Of a DNA stretch of 64,000 bases, positions 1 to 64,000 are shown one piece after another (position 1 is the first letter of the stretch; every line of letters starts with the position of its first letter). The notes beneath the pieces were generated by a model, which worked only from the letters and a program-made list of their open reading frames with translations, made no database searches and was not told where the DNA came from. The DNA comes from Bacillus sp. FSL H8-0547 (GTDB taxonomy: Bacteria > Bacillota > Bacilli > Bacillales > Bacillaceae): assembly GCA_038002745.1 (NCBI GenBank), contig JBBODD010000001.1:4030001-4094000 (forward strand). Reading direction: 5' to 3'. The position numbers and the translations under genes are program-made.

Positions 1-39
1 AGCTTATAGACTTTTAGTCAGGCGACTTTACAGGCTAAT

Positions 40-68
40 AAAAAGGCTAGAATATGACTAGCCTTTTT
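40..68 (-). terminator. Rho-independent terminator after the BMP lipoprotein gene
   Basis: An 11-bp perfect inverted repeat (AAAAAGGCTAG / CTAGCCTTTTT) with a short loop lies just past the lipoprotein stop codon. It has a T-run on both strands, so it could stop transcription from either side. Confidence 0.85.
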
Positions 69-89
69 ATCAGAGTTATAGGTTCCTGC

Positions 90-1136
90 TTATTCGAATG
101 GTACAGTAATTTCACCGTCGATGATTTTTTGCTTGTACTCATCTACTTTAGCAATGACATCTTCAGAAAGGTTGTCCTGTGTCGGAGCAATTCCTACGCC
201 ATTTTCTTTCAGGCCGTATTCAATGATTTCTCCGCCTGGGAAGTCTCCGCCTTTAGCTTTTTCAGCAAGGTCTTTAACAGCAACGTCTACGCCTTTAACC
301 ATTGATGTAAGTGTTACGTTGAAGCCGTCGCCTTCTCCAAGCTCATGCTGGTCGCGGTCAACACCGATTACCCATACATCTTTATCTGGGCTTTTCGTTT
401 TTAAGTCAACAGCTGCAGTGAAGACGCCGTTTCCTGCTCCGCCTGCTGCATGGTAGATTACGTCAGCGCCCTGGCCGTACATAATTTCAGCAACCTGCTG
501 TCCTTTTGCCGCATCGCTGAATGTTCCTGCGTACTGTACAATGACTTCTGCATCAGGATTTGCTGCTTTTACGCCTTCAACAAAACCAACTTCAAACTTC
601 TTGATCAGTGAGCCTTCCATTCCGCCGACAAATCCGACTTTGTTTGATTTTGTTGAAAGTCCGGCAGCTACACCTACAAGGTATGAGCCTTCATGCTCTT
701 TGAATGTGATGCTTGCTACGTTTGGCTTGTCCACTACACTGTCAACGATTGCAAATTTAGCGTCTTTTTGCTGATCGGCAATGACAGTAATCGCATCAGT
801 CATCAAATATCCGATTCCGTAAACAAGATCAAATTTTTGTCTGACAAGCTTGTTTAAGTTCGTTTCATAATCTGCGTCACTCTGAGACTGTGCATAGTCA
901 AATCCGCCTTGTCCCTTTTTAAGCCCGTTATCCTCACCGTATGACTGGATGCCTTCCCATGCCGACTGGTTGAATGACTTATCATCAACACCGCCTGTAT
1001 CCGTTACCATCGCAACCGAGAAACCTTCTTTTTTGTCTTCACCTGCATTGTTTTTTTCTCCAGATGATCCGCATGCACTTAGAAGAGTACCTGCAGCAAG
1101 GACAAGCGACATTGTTAAACCAAAGCGTTTTTTCAC
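90..1136 (-). CDS. BMP-family ABC transporter substrate-binding lipoprotein
   Basis: Predicted extracytoplasmic lipoprotein of the basic membrane protein (BMP/PnrA/Med) family, 348 aa. Members that have been studied bind nucleosides for ABC importers; B. subtilis NupN is one. The N-terminus is a lipoprotein signal peptide (MKKRFGL...LLSAC) with the lipobox cysteine at about residue 22, followed by a Gly/Ser/Asn-rich linker. Typical family segments follow: [19 protein letters not shown] near residues 44-62 and GVDRDQ near residue 257. The start is GTG, preceded by AGGGGGAAG. It lies 96 bases downstream of a GntR regulator gene, which may control it. Partner ATPase and permease genes are not inside the window; they could lie beyond base 1, although a strong terminator separates them. 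The family call is firm; nucleosides as ligand is inference. Confidence 0.9.
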
Positions 1137-1171
1137 GTTTTCTTCCCCCTATTATTCATTTAAAATCATTT

Positions 1172-1221
1172 GCTATAAGAACTTTGAAACACCTTCGACC
1201 TTGGAACCACCTCCTTATAGC
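1172..1221 (-). promoter_or_regulatory. 8-bp inverted repeat in the leader of the BMP gene
   Basis: GCTATAAG (1172-1179) is complementary to CTTATAGC (1214-1221), enclosing 34 bases that contain a Shine-Dalgarno-like GGAGGTGG with no start codon behind it. This could be an RNA hairpin in the regulator-lipoprotein intergenic transcript. I recognise no riboswitch class here. Confidence 0.3.
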
Positions 1222-1232
1222 TGCAAACGTTT

Positions 1233-1958
1233 TTACAAGCGCTTTCTTACAACGTGAAAGCTGAATTGGTCTGCGCGGAAATAATTAAGTGAATACAGCA
1301 CGGGCTGATCGTTTTCATCGAAATGCATTTGTTTCAGGCAAAGCAGCGCGGTTTCAGGATCACATTCCAGAATTGGGGAAATCTTTTCGTGGTAACCGAT
1401 TGGTTCAATGTGTGTGACCGCATAAGAAATGTAGCGTCCTGCTTCTTCATCAAGCAGTTCAAACAATGATTCCTGTTCATGGATAAAAGATGCCGGAAGA
1501 ATATGCCTCGGAATTTTATCCAGACAATAAACGACCGGTTTTCCATTTGCTGTTCTGACCCGCTCAAGAAGAAAAATGTCATCGCTTGCACGGGATTTAA
1601 ACCGCTTAACATCCTCTTCTGTCGGACTGTTGACTTGTGAGGAAAGAAAAATGGTGCCAGGCAGCATATTGGCCTGTTCAATCATTTGAGTCACACTGTT
1701 CAATTGTTCGATGCCTGAAGTAAAGAGAGGTTTGGAGTTTATGAACGTCCCTACACCATGGCGGCGGATGATGACGTTTTCTTCTTCGAGTATGCGGAGC
1801 GCTTCTCTGAGGGTCGCGCGGCTTACTCCAAGCTTTTTGGAAAGCTCAAATTCAGAAGGAAGCTTTTCTTTTTCTACGTATGTTCCATTTTCAATATCTT
1901 CTTTAATTCGATCTATGACCTGCAAATATAAATGACGGTTATCTGTTTTAATAGTCAT
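1233..1958 (-). CDS. ymfC: GntR-family (HutC subfamily) transcriptional regulator, YmfC-like
   Basis: DNA-binding regulator of 241 aa. The N-terminal winged helix-turn-helix includes [17 protein letters not shown] and [24 protein letters not shown] (about residues 10-65), the GntR signature. The C-terminal half (about 80-240) resembles the UTRA ligand-binding fold of HutC-type members, with [17 protein letters not shown] and [20 protein letters not shown] chose the ATG at 1958 because GGACGGAGG stands 6-7 bases before it; an upstream ATG at 2000 in the same frame has no such site. It sits between spoIIIE and the BMP lipoprotein gene, the same place as ymfC in B. subtilis. The effector is unknown; control of the adjacent lipoprotein gene is plausible but not shown. 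Confidence 0.88.
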
Positions 1959-1991
1959 ACTTAGCCTCCGTCCAATCGTTCCAATTAAGAG

Positions 1992-2005
1992 ATCAGACAT
2001 CTGAT
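1992..2005. promoter_or_regulatory. Palindrome upstream of the GntR gene, possible autoregulatory operator
   Basis: ATCAGA-CA-TCTGAT is a perfect 6-bp inverted repeat 33 bases upstream of the chosen start. A TATATT box on the minus strand lies further upstream (about 2031-2036). GntR proteins often bind short palindromes next to their own gene, so an operator is plausible. It is not a standard GT-N-TA-N-AC site. Confidence 0.35.
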
Positions 2006-2224
2006 GTTATACCCTTTCTCTAATCGAAAATAATATACCATGTATTTTAAAATAAATAAATAGAAAATTAATAAATTTGTCGAAAAAGAGATAGCACTTT
2101 CTCACTAGCTGTATGTCATTTATAGAGAAATGCTCACAAAAAAGATTCGCTATTTTCTATTCGTTATTTCCTATTTTAGATTGGATTGCCGTTTGCCGTT
2201 TCTCTTTGATATCAAAAAGAGCCA
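2006..2224. other. Gap between spoIIIE and the GntR gene, AT-rich
   Basis: About 220 bases without a supported gene. It is markedly AT-rich around 2030-2180 and probably holds the regulator promoter (TATATT on the minus strand near 2031). I could not find a convincing -35 box at the proper distance. Confidence 0.4.
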
Positions 2225-2256
2225 AAAAAAAGAAAGGCATTGGCTGCCTTTCTTTT
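2225..2256 (-). terminator. Rho-independent terminator of spoIIIE
   Basis: AAAAGAAAGGC / GCCTTTCTTTT form a stem with a 6-base loop, overlapping the spoIIIE stop codon, with a T-run on the minus strand. Confidence 0.85.
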
Positions 2257-4609
2257 ATGAACTCACTTCGTCATAATGGTCTTTTGAAATGAGGACCTCT
2301 CTCGGCTTGCTGCCCTCGTATGGTCCGACAACGCCTCTGTCTTCCATTGCATCAATCAGTCTTGCCGCTCTGGTGTAGCCGACACGGAACCGTCTTTGCA
2401 GCATGGATACAGAAGCCGTCTGCATTTCAAGAACGAGCTGAACAGCATCATCATACAAATCATCATTCACTTCTTCTTTTACTTCCGCTGTTTCAGACGG
2501 CATCATTTCTTCCTGGTATTGCGCTCTCTGCTGGGAAATCACGTACGAAACGACTTTTTCCACTTCTTCATCGGACAGAAAAGCTCCCTGTACCCTTACA
2601 GGCTTGGATGCACCAACCGGAAGGAAAAGCATGTCCCCCCTGCCGAGAAGCTTTTCAGCGCCTCCCATGTCGAGTATTGTGCGTGAATCAGTCTGAGAAG
2701 ACACGCTGAAGGCAATCCTTGATGGAATGTTTGCTTTAATGACACCGGTGATGACATCCACTGACGGCCGCTGGGTGGCGATAATCAGGTGAATGCCTGC
2801 AGCACGCGCCATTTGCGACAGTCGGGTAATGCTGTCCTCCACATCAGACGATGCAACCATCATCAAATCCGCAAGCTCGTCAACGATGACGACAATATAC
2901 GGGAATTCCGGATTCTTCGTTCCCTCTTCAAGGTTTGACCTGCGAATAAATTCGTTGTATCCTTCAATGTTTCTCGTGCCTGTATGAGAGAACAGTTCAT
3001 ATCTTCTCTCCATTTCGTTTACAACCTTTTTCAGTGCCTGTGATGCCTTTTTCGGGTCTGTCACAACAGGTGCGAGCAAATGGGGAATGCCATTGTAAAC
3101 GTTAAGCTCGACCATCTTTGGATCGATCATCATCATTTTTACTTCATGCGGTTTTGCTCTCATCAGAATGCTTGTAATGATGCCATTTATGCAGACACTC
3201 TTTCCGCTTCCGGTTGATCCGGCAACGAGCAAATGAGGCATTTTATTCATTTCAGCAAGAACAGCATCTCCTGAAATATCGCGGCCAAGACCCATAAGAA
3301 GCTTGGCATCCGGGCGGTCATTCGCTTTTGATTCAAGCACCTCCCGCAGGGATACCATGGCGATTTCAGAATTGGGCACCTCTATCCCGATGGCTGATTT
3401 GCCTGGAATCGGCGCCTCTATCCGGATATCTTTCGCTGCAAGCGCCAAAGCAAGATCATCACTTAGGTTCACAATTTTGCTTACCTTTACGCCAACATCA
3501 GGATAGACTTCGTACTTGGTTACTGCCGGTCCAAGATGAACCTGTGTTACTTTAGCTTTGACACCGAAGCTTTGAAAGGTTTTTTCCAGCTTACGCGCAT
3601 TTTCATAGATGTTTTTCTTATCGGTTTGCTGGCTGTTCACCTTCGGCTGTGAAAGCAGGTCAAGTGAAGGAAGGACATACGATTTATTCTCTACCTCTGT
3701 AAAGGTAATGGGAGGTCCCGGCAATTCTTCTGAAGAATCTGCATCTGACTTCTTTTTAGGTGTTCTCGTCTGTTCAGGCTTCGCTTCCTCCTGAAAATCT
3801 ACAGCCGGCTCAGGCTCGCGTTCATCTTTATCTGCGAAACTTGAGATGATGGGTTCTACATGTACAATGTCTGCTTCTTCTTCCTCAGCATCGTCTTCTT
3901 CCTCATGCCTGCGCTGTTTTTTGACTTTCTTCGGTTTTGCTTCTTCGTGCTGTCTTGCATTTTTTATTGATTGAGGAAGATTCTTCATGTCCTCCATAAA
4001 AGCAATGGCCTGATTTTTCATAAATCGGAAAAATGGCACGGCTAATTTTCCGAGTGTAGTTCCAAGCGATCTTCCTGTGATCAGAACAATTCCGACAAGA
4101 ATCAGTATGAACGAAATAATTTTTGAACCTGCTGCCGCAAATAAATAAAAGGAAGCTGCAAAAAGGATGGCTCCAATCATGCCCCCTCCAAGGTCCGGCG
4201 TTCTGATTTGTCCGTTTACTTCCATGAAAAACAGTTCCCATGTGTTTGTTATGACACTTGGAGAAGTAAGTGCTCCCTTTTTGGTGAGCATTTGAAACAG
4301 TGTTACATGACTGAGCAGCAAAATGGCTGCAAGCAGACAGTAAAGTCCGACCATCTGTCTTGAAACCAAATGCGGCCACCTTCTGTTCCACATGATAAAG
4401 CCCGCCAGGATCAGCATGCCGATTAGAGCGGCCATAAACCACTCGCCAATAAAAAACCTGAACACGTAAACCACCGTCTTGCCTACGAATCCAAGGCTTG
4501 ATATCGCAATCAGCGCGATCGCAAGGATTCCAAGGCCAATCAGCTCAAATTTCAGTGTTTCGCGCCAGTTGTCATTCTTTTTCTTTTGTCTTCTTTTTTG
4601 TTTGGCCAT
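2255..4609 (-). CDS. spoIIIE: DNA translocase SpoIIIE/FtsK
   Basis: Hexameric ATP-driven DNA pump of 784 aa, close to the B. subtilis SpoIIIE length. It moves the chromosome across the septum into the forespore and clears trapped DNA at division. About four membrane segments occupy the first 170 residues, followed by an acidic/basic linker (about 210-310). The motor has a Walker A motif GSTGSGKS near residue 460 and a Walker B-like [11 protein letters not shown] near 570. The C-terminal gamma winged helix ([20 protein letters not shown]) reads polarity sequences. The start is ATG at 4609 with AGGTG upstream; an in-frame ATG at 4660 would add 17 residues that do not look like the family. Downstream of tepA-ylzJ and upstream of a GntR gene, as in B. 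subtilis. Confidence 0.97.
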
Positions 4610-4638
4610 TTCATTATCACCTGTGCAGAAAATTTGCT

Positions 4639-4654
4639 GAGGGCATTCGCCCTC
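4639..4654 (-). promoter_or_regulatory. Short perfect hairpin in the spoIIIE leader
   Basis: GAGGGC-ATTC-GCCCTC forms a 6-bp GC-rich stem about 30 bases before the spoIIIE start. Only a weak T-rich stretch follows it on the minus strand, so it is more likely a leader hairpin than a full terminator. Confidence 0.4.
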
Positions 4655-4661
4655 TTGCAAA

Positions 4662-4690
4662 CAAAGAAAGCAGCCAACTGAGGGCTGCGG
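4662..4690 (-). terminator. Rho-independent terminator of the tepA-ylzJ unit
   Basis: On the minus strand GCAGCC-CTCAGTT-GGCTGC is followed by TTTCTTTG. It lies about 30 bases past the ylzJ stop and before the spoIIIE start. Confidence 0.75.
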
Positions 4691-4719
4691 ACATGTTTGT
4701 GTAGCTTAAGTATAGCATA

Positions 4720-4947
4720 TTATGGAGAAAACGAGAATGACATCGTAATTTTTTGTCCCGGCGAGTACTGTTCATTTAAATAGTCTTCTGGATTGGTGCT
4801 GAGGATACGGACAACTTCATATTCATTTCCTTCTGTCTGTCTCACCTGCATTTGCACCCCGTTGCATTCAACAAAAGAAAATGCGCTGTACTCTTTTGCC
4901 TCTGCCGGGAAAATAAGTTCCTCCGGCATAGAAGTGTATAGAATCAT
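4720..4947 (-). CDS. ylzJ: YlzJ-like small protein of unknown function
   Basis: A 75-residue protein ([23 protein letters not shown]...) matching what I recall of B. subtilis YlzJ, both in sequence and in position directly after tepA. It is soluble-looking, with a conserved [11 protein letters not shown] start and no membrane segment or signal peptide. It overlaps the end of tepA by 4 bases, so the two are probably translationally coupled. No biochemical role is known to me. A possible role beside the ClpP-like TepA or in sporulation is inference from context only. Confidence 0.8.
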
Positions 4948-5693
4948 TGCAGCATCTTCTCCTCTTCAGTGCCTTTATCCTTCCCTATCAGTTCATTCAG
5001 CTTCATGATCGCCTGGCCGACTCCGCCCACTCCGTCAATCAGCCCGTACTGAACCGCGTCGTTTCCGACTACATTTGTTCCGATGTCACGGGTTAAATTT
5101 CCTTTAGAAAACATCAGCTCTTTGAATTTCTCTTCAGAGATATTCGAGTGCTTTGTCACAAAATTCACGACCCTGTCCTGCATTTTATCAAGGTACTCAA
5201 ACGTCTGCGGGACACCGATGACAAGGCCTGTCAGCCTCACGGGATGGATGGTCATCGTTGCAGTTTCGGCAATAAAAGAATAATCGCAGGAAACGGCAAT
5301 CGGCACGCCGATGGAATGGCCTCCTCCAAGGACAATGGATACAGTCGGTTTTGATAGGGAAGCAAGCATCTCAGCGATTGCGAGGCCGGCTTCAACATCC
5401 CCTCCAACGGTATTCAGCACAATCAGGAGTCCTTCAATTTTAGGGTTTTGCTCGATTGCGACGATTTGCGGAATAACGTGTTCATATTTCGTTGTTTTGT
5501 TTTGCGGCGGCAGCTGGATGTGGCCTTCAATCTGTCCGATAATGGTCAGGCAGTGTATTCGTGAATCCTGTGAGAGCTGAGGAACGTTTGTTGATCCGAG
5601 CTGCTGGATTTTTTCGACAAGGCTTGGTTCTTTTCCGTCCTGTTTATCCGGATTCTGTTCGGAATTTTCCTGTATGTAGCGGTTCATCTGCAT
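4944..5693 (-). CDS. tepA: ClpP-like protease TepA (translocation-enhancing protein)
   Basis: A 249-aa member of the ClpP/crotonase-fold serine peptidases. B. subtilis TepA was reported to act in protein export and, later, in degradation of small acid-soluble spore proteins. The core has the nucleophile-containing [11 protein letters not shown] near residues 123-133 and the catalytic-histidine segment [10 protein letters not shown] near 147-156. The N-terminal 45 residues are polar and Gln/Glu-rich. The start is ATG at 5693, 5-7 bases after AGGAAGGA; a second in-frame ATG at 5687 is also possible. It lies upstream of ylzJ and spoIIIE. The leader extends into a repeat-filled gap (5694-6620), unusual for this locus. 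Confidence 0.93.
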
Positions 5694-5820
5694 TCTTCCT
5701 TCCTGGTATGAATGCTTTTATTATGAGCAGGAAGAGGGAAAAACATTCTTCTGTTAAGCGGAAGCGGCGTTATGCTTGTTTAAAGTTTTCCCATATGAAA
5801 GTTGATTTACCGTTAATACC

Positions 5821-6066
5821 CGTTCCCTTTCGCTCCAGGAACTTGCTTTCCGCGGGGAGGGATGGGAGCCTCCTCGGCCAGCCTGCGGGGTCTCCCATTC
5901 CCTCTTCATCCCGTAGAAAAGCGGAAGCGCCCGTTTTGCTCCGGCAGTCAGATAAGAAATCACCCGAAAAGTCCGGTTTTGACTTTTTGGGGGATTTTGT
6001 TCTGACAGAGGAGTTGGGCGCTGCAGCTGGACAAGGAGTCAAGTTCCATCCGCTGCAGTCCACTGG
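5821..6066. repeat. GC-rich palindromic dispersed repeat, split by another repeat
   Basis: The left part runs from CGTTCCCTTTCGCTCCAGG through CTTTCCGCGGGG to about 5913; the right part, AGGAGTCAAGTTCC...GCTGCAGTCCACTGG, covers about 6034-6066. GGAACTTG (5838-5845) is complementary to CAAGTTCC (6040-6047), and GGGATGGGAG pairs with CTCCCATTCCC within the left part. I recall very similar repeats (CTTTCCGCGGG..., CCTGCGGGGTCTC...) in many Bacillaceae genomes; that is memory, not a search. The two parts make one palindrome only if the element at 5915-6033 is removed. Confidence 0.7.
5915..6033. repeat. Long-hairpin dispersed element, copy C (nested)
   Basis: About 119 bp, bounded by AGAAAAGCGGAAGCGCC and GGCGCTGCAGCTGGACA. 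Three stacked stems can form: GCGCCC...GCTCC with GGAG..GGGCGC; GTCAGATAAGAAATC with GATTTTGTTCTGAC; and AAAAGTC-CGGTTTT-GACTTTT at the tip. It is closely similar to copy B at 16269-16389, differing mostly in paired positions. It codes for nothing recognisable. Confidence 0.8.
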
Positions 6067-6074
6067 AGTTTTTC

Positions 6075-6438
6075 TCAGGTTGGAGGCACTAATCATGATG
6101 AACAGTACCATCAAACAGAAGGATTCTCAGGTTGGGGGCTCTTATCAGGAAGAACAGTTCCATCAAACAGAAGAATCATCAGGTTGAGGGTACTGATCAG
6201 GAAGATCAGAACCCTCAAACAGAAGAATCATCAGGTTGAGGGCACTTATCGGGAAGATAAGTACCCTCAAACAGAAGAATCATCAGGTTGATGGCACTTA
6301 TCGGGAAGATAAGTACCCTCAAACAGAAGAATCATCAAGTTGGGGGCACTTATCGGGAAGATCAGAACCATCAAACAGTATAATCACCAGATTGAAGGCA
6401 CTTATCAGGAGAATAGTTCCATCAACTAGAAGAAAGAG
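6075..6438. repeat. Tandem array of seven 52-bp units, several with an internal hairpin
   Basis: Units begin at 6075, 6127, 6179, 6231, 6283, 6335 and 6387, an exact 52-base period; the last unit is slightly degenerate. A typical unit reads TCAGGTTGAGGGCACTTATC, then GGGAA, then GATAAGT-CCCTC and AAACAGAAGAATCA. In units three to five the central part folds: CTGATC/GATCAG in the third and CTTATC/GATAAG in the fourth and fifth. The other units fold only partly. Since 52 is not a multiple of three, the array is unlikely to be coding. There are no unique spacers, so it is not CRISPR. Confidence 0.9.
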
Positions 6439-6561
6439 GCACTAATGGGAACGTCCCTGCAAATGAAGATCCACCTGGGAAGTTGCATCACAAATAGGTC
6501 GATGCCTGATAAAAAGCATTAAATAACCGAATATTTACAGATAAAACAGTCTTTAACACAG

Positions 6562-6596
6562 AAAAAATCCGAACTAGTTATACCCAGTTCGGATTA
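6562..6596 (-). terminator. Rho-independent terminator of rnjB
   Basis: On the minus strand ATCCGAACT-10 base loop-AGTTCGGAT is followed by TTTTTT, 25 bases past the rnjB stop. It should isolate rnjB from the repeats and tepA downstream. Confidence 0.85.
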
Positions 6597-6620
6597 TTAG
6601 ATGGCTCAAATATACTTTTA

Positions 6621-8285
6621 TTAAACTTCCATAATAATCGGGAGAATCATCGGTCTGCGCTTTGTCTGTTCGAAGAGGAAGCGGTTCAGTGATTCGCGGA
6701 TATTAAGCTTGAGGGCTGACCATTCGATGCCTGTGCCCTGCATGCTTTTTTCAACGATTTCCGTTACCATGCCCGATGCTTTTTGGATCAGCTCTTCTGA
6801 CTCTCTTACGTAGACGAAGCCTCTTGAGATGATCTCCGGTCCTGATATCATCGTTTTTTTGCTTCTGTCCAATGTAACGACGACGATCAGGATGCCGTCC
6901 TGTGAAAGAAGTCTCCGGTCTCTGAGAACGATGTTTCCAATGTCTCCGACTCCAAGGCCGTCAATCAGAACGTTTCCTGCAGGAACCTTCGAAACAGATT
7001 TCGCTTTATGTTCGCTGAATTCTACTACATCGCCTTTTTCAACAAGAAAGATGTTATCCTCGTCAATTCCTGCAGATACGGCAAGCTTCGCATGAGCTTT
7101 CTGCATTTTAAACTCGCCATTGACAGGCATGAAGTACTTCGGCTTCATGATGTTCAGCATAAGTTTCAGCTCTTCCTGGCTTCCATGTCCTGATACATGA
7201 ATCTGTTTTTGGCCAAATACTACGCTTGCTCCTGCGCGGTACAGCAAATCGACTGTCTTTGAAAAATGGAGCTCATTTCCCGGTACTGGAGTTGCAGAAA
7301 TAATAACTGTATCTTCTGCTTCAATTTTTAATTGTTTATGGGCGCCTTTTGCCATGCGGTTAAGAACTGTTAACGGTTCTCCCTGATGACCTGTAGTAAG
7401 GACGGCAACCTCATGCTTAGGATAGGTATCGATCTCTTGGACGGGTATGATGATATTCTCACTTTCGGTGATGTATCCTAATTTTTCTGCCATTTCATAA
7501 ACATTTTTAATTGAGTTTCCAAGCAGGACAAGCTTTCTGTTATTTTCAGCGGCTGCGTGAATGACCTGAACGATCCGGTTGATATTTGATGCGTATATGG
7601 CAACAATCGTTCTGCCTTTTGCGCTGTACATCGCGTCCGATATCTCTTGTCCGACACCTGTTTCAGAGGCTGTGAACCCGGGTCTTTCTGCATTTGTGCT
7701 GTCTGAAAGAAGACAAAGAACGCCTTCTTCGCCGATCATAGCCATTTTCCCTAAATCAGAGCGTGCATTCAAAACAGGAGTTGTATCAAATTTAAAATCA
7801 CCTGTGTGCACGATCGCTCCAAGTGAAGTATGGAAGCAGACACCGACAGAGTCAGGTATACTGTGTATGGTTCTGAAGAAAGAAACCTTGACTCCTTCAA
7901 AATCCAGAACAGTTGATGAATCAACTTCGACATATTCTGCTTTTTGCTTAGGGTTAAGTTCTTTTACTTTCTGGGAAACCAGTGCAAGAGTCAGTTTCGT
8001 TCCGTAAACCGGTATGGACAAATGTCTGAGAACATAGAAAACTCCGCCAATATTCTCGTCGTGACCGTGGGTTAAAAAGATGCCCTTTACCCGATCTGCA
8101 TTTTCCCGCAAGTATGTAATGTCAGGAATGACCATATCAATCCCCAGCATCCCGGCTTCTGGATACATCAATCCAGCGTCGACGATGAAGATGTTATGAT
8201 CGATTTCAATGACATACAAGTTCTTGCCTATTTCTCCAACTCCGCCTAGGGCAATGATCTTGATGGTTTCTGTCTGTTTATTCAA
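6621..8285 (-). CDS. rnjB: Ribonuclease J2
   Basis: Metallo-beta-lactamase/beta-CASP ribonuclease, 554 aa. In Firmicutes RNase J1 and J2 form a complex for 5'-3' decay and processing of mRNA and rRNA. The lactamase domain starts at IIALGGVGEIGKNLYVIE (about residues 8-25). The metal-binding motif reads HGHDEN (about 74-79), where J1 has HGHEDH; this degenerate form is typical of J2, whose own activity is weak in B. subtilis. A beta-CASP domain (about 215-370, with HVSGHGSQEEL near 360) and a C-terminal domain follow. I chose a TTG start at 8285, eight bases after GGGAGG; an ATG at 8312 lacks such a site. It has its own promoter and terminator. Confidence 0.94.
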   Translation of the reverse strand: MNKQTETIKIIALGGVGEIGKNLYVIEIDHNIFIVDAGLMYPEAGMLGIDMVIPDITYLRENADRVKGIFLTHGHDENIGGVFYVLRHLSIPVYGTKLTLALVSQKVKELNPKQKAEYVEVDSSTVLDFEGVKVSFFRTIHSIPDSVGVCFHTSLGAIVHTGDFKFDTTPVLNARSDLGKMAMIGEEGVLCLLSDSTNAERPGFTASETGVGQEISDAMYSAKGRTIVAIYASNINRIVQVIHAAAENNRKLVLLGNSIKNVYEMAEKLGYITESENIIIPVQEIDTYPKHEVAVLTTGHQGEPLTVLNRMAKGAHKQLKIEAEDTVIISATPVPGNELHFSKTVDLLYRAGASVVFGQKQIHVSGHGSQEELKLMLNIMKPKYFMPVNGEFKMQKAHAKLAVSAGIDEDNIFLVEKGDVVEFSEHKAKSVSKVPAGNVLIDGLGVGDIGNIVLRDRRLLSQDGILIVVVTLDRSKKTMISGPEIISRGFVYVRESEELIQKASGMVTEIVEKSMQGTGIEWSALKLNIRESLNRFLFEQTKRRPMILPIIMEV

Positions 8286-8326
8286 TTGGTAATCCTCCCT
8301 GAACCCGTCCAATACAACTAATGCCT

Positions 8327-8356
8327 ATTATAACTGAAGAAAGAATTGGAATACAA
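8327..8356 (-). promoter_or_regulatory. Sigma-A-type promoter of rnjB
   Basis: On the minus strand TTGTAT (8351-8356) and a perfect TATAAT (8327-8332) are separated by 18 bases. They lie about 42 bases upstream of the rnjB start. Confidence 0.8.
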
Positions 8357-8426
8357 GGAAATAATCTGACGCGCAGACGAAATCTTCATGATTAAAGCAG
8401 CAGACTCTGCGAAAAGAACCAAAAAA

Positions 8427-8454
8427 GATCGAGTCCTGGTTACAGACTCGATCT
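8427..8454 (-). terminator. Rho-independent terminator of the dpa/dap operon
   Basis: On the minus strand AAGATCGAGTC and GACTCGATCTT form an 11-bp stem, followed by a T-run (8421-8426). It lies 8 bases past the dapA stop. Confidence 0.9.
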
Positions 8455-8462
8455 TATCATGC

Positions 8463-9338
8463 TTATTTTATTTTAGACAGGACGGCAATAAGTTCGTTTC
8501 TTTCACTTTCAGTGAGCGCCAAAAGCGGTAGTCTGACGGGTCCGACGTCAAGGCCTCTGAGCTGAAGAGCCGTTTTCACAGGTGCAGGGCTTGGCGCTTT
8601 AAACAGCTGCTGCATAACCGGCAGCAGTTTTCTGTGAATAGCACCTGAACGCACTGTTTCACCGCTTCTGAATGCGGAGATCATCTCCTGCATTTCATTT
8701 CCGATGATATGAGATGCTACAGAGACTACCCCACTGCCTCCAATTGCAAGTGCTGGAAGAGTTAATCCGTCATCTCCTGAATAAACAGCAAAATCATCAG
8801 GCGTTGATGAAATGATTTCTGCCATCGCTTCAAGGTCGCCGCTAGCTTCTTTTACAGCAACGACATTTGGAAGTTCAGCAAGTCTTGCAATCACAGCAGG
8901 AGAAATACTGACAACCGTTCTTCCGGGAACGTTGTAGATCATAACAGGAAGTTTTGTGGATGATGCAATCGTTTTGAAATGCTGATACATGCCTTCCTGG
9001 CTTGGTTTATTATAATATGGCGCGACAAGCATGATGGCATCGGCGCCTGCTGCTTCCGCTTTTTTTGTCAGATCAATGGAGTCCTTGGTGTTATTGCTTC
9101 CTGTACCCGCAATAATAGGAATTCTGCCCCCTGCAGCCTGAACGACATGCTTCAGCAGTGCGATTTTTTCCTCAGATGTAAGAGTAGGAGATTCTCCTGT
9201 CGTTCCTGCCACAACAAGTGAATCTGACCCATTATTGATCAGGTAATCAACAAGCTGGGTAGTCTTCTGAAAATCAATGTTGCCGTTTTTGTCAAATGGT
9301 GTTGCCATGGCTGTTGAAATACTGCCAAAGTCAATCAT
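8463..9338 (-). CDS. dapA: 4-hydroxy-tetrahydrodipicolinate synthase
   Basis: Condenses pyruvate with aspartate semialdehyde, the branch step to diaminopimelate, lysine and dipicolinate. The protein has 291 aa, a normal length for a TIM-barrel DapA. Visible motifs are VVAGTTGESPTLT near residue 40, YYNKPSQEGMYQHF near 107, YNVPGRT near 135 and VAVKEASGD near 163, which carries the Schiff-base lysine. The ATG at 9338 has GAGGAG eight bases upstream; an earlier in-frame start would add 24 atypical residues. It is the last gene of dpaA-dpaB-asd-dapG-dapA and is followed by a strong terminator. Its product supplies the substrate used by DpaA/DpaB in the mother cell. Confidence 0.96.
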   Translation of the reverse strand: MIDFGSISTAMATPFDKNGNIDFQKTTQLVDYLINNGSDSLVVAGTTGESPTLTSEEKIALLKHVVQAAGGRIPIIAGTGSNNTKDSIDLTKKAEAAGADAIMLVAPYYNKPSQEGMYQHFKTIASSTKLPVMIYNVPGRTVVSISPAVIARLAELPNVVAVKEASGDLEAMAEIISSTPDDFAVYSGDDGLTLPALAIGGSGVVSVASHIIGNEMQEMISAFRSGETVRSGAIHRKLLPVMQQLFKAPSPAPVKTALQLRGLDVGPVRLPLLALTESERNELIAVLSKIK

Positions 9339-9375
9339 TGTGCCACTCCTCTTCTTCTTTCTAAGTTTCTGTCTT

Positions 9376-10590
9376 TTATTCAGACAGATCAAATGCGCTA
9401 TGCAGAGCATTCACGGCGCTGATCATATCTTCCTCTTTTACTAATACCCAAATCGTTGTATGACTATCTGCCGACTGGAGAATTTGAATGCCTTCTTCCG
9501 ACAGGGCCGTCACAATTTTCGCTGTCACTCCGGGTACTCCTGCGATGCCGGCGCCAACTGTGGAAACTTTGGCACAGTGGCGTTTAACAGCAGGGTCATA
9601 TCCCATGCTTTTCAGTATTCTTACTGCTTCATCCGTTACTTCTTCAGAAACCGTATAAATAACTGCGCTTGGTGTGATGTTGAAGAAGTCGACGCTGATG
9701 CCGGCGCGCGCCATTGCTTTGAATACTTCTGTCTGCACCTCGTACTGTCCCTCTTTTGCCGTAACGTTCAGCTGCGTCACATTCGGAACGTGGGCAATGC
9801 CGGTAATCAGCCGTTCCTGCAGGTCGCTGCCGAGCTTTTCAGAATGATGGGAGGTCACGAGTGTCCCCGGACCGGATGAGTACGTGGAGCGGATTCTGAT
9901 GGGAACCTTCGCCTGCATGGCAATTTCCACCGCTCTTGGATGGATGACCTTAGCACCCTGATAAGCAAGATTGCAGATTTCCGTATACGTGACCGTGGTC
10001 AGCGGCTTTGCGGATTCTACAATTCTTGGATCAGCCGTCATAACCCCTTCTACATCTGTAAAAATATCGATGAATTCTGCATCCAGAGCTGCTCCAAGTG
10101 CAGCTGCGGATGTGTCGCTTCCGCCTCTGCCGATTGTTGTGATGTCACCGGATTTTGCCGCTCCCTGAAAACCTGCGACGACAACCACATCGTGACGGTC
10201 AAGCTCTCTTCTCAGGCGTTCGCATTTCATGTCGAGAATTTTTGCATTTGTAAAGTCTTCATTTGTTAAAAAGCCGGCCTGCGCCCCGCTTAAAGCGGCA
10301 GCTGCAATGCCTTCTGACTTCAGCATGCTCGTGAATACCACGGAAGATATCGTTTCCCCGCATGACAGGAGCATATCCTGTTCGCGCTTTGAAATCGATG
10401 CACTGCCTCCGTAAAGCAGATTTAAAAGGGAATCTGTTGCATACGGATCACCGTTTCTGCCCATTGCCGAGACGACAACGACCACTTTATACTGCTCCTT
10501 TAACGCTTCTCTTATATGATTCAAAGCCATTTTCCGGCCGTGATCGTCTTTTACTGACGTCCCGCCGAATTTTTGTACGATCAATTTCAT
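9376..10590 (-). CDS. dapG: Aspartokinase I (diaminopimelate-sensitive type)
   Basis: Phosphorylates aspartate, the first step towards diaminopimelate, threonine and methionine. At 404 aa it has the amino-acid kinase domain (KFGGTSV at residues 7-13, GRGGSDTSAAALGAAL near 155-170) and two C-terminal ACT domains (about 270-400). B. subtilis DapG is the isoenzyme inhibited by diaminopimelate; I assign this gene to it by operon position rather than by a residue that defines feedback. The ATG start has GGGGTG upstream. It lies between asd and dapA, so all three early pathway enzymes are co-transcribed with dipicolinate synthase. Confidence 0.94.
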   Translation of the reverse strand: MKLIVQKFGGTSVKDDHGRKMALNHIREALKEQYKVVVVVSAMGRNGDPYATDSLLNLLYGGSASISKREQDMLLSCGETISSVVFTSMLKSEGIAAAALSGAQAGFLTNEDFTNAKILDMKCERLRRELDRHDVVVVAGFQGAAKSGDITTIGRGGSDTSAAALGAALDAEFIDIFTDVEGVMTADPRIVESAKPLTTVTYTEICNLAYQGAKVIHPRAVEIAMQAKVPIRIRSTYSSGPGTLVTSHHSEKLGSDLQERLITGIAHVPNVTQLNVTAKEGQYEVQTEVFKAMARAGISVDFFNITPSAVIYTVSEEVTDEAVRILKSMGYDPAVKRHCAKVSTVGAGIAGVPGVTAKIVTALSEEGIQILQSADSHTTIWVLVKEEDMISAVNALHSAFDLSE

Positions 10591-10619
10591 CCTAACACCC
10601 CGACTCTATACGTAAGAGA

Positions 10620-10650
10620 AGAGAGCAGGCATTATGTACCCTTGCTCTCT
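10620..10650 (-). terminator. Hairpin between asd and dapG, weak terminator or processing site
   Basis: AGAGAGCA and TGCTCTCT form an 8-bp perfect stem with a 15-base loop. Only CTTCTCTT follows on the minus strand, so it may trim or attenuate the operon transcript rather than end it. Confidence 0.5.
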
Positions 10651-10661
10651 CCTGAACCTTC

Positions 10662-11705
10662 TTATACTAACTTCAGCTGAACAAGGCTTTCTGCAATTTG
10701 CACAGAATTCCATGCAGCGCCTTTTAAAAGATTATCAGACACAATCCATAAATGGAAGCCGTTTGCACGGTCCGGATCTTTTCGGATACGCCCTACAAAC
10801 ACATCATTTTTGCCGACACAATCAGCAGGCATCGGATACAGCTGTGCACTTGGGTCATCCTGAAGCGTTACTCCAGGAGCTTCTTTTAAAAGCTCGCGGA
10901 TTTCAGACACTCCAACATTATCAGAATCAAGTTCAATATAGACAGATTCAGAGTGTCCGGTTTCAACCGGAATCCTTACGCATGTTGCGGCAATTTCAAG
11001 CTCCGGCATATGCATAATTTTTTTTGTTTCGTTCATCATTTTCATTTCTTCGAACGTAAATCCGTTGTCTTCGAATTTATCAATTTGCGGAATCGCATTA
11101 AACGCAATTTGAAAATGTTTTTTATCGCCTTTAACAGGAAGGATTTCCGGTGTGAAATCTTTTCCGGAAAGAATCGCCTCTGACTGTGTTTTCAGCTCTT
11201 CAATCGCAGCAGCGCCTGATCCTGAAACTGCCTGGTAAGTGGATACGATTACTTTGTTTAATCCGTGAGCTTTTCTCAGCGGCTCAAGCGCAGCAACCAT
11301 TTGAATCGTTGAGCAGTTCGGATTAGCGATAATGCCTTTATGCGATTTTAAGTCTTCTTCGTTTACTTCAGGCACAACAAGAGGAACGTCCTGAGCCATG
11401 CGGAATGCGCTCGTATTGTCCACAACGATTGCACCATGCTTCACAGCTTCAGGAGCAAAGATTTTGGAAATGCTTCCGCCAGCGCTGAAAAGAGCAATTT
11501 GAACTCCTTTAAACTTTTCGGGAGATGCAGCCTGAACAATATGTTCTTCTCCTCTAAAGAGGACTTTTTTGCCTGCAGACCGTTCTGACGACAGCAGCGT
11601 CAGCTTTGATACCGGAAAGTTCCGTTCTTCAAGCGTTTTTAGCATTTGCTGGCCTACAGCGCCTGTTGCACCGAGGACAGCAACGTGATAACCATTTGTA
11701 CTCAT
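10662..11705 (-). CDS. asd: Aspartate-semialdehyde dehydrogenase
   Basis: NADPH-dependent reduction of aspartyl phosphate to aspartate semialdehyde, 347 aa. The N-terminal nucleotide-binding fold shows VAVLGATGAVGQQML (about residues 8-22). The active-site cysteine is in ANPNCSTIQM near 130, and the C-terminal domain has IPVETGHSESVYIELD near 240, with the conserved active-site histidine. The start is ATG at 11705, about nine bases after AAGGGG. The gene before it in transcription is dpaB and the next is dapG. Its product feeds both the cell-wall diaminopimelate branch and dipicolinate. Confidence 0.96.
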   Translation of the reverse strand: MSTNGYHVAVLGATGAVGQQMLKTLEERNFPVSKLTLLSSERSAGKKVLFRGEEHIVQAASPEKFKGVQIALFSAGGSISKIFAPEAVKHGAIVVDNTSAFRMAQDVPLVVPEVNEEDLKSHKGIIANPNCSTIQMVAALEPLRKAHGLNKVIVSTYQAVSGSGAAAIEELKTQSEAILSGKDFTPEILPVKGDKKHFQIAFNAIPQIDKFEDNGFTFEEMKMMNETKKIMHMPELEIAATCVRIPVETGHSESVYIELDSDNVGVSEIRELLKEAPGVTLQDDPSAQLYPMPADCVGKNDVFVGRIRKDPDRANGFHLWIVSDNLLKGAAWNSVQIAESLVQLKLV

Positions 11706-11843
11706 CAATCATAGCCCCTTCCGCGAATATCCGGCGGTTTCCGGAATAACTTCATATCATATTGTGTATTAGTTTATCATAGACCAGGTGTATGCATTAT
11801 ACAACCATGATTTTTCTTGCCTTCTATTCTAGCAGGAAGAGGC

Positions 11844-12443
11844 TTATTCGTCATCCCGGAATTTTTCAATAATGACCGGCTGAAACTGTGTATGCTCAAG
11901 TGCTGCCTCTACTGTTTCCAAAAGCAGATCCATTTTAGCAACAAGCGAGTTAGGCTTTTGAAATGGTGCATCCTGGCCGAACGGTATAAAAAAAATATTT
12001 TTGGCAGCCATCAGCTTCATTAAATTTGCACCGTTCAGTCCAAGACCGTCATTTGTTGAAATGCCGAGAACAACCGGTTTATGATTTCTGAGAGTTGCTT
12101 TTGCCGCCATAAGGACAGGAGATTCTGTCATTGCATTTGCGAGTTTGCTCATGGAATTGCCTGTCATCGGCGCGACAACCATGCAGTCCAGAGGAATCTT
12201 CGGGCCAAGTGGCTCAGCTCCTAAAATGGAATCAATGGCTTTGTGGCCTGTAAGCTCCTCGATTTTTTTAATCCACTCGGCTCCCTCGCCAAATCTTGTA
12301 TTTGTCATTTTTACCGTGTTAGTAACGACCGGCATCACATCCGCCCCCTCGTCAATCAGCCGTTTTATCTGCGGAAAAACAGCGTCATAGGTACAGTGTG
12401 AACCAGTCAGGCCGAATCCGATCCGTTTGCCTTGTACTTTCAT
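11844..12443 (-). CDS. dpaB: Dipicolinate synthase subunit B (flavoprotein-like)
   Basis: Subunit B (SpoVFB) of the enzyme that makes dipicolinic acid in the mother cell late in sporulation; 199 aa. It has a flavoprotein (HFCD-like) fold: GKRIGFGLTGSHCTYDAVFPQI near the start, PVVTNTVKMTNTRFG near 40, and VVAPMTGNSMSKLANAMTESPVLMAAKATLRN (about 92-122), the usual nucleotide-binding part. Its start overlaps the dpaA stop by four bases (ATGA), which suggests equimolar translation. In B. subtilis this operon is read by sigma-K; a clear sigma-K promoter upstream of dpaA is not certain here. Confidence 0.95.
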   Translation of the reverse strand: MKVQGKRIGFGLTGSHCTYDAVFPQIKRLIDEGADVMPVVTNTVKMTNTRFGEGAEWIKKIEELTGHKAIDSILGAEPLGPKIPLDCMVVAPMTGNSMSKLANAMTESPVLMAAKATLRNHKPVVLGISTNDGLGLNGANLMKLMAAKNIFFIPFGQDAPFQKPNSLVAKMDLLLETVEAALEHTQFQPVIIEKFRDDE

Positions 12444-13342
12444 GATGATGGCCCCTTTCGTTTAGAAAACTCCTCTAAAAGCAATGATGCGAGGACGTTC
12501 GCAACAATCTGACCGGCTGTTTTTGGGGCGACAATCCCCGGAAGTCCCGGTGCAAGCAGTGCTTTAATGCCTCTTTTCTCAGCATATTTAAAATCCGTGC
12601 CGCCCGGCTTTGAAGCAAGGTCGATGATCAGTGTGTGAGGAGGCATCTTTGAAATTACTTTTGCCGTCACGATCTGATGGGGAATCGTATTGATGCAAAT
12701 ATCGGCATCTGTTACTTCCTTCTCCAGATCTTCAAGCTTAAAGGACTGCAGCCCCATTTCAATAATTCGTGCAATGTGCGATGATTTTCTGGCTCCGACT
12801 TTTACTTTAGCCCCCAAAGCTGAAAATGTCCGTGCTACACTCATGCCTACGCGTCCGAGTCCGAGAACGGCTATTTTCGAACCGTGAATGGTAAAATCCG
12901 TGTGCTGTATGGCCATCATGATGGTTCCTTCTACGGTAGGAATGGAATTATAAATGGCCACATCATCCCGTTCAAACAGCTGAACCAGCTCTCTTTTCGT
13001 ATCCTGAATTATTCCGTTTAAGTATGAATTGCTGATGCCGGAATAAATGACGCAGTGCGGAGGCGTCCTTGCAATAAGCTCCTCCGTCAGCACGACTTCT
13101 TCATTAGAGAAAATGGTATCGACATGGCCTTCAAGGTTTGTTCCGGGAACAGGCAAAATGATCACATCTATTTCTTCAAACCGCAGTTCGGCAAGCTTAA
13201 GCTTTGCGGCACCGGTAAAGCCATGGTCCAGCTGATCAAAACCGATTAAAAACAGTTTTGCATCCAGTTCTGTAAGCTTTCTGATCACCTCAAGCTGCCG
13301 GGCATCTCCCCCAATGACTGCTATATTAAGTCCTGTTAACAT
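12440..13342 (-). CDS. dpaA: Dipicolinate synthase subunit A
   Basis: Subunit A (SpoVFA), a 300-aa dehydrogenase-like protein that with DpaB oxidises the dihydrodipicolinate-pathway intermediate to dipicolinic acid for the spore core. It has an N-terminal domain (NIAVIGGDARQLEVIRKL, residues 6-23) and a central Rossmann motif AVLGLGRVGMSVARTFSALGAKVKV (about 158-182). The C-terminal LIDLASKPGGTDF and LAPGLPGIVAPKTAGQI segments are typical of the family. The start is ATG with AAAGGG five bases upstream. It is the first gene of the dpa-asd-dapG-dapA operon, about 140 bases downstream of the ymxH terminator. Confidence 0.96.
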   Translation of the reverse strand: MLTGLNIAVIGGDARQLEVIRKLTELDAKLFLIGFDQLDHGFTGAAKLKLAELRFEEIDVIILPVPGTNLEGHVDTIFSNEEVVLTEELIARTPPHCVIYSGISNSYLNGIIQDTKRELVQLFERDDVAIYNSIPTVEGTIMMAIQHTDFTIHGSKIAVLGLGRVGMSVARTFSALGAKVKVGARKSSHIARIIEMGLQSFKLEDLEKEVTDADICINTIPHQIVTAKVISKMPPHTLIIDLASKPGGTDFKYAEKRGIKALLAPGLPGIVAPKTAGQIVANVLASLLLEEFSKRKGPSS

Positions 13343-13478
13343 ACGACCCTTTCACCTACTTTTTCGCGATGTCTATATTCAAATAAATAAACTCATAGTG
13401 AACTTACTTAAGCATCTTATGTCAAAACGCCATGCAGGGTGATAGTCTTAGGAGCATTAATTGGCGGCCTGAACGCAT

Positions 13479-13510
13479 AAAAAAAAGCGATCTGCAGCGA
13501 TCGCTTTTAC
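13479..13510 (-). terminator. Rho-independent terminator of ymxH
   Basis: AAAAGCGATC / GATCGCTTTT form a 10-bp stem with a short loop and a T-run of eight on the minus strand. It overlaps the ymxH stop codon. Confidence 0.85.
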
Positions 13511-13764
13511 TCAAGAAGCTTAATCTGATGATCTTCTATGTCCAGAATGATCATATCTGAGCCAATCTTTTTAATGTGGGTCCACGGAACTCTTATTTCG
13601 TCACCTTGTTTTCTGAATCCGAACCATTTTACAGACGGAATCACAAGGGCGGTTATTTGTCCGGTTTTTTCATTGATTTCAAGATCGGTCTGCCCCAGAA
13701 TGCCGAGTCTTTCCGCCCTCTTAACATCGACGATCTCTTTTCCGCTCAGCTCGCTCAGTCTCAT
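13507..13764 (-). CDS. ymxH: YlmC/YmxH-family PRC-barrel protein
   Basis: An 85-aa protein with a single PRC-barrel-like domain: MRLSELSGKEIVDVKRAERLG at the start and LEINEKTGQITALVIPS in the middle. Members occur beside sporulation genes in spore formers, and B. subtilis carries ymxH in exactly this place between mlpA and dpaA. The upstream ribosome site is AAGGGGG, rather distant at about 11 bases. No enzymatic residues are visible and the function is not established. It is bracketed by terminators on both sides, so it is probably its own transcript. Confidence 0.85.
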   Translation of the reverse strand: MRLSELSGKEIVDVKRAERLGILGQTDLEINEKTGQITALVIPSVKWFGFRKQGDEIRVPWTHIKKIGSDMIILDIEDHQIKLLE

Positions 13765-13803
13765 GTTCAGGAAGCCCCCTTTTTAACATATATATCCCCG
13801 CAC

Positions 13804-13833
13804 ACAAAAAAAAGACCTGCTTTAAAGGCAGGT
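13804..13833 (-). terminator. Rho-independent terminator of mlpA
   Basis: On the minus strand GACCTGCC-TTTAAA-GCAGGTC is followed by eight T residues, nine bases beyond the mlpA stop. Confidence 0.88.
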
Positions 13834-13841
13834 CCGGGAAG

Positions 13842-15080
13842 TTAACGAAGAGAAGACGGAAGCTTTCCGTCAGGGCTTATGAGCGCAACGGAATACTCAT
13901 CTGTAAACAGCTGTTTTGCAAGAGCATTTACGTTATCAGCTGTTACTTCATTAATTTTTTCAATCATTTCATCCAAGCTTCTGTGGCGTCCGAGAAGGAG
14001 CTCGTTTTTGCCGTTTCGGCTCATGCGGCTGTTTGTGCTTTCAAGACTGAGCATGAGGTTGCCCTTCATCTGCTCTATGCTGTTTGTCAGCTCTTTTTGC
14101 GTAATGCCGTCTCTTTTAAGGACCTCAAGCGTTTCCTGAATGGTTTCAAACAGGACGTCAAGCTGCGCCCGGCCCGTGCCTCCATAAATGGTCAGCATTC
14201 CATTATCCTGATAGGATGAATGGTATGAGAACACGGAGTATGCGAGACCTTTTTGCTCTCTTACATCCTGGAAGAGTCTCGAGCTCATGCTGCCTCCAAG
14301 CACGTTGTTCAGCACGATCAGGTCATAAATCTTTTCATGTCCGACCTGAAGACCGTCAAAACCGATGCAAAGGTGAGCCTGCTCGGTATCTTTTTTACGT
14401 GCTAGTTTCTCGGTCATAAAGGCAGGAGCTGATATTTCAGTTCCTTTTTTCGATGTTTCAAATGATCCGAACTGTTTTTCAACTTCTTTAATGAAGCTCT
14501 CAGAAATATTTCCGGCAACAGAAATGACCACATTTTCAGGAGTATAGTATTGCTCCATATAGTCTCTTAATGTGTCGCTCTCAAACTTTGCAAGGGTTTC
14601 TTCCGTTCCGAGAATCGGATATCCCAGGGGATGATTGCCGTAGGTAGCCCTGCTGAGAAGGTCGTGAACGATATCATCAGGCGTATCTTCATACATTTTA
14701 ATTTCTTCATAAACGACGTTTTTCTCTTTTTTAAGTTCAATCTCATCAAAAGTGGAGTTGAAAAACATGTCAGAAAGAACTTCAAGCGCGAAATCAGAAT
14801 GCTCATCAAGCACTTTGGCGTAATAACAGGTGTATTCTTTAGAAGTAAAAGCGTTTACCTGCCCGCCGATGCTGTCAAAGGATTCAGCAATTTCCCGTGC
14901 TGATCTTGTTTTTGTCCCTTTAAAGAACATGTGCTCCAGAAAGTGTGAAATGCCGTTGTTTTTTTCATTTTCATTTCTTGATCCCGTGCCGATCCAAACC
15001 CCTATTGCAACTGATCTCACATGGGGAATATTTTCGAGCACAACTCTTACGCCGTTTTGGCATGTATATTTTTTTATCAA
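13842..15080 (-). CDS. mlpA: Zinc peptidase of the M16 family (MlpA/YmxG)
   Basis: Processing-peptidase-like protein of 412 aa. The inverted zinc motif HFLEH (about residues 49-53) and the downstream glutamate in VYEEIKMYEDTPDD (about 125-138) are intact, so an active metallopeptidase is likely. The second M16 domain spans about 200-400 and includes the RLFQDVREQKGLAYS segment. B. subtilis MlpA was linked to control of the extracellular protease AprE. I chose a TTG start at 15080 because AGGAGG lies seven bases before it; the ATG at 15107 has no site. It follows ylxY closely. Confidence 0.92.
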   Translation of the reverse strand: MIKKYTCQNGVRVVLENIPHVRSVAIGVWIGTGSRNENEKNNGISHFLEHMFFKGTKTRSAREIAESFDSIGGQVNAFTSKEYTCYYAKVLDEHSDFALEVLSDMFFNSTFDEIELKKEKNVVYEEIKMYEDTPDDIVHDLLSRATYGNHPLGYPILGTEETLAKFESDTLRDYMEQYYTPENVVISVAGNISESFIKEVEKQFGSFETSKKGTEISAPAFMTEKLARKKDTEQAHLCIGFDGLQVGHEKIYDLIVLNNVLGGSMSSRLFQDVREQKGLAYSVFSYHSSYQDNGMLTIYGGTGRAQLDVLFETIQETLEVLKRDGITQKELTNSIEQMKGNLMLSLESTNSRMSRNGKNELLLGRHRSLDEMIEKINEVTADNVNALAKQLFTDEYSVALISPDGKLPSSLR

Positions 15081-15134
15081 GCTTGTTCCTCCTATCAATG
15101 CTTCCAAGGATCCGCATTATGCACTCCTCTGTCA

Positions 15135-16094
15135 TCATTCCGGTGCCGGCATCCGCTTTTCGTCCATCAGCATCGTTACATTTCCAAAACTGTAGCCCTT
15201 TTGCTTAATGGATGTGATCAGCGTTTCCAGGCTGTTTGAAGAAGATTCTGTCGGGTGCATGAGAATCATAGCCCCATTATGGACTTTTTTCATGACACGT
15301 TCAACTAAAACATTCGGCGCAGGCTTTTGCCAGTCAATCGTATCTACGGTCCAGAGGACGGTTTTCATGTTATATTCTGCGGCGGCTGCAATGGTTTCCT
15401 GCCTGAAGCTTCCGCTTGGAGGCGCAAACCAGACAGGCTGTTTTCCTGTCTGCCCTTTGATGATTTCATTAGTCCTTGCTATCTGCCTCTTCATTTCGCC
15501 TGAAGTAAGTCTGGCCATATCAGGATGGGAATAGGAATGGTTGCCGATGTCATGGCCTCCGGCTGAAATTTGTGCGACCAGGTCAGGATTCTGTTCAGCC
15601 CATTTTCCTTCGAGAAAAAAAGAAGCTTTAACCCCATGCTTTTTTAAAACGCGCAGCATGTCCGGCAAGTATTCATTTCCCCATGCAACGTTAATTAGAA
15701 AAGCAACCATCGGATTATCCGGATGGCCTCTGTAAATAGGCGCTGGAGGCAGATCGTTCAAGTGAACCCGGGGGCTGACTTGTTTATAAACAAGAAGCTT
15801 TTCATCAAAGACGCCATTTTTTTTCATTTTCCGGTACGAGGCTTCTGCATCTACAGACAGCCCGTTATAGCCCGGTGTAGCTTTCCAGACGGTATGTATG
15901 ACTGCATCCTGGGCAGGCTTTTCATAGTCTTTTATTTTGGCTGCAATCGTTTCATACAATTCATCCTGCTGCTTAACAGCAGCGACGTTTTCCTGTTTCA
16001 TCGTCGCTACATATGCAGACGTAAGCGGATTCTGTATGACAGCTGCTGTCAGCAGCATCAGCATGACTATCCCAAGCAAACGGAACCTCTTCAT
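15135..16094 (-). CDS. ylxY: YlxY-type polysaccharide deacetylase-like protein with altered active site
   Basis: An exported or membrane-anchored protein of 319 aa with an N-terminal hydrophobic segment (about residues 6-26) and a carbohydrate esterase 4 (NodB) domain (about 125-305). The metal-binding histidines are in GNHSYSHPDM, and FAPPSGSFR, TVDTIDW and GAMILMHPT are conserved. The first motif, normally TFDDG with the catalytic Asp, reads FLINVAWGNEY here. As I recall, B. subtilis YlxY has the same replacement, so it is a family trait and not a local mutation. Deacetylase activity is therefore doubtful. Upstream of mlpA; the region between it and pnp holds hairpin repeats. Confidence 0.88.
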   Translation of the reverse strand: MKRFRLLGIVMLMLLTAAVIQNPLTSAYVATMKQENVAAVKQQDELYETIAAKIKDYEKPAQDAVIHTVWKATPGYNGLSVDAEASYRKMKKNGVFDEKLLVYKQVSPRVHLNDLPPAPIYRGHPDNPMVAFLINVAWGNEYLPDMLRVLKKHGVKASFFLEGKWAEQNPDLVAQISAGGHDIGNHSYSHPDMARLTSGEMKRQIARTNEIIKGQTGKQPVWFAPPSGSFRQETIAAAAEYNMKTVLWTVDTIDWQKPAPNVLVERVMKKVHNGAMILMHPTESSSNSLETLITSIKQKGYSFGNVTMLMDEKRMPAPE

Positions 16095-16145
16095 GTTTGT
16101 CTTCCCCCTTTTTACTAGAAAGTATGTATGAGGGGGACTAGGTAG

Positions 16146-16268
16146 ACCAGAAAAGCGGAATCGCCTTGCTCAGCTCCGAAGGACAGAAAAGGATCCGATG
16201 AAAAAAGCCGGTTTTGCTTTTTACATCGGAGCCGTTCTGGCCGAGGAGCTAGGCGATGAAGCTGGACA
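16146..16268. repeat. Long-hairpin dispersed element, copy A
   Basis: About 123 bp, bounded by CCAGAAAAGCGGAATCGCC and GGCGATGAAGCTGGACA. Stems: CCAG with CTGG at the base; TCGCC..AGCTCC with GGAGCT.GGCGA; GGACAGAA..GGATCCGATG with CATCGGA.CCGTTCTGGCC; and AAAAAGC..GCTTTTT at the tip. The next copy follows with no gap. Confidence 0.82.
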
Positions 16269-16389
16269 CCAGAAAAGCGGAATCGCTCGTTTAGCTCCGG
16301 GAGTCAGATAAGAATCCGGATGAAAAGTCCGGGTTTGACTTTTTAGCCGGATTTGTTCTGACAGAGGAGTTGAGCGATGGAGCTGGACA
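16269..16389. repeat. Long-hairpin dispersed element, copy B
   Basis: About 121 bp with the same ends as copy A. Stems: ATCGCTC..AGCTCC with GGAGTTGAGCGAT; GTCAGATAAGAATCCGG with CCGGATTTGTTCTGAC; AAAAGTC with GACTTTT at the tip. Against copies A and C the stem bases differ in pairs, which supports a maintained fold. Confidence 0.82.
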
Positions 16390-16437
16390 ATACGAAAAGC
16401 GGAATCACGCTTTTTGGCACTTTTAAGCCAAAAAGCA
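16390..16437. repeat. Shortened third element next to the pnp terminator
   Basis: It begins with the shared end GAAAAGCGGAATCACG and then goes straight into GCTTTTTGGC-loop-GCCAAAAAGC, a 10-bp stem. It looks like an element reduced to its outer end and a tip hairpin. Confidence 0.55.
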
Positions 16438-16441
16438 AAAA

Positions 16442-16469
16442 GAAGCCAGACTCGATATTCTGGCTTCTA
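16442..16469 (-). terminator. Rho-independent terminator of pnp
   Basis: AGAAGCCAGA / TCTGGCTTCT form a 10-bp stem with an 8-base loop, five bases past the pnp stop. The minus strand continues with TTTTTGC. Confidence 0.85.
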
Positions 16470-16473
16470 CACG

Positions 16474-18591
16474 TTAAGAATTTTGCTTTTCTTTTTCTTT
16501 CTGTTCACGGAGAACGGCTTTTCTTGAAAGGTTGACGCGACCCTGTTTATCAATTTCAGTTACTTTGACAAGCAACTCATCACCGATTTTAACAACATCT
16601 TCAACTTTTCCGACGCGCTCTTCTGCAAGTTCAGAAATGTGTACTAAACCGTCTTTGCCATTGAAAATTTCAACGAACGCACCAAATTTTTCAACGCGTT
16701 TTACTTTACCTAAGTACAGCTGTCCTACGACTACTTCGCGGACAATGTCTTCAATAATTTGTTTCGCTTTTTGGTTCATTTCTTCGTTTGTTGAAGAGAT
16801 GAAGACTGTTCCGTCTTGTTCAATGTCAATTTTCACGCCAGTTTCTTCGATGATTTTATTGATTTGTTTTCCGCTTGGTCCAATGACATCACGGATTTTA
16901 TCAGGATTGATGGCCATCATCAGAATTTTTGGTGCATATGGCGAAAGCTCTGTACGCGGCTCTTTTATCGTTGCAAGCATTGACTCAAGGATTTCCATGC
17001 GGCCTTTTTTCGCCTGCAGGAGCGCTTCTTCAAGAATTTCGCGGGAAAGTCCGTCGATTTTAATATCCATTTGAAGTGCGGTAACACCTTTTGCAGTTCC
17101 AGCCACTTTAAAGTCCATGTCGCCTAAGTGATCTTCCATGCCCTGAATATCAGTAAGAACTGAATAATGATCTCCTGATTTGACAAGACCCATCGCAATA
17201 CCTGCTACAGGCGCTTTAAGAGGTACACCTGCATCCATCATGGCAAGCGTGCTTGCACAGATGCTTGCCTGTGAAGTAGAACCATTTGATTCCAGAACCT
17301 CTGATACGAGACGGACTGTATAAGGGAAGTCCTTTTCTGACGGAATCACAGGTTCAAGGGCTCTTTCTCCAAGTGCCCCGTGTCCGATTTCCCGGCGTCC
17401 GGGACCGCGCATAAATCCGGTTTCCCCTACGCTGAACAGAGGGAAGTTGTAATGGTGCATAAAACGCTTCGTCTCTTCAAGGCCAAGGCCGTCAAGTATT
17501 TGAACGTCGCCAAGTGCACCTAATGTACAGATGCTCAGAGCCTGCGTCTGTCCGCGTGTAAACAGGCCGGAACCGTGTGTGCGGGAAAGCATGCCGACTT
17601 CAGAAGAAAGAGGACGGATTTCATCAACCTTACGGCCATCCGGGCGCACTTTGTCTTCTGTGATCAGGCGGCGGACTTCCTGCTTCACTAATTTAGAAAG
17701 AATCTCTTTTACCTGCTTTAAAGTGTCAGCTTCAGCTTCCTGCTCTTCGAAATGTGCAACCACTGTTTTTTTGACTTCATTGATTGCTTCTTCACGGGCA
17801 TGCTTCTCCTGCACCTGAATTGCTGAAAGCAGATTTTTCTCAGCCATTTCGCGAATGCCTTTTTCAAGCTCTGCATCAAGTGTGTAAAGCTTCACTTCCG
17901 ATTTTTCTTTTCCTACAGCTGCAGCAATTTCTTCCTGGAAAGCAATGAGGCGCTTAATCTCATTATGGCCGAACATGATCGCTTCAAGCATGATTTCTTC
18001 AGGCACTTCATCTGCACCTGCTTCAACCATGTTGATTGCATCCTTCGTTCCGGCAACAACGAGGTGGATATCGCTTTTATCCATTTGCTCTACTGTTGGA
18101 TTAATCACAAACTGGCTGTCTACACGGCCGACTACAACGCCTGCAATCGGGCCTTCAAACGGAATGTCTGAAACCGTCAGTGCCAGAGAAGATCCGAACA
18201 TGGCTGCCATTTCAGATGAGCAGTCCTGATCCACACTCATGACGATGCTGACAACCTGAACTTCATTGCGGAATCCGTCTGCAAACAGAGGACGAAGGGG
18301 ACGGTCAATCAGGCGGCTTGCAAGAATCGCTTTCTCGCTCGGACGTCCTTCTCTTTTAATAAAGCCCCCCGGAATTTTACCGACAGCGTAAAGACGCTCC
18401 TCGTAGTTGACAGTCAGCGGGAAAAAGTCGACAGTCTTAGGTTCTTTTGATGCAGTTGCCGTGCTCAGTACGGCAGTATCTCCGTAGCGGATCATGGCCG
18501 CTCCATTTGCCTGCTTTGCAAGCTGGCCGACTTCAACAGTCAGTTCTCTGCCTGCCCAGTCAATGGAGAACACTTGTTTATCTTGTCCCAT
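16474..18591 (-). CDS. pnp: Polyribonucleotide nucleotidyltransferase (PNPase)
   Basis: Phosphorolytic 3'-5' exoribonuclease of 705 aa, a main mRNA-decay enzyme. In order: RNase PH domain 1 (about residues 10-215), an all-helical linker, catalytic RNase PH domain 2 (about 310-540, with [27 protein letters not shown]), a KH domain (about 555-610, [14 protein letters not shown]) and an S1 domain (about 620-690, [27 protein letters not shown]). The tail is Lys/Glu-rich. The start is ATG at 18591 with GAGAGGAG upstream; an earlier in-frame ATG at 18615 adds eight atypical residues. It has its own promoter downstream of the rpsO terminator and ends in a strong terminator. Confidence 0.97.
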
Positions 18592-18640
18592 ATAAAAATG
18601 AACTCCTCTCATCATATGTCACAACATACAGGTATGTATT

Positions 18641-18670
18641 ATTATGAACGATTTAAATTCAACATATCAA
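18641..18670 (-). promoter_or_regulatory. Probable sigma-A promoter of pnp
   Basis: On the minus strand TTGATA (18665-18670), an 18-base spacer and CATAAT (18641-18646). The leader of about 45 bases contains the near-palindrome ACATACCTGTATGT (18624-18637). Confidence 0.6.
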
Positions 18671-18730
18671 TGTTATTCCGGTATGTAAATAGATCACGTG
18701 CAAATCCTGGTATTTTTATTTTCGTACACT

Positions 18731-18758
18731 AAAAAAGCGGGAATTTCTCCCGCTTTTT
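18731..18758 (-). terminator. Rho-independent terminator of rpsO
   Basis: AAAAAAGCGGGA and TCCCGCTTTTT form a tight GC-rich stem with a short loop and T-run, eight bases past the rpsO stop. Confidence 0.9.
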
Positions 18759-18765
18759 CAAAAGA

Positions 18766-19035
18766 TTATCGGCGTAGACCAAGCTTGTTGATCAGGTCAC
18801 GATAACGAGTTACGTCATTATTGCGCAGGTACGTCAAAAGATTACGGCGTTTACCTACCATTTTCAAAAGACCGCGACGTGAATGGTGGTCTTTCTTGTG
18901 AACACGTAAATGTCCGTTAAGATTGTTAATATCCTCAGTTAGGATAGCGATTTGAACCTCTGGAGAACCAGTGTCCGTATCATGCGTTCTGTACTCAGCG
19001 ATAATTTCATTCTTACGTTCTTGAGTGATTGCCAT
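18766..19035 (-). CDS. rpsO: 30S ribosomal protein S15
   Basis: Primary-binding ribosomal protein of 89 aa (the usual bacterial length), which binds the central domain of 16S rRNA and bridges to the large subunit. The sequence [57 protein letters not shown] is unmistakable, including the GSPE and [11 protein letters not shown] binding regions. The start is ATG at 19035 behind a perfect AAGGAGGTG. The 120-base leader contains a 14-bp palindrome (19122-19135, AGTATT-AG-AATACT). S15 autoregulates through its leader in several bacteria; I could not identify a defined structure here. Confidence 0.98.
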
Positions 19036-19159
19036 CCTATTCACCTCCTTCATTTAAAAACCCCAATTACCGAGCAAACGTTGGTGAATCGTTTTGCCAA
19101 GCAATGGTTATAAAAGTTACAAGTATTAGAATACTATTATTCGGGCCAGAAGGCAAGCA

Positions 19160-20110
19160 TTAATCTTGCAGTTTCTGAAAAAATTGCTCAGCGGAAGCTT
19201 TATCTTTTCCGATTTGCGTAATCAGTTCGTCAATCGAACCGAATTTCTGCTCGCTCCTGATCCGTTTATACCAGAATATAGCTACATTCTTCCCATATAT
19301 CGATTTATTAAACTCGAAAATATGAACTTCTATGCTGGGCTTGAGTTTTTTATCATCATAAAATGTTGGCTTGTAGCCAATGTTGCAGACTCCGTTATAG
19401 CGTTCCCCGTCGAGTTCAAACTGAACAGCGTATACACCTGTCGGGGGAATGATATAGGCATTGTCAAGCTCGATATTGGCTGTTGGAAAGCCGATTGTTC
19501 TTCCGCGCTTATCCCCGTGAATAACCGTTCCTTTTACCCTGTGCGGCCTGTTCAGAAGCGTGCAGGCATATTCAACGTCTCCGTTTCTCAGAACCTCCCT
19601 GATGAGGGTGGAACTGATTTTGCGGTCGCGGTCTGTCTGCTTGCTGATCACTGTCTGGTCAAAAGCGCTGCGCGAGTGGAACGGCATTGTTTCCATTGTG
19701 CCTTTTCCAAGTCTCCCGTAGGAGTAATCAAAGCCGGCTACCACATGTTTGACGTTCAGATTGATAATATACTGGTCAATAAACTCCTGCGGCTGCAAAG
19801 CGGCAAAAGCTTCTGAAAAATTCACGATAAAAAGATAGTCGATCTGCAGATCCTCGATCAGTTCGATTTTGTCCGAAACTGCCGTAATGGCTTCTACATG
19901 CTGCGTATTTTTTCTAAGCACCACCGAAGGATGGGGATCAAACGTCATGACCGCACTTTTCAATCCTTTTTCATCAGCCAGTTTTCTGGCAGCGGTGATG
20001 ACTTCCTGATGCCCGCGGTGCACCCCGTCGAAATAGCCAAGGGCCATTGCAAGCGGTGGAAGTTCAGTACTGTTTAAAGAGTGCGGATGTGTCAGTTTAA
20101 TCGTCTTCAC
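19160..20110 (-). CDS. ribF: Bifunctional riboflavin kinase / FAD synthetase
   Basis: Converts riboflavin to FMN and FMN to FAD; 316 aa (called ribC in B. subtilis). The N-terminal FAD synthetase part has ALGYFDGVHRGHQEVI (about residues 24-39), the nucleotidyltransferase G-F-HxGH motif, and SSTLIREVLRNGDVEYA near 165. The C-terminal kinase domain shows GTVIHGDKRGRTIGFPTANIEL (about 192-213) and GVYAVQFELDGERYNGVCNIGYKPTF. The start is GTG with AAAGGTG upstream. It lies between truB and rpsO, as in B. subtilis. Confidence 0.96.
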   Translation of the reverse strand: MKTIKLTHPHSLNSTELPPLAMALGYFDGVHRGHQEVITAARKLADEKGLKSAVMTFDPHPSVVLRKNTQHVEAITAVSDKIELIEDLQIDYLFIVNFSEAFAALQPQEFIDQYIINLNVKHVVAGFDYSYGRLGKGTMETMPFHSRSAFDQTVISKQTDRDRKISSTLIREVLRNGDVEYACTLLNRPHRVKGTVIHGDKRGRTIGFPTANIELDNAYIIPPTGVYAVQFELDGERYNGVCNIGYKPTFYDDKKLKPSIEVHIFEFNKSIYGKNVAIFWYKRIRSEQKFGSIDELITQIGKDKASAEQFFQKLQD

Positions 20111-20146
20111 GCCTGGTTCACCTTTTCTGTATCAGCATTCTTCACA

Positions 20147-21058
20147 TCAGTCAATTGCAAGGACTTTGGAAGGTTTTAGGAAGTGAGGTTTTTCAGGATG
20201 CTGCCTGTAAATAGCAAGACATGTCCCGTCTTCGCCGAACACAGCAATGGATTCCGCACCGGGGTCTAAACCTGCCGGAACCTCAAGCAGTGCGCCGTTT
20301 TTCACTTTCTTTGCTAATGTATCATTTATTGAAAGTTTCGGCAAATGATTTAAAGCTGTTCCAATCGGGATCAAAAGCTCCTGCAGACGGTTTTCATCTG
20401 CCGCCTTTTCAATATCTTCAAAGGTATGGCATTGGTCAATGGTAAATGAGCCTGAGCCTGTCCGTACGAGATGGGACATGTGGGCCGGATAGCCGAGGTG
20501 TTCGCCGATCATGACAGCAAGCGTTCTCACATACGTTCCTTTAGAGCATGAAACTCTGAAGCGGAAAGAGGCTGTTTCTCCGCCGGACTGCACATTTGAC
20601 AGCAATGTCATCTCATGAACGGTGATCTTTCTTGAAGGGCGCTCAATTGTCTGTCCTGCGCGTGCGTATTCATACAGCTTTTTGCCTCCGATTTTGACAG
20701 CAGAGTACATAGGCGGCACTTGATCAATCTCACCCGTCAGGCTGCTGAGGGCCTCAAGGGCCATTTCATCTGTAATCATTTCATTGACGGCTTTTTTTTC
20801 AACTATTTCACCGGACGCATCCTCTGTTTCGGTTGATATGCCGATGGTCACTTCTGCCTCATAGGTTTTTGACTCTGCCGTTAAATACTCGACGATCTTT
20901 GTTGCGCGGCCAAGACACACAGGCAAAACACCCGTTACATCCGGGTCAAGCGTGCCGGTGTGACCCACCTTTTTCGTTTTAGCAATTCTTCTCATTTTCG
21001 CGACACAGTCGTGGGATGTCATTCCTGCAGGCTTATGTATTAATAAAACACCTTCCAT
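20147..21058 (-). CDS. truB: tRNA pseudouridine-55 synthase
   Basis: Isomerises U55 in the T-loop of tRNAs; 303 aa. The catalytic motif KKVGHTGTLDPDVTGVLPVCLGRATK (about residues 30-55) includes the essential Asp in GTLDP. KSYEAEV-like and YSAVKIGGKKLYEYARAG (about 118-135) and SCSKGTYVRTLA (about 170-181) are also typical. The start is ATG with a GGCGG-like site. It follows rbfA after a short hairpin and precedes ribF. Confidence 0.96.
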   Translation of the reverse strand: MEGVLLIHKPAGMTSHDCVAKMRRIAKTKKVGHTGTLDPDVTGVLPVCLGRATKIVEYLTAESKTYEAEVTIGISTETEDASGEIVEKKAVNEMITDEMALEALSSLTGEIDQVPPMYSAVKIGGKKLYEYARAGQTIERPSRKITVHEMTLLSNVQSGGETASFRFRVSCSKGTYVRTLAVMIGEHLGYPAHMSHLVRTGSGSFTIDQCHTFEDIEKAADENRLQELLIPIGTALNHLPKLSINDTLAKKVKNGALLEVPAGLDPGAESIAVFGEDGTCLAIYRQHPEKPHFLKPSKVLAID

Positions 21059-21095
21059 GGAACATGTTCCGCCTTTCTGTCTGCAGGCTAAACGA

Positions 21096-21122
21096 AAAGG
21101 ATAGACAGATGTCTATCCTTTC
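21096..21122 (-). terminator. Hairpin between rbfA and truB
   Basis: AAAGGATAGAC-AGAT-GTCTATCCTTT, an 11-bp perfect stem directly after the rbfA stop, followed by TTCG on the minus strand. It could be a partial terminator or RNA-processing site within the operon. Confidence 0.6.
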
Positions 21123-21123
21123 T

Positions 21124-21480
21124 TCAGTCTTCCTGCTTGTTTTCCTGGTTGATTTCGTGAATCAGCGTTTCGATCCGGTTGCCGTAGTCAACCGATTCAT
21201 CAAATTCAAAAAGAATCTCAGGTGTCTTTCTGAGCCTGATGCGCTGTCCGATTTCAGAACGGATAAACCCTTTGGCTTTTGCGAGGCCTTTTAGAGTGTT
21301 TTCTCTCTTTTCCGCGTCGCCAAGAACTGAAATATAGACTTTTGCAATTTGAAGGTCTCCCGAAACTCTAACATCAGTTACTGTTACGAAACCGATGCGC
21401 GGGTCCTTGATTTTGCGGCTGATGATCTCACCAAGTTCTTTTTTCATTTGCTCGCCGACTCTGTTTGCTCTTAAACTCAT
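21124..21480 (-). CDS. rbfA: Ribosome-binding factor A
   Basis: A 118-aa, single KH-like-domain factor needed for late 30S maturation and cold adaptation. [52 protein letters not shown] is typical from the first residue. The ATG at 21480 has GAGGTG upstream; an in-frame start at 21513 would add 11 residues not found in the family. It lies between ylxP and truB in the rimP-nusA-infB operon. Confidence 0.96.
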
Positions 21481-21499
21481 GCTTTCTTTCACCTCACCG

Positions 21500-21778
21500 T
21501 TAAAACCAATCAAACGAGGTTACAGTGCGCTCAATTTCCGGAAACGAATCAATCATGGCAAGAGCCTTGTGAATTTCTTTTTCCGTCTGAACTTTACTTG
21601 ATGTCACGGCAGCTATACCAATCTTTGTCCTCTGCCATGTATCCTGAAAATCAATTTCTGAAACAGAGACATTCAGTCTCTGCTTCAGTCTCATTAAAAC
21701 ACGCTGTAAAACGGCCCGTTTGTCTTTCAGCGAGCGTGCGTCATAAATGATGCATTCGCACTCCGCATATCCAATCAC
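21500..21778 (-). CDS. ylxP: YlxP, DUF503-family protein
   Basis: A 92-aa conserved protein of the DUF503 family ([43 protein letters not shown]), found between infB and rbfA across Firmicutes. The fold is thought to be ferredoxin-like. A role in ribosome assembly or translation is inferred only from this constant position. The start is GTG, overlapping the infB stop by four bases (GTGA), so translation is probably coupled. Confidence 0.9.
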
Positions 21779-23949
21779 TTGCGTTCGATCTCTTCCATTA
21801 CGTAAGCTTCAATGACGTCTCCTTCTTTAATGTCATTGAAGTTTTTAATGGTAATACCGCACTCGTAGTTCTGTGCTACTTCTTTCACATCATCTTTGAA
21901 GCGTTTCAGGGCATCCACTTCGCCTTCAAACACGACGATGCCGTCGCGGATTACGCGGATGCTGCTGTCACGTGTGATTTTGCCGTCCGTTACATATGAA
22001 CCGGCGATGGTGCCGATTTTAGAAACTTTAATCGTCTGGCGGACTTCAACCTGACCGATTACTTTTTCTTCGAATTCCGGATCAAGCATACCCTTCATGG
22101 CAGCTTCAATTTCTTCGATGACTTTATAAATGATGCGGTGAAGGCGAATGTCAACATTTTCGGCATCAGCCGTTCTCTTAGCATTTCCATCAGGGCGGAC
22201 ATTAAATCCGATGATGATGGCATTTGATGCAGATGCAAGGATGACATCAGATTCGGTGATCGCACCGACTCCGGTCATGATGATTTTCACTTTTACGCCT
22301 TCAACATCAATTTTATTAAGAGATGCTGCAAGTGCTTCGGCAGAACCTTGTACGTCAGCTTTAACAATCAGGTTGATATCTTTAATATCTCCCTGCTTGA
22401 TTTGCTCGAACAAGTCGTCAAGGCTTAGTTTTGCGCCTTCTCTGCGCTGTTCGTCGATTTGTTTGCTCGCACGGGCTTCACCGACCTGGCGCGCTTTTTT
22501 CTCATCAGCAAATACCATGAACTGGTCGCCTGCCTGAGGAACATCGTTCAATCCGGTAATTTCTACAGGAGTTGACGGGCCGACTTCTTTCACGCGTCTT
22601 CCAAGATCATTGACCATCGCACGGACGCGTCCGTATGTGTTGCCGACTACAATGGAATCCCCGACGCGGAGTGTGCCGTTTTGGACAAGCAGAGTGGCAA
22701 CAGAACCGCGGCCTTTATCAAGCTGCGCTTCAATAACCGTACCTGTTGCAGAACGGTTTGGATTTGCTTTCCACTCTTCTACTTCACTTACAAGAAGAAT
22801 CATCTCAAGCAGTTCTTCAATACCGTCACCGGAAAGTGCTGACAGCGGAACAAAAATGGTATCCCCGCCCCATGCTTCAGCAACAAGACCGTATTCAGTC
22901 AGCTCCTGCATCACGCGGTCAGGATTTGCTGCTTCTTTATCCATTTTGTTGACTGCTACGATAATCGGCACTTCAGCTGCTTTTGCATGGCTGATTGCTT
23001 CAACTGTCTGAGGCATAACACCGTCGTCAGCTGCAACAACAAGAATAGTGATGTCCGTTACTTGAGCTCCGCGTGCACGCATCGTTGTAAACGCCGCATG
23101 TCCCGGTGTATCAAGGAAGGTAATTTTCTTATCGTTGACAACAACCTGGTATGCACCGATATGCTGTGTGATTCCGCCAGCCTCGCCTGCTGTTACCTTC
23201 GTGTTTCGGATCGAGTCAAGAAGCGTTGTTTTACCGTGGTCAACGTGACCCATGATCGTTACAACAGGAGGACGGATTTGAAGCTGTTCTTCCTGATCCG
23301 CAGTTTCATAGCCTTCAAATTCTGTCACGTCAAAAACGATGATTTCTTCAACTTCTACACCGTATTCACCCGCAATCAGCTCAATTGAATCTTTGTCAAG
23401 ATCCTGGTTGATTGTGGCCATTACTCCAAGCATAAAGAGCTTTTTAATGATTTCTGAAGGCTCTTTATGAAGCTTTGATGCAAGTTCGCCTACTGTCAGG
23501 CTGCCAGTAAACGTAATTTTGCTCGGCAGTTCTTTTTTAGGCTGAACCGGAGCTGCTCCCTGTGGTCTGCGCTGATTGCCGCCGCGCTTATTGCCGCCGC
23601 CGGGTTTTTTTGCTTGATTGTTTGTTTTTCCTTTATTGAAAGGCTTGTTGCCGCCTTTGTTTGCTGGTTTATTTGTATTAGCTGGTTTATTTGTATTAGC
23701 TGGTTTGTTGTTAGTATTCTCTTGTTTTTGCATAGGCGTTTTGTGATCTTCCCTTTGTTTGACAGAAATTGATTTAGATGGTTCTTTTTTATCTGCCTTG
23801 TATTTTCCGTCCAGTTTAACAATAACATGATCGTCAATCGTTGACATGTGGTTGCTGACTTCTACATTCATGCTCTGCAGGGCTGTTATGACATCCTTGC
23901 TAGAGATGTTCTGTTTTTTTGCATATTCGTATACTCTCATTTTCGTCAC
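21775..23949 (-). CDS. infB: Translation initiation factor IF-2
   Basis: GTPase that places initiator tRNA on the 30S subunit; 724 aa. The N-terminus ([24 protein letters not shown]) is followed by a low-complexity basic linker (about residues 55-140) with three tandem NKPANT hexapeptides (about 81-98). The second N-terminal domain (about 145-210) precedes the G domain: [10 protein letters not shown] near 233, DTPGHAAF near 280 and NKMD near 335. Domains II-IV follow. I took the GTG at 23949, six bases after GGGGGTGA; an ATG three codons later is an alternative. It lies between ylxQ and ylxP. Confidence 0.97.
23656..23709 (-). repeat. 18-bp tandem repeat inside infB
   Basis: Three consecutive copies of an 18-base unit encode NKPANT, the last one diverged at its end. 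The unit keeps the reading frame, so copy-number change would only shorten or lengthen the IF-2 linker. Confidence 0.8.
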
Positions 23950-23967
23950 ATGGTCACCCCCAGGAAA

Positions 23968-24270
23968 TTAATCGAGCAAGGTTTTCATTTTAGAGGCAAA
24001 GCCTGAATCGACGATTGCCACAACGACCCGGGCATCTTTGCCAATCGCCTGGCCAAGCATATGCCGGTCCGGGACCGAAACAACAGGAATACGATAATAG
24101 CTGCATTTGTCATGTACCTTTTTGGCCGTATTATCTGATGCATCCAGAGAGAGAAGAACGAGTTTCGCGCGGGACTGCCGCACTTCTTTAATGACAAGCT
24201 CTTCCCCCGAAACAATTTTTCTTGCCCGATTTGCAAGGCCCAGTAAGGACATCCATTGCTGTTTTGACAT
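23968..24270 (-). CDS. ylxQ: YlxQ, L7Ae-family ribosomal/RNA-binding protein
   Basis: A 100-aa member of the L7Ae/L30e family of K-turn-binding proteins ([47 protein letters not shown]...). The [14 protein letters not shown] and [19 protein letters not shown] segments match family positions for RNA contact. Its partner RNA in the cell is not firmly known to me. The start codon overlaps the ylxR stop by one base (TAATG). It lies between ylxR and infB in the same operon. Confidence 0.92.
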
Positions 24271-24545
24271 TAATGGTTCTCCTTTTCAGCCAGCTGAAGC
24301 AATTCTTCATAGATGCTGTCTTCAATTTTCACTTGCAGGTGGTTTGCGAGGACATTTTTCTTCTTCGCCTGCAAAATAGCGTCTTTATCAAGAGAGAGGT
24401 ATGCTCCCCGCCCGTTTTTCTTCCCGGTGGGATCGACGGAGACTTCGCCTTCTTTTGAACGGACAATACGAACAAGTTCTTTTTTAGGTTTCATTTCTCC
24501 AGTTGCCACGCATTTGCGGAGCGGAACTTTTCTTTGATTGTTCAC
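24270..24545 (-). CDS. rnpM: YlxR (RnpM), RNase P modulator of the DUF448 family
   Basis: A 91-aa protein with the family signature [26 protein letters not shown] and the core [16 protein letters not shown] (about residues 37-52). DUF448/YlxR proteins have recently been described as binding the RNase P RNA and modulating its activity (RnpM); I cite that from memory. It is basic and small, consistent with RNA binding. The start is GTG after AGAGGTGAGG. It lies between nusA and ylxQ. Confidence 0.93.
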
Positions 24546-24558
24546 ATTGCCTCACCTC

Positions 24559-25692
24559 TTACTTGTCTAGTTCGTCATCACTGAAGGAAAAAAGCGGCTC
24601 GTCATCTTCGCTGTCTTCAAGCGGGACATTTGCTCCGGCACGAGGGTAGATACCCATTTGAACAGCATCTGATTCACTCTTAATATCAATTTTCCAGTTT
24701 GTCAGTTTGGCTGCAAGGCGGGCATTCTGGCCTCTTTTTCCAATTGCGAGGGAAAGCTGGTAATCAGGCACAACAACTGTTGTCGCCTTTTCTTCCTCGT
24801 TTACATTGACGTCAAGAACTTTGGAAGGGCTTAAGGCATTGGCAACAAATTCGACCGGATCATTCGACCAGTTGACGATGTCGATTTTTTCACCCTTCAG
24901 CTCGTTTACAATCGCCTGAACACGCTGGCCTTTAGGTCCAACACATGAGCCGACTGGATCAACTTCTGAATTCTCCGAGTAAACAGAGATTTTCGAACGG
25001 TCGCCTGCTTCACGGGCTACAGATTTAATTTCAACGGTTCCGTCATAGATCTCGGGAACTTCAATTTCAAATAAACGCTTCAGCAGGCCCGGATGAGTGC
25101 GCGAAACGAAAATTTGGGGACCCTTTGTAGTTTTTTCCACTTTCGTGATAAAAACTTTAATGCGGTCATGGGGCTTGTATTTTTCGTTCGGCATTTGTTC
25201 GCTTACAGGAAGAAGCGCTTCGATTTTGCCCAGGCTGACGTAGATGAACTTGGAATCGATGCGCTGCACGATTCCTGTCATAATATCTTCTTCGCGGTCA
25301 ACGAATTCAGAGTAAATGACTCCGCGTTCTGCTTCGCGCACGCGCTGAGTGACAACCTGCTTCGCCGTTTGGGCTGCTATGCGGCCGAAATCCTTTGGTG
25401 TTACTTCCATTTCCATCACATCATTTACCTGATAGCTCGGATTGACGCTTTGGGCTTCTTCAACAGAAACTTCAAGTCTTGGATCATATACTTCATCCAC
25501 GACATCTTTTCTTGCAAAGACTCTCATTGATCCTGTGTCGCGGTTAAGATCCACGCGCACATTCTGCGCCTGATTGAAATTTCGTTTATAAGCCGAGATC
25601 AAAGCAGCTTCAATTGCTTCAATGATCACTTCTTTGCTGATGCCCTTTTCTTTTTCAAGGATGGTTAAGGCATCCAGTAATTCATTACTCAT
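24559..25692 (-). CDS. nusA: Transcription termination/antitermination factor NusA
   Basis: RNA polymerase-associated factor of 377 aa that promotes pausing and intrinsic termination. The N-terminal polymerase-binding domain (MSNELLDALTILEKEKGISKEVIIEAIEAAL...) covers about 1-125, S1 about 135-200 and KH1/KH2 about 230-345, with VGSCVGPKGQRVQAIVNEL and LAIGKRGQNARLAAKLTNWKIDI. The tail is acidic, without the extra repeats seen in E. coli NusA, as expected for Firmicutes. The ATG at 25692 follows GGGGGA. The rimP-nusA leader upstream carries a terminator hairpin that NusA may use for autoregulation. Confidence 0.97.
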   Translation of the reverse strand: MSNELLDALTILEKEKGISKEVIIEAIEAALISAYKRNFNQAQNVRVDLNRDTGSMRVFARKDVVDEVYDPRLEVSVEEAQSVNPSYQVNDVMEMEVTPKDFGRIAAQTAKQVVTQRVREAERGVIYSEFVDREEDIMTGIVQRIDSKFIYVSLGKIEALLPVSEQMPNEKYKPHDRIKVFITKVEKTTKGPQIFVSRTHPGLLKRLFEIEVPEIYDGTVEIKSVAREAGDRSKISVYSENSEVDPVGSCVGPKGQRVQAIVNELKGEKIDIVNWSNDPVEFVANALSPSKVLDVNVNEEEKATTVVVPDYQLSLAIGKRGQNARLAAKLTNWKIDIKSESDAVQMGIYPRAGANVPLEDSEDDEPLFSFSDDELDK

Positions 25693-25761
25693 TTTAACGG
25701 TTTCCCCCTTATCCATATAGCAGAAATACTTGCATCCTGCTTTTCATTTCATAAAAACAAG

Positions 25762-26235
25762 TTAATTGAAGGTGACAGCAAGTCTTGCGCTGGCAACTTT
25801 TTCGTATGGAATCTGAATTTGTTTTTTCCGGGTCTTAATTGTGACTGTTACAACGACGTGTTCTCCGTCAAATCCAGTCAGCTCGCCTTCAAAAACTTTT
25901 GAGCCTTCGAAAGGTTCATATGTTTTGATGTACACATTTTTACCAATCGATTTTTCGAAGTCAGCTTCTTTTTTAAGCGGGCGTTCAGCACCGGGAGATG
26001 AAACTTCGAGGAAATAATTTTGTTCGATCGGATCTGTTTCATCCAGCTTTTCGCTGAGCTTTTCGCTGACAATCGCACAATGCTCAATATCAATTCCATC
26101 GCTTGAGTCTATGAATACGCGAAGAAACCATTCTTTTCCTTCTTTAACAAATTCAATATCCACTAATTCCAATGTTAATTCATCTAAAATCGGCGTCACT
26201 AGTTCGGCAACGATTTCAGTAACTTTTTTGCTCAT
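25762..26235 (-). CDS. rimP: Ribosome maturation factor RimP
   Basis: 30S-assembly factor of 157 aa (ylxS in B. subtilis). The N-terminal domain shows [22 protein letters not shown]-like sequence and [23 protein letters not shown] (about residues 45-75). The C-terminal SH3-like domain contains [35 protein letters not shown]. The ATG at 26235 stands behind AAGGAGG; an in-frame ATG at 26298 lies inside the leader terminator and is unlikely. It is the first gene of the operon running through nusA and infB towards rpsO. Confidence 0.96.
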
Positions 26236-26283
26236 CCCGTTCCTCCTTGTGAAATAGAAGCAAATATAGCTTTTAGCTGCTGA

Positions 26284-26310
26284 AAAACCCTGCTTCATAT
26301 TGAGCAGGGA
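26284..26310 (-). terminator. Leader terminator (attenuator) upstream of rimP
   Basis: On the minus strand CCCTGCT-CAATATGA-AGCAGGG is followed by TTTTT, about 50 bases before the rimP start and downstream of the operon promoter. Transcription must pass it to reach rimP and nusA. Confidence 0.8.
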
Positions 26311-26370
26311 ATGTATGTACTAAACACGCGATCCGAATGAAGAGACACAAAATATCTCTACTCAATACGA

Positions 26371-26392
26371 AAGAGTGGGTTTCCCCACTCTC
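26371..26392 (-). promoter_or_regulatory. GNRA-capped leader hairpin of the rimP-nusA operon
   Basis: On the minus strand AGAGTGGG-GAAA-CCCACTCT forms an 8-bp stem with a GAAA tetraloop. It lies in the leader between promoter and attenuator and could be a pausing or protein-binding element. Confidence 0.55.
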
Positions 26393-26424
26393 TGCCTCTA
26401 ACTATCGTTAGCATTTCCATAAAG

Positions 26425-26453
26425 AATATAACATAACCGGCCATTTATTGCAA
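26425..26453 (-). promoter_or_regulatory. Sigma-A promoter of the rimP-nusA-infB operon
   Basis: On the minus strand TTGCAA (26448-26453), a 17-base spacer and TATATT (26425-26430). The start site should be near 26418, giving a leader of about 180 bases. Confidence 0.85.
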
Positions 26454-26494
26454 ATTAAAATCATAGACTGTTCAAGGTTCTGAGCCAAATTGCA

Positions 26495-26522
26495 AGAAAA
26501 AACCGCCGGTACGGCACCGGTA
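26495..26522 (-). terminator. Rho-independent terminator of polC
   Basis: On the minus strand ACCGGT..ACCGGCGGT is followed by TTTTTTCTT, about 25 bases past the polC stop. Confidence 0.75.
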
Positions 26523-26547
26523 ATTTTCTCCTGTTTCAGGCCGGTCA

Positions 26548-29500
26548 TTAAAACAGCGAAAGCTGATTCTGGTCAGGGAGCGACTCCAGACATCCCTGGT
26601 TCGTCAGGTATTCAATAATCGTCTTGGATACTTTTCCCCGCTGCTGAAGGTCTTCTTTTGAAAGAAACTCCCCTTCTTCTCTTGCTTTTACAATGTTGAT
26701 GGCCGCATTTGTCCCAAGTCCCGGAATTGAATTAAAAGGCGGGATGAGCGAATTGCCGTCGATCAGGAAATCTGTTGCACTTGAGCGGTAAAGGTCGACC
26801 TTCTGGAAGGAGTACCCCCGCTCGCACATTTCAAGTGCCAGTTCAAGGACAGTCAGCAAACTTTTTTCCTTAGGAGATGCTTCAAGCCCTTTCTGGTTAA
26901 TCTCCTCAATTCGCGCCCTGATTGCAGCAGAACCCTTTGCCATGCTTTCTACGTCAAAATCATCTGCGCGGACGGTAAAATACGCAGAATAATAAAGAAG
27001 CGCATGATGGACTTTAAAGTAGGCGATGCGGACTGCCATTAATACATAGGCAGCTGCGTGGGCCTTCGGGAACATATATTTGATTTTCAGGCAGGACCCA
27101 ATGTACCAGTCAGGCACATTATTTTTTTTCATCTCTTCAACCATATCAGGCGTCAGGCCTTTTCCTTTACGGACAGATTCCATAATTTTAAAGGCGAATG
27201 ATGGCTCAAGCCCCTGATAAATCAAATAAACCATAATATCATCACGGCATCCGATTACCTCACTCAGAGTGCATGTATTGTCATGGATCAGCTCCTGCGC
27301 ATTGCCGAGCCATACATCTGTTCCATGAGAAAGGCCGGATATCTGGACAAGCTCTGAGAAGGTTGTCGGTTTCGTATCTTCAAGCATCTGTCGGACAAAT
27401 CTCGTTCCGAATTCGGGAATGCCGAGGGTGCCGGTTTTGCACATGATCTGCTCTTCTGTTACGCCGAGTGATTCTGTCCCGCTGAAGATCTTCATAACTT
27501 CTTTGTCGTCTGTCGGAATCGTTTTGGGATCTATTCCGCTCAGGTCCTGAAGCATCCTGATGACCGTCGGATCATCGTGTCCGAGGATATCGAGCTTCAG
27601 AAGATTATCGTGAATGGAATGGAAGTCGAAGTGAGTTGTTTTCCATTCCGCACCGGTGGCATCTGCCGGAAACTGAATCGGCGAAAAATCATAAATGTCC
27701 ATATAGTCAGGAACGACGATAATACCGCCCGGATGCTGCCCCGTGCTTCGTTTTACACCTGTGCAGCCCTGCACGAGACGGTCAACTTCTGCATTTCTGA
27801 GCATGAGGTTGTTATCTCCCGCATATCCCTTGACATAGCCGTAAGCCGTTTTCTCTGCCACGGTGCCGATTGTTCCTGCACGGTATACATTATCTTCGCC
27901 GAACAATTCTTTTGTGTAGTTGTGGGCTCTTGGCTGGTATTCTCCCGAAAAGTTCAAATCGATATCAGGAACCTTATCTCCTTTAAATCCAAGGAACGTT
28001 TCAAACGGGATGTCATGGCCGTCTTTATGGTATTTTGCCCCGCATTCCGGGCAATCCTTGTTCGGAAGGTCAAAACCCGATCCGACAGATCCGTCGTTGA
28101 AAAATTCCGAGTGCTTGCAGTCGGGGCATACATAATGCGGCGGCAGAGGATTCACTTCGGTAATCTCTGTCATCGTTGCAACGAGCGACGATCCGACGGA
28201 ACCCCGGGATCCTACTAGATAGCCGTCATCAAGCGACTTTTTAACAAGCTTATGGGAAATGAGGTAAATAACCGCAAATCCATGGCCGATGATGCTCTTT
28301 AGTTCTTTTTCAAGTCTTGCTTCCACAATTTCCGGGAGATTGTCCCCGTATATGCTTCTCGCCATCCCGTAGCTCATATCGCGGATTTCCTGGTCAGCAC
28401 CTTCGATTTTTGGCGTATACAGGTCGTCCTTGATCGGTTTAATGTCATCGATCATAGCCGAAACTTTATGAGTGTTGTCAATGACAATTTCACGGGCTTT
28501 TTCTTTTCCGAGAAAATCAAAGCAGTCAAGCATCTCGTTCGTTGAACGGAAATGCACATTCGGAAGCTCATGGCGGTTAAGCGGATTTGCCCCGCCCTGC
28601 GAACTTACGAGGATTTTCCGGTAAATCTTGTCCTCCGGCTGGAGATAATGCACGTTTCCGGTTGCAACAACAGGCTTTTCAAGCTTTTCGCCAAGACTGA
28701 CAAGATTTGAGATAATTTCTTTCAGCGCCATTTCATCCCTTATATATTCCATCTGGATTAAATGACGGTATACCTCAGGCGGCTGAACTTCGATGTAGTC
28801 ATAAAATGCTGCAATGTCTTCCACTTCTTCAGGGGATTTTTGCATCATGCCTTCGAATACTTCACCGCGGTCGCATGCCGATCCGACAATGATCCCTTCC
28901 CGGTGTTTGACAAGCTGTGATCTCGGGATGCGCGCAACTCTGTAAAAATAATCTATATGGGACATGGAAACGAGTTTAAACAAGTTTTTCAGTCCCGTTT
29001 CATTCTGGGCAAGAAGAATGGCATGATACGGACGAGCCCGCTGGTAAGCATTGCCCTGGCCCATATTGTCATTCAGCTGCAGGTGATTTTCAATTCCCTT
29101 TTCAGCTGCATCCTTGAGCATGCGCAAAAGAAGATATCCGGTTGCTTCAGCATCATAAATCGCGCGGTGATGCTGGGTAAGCTCAATGTCGAATCTCTTG
29201 GCAAGTGTATTCAGCCTGTGGCTTTTCATCTCGGGATAAAGGAAGCGTCCAAGTTCAAGCGTATCTATGACTGGGTTTGCAGCCTTCCCGCTGCCAAGCA
29301 GCTTTTTGTAGCCTACATTCAAAAAGCCCATATCAAAGCTTGCATTGTGCGCAACGAGTATGTCGTCCCCGGTCCACTCTTTAAACCGGCGAAGCACTTC
29401 ATCCACATCCGGGGCGTTTGCCACCATATCATCGGTGATTCCCGTCAAATCAATCGTTGTAGCCGACAGCCGGTGATGGGGATTGGCGAATGACTCAAAC

Positions 29501-30855
29501 CGGTCAATGATTTCACCGTCTCTGATTTTCACGGCAGCCAGTTCAATAATCGTGTCATAAACAGCGGAAAGACCTGTCGTCTCAACGTCAAATACAACAT
29601 AGGTCGCTTCAGGCAAAAAGCGGTCCTGCGGGTTGTAGGCAATCGGAACTCCGTCATCCACCAGATTGATTTCCACACCGTAAAGAATCTTGATGCCGTT
29701 TTTCTTTCCTGCCGAATAGGCTTCAGGAAAAGACTGCGCCACTGCATGATCTGTAATTGCAATTGCCGGGTGGCCCCACTTTTTAGCCTGTCCAACAAGG
29801 GAGCCGACTGATGACACGGCATCCATCTGGCTCATCGGACTGTGAAGATGAAGTTCGATCCGCTTTTCTTCCGAAGTATCCTGTCTGACTTCCGGTTTGA
29901 TCTCATTGATATCATTTGCAATCATGACAAGATCTCTTACAAACGTATCGTTTTGGATGCTTCCGCGCACTTTCACCCACATGCCCTTTTTCAATGTTTG
30001 AAGCAGTGCCGCATCCTCTTTATCACGGGCAAACATTTTCACGAGAATGGAGTTTGTGTAGTCTGTTATTTTAAAGGTGCTGAGCGTTCTGCCGCTTCTT
30101 AGTTCTCTTGTTTCTGCATCAAACACATAGCCTTGAACGGTGATGCGGCGCTCTTCATCTTCGATTGTATCAATCTGCTTGATTTCTTCGTCATTTTTTA
30201 TGGCATATCCGATCATCAGCGGACCTTGAGGAGCTTCATCCTGCTCTTTGTCTTTCTTCTCCATTTCCGTGATGGCGAGCATGACTTTTTCCTGATCCTC
30301 GAGTTTTTTCTTCTCCTGGAACTGTGCGATTTCTTCTTTCGAAATAGTCGTCACTGTATCGAATTGGAGGGACGGAAACCCGTACTGCGAAAAGCTGTCC
30401 TGAAGCAGCGGCGTATATTTTTTCTTAATGGCCATTGCTTCTGTTTCATTTTTCGTTTTAATGATCAGTTTGACCCCCTGCACTTCAGGAGTCTGTTCAT
30501 TTAAAAGGGACAGCATGGGAGGAGAGATGCCCTCCAGCTCCTGAACACAAACCGACCAGTAGTCTGCAACGAGTTTATCATTGAACGACTGATCTTGGAC
30601 CGTCAGCTGAAAGGTTACATCTGCAATATGAGAAAATGCTTTTGTCAGCTTTGCCTGAAAAAGGCGGTATGCATCAAATGGGAGGATTTTTTGAAAGGAA
30701 AACTGAAACTCCCATTTTTTCTGCTGTTTTAAAACAGTCAGTTTTGTAATGGCACCTTCAGAGAAAAACGGATAAACCGTATCTTCTGTCAGCCCGATTT
30801 GCTGAAGCAGAAGGTGAAATCGTTCTTTTTGAGCCTTGAGACGCTCTTCTTGCAT
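26548..30855 (-). CDS. polC: DNA polymerase III alpha subunit, PolC type
   Basis: Replicative polymerase of low-GC Gram-positives, 1435 aa. In order: N-terminal domain (about residues 1-220), OB fold (about 225-320), and a PHP domain starting with [16 protein letters not shown] (about 337), which is split by a DEDD-type 3'-5' exonuclease domain ([11 protein letters not shown] near 425, [11 protein letters not shown] near 510). The polymerase core has palm aspartates in [12 protein letters not shown] (about 970), and a zinc-binding element [18 protein letters not shown] precedes it (about 910-945). It ends with the QLSLF tail that can bind the beta clamp. I took ATG at 30855 with AAGGAGGG about 11 bases upstream; the in-frame ATG at 30942 would add 29 odd residues. 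Confidence 0.97.
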
Positions 30856-30896
30856 GTCTGATTTTTCCCTCCTTGAAATTTTGTCCATCATAATTG

Positions 30897-30925
30897 AAGG
30901 TACCTCGCACTGAGCGGGGTACCTT
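30897..30925. promoter_or_regulatory. 8-bp perfect inverted repeat between proS and polC
   Basis: AAGGTACC (30897-30904) and GGTACCTT (30918-30925) with an inner CGC/GCG can form a stable hairpin in the polC leader. There is no T-run after it on the minus strand, so it is a poor terminator. Confidence 0.5.
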
Positions 30926-30985
30926 GTCAATTTGTTATTCACTTACTCTATCATACCATAGATGAACTTTTGGCATCACTGGTTT

Positions 30986-32689
30986 TTACTTCTGAAGCAG
31001 CCTTGAAATCGTTTCATGCAGATCTGAGAGAGATACGTCCATACTCTCTCCTGTTTTCCGCTCTTTTACTTCCACGATGCCGTCTTCGGCCTGTTTTCCA
31101 ACTACGATTCTGACAGGAATGCCTATCAGATCAGAGTCGGCAAATTTAACCCCTGCGCGTTCGATTCTGTCATCATAAAGAACTTCAAATCCAGCTTCTA
31201 AAAGCTCAGTATACAGTTTTTCGCCAAGAGAAGACTGCGCATCCTGTTTTGCATTTGCTGTGATCAGGTGGACTTGGAACGGCGCAACAGCAGCCGGCCA
31301 GACAATACCCTTATCGTCATTATACTGCTCAACAATAGCAGCTAATGTTCTTGAAACGCCAATGCCGTAACAGCCCATAATCATCGGCTGCGCTCTGCCG
31401 TTTTCATCAAGGAACGTCGCATTCATTGCTTCACTGTAGCGTGTTCCAAGTTTGAATACATGTCCCACTTCAATTCCTTTGGCAAACTGAATCGTTCCTT
31501 CTCCGTCCGGTGAAGCGTCTCCCTCTTCAATGAAACGAAGGTCAGCATACTGGCTGACAGCTGCGTCACGATCTAGATTAACGCCTGTATAATGATAATT
31601 TTCTTCACCTGCGCCGCAAACGCCGTTTACAACGGACTGAACCGCATGATCGGCAATAATCTCAATTGCAGAATCTGCTCCCACAGGGCCGACAAAACCT
31701 GGCAGAACTCCTGCCGCCTGCTTCGTTTCTTCAGGTGTCGCAAGTTCGACAACTGATGCCCCGTAAAGGTTTTTGATTTTTATATCGTTGATTTCGTGAT
31801 CGCCGCGTGCAAGCACCATCACAAATTTTTCGTCCACTTTAAAAACAAGAGATTTAATCAGCTTCTCTTTTTCGACGTTCAGGTAATCCGCTACTTCTTC
31901 AATCGTTCTTTGATTTGGTGTTTCTGTTTTTACAAGGTCCTGCTGTTCTTCACTGCTTTTCTCATATTGAGTAATAACAGGAGCCATCTCTACATTGGCA
32001 GCATAGGACGATGTGTCTGAATAGGCAATTGTATCTTCGCCGACGTCAGACAAAACCATGAACTCATGGGTGTCTTTTCCGCCCATGGCACCAGAATCAG
32101 CAATAACTGCCCGGTAGTTCAGGCCGCAGCGTGAAAACACATTGCTGTATGCCTGAAACATCTTTTCATACACTTCATCAAGACTTTCAAACGAAGCATG
32201 GAAAGAATAGGCATCTTTCATAATGAACTCGCGGCCGCGCAGAAGTCCAAATCGGGGACGCTTTTCATCCCTGAATTTCGACTGAATCTGATACAGATTC
32301 AAAGGAAGTCTCTTATAGGACTTAACTTCGTCGCGCACAAGAGATGTAATAACCTCTTCATGTGTGGCGCCAAGTGCAAATTCACGGCTGTGCCTGTCTT
32401 TCATTCTCATAAGCTCAGGGCCGTATGTGTACCATCTGCCGGATTCCTGCCAAAGTTCTGACTGCTGGAGTGCAGGCATAAGCAGTTCGGCTGAGCCTGC
32501 ACGGTTCATCTCTTCTCGTACAATCTGCTCAATTTTTTTAAGAACAATAGAGGCAAGCGGCAAATAACTGTAGATTCCGCTCGCATTTTGCCGCATGTAG
32601 CCTGCCCGGAGCAAAAGCTGGTGGCTTTTAATATCCGCATCTGCAGGCACTTCTCTTAAAGTAGGAATAAACGTCATACTCTGTTTCAT
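30986..32689 (-). CDS. proS: Prolyl-tRNA synthetase, bacterial type with editing domain
   Basis: Class II synthetase of 567 aa. Motif 1 lies near [29 protein letters not shown] (about 40-70), motif 2 near [25 protein letters not shown] (about 137-162), and motif 3 near [13 protein letters not shown] (about 435). The inserted editing (INS) domain spans about 225-400 ([24 protein letters not shown] and GCYGIGVS flank). The anticodon-binding domain occupies about 470-567. The start is ATG after AGAGGTG. I found no T-box leader. It lies between rasP and polC, the usual place. Confidence 0.97.
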
Positions 32690-32746
32690 CTAAAGCACCT
32701 CTATTTAAGTATTCAAAATTCGCATTTTCAGCTGTCGGCAGGCATT

Positions 32747-34009
32747 TTATAAAAAGAACCGCTGAATGTCATTCCACGTTACGACAAGCATCAGGAGCAT
32801 CAGCAGCGCAAACCCGATAAAATGGACAACGCCCTCTTTCTGGCGGTCAATCGGTTTCCCTCTAAGCGCTTCAACAAGGAAAAAGAGCAGTCTTCCGCCG
32901 TCAAGAGCCGGAATTGGAAGAAGGTTGACGATACCGAGATTAATGCTCAGGATCGCAGCCCAGCTCATCAAATTAATGACGCCCGTTTTTGCTACTTGAT
33001 CTGTCATATCATAAATGCCGACAGGGCCTGAAAGCATATCAATGGAAAACTGGCCTGTGATCAGCTTGCCAAGTCCGAGGACAATTTCTTTTGTCCAGTT
33101 AAATGTTTCTGTGACACCGTAAGTTAATGAACCGATAAACGATTTCTCTACCGGATTATAGGCTCCGATTCTGCCGATGGTTTCCTCACCGACTTTGCTC
33201 GCTTCAGGGATGACCTCGATTTCAAGATCCTGCCCGCCGCGATTCACGCTGAAGGTAAGCTCCTGTTCAGGGTTTGACTGAATAACAGATACCACCTGCT
33301 TCCAGGAAGACATCACTTTGCCCTCAATGGCCGTGATCTCATCTCCCTCTTTTAAGCCTGATTCAGCGGCAGAGCCGTCTTCTGTCAATTTTCCAAGGAC
33401 AGGCTCGTCTATTGGAGCTCCCTGAATAAAACCAAGAGAGAAAAGCAGGACAAACGCAAGGATAAAGTTCATCAGCGGGCCTGCAATAATCGCAGCCGTT
33501 CTCTGGCCGAGTGTTTTTGAACCGAACTGGCGGTTAAAAGGCGCAATTTGCACTTCTGATCCATCTACGATAAAGAATGAACGCTCGCTGACATCAAAAT
33601 GCTTAAGCACTTCATCTTCTTCGCCCTGTTCATACCCTGAGATGAACATTTTGTGCTCAAGGTCTGCCTGTTCGACTTCTATGACTCTTGCACGGGGGTA
33701 TTTTTCTTTATTATTCAGAATAATTTTTTCAACTTGATCCTGTTTGTTAAAGAGCAGTCCGACATTATATCCGGGCTTAACCTCTATCATTTCAGGGTCT
33801 TCGCCGGCCATCCGGACAAATCCGCCCAAAGGAAGAAGTCTGATCGTATAGACCGTCTCATTTTTTGTAAAAGAAAAGATTTTCGGGCCGAATCCAATCG
33901 CAAACTCACGGCAAAGAATACCCGCACGTTTAGCTAAAACGAGATGTCCAAGCTCATGAAAGAAAACGAGCGCCCCAAAAATAACAACAAACGCCAAAAC
34001 GGTATTCAC
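32747..34009 (-). CDS. rasP: Regulated intramembrane zinc protease RasP (RseP family)
   Basis: Site-2 protease of 420 aa that cleaves anti-sigma factors such as RsiW, the division protein FtsL and signal-peptide remnants. The zinc motif HELGH is at residues 18-22 in the first membrane helix. A PDZ domain (about 190-275, LTEDGSAAESGLKEGDEITAIEG) lies between membrane helices, and the third metal ligand segment is NLLPIPALDGGRL near 360. The start is GTG behind AAAGGTGG. It follows dxr directly and precedes proS. Confidence 0.96.
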   Translation of the reverse strand: MNTVLAFVVIFGALVFFHELGHLVLAKRAGILCREFAIGFGPKIFSFTKNETVYTIRLLPLGGFVRMAGEDPEMIEVKPGYNVGLLFNKQDQVEKIILNNKEKYPRARVIEVEQADLEHKMFISGYEQGEEDEVLKHFDVSERSFFIVDGSEVQIAPFNRQFGSKTLGQRTAAIIAGPLMNFILAFVLLFSLGFIQGAPIDEPVLGKLTEDGSAAESGLKEGDEITAIEGKVMSSWKQVVSVIQSNPEQELTFSVNRGGQDLEIEVIPEASKVGEETIGRIGAYNPVEKSFIGSLTYGVTETFNWTKEIVLGLGKLITGQFSIDMLSGPVGIYDMTDQVAKTGVINLMSWAAILSINLGIVNLLPIPALDGGRLLFFLVEALRGKPIDRQKEGVVHFIGFALLMLLMLVVTWNDIQRFFL

Positions 34010-34024
34010 GTTTCATGACCACCT

Positions 34025-35173
34025 TTATGAATAGAATGATTGAACAAATTCTCTTGTCTCTTTGTCCACTTCTTGAATGATATGCAGATTCGGGTCTGTT
34101 ATCACACAATGTTTTGAAAGTGCCCTCTCAATCAGGTTTTCGATTTGAAGAAACTTAATTTTCCCTTTCAGAAAAGCGGCCACAGCTTCTTCATTTGCAG
34201 CGTTCAGGACAGTCGGCATCGTTCCTCCAATTTTACCTGAGTCATAAGCAAATTGTAAGCAGCGGTACCGTTCAAAATCAGCTTTTTCAAAGTGGAGCTT
34301 GCCCGCCTCCCATAAATTCAGCTGTTTTGTATCCGGCATCGGCAACCGTTCAGGATAAGACAGGGCATATTGAATCGGCACTCTCATATCAGGTGTTCCA
34401 AGCTGGGCAATGACGCTGCGGTCATGAAATTCAGCCATAGAATGGATAATGCTTTCTTTGTGCAGCAGCACATCGATCTTTTCATACGGCAAGTCAAACA
34501 GCCAGTGCGCTTCAATGACTTCAAGACCTTTGTTCATCATTGTTGCAGAGTCAATCGTGATTTTAGCTCCCATCGACCAGTTCGGATGGTTAAGGGCTTC
34601 TTCCACCGTGACATTTTCAAGGTCCTCCCGCTTTCTGTCACGGAAGCTCCCTCCGGAAGCAGTAATAATAAGCCGCTCCAAAGATTTGGGATTCTCACCC
34701 TGAAGACATTGAAAAATAGCTGAATGCTCGCTGTCTACAGGCAGGAGCTCCACATTGTATGTTTTCGCATGAGCCGTTACAAGATGTCCTGCCGTTACAA
34801 GTGTTTCTTTATTGGCAATGGCTATCGTTTTTTTGCATTCAATTGCTTTTAATGTCGGCAGAAGACCGACGCTCCCCATAACAGCATTAACCAGGATGTC
34901 TGCTTCAGGCAAAACGGCAGCTTCAATCAAGCCTTCTTCGCCAAAAGCAAAAGACACGTCCGGAAATTCACTTTTCAGCTGTGAATAGGCATCAAAGTCA
35001 TTTACTGCCACTAAACGGGGCGAAAACTCAATAATTGCTTTTCTGCCTAAAGTAAGGTTGCTTCCAAATGACATGGAAACTAGCTGGAATTGTTCCGGAT
35101 GAGCCTTAATGACATCAAGTGTCTGCTGTCCGATTGAACCTGTTGCACCCAATAAACTGATTCTCTTCACCAT
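34025..35173 (-). CDS. dxr: 1-deoxy-D-xylulose 5-phosphate reductoisomerase
   Basis: Second enzyme of the MEP isoprenoid pathway, 382 aa, using NADPH. The nucleotide-binding motif is [19 protein letters not shown] (residues 4-22). The metal and substrate site is seen in [18 protein letters not shown] (about 145-162) and [13 protein letters not shown] (about 178-190). The ATG at 35173 has GGGGAG five to six bases upstream; the open frame reaches 35251, but that part does not resemble the family. In related Bacillus genomes cdsA lies between uppS and dxr; here only 119 bases separate them. Confidence 0.96.
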
Positions 35174-35292
35174 GTCACTCCCCATTCGTCTGCTGCAGAT
35201 CTCTGTATATCTGGATTGTGCAAATAACGTGCGAATCTCTGCACCTCTCAAGTTATGTATAATCCCTGGATGATAAACCAGGGAGATTGCCT
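35174..35292. other. Short uppS-dxr gap where cdsA is normally found
   Basis: These 119 bases contain a hairpin (TCCCTGG / CCAGGGA on the minus strand, 35263-35285) just after the uppS stop and the dxr ribosome site. I find no remnant of a phosphatidate cytidylyltransferase gene. Confidence 0.75.
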
Positions 35293-36066
35293 TTACAATC
35301 CTCCAAACCTTCTTCCTCTGTGCTGATATTCATCAATGGCTGAAAGAAGGTGATCTTCGCTGAAATCCGGCCAGAGAACATCCGTAAAGACGAATTCCGA
35401 GTAGGCAAGCTGCCATAGCATGAAGTTGCTCAGCCTGATTTCCCCGCTTGTCCGGATCAGCAAATCAGGATCTTTCATTCCGCTTGTCATTAAATAACTT
35501 GAAAACAGCTCTTCGCTTATGTCTTCAATCTTTAATTCGCCGTTTTCTGCATCTTCAACAATGCCGCGGACAGCATGAATCATCTCCGCCCGGCTTCCGT
35601 AATTCAAGGCAAAATTTAAAATAAGTCCGTTATTGGATCCTGTTTCCTCTTTTGCTTTTTGCACAGCGCGAAGCGTATGCGCCGGTATTTTGGATTCGTC
35701 GCCAATAATTCTGACCTGTACATTTTCCTCGATCAGCTCAGGCAGAAAAGTTCCTAGAAACTCTTCAGGCAGCTTCATCAGGTAATCGACTTCAGACTTT
35801 GGGCGTTTCCAGTTTTCAGTTGAAAAAGCATATAGAGTAAGAGCCTTTACACCGAGCTCATTGGAAAGCTTTGTGATTTTTCTTACTGTCTTCATGCCTT
35901 CATGGTGTCCGGCAATCCTTGGAAGTGCGCGTTTTTTGGCCCATCTCCCATTTCCGTCCATAATAATGGCAATATGTTCAGGTATTCCCCGTTTGATCAA
36001 GTCATCTTTTGAGGTAACAGACAGTTCCCGGTTAGGATTTCTCCAATTTTTCAGTTTGCCCAGCAT
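35293..36066 (-). CDS. uppS: Undecaprenyl diphosphate synthase
   Basis: cis-Prenyltransferase of 257 aa that makes the C55 lipid carrier for peptidoglycan and teichoic acids. The signature [32 protein letters not shown] (about residues 31-62) holds the catalytic Asp in [23 protein letters not shown] (about 76-90) and the C-terminal [27 protein letters not shown] (about 200-226) are also canonical. The ATG start has GGAGG six bases upstream. It follows the frr terminator. Confidence 0.97.
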
Positions 36067-36132
36067 GTGATTCCTCCATCACCCGTAACATTCTGCGGTC
36101 TCATATACTGCAGCGGTGTTAACAGTATTAAC

Positions 36133-36161
36133 AAAAAAACCCCCTGTAAACATAAGAGGGT
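36133..36161 (-). terminator. Rho-independent terminator of frr
   Basis: On the minus strand ACCCTC..GAGGGGGT-type pairing (ACCCTC with GGGGGT) is followed by seven T residues, about 35 bases past the frr stop. Confidence 0.75.
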
Positions 36162-36196
36162 CTTTTGAGCACAATTCCATTGTACAGATTTTTAAC

Positions 36197-36754
36197 TTAA
36201 ACTTCCATGATTTCTTTTTCTTTATCTTTTGCAATAGCGTCAATTTTGCTGATGAACTCATCCGTCGTTTTTTGAACTTGATCATTGTTTGTGCGAAGCT
36301 CATCTTCTGTAATTTCGCCATTTTTCTCAAGCTTTTTCAAATCGTCGTTTGCGTCACGGCGCACATTGCGGACTGCAACTTTTGCTTCTTCAGCATATTT
36401 CTTTACAAGTTTAGCAAGCTCTTTGCGGCGCTCTTCAGTAAGGGCCGGAATAGCAAGCCGGATTAAAGATCCGTCGTTTGTAGGATTTAATCCAAGATCT
36501 GATTTAAGGATCGCTTTTTCGATTTCGCCGAGTACCGTTTTGTCATAAGGCTGAATCACAAGCAGTCTTGCTTCAGGTGTGTTAATAGAAGCAAGCTGGT
36601 TGACCGGTGTAGGCGCACCGTAGTAATCTACGACAATTTTATCAAGAAGAGATGCATTTGCACGGCCTGCGCGAACGGTTGAAAGCTCTCTGTTATAGGC
36701 AGATACCGCTTTTTCCATTTTATCTTTTGCTTGTGCAAGAACTTGTTTAGCCAT
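36197..36754 (-). CDS. frr: Ribosome recycling factor
   Basis: With EF-G it splits the ribosome after termination; 185 aa, the standard length. Family sequence runs from [33 protein letters not shown] through [47 protein letters not shown] and [14 protein letters not shown]. Two adjacent ATGs (36757 and 36754) follow GGGGGA; I took the second for its better spacing. It lies two bases from the pyrH stop, so the two are coupled, and it ends in a terminator. Confidence 0.96.
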
Positions 36755-36756
36755 CA

Positions 36757-37479
36757 TTATTTCCCCCTTACAATTGTTCCGATATTTTCGCCGAGTACTG
36801 CACGTTTAATGTTGCCTTCTTCCATAACAGAGAAGACAATCAGCGGGATATCATTGTCCATGCAAAGTGATGAAGCAGTAGAATCCATCACTTCCAGACC
36901 TTCTTTCAATACGTCAAGGTAAGACAGTGTTTCGTATTTTACAGCGGCTGCGTCTTTCTTTGGATCTGCTGTATAGACGCCGTCAACGTTGTTTTTTGCC
37001 ATCAGAATGACATCTGCTTCAATTTCCGCTGCCCGGAGCGCCGCTGTTGTATCAGTGGAGAAGTAAGGATTTCCCGTACCTGCAGCAAAAATGACAACTC
37101 GTTTTTTCTCAAGGTGTCTGATTGCTTTTCTTCTGATGTACGGCTCTGCAACTTGTCTCATTTCAATGGAAGTCTGAACGCGGGTCTGGATGCCGAACGT
37201 TTCAAGGCTGTCCTGCAGAGCAAGTGAATTCATCACCGTAGCAAGCATTCCCATATAGTCGGCAGTTGCACGGTCCATGCCCATTTCACTGCCGATTTTG
37301 CCGCGCCAGATGTTGCCGCCGCCTACAACTACAGCCACTTCAACACCAAGCTCTGCAATTTCTTTCACTTGCTTGGCAATGGACTGAATGACAGCAGGCT
37401 TAATGCCGAAGCTGTCCGTTCCTGCTAACGCTTCTCCGCTCAATTTAAGTACGATACGATTATATTTAGGTTTGCTCAT
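36757..37479 (-). CDS. pyrH: UMP kinase
   Basis: Phosphorylates UMP to UDP, a hexameric amino-acid-kinase-fold enzyme of 240 aa. [13 protein letters not shown] (about residues 8-20), [11 protein letters not shown] (about 50-60), [21 protein letters not shown] (about 70-90) and [20 protein letters not shown] (about 130-150) are the standard motifs. The ATG at 37479 has GGAGG five bases upstream; a longer frame to 37515 has no support. It lies between the tsf terminator and frr. Confidence 0.97.
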
Positions 37480-37561
37480 AATGACCTCCAAGTCTTTTCG
37501 GGTAAATCGTTGCATGTAAATGATTCAAGCTGTATTCACCCCGCGGGGAAACAGGCTTTTT

Positions 37562-37594
37562 CAAAAAGAGGGAACACAGAAGTGTGTTCCCTGT
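37562..37594 (-). terminator. Rho-independent terminator of tsf
   Basis: On the minus strand GGGAACACA-CTTC-TGTGTTCCC is followed by TCTTTTTG, about 60 bases past the tsf stop. Confidence 0.85.
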
Positions 37595-37652
37595 CTTTCA
37601 TTTACTCGTCTTCATTAAGGAAAACAGCTGTTTTCTCTTATGTCGGACTGAA

Positions 37653-38534
37653 TTATTTTTTGACTTGGTTCATAACTTCTTCAGCAAAGTTATCCTGGCG
37701 TTTTTCAATGCCTTCGCCTACTTCAAAGCGAGTAAAGCTTTTTACTGTTGCGCCTTTAGACTCAACAAATTGTTTTACTTTAAGATCAGGGTTTTTAACG
37801 AAGTTCTGCTCAAGAAGGCAGATCTCTTCGAAGAATTTGCCAAGACGGCCTTCAACCATTTTTTCAACGATGTTAGCAGGCTTGCCTTCGTTTAGAGCCT
37901 GCTGAGAAAGAACTTCGCGCTCGCGAGTTACTTCTTCTTCGCTTACAGCGTCACGGCCGATGTATTTAGGGTTAACAGCAGCTACGTGCATCGCAACGTC
38001 TTTAGCTGTATCTTCGTCAGTTGTTCCTTCAAGAACAGCAAGAACGGCAATGCGGCCGCCCATGTGAAGGTAAGAACCGAATGCATCGCTGTCTGTTTTT
38101 GATACGATATCAAAGCGGCGAAGAGTGATTTTCTCACCGATTTTAGCGATTGCAGAGTTGATGTAGTCATTTACAGTTGTGCCATTGTCCATTTCAGATG
38201 CAAGAGCAGCTTCAAGGTCAGCAGGCTTTTTAGCAAGAAGGTGTGAAGCAAGTGTATCAAGAAGCTCCTTGAATCCTTCGTTTTTAGCTACGAAATCAGT
38301 TTCAGAGTTCACTTCAAGGATAACGGCTTCGTTTCCTTCAGCTTTAACAAGAGCAAGTCCTTCAGCAGCTACGCGGTCCGCTTTTTTAGAAGCAGAAGCG
38401 ATTCCTTTTTCACGAAGGAAATCAATCGCTTTTTCCATATCGCCTTCTGTTGCTGTAAGTGCTTTTTTGCAGTCCATCATACCTGCACCAGTTTTTTCGC
38501 GTAATTCTTTTACCATTTGAGCTGTAATTGCCAT
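37653..38534 (-). CDS. tsf: Translation elongation factor Ts
   Basis: Nucleotide exchange factor for EF-Tu, 293 aa. The N-terminal UBA-like part ([40 protein letters not shown]) and the core [10 protein letters not shown] (about residues 80-89) that contacts EF-Tu are clear. A dimerisation/coiled-coil region and the C-terminal module ([27 protein letters not shown]) follow. The start has AGGAGGAAAAC upstream. It is separated from rpsB by two hairpins, so expression of the two is probably adjusted by partial termination. Confidence 0.97.
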
Positions 38535-38615
38535 GAGAGTTTTCCTCCTTAATTTTCGGCCGTTCCGCCATTATGTATTGGTTTCATTCTGAACTAGAAT
38601 GTTTTTCGTTTTGTT

Positions 38616-38652
38616 AAAGGGGGCTTTTCCCGTCAGGAAAAAGCCTCTTTAA
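38616..38652 (-). promoter_or_regulatory. Hairpin between rpsB and tsf
   Basis: AAAGAGGCTTTTTCC pairs with GGGAAAAGCCCCCTTT on the minus strand around a 4-base loop. It follows the rpsB terminator and leads the tsf part of the transcript. Confidence 0.5.
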
Positions 38653-38689
38653 AAAAGGTGATAAAAGGCATTCCCCTCTTATCACCTTT
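38650..38689 (-). terminator. Terminator-like hairpin after rpsB
   Basis: On the minus strand AAAGGTGATAA and TTATCACCTTTTTT form an 11-bp stem ending in a T-run, seven bases past the rpsB stop. It probably lowers the share of transcripts reaching tsf. Confidence 0.75.
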
Positions 38690-38695
38690 ACTTGA

Positions 38696-39475
<780 letters not shown>

Positions 39476-39504
39476 CTATGGCGTGTGTATTAACACCAAA
39501 AATT

Positions 39505-39533
39505 AATATATCATAATGAAAAATCATTCGCAA
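39505..39533 (-). promoter_or_regulatory. Sigma-A promoter of rpsB
   Basis: On the minus strand TTGCGA (39528-39533), a 17-base spacer and TATATT (39505-39510), about 110 bases before the rpsB start. I see no clear terminator between swrB and this promoter, so read-through from the fla/che operon is possible. Confidence 0.8.
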
Positions 39534-39544
39534 GCAAAATTCGA

Positions 39545-39994
39545 CTAGAATTGGCGGAATTTCAGCATAAGGGAGATTTCTGTTTTTCCTTTATCAAGCT
39601 TTTTTGCTATTTCTTCTATTGTATAGCCATTTTGATAAAGATTTAATACATACAGACGGAATTGATCCGACTGGTCTTTTTCATGAAGAGTTTCAGGAGC
39701 TTCCTCATGAGAAAGCTCTTTCTGCTGAACCCCTCCGCCGTCATGAGAATCTGCGGAACTTTCGCCCGTTATAAAAGAACGGTCAAGCGCAGCCAGAAGC
39801 TTTTCATTCTCTTCTCTCATCTCAAGCATGCAGGCGGCAAGCGCCTGTTCTGTTTCTTCAAGCATGGAGGCCTGCCTCTCTTCAGCCTGCAGCACATTTT
39901 TATAACGTAAAAATAAAAGTGCAATCAAATAAAGTGATGCAGCGTGCAGAATAAGGCTTAATGCCAGGAGTGCTGCTGTCATATACCGTTTCAC
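39545..39994 (-). CDS. swrB: SwrB-like membrane protein, last gene of the fla/che operon
   Basis: A 149-aa protein with an N-terminal membrane helix (about residues 5-28), a likely coiled-coil region (about 32-75), an acidic variable stretch and a C-terminal helix-turn-helix-like part (NLYQNGYTIEEIAKKLDKGKTEISLMLKFRQF). That layout and its position directly after sigD match B. subtilis SwrB (YlxL), which promotes assembly of the flagellar switch and export gate and supports swarming. Sequence conservation outside the C-terminus is low, so the call rests partly on position. Confidence 0.82.
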   Translation of the reverse strand: MKRYMTAALLALSLILHAASLYLIALLFLRYKNVLQAEERQASMLEETEQALAACMLEMREENEKLLAALDRSFITGESSADSHDGGGVQQKELSHEEAPETLHEKDQSDQFRLYVLNLYQNGYTIEEIAKKLDKGKTEISLMLKFRQF

Positions 39995-40034
39995 CTGACC
40001 TTTTTTTATATCGCCTGTTTACAAAAGCGGCCCG

Positions 40035-40802
40035 TCAAGGATTAATTTTTTCAAGAAGATGCTTCAGCTTAAACAGAGCTTTTGAATGAATCTGCGAAAT
40101 ACGTGATGTAGATAGACTTAAGACCTGCCCGATTTCAGTCAGCGTCAGTTCCTCTTTATAAAATAAGCTGATGACCTGCTGCTCTTTTTCTGTCAGATTG
40201 ACAATGACTTCTGCAAGCTGTCCGATCAGTTCGTCCTTTACCATTTTCTCTTCAGGCATTTCTGCTTTTTCGTCCCGGATGACGAATTTCTGATGGTCCT
40301 GTTCGTCATGTTCATGATTTTGATCATCAATAGAGAGAACATTGGCAAAGAAGCCTTCATTCATGATCGAAATGACTTCGTTTTCCGACATTTCAAGATC
40401 TGCGGCCACTTCTTTTGGTTGAACATTCCGCAAATATTTTTGTTCAAGCCGTTCAATGGCGGCATCCACTTTTTTTGCTTTTTCTCTTGAGCTGCGGGGC
40501 AGCCAGTCTTCTTTTCTCAGTCCGTCAAGGATCGCTCCTCTTATTCTGAAAGAAGCATACGTTTCAAATTTCAGGTCGCGTGTGTAGTCAAATTTTTCAA
40601 GAGCATCGTAGAGACCGACCATGCCTATGCTTTTTAAATCTTCTTTATTAACTGATTTGGGCAGGCTGACTGAAATGCGCTGTACATGATAGCTGACAAG
40701 GGGCAAATAGCGGTGAATCAGCGCATTGCAAGCTTCATGGTCACGGTAATGAATCCATTTATTCCAATATTCTTGTTCTTCGAGTTTTGCAGCTTGTTCC
40801 AT
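40035..40802 (-). CDS. sigD: RNA polymerase sigma factor SigD (sigma-28, FliA type)
   Basis: Sigma factor of 255 aa for late flagellar, chemotaxis and autolysin genes. Region 2 includes YDALEKFDYTRDLKFETYASFRIRGAILDGLRKEDWLPRSSREKAKK (about residues 65-112), region 3 EVAADLEMSENEVISIM (about 130-147), and region 4 LTEKEQQVISLFYKEELTLTEIGQVLSLSTSRISQIHSKALFKLKHLL (about 200-250). The start is ATG after GGGGAGAAAA. Its place near the end of the operon lets operon completion gate late gene expression, as shown in B. subtilis. An FlgM anti-sigma gene is not in the window. Confidence 0.97.
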   Translation of the reverse strand: MEQAAKLEEQEYWNKWIHYRDHEACNALIHRYLPLVSYHVQRISVSLPKSVNKEDLKSIGMVGLYDALEKFDYTRDLKFETYASFRIRGAILDGLRKEDWLPRSSREKAKKVDAAIERLEQKYLRNVQPKEVAADLEMSENEVISIMNEGFFANVLSIDDQNHEHDEQDHQKFVIRDEKAEMPEEKMVKDELIGQLAEVIVNLTEKEQQVISLFYKEELTLTEIGQVLSLSTSRISQIHSKALFKLKHLLEKINP

Positions 40803-40838
40803 TTTTCTCCCCTTCTGCTGTGATATTTCCGGTGTCTG

Positions 40839-41333
40839 TCAGATTGTTTTTGCAGATTGATTGACTGTGGAAATAGAAAGCTTTCCTGTTGCGGGATTAA
40901 ACTCGATCGTTCTCCCGCTGCTTCCCCCAGTATCCATGCTGATGACAGGAATTTTCATTGTATCCAGCTGCTTTAAAACAGCGGCCACATTCCTTGCTCC
41001 GATGTTGAGCATCCTCGAAGGCTGAAAAGGGAACATTTGCGCTCCGCCTGCAAGCTTTGCTTTCAAAGCACCCTTTCTGCACCCTCTTTCTGCCAGTTTA
41101 TCAGCCAGGTCCTTTACAGCTGTATCCGCATATTTGGAAGGATTGTAATCTCCTGTGCGGGACAAAGAGGAATCAGGCAGCATGATGTGCACGAGGCCGG
41201 CTGTTTTTTGTTCCTCGTCGAACAGCACAAGCCCTACACATGAGCCAAGTCCGGATGTTCTTATCAAATATGGCTGTGAAACGATGTTTTTTTCAGCAAT
41301 TCCAACCTTGATCATTCGCTCCTGTTTGTCCAT
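40839..41333 (-). CDS. cheD: Chemotaxis protein CheD (receptor deamidase)
   Basis: Deamidates glutamines on chemoreceptors and, in B. subtilis, also binds CheC to couple CheY-P level to receptor adaptation; 164 aa. The catalytic region has RTSGLGSCVGLVLFDEEQKTAGLVHIMLPDSS, with Cys, and the His in LVHIMLP. KLAGGAQMF and DTGGSSGRTIEFNPATG are conserved. I used the ATG at 41333 with GGAAG upstream; an in-frame ATG at 41348 adds five residues. It starts immediately after cheW: the cheC gene normally between them is missing. Confidence 0.93.
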   Translation of the reverse strand: MDKQERMIKVGIAEKNIVSQPYLIRTSGLGSCVGLVLFDEEQKTAGLVHIMLPDSSLSRTGDYNPSKYADTAVKDLADKLAERGCRKGALKAKLAGGAQMFPFQPSRMLNIGARNVAAVLKQLDTMKIPVISMDTGGSSGRTIEFNPATGKLSISTVNQSAKTI

Positions 41334-41354
41334 TCCAAAGGCTTCCATCGCGGA

Positions 41355-41828
41355 TTATGCAAGCTGAACATTCCGTTTGTTAATGGCAGGGGAATGTGAT
41401 GTGTCTGCTAAAACCTTATTCAGATCCAGAAGAATGATCAGGCGTTTGCCGGATTTTGCAACGCCGACAATGTATTCCGCCTCTTCTGCTCCTGCAACTT
41501 CAGGTGCAGGCTCACGCTCTTCAGGAGACAGATCAATGACATCATTTGCTGAATCGACGATAAAACCTACTTCATATGAATCAAGAGCCGCGACAATAAT
41601 CCGGCTGCTTTCAGACAATTCTTCCTGCACAAGCCCAAATCGCGTTCTCAGATCGATCACAGGAGTGACGATCCCCCTCAAGTTCATGACCCCTTTTACA
41701 AAAGAATCTGTTCCGGGCACACGCGTGATCGTCTGCATTTTTTCTATTGATCTCACTTTTCCGACAGCAATGCCGTATTCTTTGTTATTAAGCTGAAAAA
41801 CAATCATTTTCTCAAGCGTATCATTCAC
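41355..41828 (-). CDS. cheW: Chemotaxis coupling protein CheW
   Basis: Adaptor of 157 aa linking chemoreceptors to CheA. The fold's conserved parts are KMIVFQLNNKEYGIAVGKVRSIE (about residues 8-30), GVMNLRGIVTPVIDLRTRFGL (about 46-66) and RIIVAALDSYEVGFIVDSANDVIDL. The start is GTG after GAAGGGAGAG. It follows cheA and is directly followed by cheD. Confidence 0.96.
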   Translation of the reverse strand: MNDTLEKMIVFQLNNKEYGIAVGKVRSIEKMQTITRVPGTDSFVKGVMNLRGIVTPVIDLRTRFGLVQEELSESSRIIVAALDSYEVGFIVDSANDVIDLSPEEREPAPEVAGAEEAEYIVGVAKSGKRLIILLDLNKVLADTSHSPAINKRNVQLA

Positions 41829-41848
41829 GTTTCTTCTCTCCCTTCCGG

Positions 41849-43810
41849 CTATTTAATCAGGGCGTTGCAGTCGATAATAAGGGCTACTTGTCCGTCTCCT
41901 AAAATCGTAGCTCCTGATACAGCAAAAACAGAATTCAAGTAGTTTCCGAGGGGTTTGAGCACAATCTCCTGCTGGCCAATAAAAGAATCTACCATCAGAG
42001 CCGCCAGCCGGTCGCCTTTTTTGACAATGACAATCGCCAGGTGCGAGTCATCAAATGGGTCGCATGGGACCTCTAAGATTTCCTTCAGTGAAACAAGCGG
42101 AACAATTTTCCCCCTGTAATCGATGACTTTCTGATTGTGCGCGTTCAAGATTTCATCTCTTCTGATTACCGCTGTTTCAATAATAGAGGAAATCGGAATC
42201 GCAAATGTTTCGTTTGCAAGCTTCACAAGCAGCACGGAGATAATGGATAAAGTCAGCGGAAGCTGGATGGAAAACAGTGAGCCAAAGCCTTCCCTTGACT
42301 GAATGGTTATGCTGCCTCCAAGTGATTCAATCGTATTTTTGACAACATCAAGACCCACGCCTCTGCCTGAAACATCTGAAATGGTGCTGGCCGTAGAAAA
42401 TCCTGATGCAAACATGAAGTCATAAACCTGTTCATCAGACAAGTCTCCGCCCTCTCTTTCAGTGACAAGCCCGCGCTCTATTGCCTTTTTCAAGATCCTC
42501 TGCCTGCTTATGCCGGCCCCGTCATCTTCTATATCAATAAAGACATAATTACCGCTGTGATAGGCTTTTAAGGCGACGTTTCCTTCTTCAGGTTTACCGT
42601 TCATCCTCCGCTGTTCAGGTGTTTCAATCCCGTGATCAAGCGCATTTCTTAATAAATGGACGAGTGGATCGCCGATTTCATCAATGACTGTTCTGTCAAG
42701 TTCTGTTTCAGCGCCGGTAACGGACAAATGAATTTTTTTGTTCAGGTCCTTCGCCAGCTGGCGAACCATTCTCGGAAATCGATTAAAAACTGTTTCAACT
42801 GGCACCATTCTCATATTCAAAATAATGGTCTGCAAATCTCCGGAAATGCGGCTCATATGTTCCACAGTTTCATTGAGTTCGCTGTTTTTCAATTCTTTTG
42901 AAATCTGTTCAAGGCGGCCCCTGTCTATGACAAGCTCTTCAAACAGGTTCATCAGGCTGTCCAGTCTCTCAATGTTCACACGGATCGTCTTTGAACTTCC
43001 TGAAACCTTTGCAGCAGCCGTCTCAGCTTCTGCCTCGGACTCCGTTACAATCTCGGCGTCCTTTTCAATGAAGACGGACTGATCAAGTGCAAGCGGGCTG
43101 ATTTCGACTCTCTCAACCTCTGAAACTTTCATCATCTGCGACTGAATGTCTTCCGGCTGCTCTTTTGAAACGAAAATCAAACGGAATGTTGAATCGAACT
43201 TTTCCTCCTCAAGCATGTCCGCTGCCGGAACAGATTTAATGATCTCGCCAAGTTTTTCACCAAGCTCAAAAATCATGAAAACCCTTGCTGCTTTTAAAAG
43301 ACAGTCCTCTCTAAGAAAAACAGTAATTTCGTAAGGCTGATACCCCTGCTCTGCCCCCTGTTGGATAACGGTGCGTTCAAAATCATCAAGGATCATCGTT
43401 TCGGACGGAACAGGAACCACAGCCTGGTCTTCAGCGCCTTCGAGCTTTTTAAACGTTTCAATCATTTGGAGCACGTCTTTTTTTCCGTTTCCTCCGCCTG
43501 CAATGGAAAGAACCATTTCTTCCAGTAGGTCAACAGCTTCAAATGCGGCATCAAGAACAGCAGGCTGAACAGACAGTTTTCCGTGACGGATCGCATCAAG
43601 CACATTTTCCATATGGTGAGTCAGGTTTGCAAGGTCCGTATAACCCATTGTTGCACTCATGCCTTTTAACGTGTGTGCTGACCTGAAAATTTCACTTACA
43701 ATCGCTGAATCTTCAGGGTTTTTCTCAAGTTCCAGGAGCTTTTGACTGCAGGACTGCAGATGCTCTTTGCTTTCTTCAATAAAGACATCTAAATATTGAT
43801 TCATATCCAT
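41849..43810 (-). CDS. cheA: Chemotaxis sensor histidine kinase CheA
   Basis: Receptor-controlled kinase of 653 aa that phosphorylates CheY and CheB. P1 (Hpt) has IFRSAHTLKGMSATMG with the phosphorylated His46. P2-like CheY/CheB-binding region at about 155-240, P3 dimerisation about 280-345 (RLDSLMNLFEELVIDRGRLEQI), P4 ATPase about 350-515 (LVHLLRNALDHGIE as N box, FIDIEDDGAGISRQRI as G1, GRGVGLDVVKNTIESLGG as G2) and P5 CheW-like about 520-650. The start is ATG with GGGGAGTAAG upstream. It lies between cheB and cheW. Confidence 0.97.
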   Translation of the reverse strand: MDMNQYLDVFIEESKEHLQSCSQKLLELEKNPEDSAIVSEIFRSAHTLKGMSATMGYTDLANLTHHMENVLDAIRHGKLSVQPAVLDAAFEAVDLLEEMVLSIAGGGNGKKDVLQMIETFKKLEGAEDQAVVPVPSETMILDDFERTVIQQGAEQGYQPYEITVFLREDCLLKAARVFMIFELGEKLGEIIKSVPAADMLEEEKFDSTFRLIFVSKEQPEDIQSQMMKVSEVERVEISPLALDQSVFIEKDAEIVTESEAEAETAAAKVSGSSKTIRVNIERLDSLMNLFEELVIDRGRLEQISKELKNSELNETVEHMSRISGDLQTIILNMRMVPVETVFNRFPRMVRQLAKDLNKKIHLSVTGAETELDRTVIDEIGDPLVHLLRNALDHGIETPEQRRMNGKPEEGNVALKAYHSGNYVFIDIEDDGAGISRQRILKKAIERGLVTEREGGDLSDEQVYDFMFASGFSTASTISDVSGRGVGLDVVKNTIESLGGSITIQSREGFGSLFSIQLPLTLSIISVLLVKLANETFAIPISSIIETAVIRRDEILNAHNQKVIDYRGKIVPLVSLKEILEVPCDPFDDSHLAIVIVKKGDRLAALMVDSFIGQQEIVLKPLGNYLNSVFAVSGATILGDGQVALIIDCNALIK

Positions 43811-43847
43811 TTTGACTTACTCCCCTTAGACTGCAAATATTTCCGGC

Positions 43848-44894
43848 TTATGATTGAACTGATTTAAGAATCGCATCAGCAATATCTTCCAGATGTTCAA
43901 CTGCATCAACTGCATTCGTCTCAACTGCCATTTTGGGCATTCCGAATACAACGGATGTTTTTTCGGATTCTGATATGGCATGAAGGGATCCGGATTGTTT
44001 TAATTTTTTCAGTCCTTCGGATCCGTCTGAACCCATGCCTGTCATGATCACAGCTATTTTGTGGACATTTTTGATCCGGCTGAGCGATTCAAACAATACA
44101 TCAACAGAAGGTCTGTGAGCCGTATTAAGGCTTTCCTTGGTAAGCCTGATCACAAGCCCGGACATTGATTCTTCCACTTTCATGTGAGTTCCTCCCGGTG
44201 CGAGGTAGGCTGTGGCCTTTTTGACAAGTTCCCCGTCTTCTGCCTCTTTGACAGTAAGATGCGATAACGTATCAAGCCGCGCTGCAAGCGAAGCGGTAAA
44301 ACCCTCCGGCATATGCTGCACAACAAAAACAGGTGCGTTCAAATCCCCCGGAAGCTTCGGCAGAACCTGCTGCAGCGCTCTTGGTCCTCCTGTTGATGTG
44401 CCAATGCAGATGACTTTCCTGCTGCTGTTCAGCCTGGACGTTTTCCTTTCGTTAAAAGGTCTGTTCCTTCCGCCAACAGTGATGGTTTCCATTTTCAGCT
44501 GGCCAGCCATCTCAACCTTTCGGATCAGGTCGTCCTTTACTTTATGCAGATCAAGTGAGATTGCCCCGGAAGGCTTCGGTATAAAATCAACCGCTCCCAT
44601 TTGAAGAGATTGAATCGTGAGATCCGCTCCCCGCTGCGTCATGCCTGAAAACATGATAACCGGCTTTGGCGTGCCCTCCATGATTCGCTTCAGTGTCTGA
44701 AGCCCGTCCATACCGGGCATCTCTATATCCAGCGTCACCACGTCCGGATTCAGCGCCTTCACTTTTTCGAGGGCATCCTCTCCGTTTCTTGCTGTGCCGG
44801 CAGCATAGCACGTACCGCTTTCATTCAGGAAACCGGCAATCAGTTTCCGCATAAATGCAGAATCATCCACAACTAGAACAGACGTTTTATTCAT
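43848..44894 (-). CDS. cheB: Protein-glutamate methylesterase CheB
   Basis: Response-regulator methylesterase of 348 aa that removes methyl groups from chemoreceptors. The receiver domain shows VLVVDDSAFMRKL (about residues 6-18) and VVTLDIEMPGMDGL with phospho-Asp56. The C-terminal esterase has ICIGTSTGGPRALQQVL (about 160-178, nucleophile Ser), FVVQHMPEGFTASLA with the catalytic His, and VIMTGMGSDGSEGL with the catalytic Asp (about 290-303). Its ATG directly follows the flhG stop, after GGGGAGGCGGAG, so translation is coupled. Confidence 0.96.
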   Translation of the reverse strand: MNKTSVLVVDDSAFMRKLIAGFLNESGTCYAAGTARNGEDALEKVKALNPDVVTLDIEMPGMDGLQTLKRIMEGTPKPVIMFSGMTQRGADLTIQSLQMGAVDFIPKPSGAISLDLHKVKDDLIRKVEMAGQLKMETITVGGRNRPFNERKTSRLNSSRKVICIGTSTGGPRALQQVLPKLPGDLNAPVFVVQHMPEGFTASLAARLDTLSHLTVKEAEDGELVKKATAYLAPGGTHMKVEESMSGLVIRLTKESLNTAHRPSVDVLFESLSRIKNVHKIAVIMTGMGSDGSEGLKKLKQSGSLHAISESEKTSVVFGMPKMAVETNAVDAVEHLEDIADAILKSVQS

Positions 44895-45758
44895 TTAATC
44901 TCCGCCTCCCCTGAAGAGCTGTGACACTCTGGAAAAAAATGATGTTTTTTGAGGCGGTGCCTCTGAAGCGGGTGCAGAGACCATGCTGTCAGCAATCCGG
45001 CAAATACCGCGCGAAGCCGGGCATTTAGGAAACAGGATGCTGAATGGCACCTGCCTTTTTACGGCTTCTGATACGAGTGCATCCTGGGGCATCCAGCCGG
45101 CAAAAGATACCTCCCTGTCAAGAAAACGGGTGACAGCCGACTGCATTCTGGCAAATGTTAATTGGGCTGTTTTTTCGTCATCGGCTTTATTGACAACAAT
45201 GGAAACAGGTATGGATTTTTCATGGAAACTTATGACCTTGATCGCTGAGTAAGCATCTGTTATCGCAGTCGGCTCAGGTGTCGTCACAACCGCCAGCTCA
45301 TCAGCACTCATGGCAAACTTTAAACTGTCAGATGTCATTCCTGCACCAAGATCAAGTAGCAGATAATCGTACGTGCAAAATGCCTGGTCAAGCTCTTGTG
45401 AAAAGGCCGAAAGCTGCATGTCATTAAGGGAAACCACATGCGAAAGTCCTGTACCTCCTGAAATGTAGTCAAAACCCGCACTGCTTTTGCAGATGATCTC
45501 ACTCAGCTTCTTTTCTCCCTGAAAAAAATCAATCATGGAATGTCTGCTGGATTCCCCAATCAAGAGATCGATGTTCCCGTAACCGATATCAAGATCTAAA
45601 ATGAGCGCCCGCTTTCCCCGTCCGCAAAGCTGTGCTGCAAGATTTACGGTGAAGCCCGATTTTCCGACTCCTCCTTTTCCACTCAGCACGGCAATTGCTT
45701 TGGCGGTTTTGTTTTCTGTCTTAAATATCTGTCTTCTTAACTGCTCTGCCTGATCCAT
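44895..45758 (-). CDS. flhG: Flagellar number/placement ATPase FlhG (YlxH, MinD-like)
   Basis: P-loop ATPase of the ParA/MinD class, 287 aa, which with FlhF sets where and how many flagella form and delivers FliM/FliY to the C-ring in related species. The deviant Walker A motif is SGKGGVGKS (residues 26-34), followed by LDLDIGYGNIDLL (about 55-67) and LLLDLGAGMTSDSL (about 130-143). The N-terminal MDQAEQLRRQIF is like the FlhF-activating motif with the conserved DQA-LR. A C-terminal amphipathic stretch (FFSRVSQLFRGG) could bind membrane. Three bases separate it from flhF. Confidence 0.94.
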   Translation of the reverse strand: MDQAEQLRRQIFKTENKTAKAIAVLSGKGGVGKSGFTVNLAAQLCGRGKRALILDLDIGYGNIDLLIGESSRHSMIDFFQGEKKLSEIICKSSAGFDYISGGTGLSHVVSLNDMQLSAFSQELDQAFCTYDYLLLDLGAGMTSDSLKFAMSADELAVVTTPEPTAITDAYSAIKVISFHEKSIPVSIVVNKADDEKTAQLTFARMQSAVTRFLDREVSFAGWMPQDALVSEAVKRQVPFSILFPKCPASRGICRIADSMVSAPASEAPPQKTSFFSRVSQLFRGGGD

Positions 45759-45761
45759 TTT

Positions 45762-46832
45762 CTACCTCATAATCTCCTCTGCCATCATTTTTGCGGAAGC
45801 CGGCATGATGTCATCAGGAACGTTCTGGCCATTAGAAAAGTATGAAACGCCAAGCCCGGCAAACTGAACGAAATCATAAAGTGAACCTTTAGCAGCTGTT
45901 TCATCAATCTTTGTAAAGATCAGCTTTTCCGGATTCATTGCACTGAAATTCATGTAGATCTCCTGCATGTCGCTGTACTTGGAAGCAGCGGAGAGCACAA
46001 GATAGGTTTCTGTGTCATCATTTGCTCCAAGCAGATCCTTTAATTCATGAACGAACAATTTGTTCCTGTAGTTTCTTCCGGCTGTATCAATAAATACGGC
46101 ATCCATTTCAGCAAAAGCTTCTTTTGCTTCCTTTACATCTTCAGGGGTATAGCAGACTTTGAGCGGAGCATTTAAAATACCTGCATAGGTCCTGATCTGG
46201 TCAATCGCTGCAATTCTGTATGTATCAGTTGTGATAAAGGCAATTTTTTTCTTTTCTTTTAACATGCTTTCAGCTGCAAGCTTTGCGAGCGTTGTAGTTT
46301 TCCCCACACCAGTAGGACCGGCGGCTAAAATATATTTTTTCTCATGAGAAATCCCATTAAAAGGGAAGGCGGCCAGTTTCTCAGCCATGATTTCTGATGC
46401 TTTTTGCACCCAGTCCTGCAAGGACCGTTCCCCTTCCATTTCTCTGAGTTCAGAGAGAATGTCTGCTCTCCCCTGCACTTCCTTTTCTGCCAGAAGCCGT
46501 TCAAGCTCTTTCAGCTCTTGAGGCAGATTGACCGCTTCTTCTTGTTCACGGAGCGATTTTACAAGACTCTTAACTTCTCTCATTTCGCTCAGCAGAGAGG
46601 TTTCTGAAAAGACTTCCTGAGGCGGCTCCTTCTTTGGTGCCGGCATTGTCCTGAAGACAGGATCCGGATCATGCCCTGCGATGACTTCAACCTTTTTTTT
46701 GGCAAAGAAACCGAGTATTCCTCCTTTATAAACATGCTTGGAGCTTAAAATAACAGCATCCTTGCCAAGATCGTTTTTAATTTGCTGCATCGCTTCCTGC
46801 ATATTTGCAGCAAGAAATTTTTTCACCTTCAT
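45762..46832 (-). CDS. flhF: Flagellar biosynthesis GTPase FlhF (SRP-type)
   Basis: SRP-like GTPase of 356 aa that directs basal-body placement. The N-terminal B domain (about residues 1-75; KKFLAANMQEAMQQIKNDLGKDAVILSSKHV) is followed by the N domain and the G domain: AAGPTGVGKTTTLAKLAAE (about 167-186), ITTDTYRIAAIDQIRTYA (about 196-213), VFIDTAGRNYRNK (about 246-258) and LIFTKIDETAAKGS (about 305-318). The start overlaps the flhA stop by four bases. It is directly followed by its partner flhG. Confidence 0.96.
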   Translation of the reverse strand: MKVKKFLAANMQEAMQQIKNDLGKDAVILSSKHVYKGGILGFFAKKKVEVIAGHDPDPVFRTMPAPKKEPPQEVFSETSLLSEMREVKSLVKSLREQEEAVNLPQELKELERLLAEKEVQGRADILSELREMEGERSLQDWVQKASEIMAEKLAAFPFNGISHEKKYILAAGPTGVGKTTTLAKLAAESMLKEKKKIAFITTDTYRIAAIDQIRTYAGILNAPLKVCYTPEDVKEAKEAFAEMDAVFIDTAGRNYRNKLFVHELKDLLGANDDTETYLVLSAASKYSDMQEIYMNFSAMNPEKLIFTKIDETAAKGSLYDFVQFAGLGVSYFSNGQNVPDDIMPASAKMMAEEIMR

Positions 46833-48862
46833 GCAATATTCACCAACCCAACGCTCTGAACTTCAACATTTGCTTCAAGCTCATTGTAGGAAAGCACAGG
46901 AAGCTGAGGAAAGTAACGGTCAATCAGCTGCCTTACATACATCCTTACGGCAGGAGAACAGAGCAGAATCGGTGTTTGCTCCTGCAGGGAAAGCTGCTCT
47001 ACCTCTTTAGCAATGGATTCAATAATGGCCTGGGAAAGATCCGGATCCATTGCCAGATAATTTCCGTGCTCGGTCTGCTGAACACCGTCAGCGACTGCTT
47101 TTTCCACTTTTCCTGACAGAGTGACTACTTTTAAAGTATCTCCGGCTGTATACTGACCAGTAATTTGCTTTGCAAGTGCCTGTCTCGTATACTCGCAGAG
47201 CAAATCAGGATCTGATGTCAATTTCCCGTAGTCCGCAAGTGCTTCAAAGATGACCGGCAGATTGCGGATGGATACTTTTTCTTTTAAAAGCTTGGAGAGC
47301 ACCTTCTGAATGTCGCCAATGGAAAGCGGGGAAGGCGTAACCTCTTCAGCAAGGATAGGATACGTTTCCCGCAGATGATCCAGCAGCTGTTTCGTTTCCT
47401 GTCTTCCAAGCAGCTCGTGCGCATGTCTTTTAATTGTTTCTGTCATATGAGTCGATACAACGGACGGAGGATCAACAACTGTATAACCGAACATTTCCGC
47501 CGCATCTTTGTTTTCTTCAGTGATCCATTTTGCAGGCAGGCCGAATGAAGGTTCAATCGTATCGATCCCTTCAATTGAATCATCTTCAATACCTGGGGCC
47601 ATCGCGAGGAAATGATCGAGAAGAATTTCACCCTTCGCGACCTCGGTCCCTTTCAGCTTAAGTCTGTATTCGTTCGGCTGAAGCTGAATGTTGTCACGGA
47701 TGCGGACAACAGGAATAACAAGCCCGAGTTCAATGGCAAGCTGCCTTCTGATCATGACAATCCGGTCAAGCAGGTCTCCGCCCTGATTTGCATCTGCAAG
47801 CGGAATAAGGCCATAGCCAAATTCAAACTCAATTGGATCCACATTCAGCAGCTGCACGACACTTTCCGGTGATTTCATTTCATCCAGTTCGATCTCTTCC
47901 TCAGCAGCTTCTTCTGTTTCAGGGAGTTTCTCTTTTGATTTTGAAATAATGTATCCGCCTGCGCCAAAAGCGGCAGCGATCGGGACTGTCACAAATAATC
48001 CGATTGGCGTAAACAGTCCAAGAAGCAAAATCGTTCCTGCAGCTACATACATCATTTTCGGATAGGCGAAAAGCTGACTTGTAATATCCGATCCCAGATT
48101 TCCATCTGAAGCTGCTCTTGTTACGACAATACCGGTTGCAGTCGAGATAAGCAGCGCAGGAATCTGGCTGACAATCCCGTCTCCGACTGTGAGCATTGTA
48201 AAGTGGGATGCAGCGTCGCCAAAACCCATGCCAAGCTGCATCATGCCGATAATGATTCCGAAAATCATGTTAATGATGACAATGATAATGCCGGCAATCG
48301 CATCTCCCTTTACGAACTTGCTCGCACCATCCATTGCTCCGTAGAAATCTGCTTCTCTGGATACTTTTTCGCGGCGTGATCTTGCCTGCTGTTCGGAAAT
48401 GACACCGGCGTTGAGATCTGCATCAATACTCATCTGCTTTCCCGGCATCGCATCAAGCGTAAAGCGGGCAGCAACCTCTGAGACACGCTCAGAACCCTTT
48501 GTAATGACGACAAATTGAATGATAATAAGAATAAGAAACACAACAAATCCAACAATGACATTTCCGCCTACAACGAAGGTTCCGAATGTTTCAACAACTC
48601 CCCCGGCTTCACCATGAGAGAGAATCGCGCGGGTTGTCGATACATTCAGTCCGAGCCTGAACAATGTCAAGAGAAGCAGCAGGGATGGAAAAATGGCAAA
48701 ATCCAGCGGCTCCCTCATGTTCATGGAGGTCAGCAGCACAAGAAGAGCAAGTGTAATATTAAGCATGATCAGCAAGCTTAACAGCCATGTAGGGAACGGA
48801 ATAATGAGCATCGCAACAATTAAAATAACACTAAGCAATACAGTCAGATCTTTTGCTTGCAT
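46829..48862 (-). CDS. flhA: Flagellar export gate protein FlhA
   Basis: Main membrane subunit of the flagellar type III export gate, 677 aa. About eight membrane helices cover residues 1-310, with the loop AARFTLDAMPGKQMSIDADLNAGVISEQQARSRR (about 130-163), the FHIPEP-type signature. The C-terminal cytoplasmic domain (about 340-677) forms a nonamer that docks chaperone-substrate pairs; VPVVRIRDNIQLQPNEYRLKLKGTEVAKG is typical. The start is ATG behind AGAGGTA. It lies between flhB and flhF. Confidence 0.97.
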   Translation of the reverse strand: MQAKDLTVLLSVILIVAMLIIPFPTWLLSLLIMLNITLALLVLLTSMNMREPLDFAIFPSLLLLLTLFRLGLNVSTTRAILSHGEAGGVVETFGTFVVGGNVIVGFVVFLILIIIQFVVITKGSERVSEVAARFTLDAMPGKQMSIDADLNAGVISEQQARSRREKVSREADFYGAMDGASKFVKGDAIAGIIIVIINMIFGIIIGMMQLGMGFGDAASHFTMLTVGDGIVSQIPALLISTATGIVVTRAASDGNLGSDITSQLFAYPKMMYVAAGTILLLGLFTPIGLFVTVPIAAAFGAGGYIISKSKEKLPETEEAAEEEIELDEMKSPESVVQLLNVDPIEFEFGYGLIPLADANQGGDLLDRIVMIRRQLAIELGLVIPVVRIRDNIQLQPNEYRLKLKGTEVAKGEILLDHFLAMAPGIEDDSIEGIDTIEPSFGLPAKWITEENKDAAEMFGYTVVDPPSVVSTHMTETIKRHAHELLGRQETKQLLDHLRETYPILAEEVTPSPLSIGDIQKVLSKLLKEKVSIRNLPVIFEALADYGKLTSDPDLLCEYTRQALAKQITGQYTAGDTLKVVTLSGKVEKAVADGVQQTEHGNYLAMDPDLSQAIIESIAKEVEQLSLQEQTPILLCSPAVRMYVRQLIDRYFPQLPVLSYNELEANVEVQSVGLVNIA

Positions 48863-48904
48863 CAGGTACCTCTCTTTCTATGAAAACGCAGGCATTGCAG
48901 GTTC

Positions 48905-49987
48905 TTACCCCTTATTTTTCAGCTGATACACGTAAGCCAGAATTTCAGCTATCGCTTTAAAAAATTCTTCCGGCACAGCCCTGCCGATATCAACCTGATC
49001 GTATAACGCTCTGGCTAAAGGACGATTTTCAATCATCGTCACATTATTTGTTTTCGCCGTTTCTTTGATTTTCTGAGCGACAAAATCGACTCCTTTAGCA
49101 ACAACGAACGGTGCATCCATTTTATCTTCGTCATATTTAAGGGCAATTGCGTAATGAGTCGGATTTGTAATCACGACATCTGCCCCAGGTACATCCTGCA
49201 TCATTCTGCGTGTTGCCATTTCCCTTTGCTTTTGCTTAATTCTCGACTTAATCAGCGGATCTCCCTCGGATTTTTTAAACTCGTCCTTTAAGTCCTGTTT
49301 TGACATCCGGATATTTTTCTCGAAATCATATTTTTGATAAAAATAATCGAGAAGCGAGAGAAAAAGGAGAGCAATGGATGCGAACAGCCCCATCTGAAAG
49401 GCAAGCTTCGAAACAAAGAGAAACGCTTTTTCAACCGACAGCTTTGAAAGGGACAGAATCTCGTCCATCTGAAACCAAATGACGGAAAAAGTGACAGCCC
49501 CGACAAATGATATTTTCAAAATGGATTTCAGCAGTTCAACGACAGCTCTGAGCGAGTAGATCCGCTTAAACCCTTGAATTGGATTGATTTTTTCCAGTTT
49601 CATCTGCACCGCTTCAGTTGAAAACAAAAACCCGACCTGCATGTAATTCGCTGCAACTCCCGCAACCAGGGCAACCGCCATAATCGGTCCTGCCATATAC
49701 GCGGACTGAACAGCAATCTGGATCATTAATTCATGTACATTTTTCTCGGACAATTGAAGCAGCAAGGTCTCCTGCAGCGAAGATTTCATCAGTGCGAGCA
49801 GCTGCTTCATCATATATGGTCCAATAAACAGAAAGGCAAGGAATACAGCGAGGAGACCGATGGCTGTATTTACATCTGCGCTCTTTGCAACCTGCCCCTT
49901 TTTTCTGACGTCTTCGCGTTTTCTCGGGGTGGCTTTTTCTGTTTTTTCTCCTGAAAAGAATTGCAGGTCCAGTTTTATAAAATCCAT
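48905..49987 (-). CDS. flhB: Flagellar export switch protein FlhB
   Basis: Export-gate component that cleaves itself to switch from hook to filament substrates; 360 aa. GEKTEKATPRKREDVRKKGQVAKSADV (about residues 12-38) opens the protein, four membrane helices follow (about 40-210), and the cytoplasmic part contains the autocleavage motif NPTH (VVITNPTHYAIALKY, about 270). I used the ATG at 49987, four bases after GGAGGC; an in-frame ATG at 50002 is possible. One base separates it from the fliR stop. Confidence 0.97.
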   Translation of the reverse strand: MDFIKLDLQFFSGEKTEKATPRKREDVRKKGQVAKSADVNTAIGLLAVFLAFLFIGPYMMKQLLALMKSSLQETLLLQLSEKNVHELMIQIAVQSAYMAGPIMAVALVAGVAANYMQVGFLFSTEAVQMKLEKINPIQGFKRIYSLRAVVELLKSILKISFVGAVTFSVIWFQMDEILSLSKLSVEKAFLFVSKLAFQMGLFASIALLFLSLLDYFYQKYDFEKNIRMSKQDLKDEFKKSEGDPLIKSRIKQKQREMATRRMMQDVPGADVVITNPTHYAIALKYDEDKMDAPFVVAKGVDFVAQKIKETAKTNNVTMIENRPLARALYDQVDIGRAVPEEFFKAIAEILAYVYQLKNKG

Positions 49988-49988
49988 G

Positions 49989-50762
49989 TCAGCCTCCGGC
50001 AAAAAGTTGCATCAAATTTCTCATCGTTTCAATCATCATTTCCATCACATGCTGAATGAGCATAAAAATAGATCCCATAACGAGAATAAGCATTACAAAG
50101 CTGACTCCGATTTTAAGAGGCAGGCCAACGACGAAAATATTCAGCTGCGGAACAGTCCGAGCAGTAATCCCAAGGGCAAGGTCCACCAAAAAAAGAGAAG
50201 CAGCGACCGGAAAGGACATTTGGAATGCGATCAGAAACATTGCGCTGAATGCTTTCGTAATTAATAGTGCAGCACTTCCATCACCGAGAGGAAACAATTC
50301 TCCTCTAAGAGGAATAAATTGATAGCTGTAAAACACGCCGTCCAAAAGCAAATGATGTGCATTTATGCTCAGCATGAAGAATAGCGCCATGACATTCAGA
50401 AACTGCCCGATCAGCGGACTTTGAGACCCTGTTTGCGGATCAATAATGTTTGCAATAGCAAAGCCCGTCTGAAAATCAATTAAACTTCCGGCGATTTGGA
50501 CAGCCGCGAGCATCAAGTAAGCAGAAAACCCGATCAAGAGGCCAATAAGCACTTCTTTCAGCACCAGCAGAACAAATTCTCCGCCTATTTCTACAGGTTC
50601 CGGCTGAACAGATGAAAAAACAATGACTGATAAAAAGAATGAAAAACCAATTTTGTGCTGCTGCGGAATCGTTCTGTAGGAAAACAGCGGCATTGTGACA
50701 AAAAAAGCGCTCATTCTTGCAAAAATAAGCAAAAATGCCGGAAAATACTCTATTACATCCAT
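49989..50762 (-). CDS. fliR: Flagellar export gate protein FliR
   Basis: Integral membrane protein of 257 aa that, with FliP and FliQ, forms the helical export pore. It has five to six hydrophobic segments, with the family pieces ARMSAFFVTMPLFSYRTIPQQHKIGFS (about residues 16-42), EVLIGLLIGFSAYLMLAAVQIAGSLIDFQTGFAI (about 70-103) and FPVAASLFLVDLALGITARTVPQLNIFVVGLPLKIG. It lies between fliQ and flhB. Confidence 0.96.
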   Translation of the reverse strand: MDVIEYFPAFLLIFARMSAFFVTMPLFSYRTIPQQHKIGFSFFLSVIVFSSVQPEPVEIGGEFVLLVLKEVLIGLLIGFSAYLMLAAVQIAGSLIDFQTGFAIANIIDPQTGSQSPLIGQFLNVMALFFMLSINAHHLLLDGVFYSYQFIPLRGELFPLGDGSAALLITKAFSAMFLIAFQMSFPVAASLFLVDLALGITARTVPQLNIFVVGLPLKIGVSFVMLILVMGSIFMLIQHVMEMMIETMRNLMQLFAGG

Positions 50763-50766
50763 TCTC

Positions 50767-51036
50767 TTATCCTACAAACCGGTCAAGGTTGCCGAAAATG
50801 TCCTGTGCGTACGAAATGATTGTAGACAGCATCCATGGACCGAAAAAAATCAGCCCGACAAGAACCCCGACAATTTTCGGAACAAACGCAAGCGTTTGTT
50901 CCTGTATTTGAGTTGTGGCCTGAAAGATACTTACTGCAAGTCCAATAATCAGTGCAATGGCAAGCAGCGGCCCGCAAATAATCAGCGTTGTATAAATCGC
51001 TTTTTCTGCTATAGAAATAACAAATTCAGAACTCAT
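50767..51036 (-). CDS. fliQ: Flagellar export gate protein FliQ
   Basis: Small two-helix membrane subunit (89 aa) of the FliP-FliQ-FliR export gate. MSSEFVISIAEKAIYTTLIICGPLLAIALIIGLAVSIFQATTQIQEQTLAFVPKI is characteristic, with the conserved Q-ATTQIQEQTL-F-PKI hinge. The ATG at 51036 follows AGGAGATATAAG, so I rejected the longer in-frame start at 51090. It lies between fliP and fliR. Confidence 0.97.
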   Translation of the reverse strand: MSSEFVISIAEKAIYTTLIICGPLLAIALIIGLAVSIFQATTQIQEQTLAFVPKIVGVLVGLIFFGPWMLSTIISYAQDIFGNLDRFVG

Positions 51037-51050
51037 CTTATATCTCCTGT

Positions 51051-51716
51051 TCAAAAGCTTTGAAGCAATGATTTCACAACCAGGTACCACCCATCCACAA
51101 GAACGAAAAGAAGGATTTTAAATGGCAGAGAAATCATCACGGGAGGAAGCATCATCATCCCCATAGACATCAAAATACTAGCTACAACCATATCAATGAC
51201 CAAAAAAGGAATGAAAATCATAAATCCAATTTGAAAGGCTGTCTTAATTTCACTTATTGCAAATGCAGGAACAAGTGCAGTCAAAGGGATATCTTCAACT
51301 GACTTGGGCTTTTCAAGATTGGCATATTGAAGAAACAGCGCAAGGTCTTTCTGCCTTGTATGTTTGCTCATAAATTCCTTAAGCGGAAGTGAAGCTTTAT
51401 CGTATGCCTCTTCAAGACCGATTTCTTCATTGAATAAAGGTGTCAGCGCCTGCTGATTAATATCAGAAAAAACCGGGGCCATGATAAAAAAAGTTAAAAA
51501 CAAAGCAATTCCAATCAGGATCTGATTAGGAGGCATCTGCTGTGTGGCAAGCGACGTTCTGACAAATGAAAGCACGATGATGATTCTTGTGAAACATGTC
51601 ATCAAAATCAGAATGCTTGGAGCGAGAGAAAGGACAGTCAGCAAAAGCAGCAGCTTGACAGATGTGCTTACATTCGCAGCATCGCTTGAGCTGAATATTT
51701 CTATAAATTCGTTCAT
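51051..51716 (-). CDS. fliP: Flagellar export gate protein FliP
   Basis: Core pore subunit of the flagellar type III export gate; 221 aa, the same length as in B. subtilis. ILILMTCFTRIIIVLSFVRTSLATQQMPPNQILIGIALFLTFFIMAPV (about residues 36-82) and FAISEIKTAFQIGFMIFIPFLVIDMVVASILMSMGMMMLPPVMISLPFKILLFVLVDGW (about 153-212) are the two family blocks, containing four membrane helices. It overlaps the fliO stop by four bases, which suggests coupling. Confidence 0.97.
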   Translation of the reverse strand: MNEFIEIFSSSDAANVSTSVKLLLLLTVLSLAPSILILMTCFTRIIIVLSFVRTSLATQQMPPNQILIGIALFLTFFIMAPVFSDINQQALTPLFNEEIGLEEAYDKASLPLKEFMSKHTRQKDLALFLQYANLEKPKSVEDIPLTALVPAFAISEIKTAFQIGFMIFIPFLVIDMVVASILMSMGMMMLPPVMISLPFKILLFVLVDGWYLVVKSLLQSF

Positions 51717-52336
51717 TCTTTGCTGTCCTTTCTCTTTATGTCTTCCAGTGCAGATTGCCGGTCTTTTCTCAGTTGAAGAAGCTGATCTTTAAATGAAGCC
51801 AAAGGTTTTTCTTCCCGGGAGCTGGATGCCCCTGCCAATCCGGACAGGTTTTTAACCCACTCAGGCTGAACCCTGTGCTGCATAAACTTCTCTTCATGGA
51901 GCCGGACAATTTCTTTGCATTCTTCTTCATCATCTATTTCCTTCAGCAGCTGAACACTGTCTGAAACACCGACGACAAGAATACTGCCGCCGACTTTCAC
52001 CAGCTGTACACTCCGGTTCTGCCCCACATTTGTTCCGCCGAGATTCTCTATGTATTTGGATGAAGCGTTAATCCTGTTTTTTCCTGCTGTAAACTTTATA
52101 AGCATATAAATTAAGAAAAGAACAAAACCAGTAGCAAGAATCATTTTTATAAAATCCCATGCTGATACACCGGGAGCAGCCGTGTCTTCCTTCTGGGCTT
52201 CAGGACCTGAAGGCCGGTCGTTTTTCACCCAGTCAGAAACGGTTCCTGATTCCTGTCCGGCGAAAACTTGAACGGGCTCATTAACAAGCAGACAGAGACA
52301 GAAGAACAGCAAAAACCATAGCCATTTTGTATTCAC
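51713..52336 (-). CDS. fliO: Flagellar assembly protein FliO (FliZ in B. subtilis naming)
   Basis: Helps FliP assemble the export gate; 207 aa. It has an N-terminal signal-like hydrophobic segment (about residues 4-22), a polar extracytoplasmic stretch, one membrane helix (about 58-80, KMILATGFVLFLIYMLIKF) and a cytoplasmic domain with NLGGTNVGQNRSVQLVKVGGSILVVGVSDSVQLLKEI, the FliO signature. The tail is charged. The start is GTG after AAGGGAGAA. It lies between cheY and fliP. Confidence 0.93.
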   Translation of the reverse strand: MNTKWLWFLLFFCLCLLVNEPVQVFAGQESGTVSDWVKNDRPSGPEAQKEDTAAPGVSAWDFIKMILATGFVLFLIYMLIKFTAGKNRINASSKYIENLGGTNVGQNRSVQLVKVGGSILVVGVSDSVQLLKEIDDEEECKEIVRLHEEKFMQHRVQPEWVKNLSGLAGASSSREEKPLASFKDQLLQLRKDRQSALEDIKRKDSKE

Positions 52337-52353
52337 GTGCTGGTATTCTCCCT

Positions 52354-52716
52354 TTAGCTTAATGTTTTATTGATTGCTTCAAGCACCCGGTCTGCCTGGA
52401 ACGGCTTCACGATAAAATCCTTCGCGCCCGCCTGAATCGCATCAATAACCATCGCCTGCTGGCCCATGGCCGAACACATGATAACCCGCGCATGAGGATT
52501 CATTTTTTTAATTTCTTTTAATGCCGTTATTCCGTCCATCTCGGGCATTGTGATGTCCATTGTGACAAGATCAGGATGGTGTTCTTTGTACTTTTCTACT
52601 GCCTGCGCCCCGTCAGAAGCCTCTGCAACAACATCAAACCCGTTCTTTGTCAAAATATCTTTGATCATCATTCTCATAAAAGCTGCGTCATCCACAATCA
52701 TAATTTTATGTGCCAT
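52354..52716 (-). CDS. cheY: Chemotaxis response regulator CheY
   Basis: Single receiver domain of 120 aa. The acidic pocket is IVDDAAFMR (D9, D10), the phosphorylated residue is D54 in VTMDITMPEMDG, and the conserved Lys is in DFIVKPF (about residue 104). Phosphorylated by CheA, it binds FliM (and FliY) to change flagellar rotation; in B. subtilis CheY-P favours smooth swimming. The start is ATG after AGGGAGAGACG. Sitting between fliY and fliO rather than with the other che genes is usual for Bacillus. Confidence 0.97.
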   Translation of the reverse strand: MAHKIMIVDDAAFMRMMIKDILTKNGFDVVAEASDGAQAVEKYKEHHPDLVTMDITMPEMDGITALKEIKKMNPHARVIMCSAMGQQAMVIDAIQAGAKDFIVKPFQADRVLEAINKTLS

Positions 52717-52735
52717 ATTCGTCTCTCCCTAAAAA

Positions 52736-53836
52736 TTACTTTAATCTGTGCAAGCGTTCGGACTGGCTAAGGATATCTGTCACCCGCACTCCGAAGTTTT
52801 CCTCGATTACTACAACTTCTCCCTGTGCAACAATTTTATTGTTGATCAGTATATCTACAGGCTCTCCTGCAAGTTTATCAAGTTCAATAATGGACCCTGC
52901 GGACAGTTCAAGAATCTCTTTCACTGAACGCTTCGTTCTGCCAAGTTCAACCGTTACTTTAAGCGGAATATCAAGCAGCATATCAAGATTTTTCATGTCG
53001 TTTTTAGGAGCAGCCGCCCCGTCAAATGAAGAAAATTCTGCCGGTTTTACTTCCACCGGACTAGGTTTGTACTGGATTTGTTCCTCCTGAACAGGCTTTT
53101 GAGGCGGAGCCTGCTGCTGATATGCCGTATTAGGCATCGTCTCAATTGCTGCTGCCGGTTCTGGGGGATTCATCAGTTCATCTACAAGCCCCTTAGCAAA
53201 ATGGAGGGGAAGCAGCTGCATGATTTCGGAATCGATCAGAGTTCCCACTTTGATTCTGAATGCAACCTTCAAAAAAGGATCATCCTGTGGAAGCGCCTCA
53301 GTCCCTTCTCCGCCTTTTAAATCCAGCAATTCAATAGATGGAGGAGAAATATCGACTTTTTTATTGAAGATCGTCGACATAGATGTAGCTGCAGAACCCA
53401 TCATTTGATTCATAGCTTCCTGCACAGCGCTGATCATGATGTCATTTAGCTCAGTATCCGTAATTTCACCATTTCCGCCGATCATTAAATCCGCGATGAT
53501 GGCGGCATCACTCTGTTTAATCACAAGCAAGTTGCTTCCTGTAAAACCTTCTGTGTAATTCACTTCGATCGCGACATATGGATGCGGAAATTCATCCGCA
53601 AGCTTTTGTCTTTGAATGACTGACACTGTCGGTGTTGTGATATCCACTTTTTGCTGAAGAAGAGTCGACAGCGCTGTTGCAGAACTTCCAAACGAAATAT
53701 TTCCGATTTCGCCAATTGTGTCCTGCTCCATTAATGTAAGGTAATCTTCTATTAAATTGTCAGAATCGTAGTCGCTGCTCCCGCTGCCATTCAGCAGGGC
53801 ATCGATTTCATCCTGAGATAACATCCCGTTACTCAC
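52736..53836 (-). CDS. fliY: Flagellar switch protein FliY (CheY-P phosphatase and FliN-like C-ring protein)
   Basis: C-ring protein of 366 aa. The N-terminus MLSQDEIDALLNG resembles the CheY-P-binding peptide of FliM. A CheC-like phosphatase middle domain follows, with two helices: DTIGEIGNISFGSSATALSTLL (about residues 35-56) and TELNDIMISAVQEAMNQMMGSAATSMS (about 127-153), the E..N pattern of active CheC-type phosphatases. The C-terminal FliN domain (about 285-366) has DMLLDIPLKVTVELGRTKRSVKEILELSAGSIIELDKLAGEPVDI. The start is GTG, overlapping the fliM stop by eight bases. With no cheC here, FliY may be the main CheY-P phosphatase encoded in this cluster. Confidence 0.96.
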   Translation of the reverse strand: MSNGMLSQDEIDALLNGSGSSDYDSDNLIEDYLTLMEQDTIGEIGNISFGSSATALSTLLQQKVDITTPTVSVIQRQKLADEFPHPYVAIEVNYTEGFTGSNLLVIKQSDAAIIADLMIGGNGEITDTELNDIMISAVQEAMNQMMGSAATSMSTIFNKKVDISPPSIELLDLKGGEGTEALPQDDPFLKVAFRIKVGTLIDSEIMQLLPLHFAKGLVDELMNPPEPAAAIETMPNTAYQQQAPPQKPVQEEQIQYKPSPVEVKPAEFSSFDGAAAPKNDMKNLDMLLDIPLKVTVELGRTKRSVKEILELSAGSIIELDKLAGEPVDILINNKIVAQGEVVVIEENFGVRVTDILSQSERLHRLK

Positions 53837-54827
53837 TTTCTTTTTGCCCCCCTTGGTATTGTCCCAATACTTGCACAGCCGATTTGCGCTTTAATTTTCC
53901 GGGCTGTCCGATGAATTTTGGCTGGTCTCCAATTTTAATGATTAAAGGCTGATCTATTGACGTTTCAAGCTGAATGACATCTCCTGCCGAAATATCCAAA
54001 AACTCCTGTACGGTTATCTCTGAGTGTCCGAGCTCCGCTGTTACCTCAAGTTCAGCACCATGAATTTTCTTCTCAAGAGCGTTCACTTCAGCTGCTTTTG
54101 GCTCTTTCCGCTCGGATTGCATCCAAAAATGAACGCTTAGCCTCGGCATGATCGGCTCAAGAACGACATGAGGTATGCAAATATTTATCATCCCGCTGGT
54201 ATCGCCAATCTGCGTGTTTAATGAGATAACAACGACAGTTTCATTTGGGGATACCAATTGGAGAAACTGCGGATTCACCTCAAGCTTCATATCCGCTGGT
54301 TCAATATCATACACAGAGCCCCAGGCCTCTCTGTAATTATCGAGAGATTTTTCAAACAGGTTTGTCATAATTTTCGTCTCAATTTCAGTCAATGAAGTCG
54401 AGTGGCTTATTCCAGTACCATGGCCGCCCATCAGCCTGTCCATCATGGCATAGGCGATGTTCCGGTTTACTTCCATTAGGACTCTGCCATTCAGAGGCCT
54501 TGCTTCAAATACGTTTAAAACGGTCATCTTTGGGATTGAACGGATAAATTCTTCATAAGGCAGCTGGTCAACGGCTCCGGCGGTAATTTGAACGTACGTG
54601 CGGAGCTGAGCTGAAAAATACGTTGTCAAAAGCCTTGCAAAATTTTCATGAATTCTAGTTAAGCTTCTGATTTGGTCTTTTGAAAAGCGCAGCGCTCTTT
54701 TAAAATCGTAAACTTTTACTTTCTTTTCCGTTTCTTCCTTTTTCAGTTCATCTGCATCCATCTCTCCAGAAGAGATTGCAGACAGCAGGGCATCTATTTC
54801 ACTCTGGGACAGTATCTCGCTTGACAT
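53829..54827 (-). CDS. fliM: Flagellar motor switch protein FliM
   Basis: C-ring switch protein of 332 aa. The N-terminal EILSQSEIDALLSAI binds CheY-P. The middle domain contains YDFKRALRFSKDQIRSLTRIHENFARLLTTYFSAQLRTYV (about residues 40-80) and DRLMGGHGTGISHSTSLTEIETKIM, and the C-terminal SpoA domain (about 255-325) mates with FliY. Two adjacent ATGs follow AGGAGGTGTGA; I used the second at 54827. It lies between fliL and fliY. Confidence 0.96.
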   Translation of the reverse strand: MSSEILSQSEIDALLSAISSGEMDADELKKEETEKKVKVYDFKRALRFSKDQIRSLTRIHENFARLLTTYFSAQLRTYVQITAGAVDQLPYEEFIRSIPKMTVLNVFEARPLNGRVLMEVNRNIAYAMMDRLMGGHGTGISHSTSLTEIETKIMTNLFEKSLDNYREAWGSVYDIEPADMKLEVNPQFLQLVSPNETVVVISLNTQIGDTSGMINICIPHVVLEPIMPRLSVHFWMQSERKEPKAAEVNALEKKIHGAELEVTAELGHSEITVQEFLDISAGDVIQLETSIDQPLIIKIGDQPKFIGQPGKLKRKSAVQVLGQYQGGQKESE

Positions 54828-54862
54828 CATTCACACCTCCTCTGCACAGAATGTTTGCAAGA

Positions 54863-55294
54863 TTACTGGATAATATAGGAGGTTGTGTATACCTTCTTGA
54901 TTTCGCCCTTTTGCAGTAATTCATTCACTTGTTTTTGTACCGTCTTTTTAAATGCGTTCATGCCTTCTTTTCCATCTAGTTCTTCAGCTGTTATGCTTGA
55001 AAGCTCAGAAATAATGATATCTCTTACTTGAAATTCTCTTTTTTCAAGCTCTTCCTTCGCTTTTTTGCTGTCCGTTTCAAGCTTAAAGGAAAGCCGGACA
55101 ATATTATCGCTTGAGAGATTGGTCGTGATTTCGGGAAGATCATATGATTGAGCAATGACATCATCAATGGATGGTCCTTTTTCTTTTGCTTCAGCAGTAC
55201 CCATGAAATTTGTTACGATAACAAGTGCTGTCACCCCTACAAGCGTGATCGACGTAATAATGACAAGCATGATCGTCATTAGTTTTTTATTCAT
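54863..55294 (-). CDS. fliL: Flagellar basal body-associated protein FliL
   Basis: A 143-aa protein with one N-terminal membrane helix (about residues 6-28) and an extracytoplasmic domain that encircles the stator units and modulates motor output. [48 protein letters not shown] is typical. The start is ATG after GGAGGTGAAGG and overlaps the swrD end by eight bases. Confidence 0.94.
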
Positions 55295-55508
55295 CTTCCT
55301 TCACCTCCGCAGAAGCAGCTGCATGCATGATATGAATCTCCCGGTAAAACTTCTTGATTCTCTCTGCAACCTCTGCTTCAGATTCCTTCACTACAAATTT
55401 CTTTCCATTTGTCAGTGTGATGGTTGTATCGGGAAAGGATTCTATCTGTTCCATATAAATGGCATTCAGTCTAAACGGTTTGCCGTTCAATCTAGTCAGT
55501 AAAATCAA
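55287..55508 (-). CDS. swrD: SwrD (FlbD-family) swarming protein
   Basis: A 73-aa protein of the FlbD family ([42 protein letters not shown]). In B. subtilis SwrD (YlzI) raises flagellar torque and is needed for swarming. The start appears to be TTG at 55508. The only ribosome-site-like sequence, GGGGG, lies in a small hairpin (55516-55533), which may reduce its translation. It lies between flgE and fliL as usual. Confidence 0.88.
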
Positions 55509-55540
55509 TTTATTCGGGGTACAGCCCCCTGCCCCCTAAC

Positions 55541-56464
55541 CTATCGTTTTAAGTTCATCAGTTCCTGAAGTATTTCATCTGAAGTGGTAATCACTTTTGT
55601 ATTGGACTGGAAACCGCGCTGTGCAACGATCATGTCTGTGAATTCCTCTGCGAGATCTACGTTGGACATTTCCAAAAATCCAGTCATGATTGTTGCTGAA
55701 CCGTTTTGGCCAGGGATATCAAATTCAGCTAATTCCCATGTATTATTGTTGTTTTTATCGATAGTTCCTGAGTTGCTTGACTCTTTATAAAGATTTCCTC
55801 CAACTTTTTCAAGCCCTCCATCGTTCGCAAAATTCGCTACGCGTATTTGGCCGCTGACTCGTAATTGACCACCTGAATCAACAAAAGAAACCGTTCCGTC
55901 AGGTCCAATATTGAAGCTCTTTGCATCCAGAGGAATTTGAATAAGTCCTGCAGAATTACTTGTACCTGTTCCAAAGCCAGTATTTGTTTTTTGACCAGCT
56001 TCACCTATTAAGTAGTAGCCGTCTGCAGTAACAAGGTATCCCTGATCATCAAGGTAAAAGTTACCTGCTCTTGTGTAACTTAAATCAACAGCATCTTCAA
56101 TAGGTCCGGTAATCCTATTTGTAGTAAAATCAACACTTCCCTTAATTGTCCCAACCGCAAAAAATCCGTCTCCCGCAAGCGCAAGGTCAAGAGTCCGTCC
56201 TGTTGATTGGTTAGCTCCCCCGGTGTGGATCGTATCAATTGAACTAAGTGCCGATCCAAGACCAACCTGCTTGGCGTTCATGCCGCTTGTGTTGGCAGTA
56301 GCAGCACTTGCACCTGCCATTTGCTGGCTCATAAGATCTTTGTATGTCACACGGCCTTTTTTGAATCCGTACGTATTGACGTTTGCGATGTTATTTCCGA
56401 TAACATCAAGCTTTGTTTGAAAGTTTTTCATTCCGCTTACTCCTGAGTACAATGAACGCAACAT
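55541..56464 (-). CDS. flgE: Flagellar hook protein FlgE
   Basis: Builds the hook; 307 aa (annotated flgG in older B. subtilis maps). The N-terminal rod-type sequence MLRSLYSGVSGMKNFQTKLDVIGNNIANVNTYGFKKGRVTYKDLM and the C-terminal SNVDLAEEFTDMIVAQRGFQSNTKVITTSDEILQELMNLKR form the coiled inner tube. The middle domain (about residues 85-250) is surface-exposed. From memory the B. subtilis protein has about 264 residues, so the middle is somewhat longer here. The start is ATG after GGGAGAGA. It follows flgD, the hook cap. Confidence 0.94.
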   Translation of the reverse strand: MLRSLYSGVSGMKNFQTKLDVIGNNIANVNTYGFKKGRVTYKDLMSQQMAGASAATANTSGMNAKQVGLGSALSSIDTIHTGGANQSTGRTLDLALAGDGFFAVGTIKGSVDFTTNRITGPIEDAVDLSYTRAGNFYLDDQGYLVTADGYYLIGEAGQKTNTGFGTGTSNSAGLIQIPLDAKSFNIGPDGTVSFVDSGGQLRVSGQIRVANFANDGGLEKVGGNLYKESSNSGTIDKNNNNTWELAEFDIPGQNGSATIMTGFLEMSNVDLAEEFTDMIVAQRGFQSNTKVITTSDEILQELMNLKR

Positions 56465-56512
56465 ATATAATCTCTCCCTGGTTTTTTATCTTTTTTGACC
56501 TATTTGCACGCT

Positions 56513-56947
56513 TTAGGAAGCGGATGCTTCCGTTACTTTTGTGACGAAAGCACTTGGCACTTCGTCTCCGTTTTGCATCTCAAGAATAATATCCGGTCCC
56601 GATTGTTTAATGGATTTAACAATTCCTGTTTTTGCTTCACCGTCTTCTGTTTTCCAGTCAATCTGCTTTCCGATCATCTCAGAGTATTTCAAGATGCCGT
56701 CATTCACCTGAACCTGTATGAAGCTGCTCATTTGTGTATTCAAGTTGGTCATCTGCTCCAGTGATGAAAAGCTTGCCATTTGAGATATAAATTCTTTGTC
56801 TTCCATTGGATTTAGAGGATCCTGGTTTTGCAGCTGTGCAATAAGTATTTTCAGGAAATCATCTTTTCCGAGACTTGATTTTCCTCCAGTTCTGACAGCT
56901 GCAGTTGAAGAAAGGAAAAGTCCCGAGTCAATCGTATTTTGAGCCAT
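56513..56947 (-). CDS. flgD: Flagellar hook assembly (cap) protein FlgD
   Basis: Hook-capping scaffold needed to polymerise FlgE; 144 aa, the short form usual in Bacillus. The N-terminal LGKDDFLKILIAQLQNQDPLNPMEDKEFISQMASFSSLEQMTNLN (about residues 25-70) is the family signature. The C-terminus has a compact beta-rich region. The start is ATG after AGGAGATAAAC. It lies between fliK and flgE. Confidence 0.96.
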   Translation of the reverse strand: MAQNTIDSGLFLSSTAAVRTGGKSSLGKDDFLKILIAQLQNQDPLNPMEDKEFISQMASFSSLEQMTNLNTQMSSFIQVQVNDGILKYSEMIGKQIDWKTEDGEAKTGIVKSIKQSGPDIILEMQNGDEVPSAFVTKVTEASAS

Positions 56948-56960
56948 TGTTTATCTCCTT

Positions 56961-59093
56961 TTATGTCAGCATGTTCAGATGATCTTTAAATGAATCAGTC
57001 TCTTCAGCGCGGTCTTTTTCCTCACCCTTTTCTTTTTCCGGCTGCCCTTCGTCTTGATCACGTTCGCGGAACAAGTCTGGCTGCTCCCCGTATACATCAA
57101 ATCTGTCTACAGCAATTTGAAACGCCGGAAGGGCGGCTTTGAGATGCTGAATGCTATGTTCCACAAGCTCTTTTGCAGAAGAGGTTGAGGTAATAATTTT
57201 TGCCGTCGTTTCCCCGTTCAGTCTTTGAAGCTTTACTGTCAGAAGGCCAAGATGCTCAGGTGCAAGTCTGATTGTCATTTGGGAAAATCCGTTTATTGCA
57301 AATGCAGGTTTTGCTCTTTTGAACACCTCGGTGATCTGGGCTGAAAATTCCCGTTTAACCGGCTCGCCCTGATGCTCTTTTAGTTCAGGGGAAGCATTCA
57401 GCTTTACCTCAGTAAGTCCCGGTGAAGGCTGATGCACAGTACTGTTCCCGTCCTTGTTAAACAATTGCTGCCATTCATTCTTCATTTCCGGTAAGCCTGG
57501 ACTGCGCATGTGATTCTCCGTCACATTTACCTCCAACTGTTTGAGGTCTGCCTGAAAATTACCCATGGAATCAGGAGTCTGCGGCCTGGTCCCATTGCTG
57601 GATTCAACTGCAGCCGGTCTGAAATAGCCTTTACTCAGAAGCTGATGGACAGCCTCCTGTTTTCCCCCGCCTGCATCTATTTCTTTTTTCAGCAGAAGAC
57701 GGCCAATGGCAGGCTGTTCTGTATAACTGGCTTTATGAAGGACTTGAAGGAGCTGATTCCCTTCGAGTTGAGACTGCAGATTTTTCAGTGAAGATATCGT
57801 TCTATCCGAGTCTGTCCTTACTGCAGCACTTATCTCTTCAATAAGTCGGGCAAGACCCTGTTCTCCGCCTGCAGAAAAAATACGATGCAGAGGCTTTAAA
57901 ATGGACGTAAGTTTATCAATCGCATTCTTATTAATAATCGTTATGTCCTGCTGATTTTCAAAGTCCATGGCCTCATTGTTCTTACTGTTTTTGTCTGAAG
58001 GCCCTACTTTCAATACATCTTTTATTGCTTGCTTAATGGCAGCGAGTATATTTCCTTCTAAGGTTTCCGCCTCAGAAGATTTACTGAACAATGTGCTTGC
58101 CCCGCCAGAAAATGTTTGTGGTGCATGTCCCCTTGACGCGTTCATTAAATCACCATGGCGGTTAATGCTATTTGCATGCTGAGGATTTTGCAACATAGCA
58201 ACGTGAGGCTCACTATTTTCACCCATAACTTGTGCAGAAAATTGTGCCTTTTCAGCTGACTTTTCCTGGACTATAGATGATTCCTGTCCTGCCGTTTGTC
58301 TGACATATCCGAAAGCTGGAGGAGTGTTAGTTTTGCCTGTGAAAAGATCTGCCTTGACTTCTGCCGCTGCGTATTTTTCTGCTGTAGTAAGCAGGTTTGC
58401 TTCGTCGGTGTTTTCCGCCTGTTGCATGTTCTGTCCAGTTATTGCTCTTTGTTCTCCGACCCGAACCGGATGTGGAGAAGCAGCAATATCTGCTGAATGC
58501 TGACTCATCCTCATCGTTTCAGTAATCCCGGAGTCTTCATTTGCCGTTTTTTTCTTCCGCTGAAAATGTGCTTCGGGAGCGGCATGCGCATTGGTCATAT
58601 TATGTGAAATTCCGCCTGCTTCAGCTTTATGTTTTGGAGCATCCCCTCCTGCAAAACCTTCCTTGCTTTCAGGTCCAATGAATTCACCAGCTCCGTTTTG
58701 AACCTTTACTACTGTTTTTTCAGGATAATCAGCCTGCTCAGCCGCAGTTTCTGTTTCTTTTATCAAAAACCTGCCTAACCCGGTTTTAGTCTGTTCAGAA
58801 ATCGTGTGTTCCGCAGCCGGCATAAGCGGCTGGAGGCCATTTACAGTTCCTTCAGGCATGACGGCTTCATTTACTGCCAGTTGCTTGATAAGCTCTTTGA
58901 ATGCATCTGCCAATTCGGGATCCGCGTATTCATTTTTCTCATTAAACGAGTCAACTTGTCCGCCTGTCTCAGTACTTCCTGCCGCCCCGGCAGAACCGAG
59001 CAGTAAAGATAAAAAGGAAACCTGTACCCCTGAACCCGTCTTGCCGTCATTGTTCATGACCGAAACCGGGCCTGCCGAAAACGTAATTTTCAA
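56961..59093 (-). CDS. fliK: Flagellar hook-length control protein FliK
   Basis: Secreted molecular ruler that stops hook growth and triggers the export switch in FlhB. It has 710 aa, well above the roughly 490 I recall for B. subtilis. The long N-terminal and central part (about residues 1-560) is polar, variable and of low complexity. The conserved C-terminal domain (about 575-680) has FSQMTIRLAPEHLGLLTVKLQRLNGETTAKIITSTSSAKELVEHSIQHLKAAL. The tail is strongly charged. The start is TTG, seven bases after GGGGGA. It lies between ylxF and flgD. Confidence 0.92.
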   Translation of the reverse strand: MKITFSAGPVSVMNNDGKTGSGVQVSFLSLLLGSAGAAGSTETGGQVDSFNEKNEYADPELADAFKELIKQLAVNEAVMPEGTVNGLQPLMPAAEHTISEQTKTGLGRFLIKETETAAEQADYPEKTVVKVQNGAGEFIGPESKEGFAGGDAPKHKAEAGGISHNMTNAHAAPEAHFQRKKKTANEDSGITETMRMSQHSADIAASPHPVRVGEQRAITGQNMQQAENTDEANLLTTAEKYAAAEVKADLFTGKTNTPPAFGYVRQTAGQESSIVQEKSAEKAQFSAQVMGENSEPHVAMLQNPQHANSINRHGDLMNASRGHAPQTFSGGASTLFSKSSEAETLEGNILAAIKQAIKDVLKVGPSDKNSKNNEAMDFENQQDITIINKNAIDKLTSILKPLHRIFSAGGEQGLARLIEEISAAVRTDSDRTISSLKNLQSQLEGNQLLQVLHKASYTEQPAIGRLLLKKEIDAGGGKQEAVHQLLSKGYFRPAAVESSNGTRPQTPDSMGNFQADLKQLEVNVTENHMRSPGLPEMKNEWQQLFNKDGNSTVHQPSPGLTEVKLNASPELKEHQGEPVKREFSAQITEVFKRAKPAFAINGFSQMTIRLAPEHLGLLTVKLQRLNGETTAKIITSTSSAKELVEHSIQHLKAALPAFQIAVDRFDVYGEQPDLFRERDQDEGQPEKEKGEEKDRAEETDSFKDHLNMLT

Positions 59094-59119
59094 CCTGCAT
59101 CCCCCTTGTCTCTTGCAAA

Positions 59120-59695
59120 CTAGGAATCTGAAAGCATATTTGTATATTTAGCGGCGTCTTCCGGACTCATTTTTTCCAAAACAGAAATAACTTGTTCATC
59201 ACCAATAGCTTTCAGAATCTTTAATGCTTCTTCATCAGAAAGCAGCGGAATGATCGCCGCGGCTTTTTTACTTGTCATTTTATTGTAAAGTTTGGCGATG
59301 TCCCGTCCGTTTTCCTCTTCGGCTGCTGCCGCTTTCAGCTGTTCTTCCATGGATCTAATTTCCTGGCTCAGCCGCTGAATCTCTTCCTCTTTTAAGTCCC
59401 TGTCATTTTCAAGGGCAGCTATATCCTGCTGCTGTCGTTTTATTTCCGATTTTTGAAGCTCATTTTCTTCCTTGAGTTCCTTTTCTGCAGAAGACTCTGC
59501 ATGACCGGATGTTTTCTGTTCTGCGGGGATTCCCGGCAGAAGTGCGGCAGTTTCTTTTAGTTTTCCGGTTACGTCAATTCCCGCAACAGTTAAAATGACC
59601 GCAATGAAGGTTACCGTAAAAAAGAAAGGGATGATGACAACAAAGAGCAGCCATTGGAATTTTCCAGTTTCTTTTTCATCGTTTTTCACTTTCAC
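59120..59695 (-). CDS. ylxF: YlxF, MotE-like flagellar protein with coiled coil
   Basis: A 191-aa protein with one N-terminal membrane helix (about residues 14-38), a long Glu/Lys/Gln-rich coiled coil (about 70-125) and a C-terminal domain LYNKMTSKKAAAIIPLLSDEEALKILKAIGDEQVISVLEKMSPEDAAKYTNML, which resembles the MgtE N-terminal/MotE fold. In other bacteria MotE acts as a stator chaperone; the role of YlxF in Bacillus is not established as far as I know. The start is GTG after AGGTGAAAA. It lies between fliJ and fliK. Confidence 0.86.
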   Translation of the reverse strand: MKVKNDEKETGKFQWLLFVVIIPFFFTVTFIAVILTVAGIDVTGKLKETAALLPGIPAEQKTSGHAESSAEKELKEENELQKSEIKRQQQDIAALENDRDLKEEEIQRLSQEIRSMEEQLKAAAAEEENGRDIAKLYNKMTSKKAAAIIPLLSDEEALKILKAIGDEQVISVLEKMSPEDAAKYTNMLSDS

Positions 59696-59702
59696 TTTTC
59701 AC

Positions 59703-60146
59703 CTAATTCCCCCGCACGGCATAAGACTGGACAGAAAGATCGTCCATACTCTTGATTTCAGTGTCTTTCACCCAGCGCACATAGACTTCGCGGTGTTTTT
59801 CTTTCATTTTTTCGTACTTTTTTACTTCTATATTTTTTTCTGTGAGAACTTGCTGCTTTTCATTCATTCTCTCCCTTGCTGCTGCTGTGAGATTCTGATA
59901 GTGTGAAATTGTTTTTTCAAGATTTGATACAAACTGCTGAAAGTGCCGGATTTCCTGAACCGGCATGCCCGAATTCAGCTGAAAGAGCGTTTTTTCTTCA
60001 AGCACTTCTTTTTTCTTCAGGCATGTATACAGCTTTTCAGCAGCCTTCTCAAAGTCTGCTACCGATAACTGATAAGCTTCAAGAGACTGATCTTTTTCCA
60101 TTTCTTTAAGTTCAAGAATTTTTTGAAACCTGTAAGCGTATTTCAC
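59703..60146 (-). CDS. fliJ: Flagellar export protein FliJ
   Basis: Coiled-coil stalk of the flagellar export ATPase, 147 aa, which turns within the FliI hexamer and touches FlhA. MKYAYRFQKILELKEMEKDQSLEAYQLSVADFEKAAEKLY is typical, and nearly the whole protein is predicted helix with heptad-like spacing. It overlaps the fliI stop by four bases. Confidence 0.93.
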   Translation of the reverse strand: MKYAYRFQKILELKEMEKDQSLEAYQLSVADFEKAAEKLYTCLKKKEVLEEKTLFQLNSGMPVQEIRHFQQFVSNLEKTISHYQNLTAAARERMNEKQQVLTEKNIEVKKYEKMKEKHREVYVRWVKDTEIKSMDDLSVQSYAVRGN

Positions 60147-61483
60147 GTGTTATCTCCTATTTCAATCAGTGATTGCAGGTATTCCGCACTTTGTTCAAAT
60201 GAGATTTTTTCGTGCACATCCTGCTTCAGAAAAGAAAGGATCTTCGGATAATACCTGATCGCTTCGTCAATTTCTCTGCTGGTTCCGCGCTTGTATGCGC
60301 CTATGTTAATTAAGTCCTCAGAGTTTAAATAGACAGCAAGCAGATCCCTTAGCTTTGAAGCGTTTTTCTTTTGTTCAGCAGGGACAATCTGGCTCATCAC
60401 ACGGCTGATGCTTTTCAGCACATTGACTGCAGGAAATTGCCCTTTATTTGCAAGATTTCTGTCAAGAACGATGTGGCCGTCAAGAATTCCTCTTACCGTG
60501 TCTGAAATCGGCTCATTCAGATCATCCCCGTCAACCAATACTGTATAAAAAGCGGTAATGGAGCCATGTTCATTTGTTCCGGTCCGTTCAAGAAGCTTCG
60601 GGAGGACGGCAAAGACACTAGGCGTGTACCCTTTTGTGGTCGGAGGCTCTCCTGCTGCAAGGCCAATTTCCCTTTGCGCCATGGCAACACGGGTGACAGA
60701 ATCCATCATCAGCATCACATTTAACCCTTTATCTCTGAAATATTCTGCGATTGCAGTAGCTGTATAAGAAGCCTTCAGTCTCATCAGGGCAGGCTGATCA
60801 GATGTAGCAGCCACAATAATGGACCTTTTGAGTCCTTCTTCACCAAGGTCTTTTTCAATAAATTCACGAACTTCCCGCCCGCGTTCACCTATGAGGGCAA
60901 TGACATTCAGGTCTGCTTTTGTGTTTCTTGCAATCATTCCGAGAAGCGTGCTTTTTCCAACACCGCTTCCTGCAAAAATGCCGACACGCTGTCCTTTTCC
61001 AACTGTCAAAAGACTGTCAATAACTCTGACCCCAACTTCCATCGTCTCATTGATTGGCGGACGGTTCATAGGGTTTGGCGGATTTTGTTCAGCTGATATT
61101 GGCGTCAGGCCTTTTGGCAGCGGTGATTGATTAAAGGGAAGACCGAATGCATCAACTGTCTGGCCGATCAGCCCCATTCCCGCTTTGATCTTCAGAGGCT
61201 CGTTTGTTGCTTCAACAAGACTTCCGGGTGAGATCTGATTCACATGCTCAAACGGCATCAACAGAACATATTCATCTCTGAAACCTACTACTTCTGCAGC
61301 TATTTTCATTTCCTTAGAAGTACCCGTATGAATGTAGCAAAGGTCGCCAATTGAGCTTTCCGGACCTTTGGATTCAATCATCAGCCCGATTACCTTGCTT
61401 ACTTTTCCATATATTTTAAATGAATCCATTGAATCTATCTTTAGAAGCAAGTCTGCTGCTTTCAAACCGTCAATCCTCCCCAA
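60143..61483 (-). CDS. fliI: Flagellum-specific ATPase FliI
   Basis: F1-beta-like ATPase that energises or primes flagellar protein export; 446 aa. Walker A is GIFAGSGVGKSTLLGMIARNTKAD (about residues 168-191), Walker B is LNVMLMMDSVTRVAMAQREIGLAAGEPPTTKGYTPSVFA (about 252-290), and the conserved Glu lies in ALIGERGREVREFIE. It overlaps the fliH end by 14 bases and the fliJ start by 4, so translation of the ATPase complex genes is linked. Confidence 0.97.
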   Translation of the reverse strand: MGRIDGLKAADLLLKIDSMDSFKIYGKVSKVIGLMIESKGPESSIGDLCYIHTGTSKEMKIAAEVVGFRDEYVLLMPFEHVNQISPGSLVEATNEPLKIKAGMGLIGQTVDAFGLPFNQSPLPKGLTPISAEQNPPNPMNRPPINETMEVGVRVIDSLLTVGKGQRVGIFAGSGVGKSTLLGMIARNTKADLNVIALIGERGREVREFIEKDLGEEGLKRSIIVAATSDQPALMRLKASYTATAIAEYFRDKGLNVMLMMDSVTRVAMAQREIGLAAGEPPTTKGYTPSVFAVLPKLLERTGTNEHGSITAFYTVLVDGDDLNEPISDTVRGILDGHIVLDRNLANKGQFPAVNVLKSISRVMSQIVPAEQKKNASKLRDLLAVYLNSEDLINIGAYKRGTSREIDEAIRYYPKILSFLKQDVHEKISFEQSAEYLQSLIEIGDNT

Positions 61484-62207
61484 TCAGCTGAAGCATGCTT
61501 TTTTTCAGCTGATTCAGCTGGGCATCAACGCCGGCATCCATTGTGCCGGCAGGAGATTCAATCACGCAGCTTCCTTCCTGAAGACTTTCGTCAGGATAAA
61601 TGAACAGATCGGCCCTGGAAAGCAACACATCTTCCAGCTCGCTTTTTTGCTTGAGAAGCCTGCTGTAATAAAGCGGGTTAACGAACACTTTTATTTCCGG
61701 ATGTTCTCTGACTTCATGCAAAGCTTTTTTAACTAGTTCGGCAAAGCAGGCAGGATGCTCTTCAAGCTTGATGAACATGATTTTTTCAGAAAGCTTCACA
61801 GCCAGATTAATAATGGTATCTTCTGATTGGGACACTTTTTCTATGTAATCCTCTTTTGCCTGATCCACAATGGTTTTTGCCTCTGAGAGAAAGGAGCTGT
61901 ATTGCTGCAGGGATTCCTGTCTGCCCGCCTCAAAACCGGCTTGAAACCCTTCCTCTCTTGCCTCTAGTTCTTGCTGTTTTTTTTCACTGATCCATTTTTC
62001 CTGCTCGTCTTGTGCCTGCTTTAGAATTCTGTCTGCCTGAACTCTGGCATGTTCCAGCAGCTGATCAGCGTCTGCTTTTGCCTGATGCATGACCATCTCG
62101 GGATTTATTTTCTCAGCTGGTGCGGACAAGACCGTTCTTAGAATTATGGCTTTTTTGCCCTGTTCTGCTGCGGCTCGGTCTGATTTAATTAAATTAGACA
62201 ATGACAT
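61470..62207 (-). CDS. fliH: Flagellar assembly protein FliH
   Basis: Stator-like regulator of FliI, about 245 aa. It has a Glu/Gln/Ala-rich coiled-coil region (about residues 45-125, with GFQAGFEAGRQE) and a C-terminal domain with AVKLSEKIMFIKLEEHPACFAELVKKALHEVREHPEIKVFVNPLYY. The start is uncertain: ATG at 62207 gives MSLSNLIKS, which I recall as similar to B. subtilis, but it is only three bases from the G-run; a TTG at 62201 is better spaced. The start region lies inside the end of fliG. Confidence 0.9.
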   Translation of the reverse strand: MSLSNLIKSDRAAAEQGKKAIILRTVLSAPAEKINPEMVMHQAKADADQLLEHARVQADRILKQAQDEQEKWISEKKQQELEAREEGFQAGFEAGRQESLQQYSSFLSEAKTIVDQAKEDYIEKVSQSEDTIINLAVKLSEKIMFIKLEEHPACFAELVKKALHEVREHPEIKVFVNPLYYSRLLKQKSELEDVLLSRADLFIYPDESLQEGSCVIESPAGTMDAGVDAQLNQLKKSMLQLIGED

Positions 62208-63207
62208 CATCCCCCCCGCCGCGGGCAATGACGATTTCTCCTGCATCCTCAAGTCTGCGGATAACAGAGACAATGCGTGATTGTGCTTCTTCTACATCCC
62301 GAAGTCTGACTGGACCCATAAACTCCATTTCTTCTTTAAACGTGTCTGCCATTCTCTTGGACATGTTCTTGAACACAATTTCCTTCACTTCTTCGCTTGC
62401 GACTTTAAGCGACAGCATCAGATCTTCGTTTTCTACATCCCTGATGACGCGCTGAATGGCCCTGCTGTCGAGTGTGACAATATCCTCAAAAACAAACATC
62501 CGTTTTTTGATTTCTTCTGCAAGCTCAGGATCCTGAATTTCAAGAGAATCAAGGATGGTCTTTTCTGTACTGCGGTCAACACCGTTCAGCACCTCAACAA
62601 CCGCTTCCACTCCGCCTGTCTGCGTATAATCCTGTGTGACAGCAGAAGAGAGCTTTCTCTCAAGGACCTGTTCCACTTCATTGATAATTTCCGGTGAGGT
62701 CCTGTCCATTTTAGCAATCCTTATTGCAATATCCGCCTGCTGCTGATGCGGCAGACCGGACAGGATCTGTCCTGACTGTACCGGATCAAGGTAGGAGAGA
62801 ATGAGCGCAATCGTTTGCGGGTGCTCTCCCTGAATAAAATTAAAGATTTGGGCCGGGTCAGCTTTTCTCGCAAAATCAAACGGCTTTACCTGCAAGGAAG
62901 ATGTAAGCCGGTGGATAATGCTTGAAGCCCGCTCTTCTCCAAGCGCTTTTTCAAGAATTTGTTTCGCATATGAAATGCCGCCCTGGGAAATGAATTCCTG
63001 AGCCATCGCGATTTGATGAAACTCTTCAATAATTCCTTCTTTATTCTGAGAATCTACATTTCTTACACTTGAGATCTCTAATGTAAGCTTTTCAATTTCT
63101 TCTTCAGAAAGATGCTTGTAAACCGATGCGGCTGCGTCAGGACCTAGAGAAATCAGAAGGAGGGCGGCTTTTTGCTTGCCTGTCAATTTGCTTGCTCGTT
63201 TAACCAT
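62194..63207 (-). CDS. fliG: Flagellar motor switch protein FliG
   Basis: C-ring protein of 337 aa that meets the stators and transmits torque. The N-terminal domain has LTGKQKAALLLISLGPDAAASVYKHLSEEEIEKLTLEIS (about residues 7-45), the middle domain the EHPQ motif in FIQGEHPQTIALILSYL (about 127-143), and the C-terminal domain the charged helix NEDLMLSLKVASEEVKEIVFKNMSKRMADTFKEEMEFMGPVRLRDVEEAQ. It starts after AGGAGGT and lies between fliF and fliH. Confidence 0.97.
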   Translation of the reverse strand: MVKRASKLTGKQKAALLLISLGPDAAASVYKHLSEEEIEKLTLEISSVRNVDSQNKEGIIEEFHQIAMAQEFISQGGISYAKQILEKALGEERASSIIHRLTSSLQVKPFDFARKADPAQIFNFIQGEHPQTIALILSYLDPVQSGQILSGLPHQQQADIAIRIAKMDRTSPEIINEVEQVLERKLSSAVTQDYTQTGGVEAVVEVLNGVDRSTEKTILDSLEIQDPELAEEIKKRMFVFEDIVTLDSRAIQRVIRDVENEDLMLSLKVASEEVKEIVFKNMSKRMADTFKEEMEFMGPVRLRDVEEAQSRIVSVIRRLEDAGEIVIARGGGDDVIV

Positions 63208-63221
63208 TTATGAGTAACCTC

Positions 63222-64000
63222 CTATTCTTCCGTCAGCCATGATCTGAGCAGTTTGGCAAAGTCCTCCGGTTTATCCCGCGCCATTTTTTCAAGCTGCTTT
63301 CTCCTGACATCCCCTTCGCTTTCAGGTGCATCATTTACATCAGGAAGAATCATTTTCTCCTGATAAAATATTTCCTCTTCTTCCGGTTCAGCTGGTTCTT
63401 TTCTATTTCTTTTAAACAGTAAAACCAGAAGAATCGCAATGACAAGGAGCATTACGCCTCCTGCGATATATAGCCATAACGGGATTGAACGGGCCGTTTC
63501 AGGATCCATTGTCTGTTTTCCGGCAAACGGCTGAACAGATACAGAAATCTTTTCCTCTATTTGTTCAGCAGTTAATGGCTCAGTCTGAGGATCTTTGTCG
63601 ATGGAAGTCCGGACAATTGATCCAAGAAGCTGCTGGATGTCTGCGACGCTTTGTGCAGGCAGAGAGGCTGGGTCATCTGCAGTAGGCGGTTCAACCATGA
63701 CCTGTATGCCCAGATCCCTGATTCTGTATGGACTTTCTGTAATTTCTTTTTTCACACGATTGACTTCATTATTGATTCGTTCTTCTACTTTTTCATAATC
63801 TCCTGAACCTTCGCCCTGAACGGCTTCATATCCGGGAACATCATCTTCTCCCGTCCCGGTTACTCCGCCTGCACCGGCACCCTCTCCGCTGTAGGTTTCT
63901 GTAATCCGTTCAACGCTCACGGCCAAACCTTCATTGTTTTCTTCATCAGCTGCTTCGACAAGATTTTCTTCCCGCTTTTCCTGAGTGAAATCAAGATCTG
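63222..64000 (-). CDS. fliF: Flagellar MS-ring protein FliF (C-terminal part; 5' end outside the window)
   Basis: Only the last roughly 259 codons are present. The frame stays open to base 64000 (upstream residues read DLDFTQEKREENLVEAADEENNEGLAVSVERITETYSG), so the start lies beyond the window. Visible parts are the periplasmic segment with ERINNEVNRVKKEITESPYRIRDLGIQVMVEPP, the second membrane helix (WLYIAGGVMLLVIAILLVLLF) and the cytoplasmic tail with DKPEDFAKLLRSWLTEE, which binds FliG. It is the first fla/che gene seen; fliE, flgC and flgB are expected beyond the edge. Confidence 0.95.
   Translation of the reverse strand, partial: DLDFTQEKREENLVEAADEENNEGLAVSVERITETYSGEGAGAGGVTGTGEDDVPGYEAVQGEGSGDYEKVEERINNEVNRVKKEITESPYRIRDLGIQVMVEPPTADDPASLPAQSVADIQQLLGSIVRTSIDKDPQTEPLTAEQIEEKISVSVQPFAGKQTMDPETARSIPLWLYIAGGVMLLVIAILLVLLFKRNRKEPAEPEEEEIFYQEKMILPDVNDAPESEGDVRRKQLEKMARDKPEDFAKLLRSWLTEE

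Follow-up and report, generated by a model that had tools for sequence, protein, structure and literature searches.

Integron attC sites are folded in a strand-specific manner and stand in head-to-tail arrays of unlike units. The ends of IS200/IS605 elements form strand-specific hairpins, use a short 5' target and are oriented with replication; insertion of the IS608 type puts the folded strand in the lagging-strand template. REP sequences are described in the accessible part of PMC3733652 as intergenic palindromes of 20-40 bp that carry GTAG or CGTC at one of their ends, are partly clustered and are possibly moved in trans. In the Bacillus cereus group the repeats bcr1-bcr18 are intergenic and dispersed, some of them MITE-like and some with conserved secondary structure (PMC3446304, accessible part). 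Bacillaceae-1 RNA (Rfam RF01690) of Bacillales is listed as a structured sRNA present in many copies (PMC2864571, accessible part).

The repeat analyzed here resembles other interspersed structured repeats, so that its kind is known and its form is unusual. By analogy it is close to integron attC sites, being a strand-specific folded site with unlike units placed head to tail, but its arrays carry no cassette genes; it also shares with IS200/IS605 ends the strand-specific hairpin, the short 5' target and the orientation with replication. It fails the tested defining features of REP elements with RAYT, of classical MITEs and of Bacillaceae-1. Like REP/BIME it is intergenic, partly clustered and possibly moved in trans (for REP, according to the accessible part of the source), whereas its unit is 117 nt long and ends in GAAAAGCGG and GCTGGAC rather than in GTAG or CGTC. 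Unlike a MITE it has no long terminal inverted repeats, and its outer helix is merely 3 bp (columns 5-7 with 117-119). Compared by description alone, bcr1-bcr18 are likewise intergenic dispersed repeats, some of them structured, whereas the accessible part of PMC3446304 makes no mention of unlike units arrayed head to tail. No published description of the repeat was recognized in a search lying mostly outside subscription journals, which included the accessible parts of PMC2267715 and PMC8208703.

The window is a 64,000-nt stretch of DNA, and its source genome (G000) is taken as belonging to Metabacillus, M. indicus being the one named source of hits to the repeat pattern. The initial annotation had described two head-to-tail elements of ~120 bp and a third copy elsewhere, sharing one nested rod with matched changes in the stems. 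The three units were found at these places, all on the + strand (Table 1); each refolds into the identical nested rod, more stable on the + than on the - strand, and the matched stem changes are present in the sequences. None of 200 shuffles folded as well as the window copies on the six strands tried, some flank included. Pairwise identity was 74% for A-B, 67% for A-C and 83% for B-C, and the left-end pattern matched three times in the window against 0.01 expected. The ORFs flanking the A-B array, presumably ylxY and pnp as the initial annotation called them, are both on the - strand, and the + strand of the element is therefore antisense to both. Unit C is embedded in a longer repeated composite (class C). 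An Rfam scan of the window returned no family at its threshold.

Table 1. Repeat units and associated features in the window
Feature	Position	Strand	Basis
Unit A (118 nt)	16150-16267	+	Model R1, 117.1 bits; fold -54.9 on +, -49.7 on - kcal/mol
Spacer of 4 bases at the A/B model boundaries	16268-16271	+	Sequence
Unit B (117 nt)	16272-16388	+	Model R1, 130.3 bits; fold -53.2 on +, -40.3 on - kcal/mol
Partial unit consisting of the left end, last in the array after B	16394-16406	+	Sequence, 13 bases GAAAAGCGGAATC
Unit C (117 nt), class C single	5916-6032	+	Model R1, 129.3 bits; fold -56.9 on +, -44.8 on - kcal/mol
Class C composite, left module	5820-5915 (start approximate)	+	15 class C copies aligned
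Class C composite, right module	6033-6066	+	15 class C copies aligned

Further copies, on which the initial annotation had made its reading depend, are plentiful. A covariance model built from 37 copies found at least 150 in the source genome, the best 150 being 149 on the chromosome and one on a second contig; the 149 listed chromosomal copies fall in 79 places, none of mixed orientation, with a spacing of mostly 122-123 nt. A rescan of the window and 72 fetched stretches yielded 274 matches to the model with an E value of 0.01 or less, the best 150 of which constitute set A3. The 171 matches of at least 33.7 bits were kept, and the 103 weaker ones, many of them opposite-strand echoes, were dropped. 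These 171 units form 84 arrays, of which 45 are singles and 39 contain 2-7 units head to tail. Simple rules based on the first base and the right flank divided them into class T, which comprises singles and arrays; class S, 14 copies opening with CAAAAGCG and mostly followed by a conserved right module; and class C, 15 copies sharing a right module, 14 of which, including window unit C, also share the left module. Matches to the model occurred in 33 of the 40 genomes searched, the source genome included, with all seven genomes of its own genus positive and none of the five genomes of genus g6. Genomes of distant families carry arrays of units near 120-125 nt, and the left end was mostly identical in those read.

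The fold was evaluated in 142 distinct copies. Pairing was retained in 95.5% of cells, and changes on both sides were seen at 24 of the 36 pairs. Covariation supports the fold, as it would in a functional structured RNA, and was strong, as the initial annotation had anticipated: double-change cells numbered 593 against 173 in shuffles and at most 80 with a slid partner, and the covariation score was 0.365, compared with 0.160 after shuffling and no more than 0.094 after sliding, values that are no formal test because the copies are related, a relatedness that the slide control retains. Mismatches were of unequal type, with 344 G.U against 21 A.C and 302 G.A against six C.U, in a pair set that was predicted on the + strand, which favors G.U somewhat, and that includes four pairs picked by eye. 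Since an excess of G.U and G.A would read as A.C and C.T on the other strand, one strand, and not a cruciform, is kept foldable; selection on a cruciform is accordingly disfavored by the ratio of G.U to A.C. In the source genome the + strand folded better in 166 of the 167 units of at least 112 nt (four of the 171 were too short), and it was also the better strand in all 13 units of other genera folded on both strands. Maintenance of a single-strand structure is thus well supported by covariation, by the excess of G.U over A.C and by the better folding of the + strand, in agreement with the maintained structure that had been claimed for the locus.

In our view the hairpins probably belong to a mobile repeat of ~117 nt that is non-coding and retains, on its + strand (GAAAAGCGG...GCTGGAC), the capacity to fold into a long rod. 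A fold kept on one strand could also belong to a functional RNA family, in which the + strand is transcribed, as part of a 3' untranslated region or from its own promoter, and the rod acts at the RNA level, for instance in RNA stability or protein binding. This alternative, which we hold to be possible though doubtful, has in its favor that G.U is the majority state at three stem pairs (85, 96 and 80 of 142 copies), which suits RNA better than DNA. Against it, the left gene, identified like the other neighboring genes with a simple ORF finder, lies on the opposite strand in 49 of the 83 scored arrays, and the excess of G.U over A.C is similar there (223:11) and where the left gene is on the strand of the element (140:11).

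The left end of the arrays is sharp and the sequence preceding it is biased. Among 68 class T and S arrays, A occupies position -1 in 55 and position -4 in 42, and G is scarce at -3 to -1 (10/204; 2/45 near stop codons and 8/159 elsewhere). A + strand ORF of at least 100 aa ends no more than 400 nt upstream of 31 arrays, according to a simple ORF finder rather than gene calls, and 15 of these 31 arrays begin between -1 and +4 nt relative to the stop codon, with a distance of exactly 3 nt in nine; the same count mirrored to the right end gave 0/37. Such a position behind + strand stop codons also favors the functional RNA family. The right end is ragged: of 54 class T arrays, 37 are closed by a partial unit that matches over 7 to 63 nt. 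The idea that units enter pre-existing AAAAGCGGA...TCCGCTTTT hairpins was rejected, given that the genome has just six such places, two of which lie at the end of an array.

The orientation of the arrays follows replication. On the chromosome, 76 of 83 arrays agree with a model in which orientation switches at two points, 1.77 and 3.96 Mb, which match the GC-skew switches at 1.74 and 3.96 Mb. A dnaA match lies at 1.80 Mb, beside one of the orientation switches, and the folded strand would therefore be the leading-strand template. The bias is common to class C, where 13 of 15 copies are oriented with replication, to class S and to class T singles and arrays. Among the matches listed for other genomes, it was found in three congeners (17/18, 14/15 and 28/29), was absent from G032 (20/30) and was not significant in G007 (16/19), G021 (13/15) and G036 (7/7), and it is therefore not universal. 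While orientation tracks replication, arrays with both neighboring genes on one strand are antisense to them in 24 cases and sense in 12, which speaks against the functional RNA family, as does the variation of sites and unit numbers between species.

A strand-specific hairpin that has no internal gene, has a short preferred sequence 5' to its left end and is oriented with replication could indicate a REP-like or IS200/IS605-like element moved on single-stranded DNA by a Y1 (HUH) transposase, and Y1_Tnp (PF01797) is present in 26 of 40 genomes. On the other hand, the source genome has no Y1_Tnp match, which sets its repeat apart from both REP/BIME with RAYT and IS200/IS605, and the same holds for G001, G002, G005 and G006, each of these five genomes having at least 92 scored copies. 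Moreover, the 117-nt unit lacks GTAG and CGTC ends, and its folded strand would serve as template for the leading strand, the reverse of the situation in IS608. We regard movement by a Y1 transposase as quite improbable. Retrotransposition by a resident reverse transcriptase was discarded because G000, G001, G003 and G004 have no RVT_1 match, as was rolling-circle movement of the IS91 type, Y2_Tnp having no match in the source genome and being present in 3/40 genomes overall. With Y1, RVT_1 and Y2 all giving no match in the source genome, these candidates are not resident there in recognizable form. The plasmid and phage collections searched gave no match to the repeat, and no unit was present in 24 viral stretches that have 16 bases in common with its left end, so that no plasmid, phage or viral vehicle was found in these sets.

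Comparison with congeners revealed sites without units. In M. indicus, which is 96-97% identical nearby, the presumed ylxY-pnp interval contains only a left-end remnant of about 18 nt, and in five other congeners it is an empty, short and unlike spacer. At another locus (L116), M. indicus is empty directly after the stop codon where the source genome has a first array, and has two units against five in a second array; four other congeners compared have no units at either place. This locus offered the single clean empty site that was compared for a target-site duplication, with a 5-base likeness only. Among 20 M. indicus stretches picked from among the matches listed, 17 hold arrays at places shared with arrays of the source genome. 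The unit number differs in 12 of the 17 comparable pairs, which exclude one pair interrupted by a contig end, and the order of units is rotated in some. Movement is therefore slow relative to turnover inside arrays.

Shared places with changed unit numbers and rotated order would also be expected without any present mobility, if ancestral arrays were reshuffled by unequal recombination and lost, and if orientation reflected survival, the better-folding strand being less stable in the lagging-strand template; the two strands do differ in fold stability. However, the five more distant congeners have no trace of the repeat in the ylxY-pnp interval, the class C copies, 15 in number, resemble one another and 13 of them are already oriented, the orientation bias is common to all classes, and the closest relatives of units are mostly in other arrays. 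We therefore judge the loss of all mobility very improbable. On average, neighboring units differ at 27.5 positions and random pairs from different arrays at 26.5, and the closest relative of 106 array units was in another array for 68, in the same array for 37 and tied for one. Arrays thus appear to have been put together from unlike units and reshuffled afterwards; construction solely by local duplication is unsupported by these figures, and the 37 units with their closest relative in their own array indicate that local duplication occurs too. An alternation of unit types was considered and had weak support (P 0.10 for unlike neighbors, 0.035 for like next-but-one units). Rightmost units were more diverged than leftmost ones in 26 arrays against 12, with two ties (p 0.004), a count that includes two weak units added back below 33.7 bits; this is as if arrays grew at the left, and decay of the exposed end would fit too.

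The mobile repeat remains our preferred reading. From sequence comparison the repeats look mobile, and of the two options left by the initial annotation, the mobile hairpin is supported by the sites empty in relatives, the dispersed close relatives and the target preference. We infer single-strand movement and a trans-acting enzyme: units would spread as a folded single strand, RNA or single-stranded DNA, that an enzyme acting in trans handles and inserts on the right-hand side of a target that is short, rich in A and poor in G, and in many cases a stop codon. New units may join existing arrays, which would gain and lose units by recombination between repeats, and the compensatory changes would result from selection for the fold of the + strand at a step of movement or maintenance. 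If this is true, many intergenic repeats of Metabacillus and its relatives form one structured mobile family, within which an Rfam sRNA family with no assigned role also occurs, and the mobile repeat calls for an as yet unrecognized mobilizing enzyme; the many natural variants could be used to test whether selection acts on the fold in RNA or in single-stranded DNA. A wider proposal, to which we give little credence, is that Bacillales possess an array-building system in which gene-less folded strands of ~120 nt are inserted at a short target and added in trans to head-to-tail arrays, with Bacillaceae-1-like motifs as loop modules.

RF01690 matched in 20 of the 40 genomes, with no match over the gathering score in the window or the source genome. 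A same-strand unit lies within about 200 nt in 11 of the 30 loci fetched with Bacillaceae-1, two pairs of which overlap. Like the repeat, Bacillaceae-1 is a structured, many-copy element of Bacillales (as listed in the accessible part of its source), and in the loci read it sits inside or beside rods; it differs in that its 67-nt model has no match to the unit and in that its range includes genus g6, which gave no match to the rod. In a few loci of other genera, read by eye, Bacillaceae-1 interrupts rods at an internal loop (L217, L239, L221 and L237), and in a few loci it lies near the rod tip (L228 and L237) or abuts the rod (L190). The presence of an Rfam sRNA in such rods favors the functional RNA family, as does a unit located by Rfam between 23S and 5S rRNA in genome G036 (L050). 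In the same genome, L050 and L189 have a unit 3' of one and the same 23S-like end, and L180 has a score equal to theirs.

Some further features of the repeats were observed. In the class C composite (window 5820-6066 and other copies) the left module contains a second hairpin whose arms seemingly change together, and one class C unit (L113:2501) has the right module without the left one. The class C copy at G000:C1:1802942-1803058 (L084) lies about 0.9 kb from the dnaA match. The class S right module (for example in L064, L071 and L086) carries TTATCCACA in some copies, which we take to be the DnaA-box consensus, and variants of it in others. The unit at L002:1877-1993 looks like a mosaic, with left and right arms of different types and a mismatched outer stem. 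Other short tandem repeat families, with periods of ~55-60 nt estimated roughly by eye, lie directly 3' of the arrays at L062, L070, L096 and L107.
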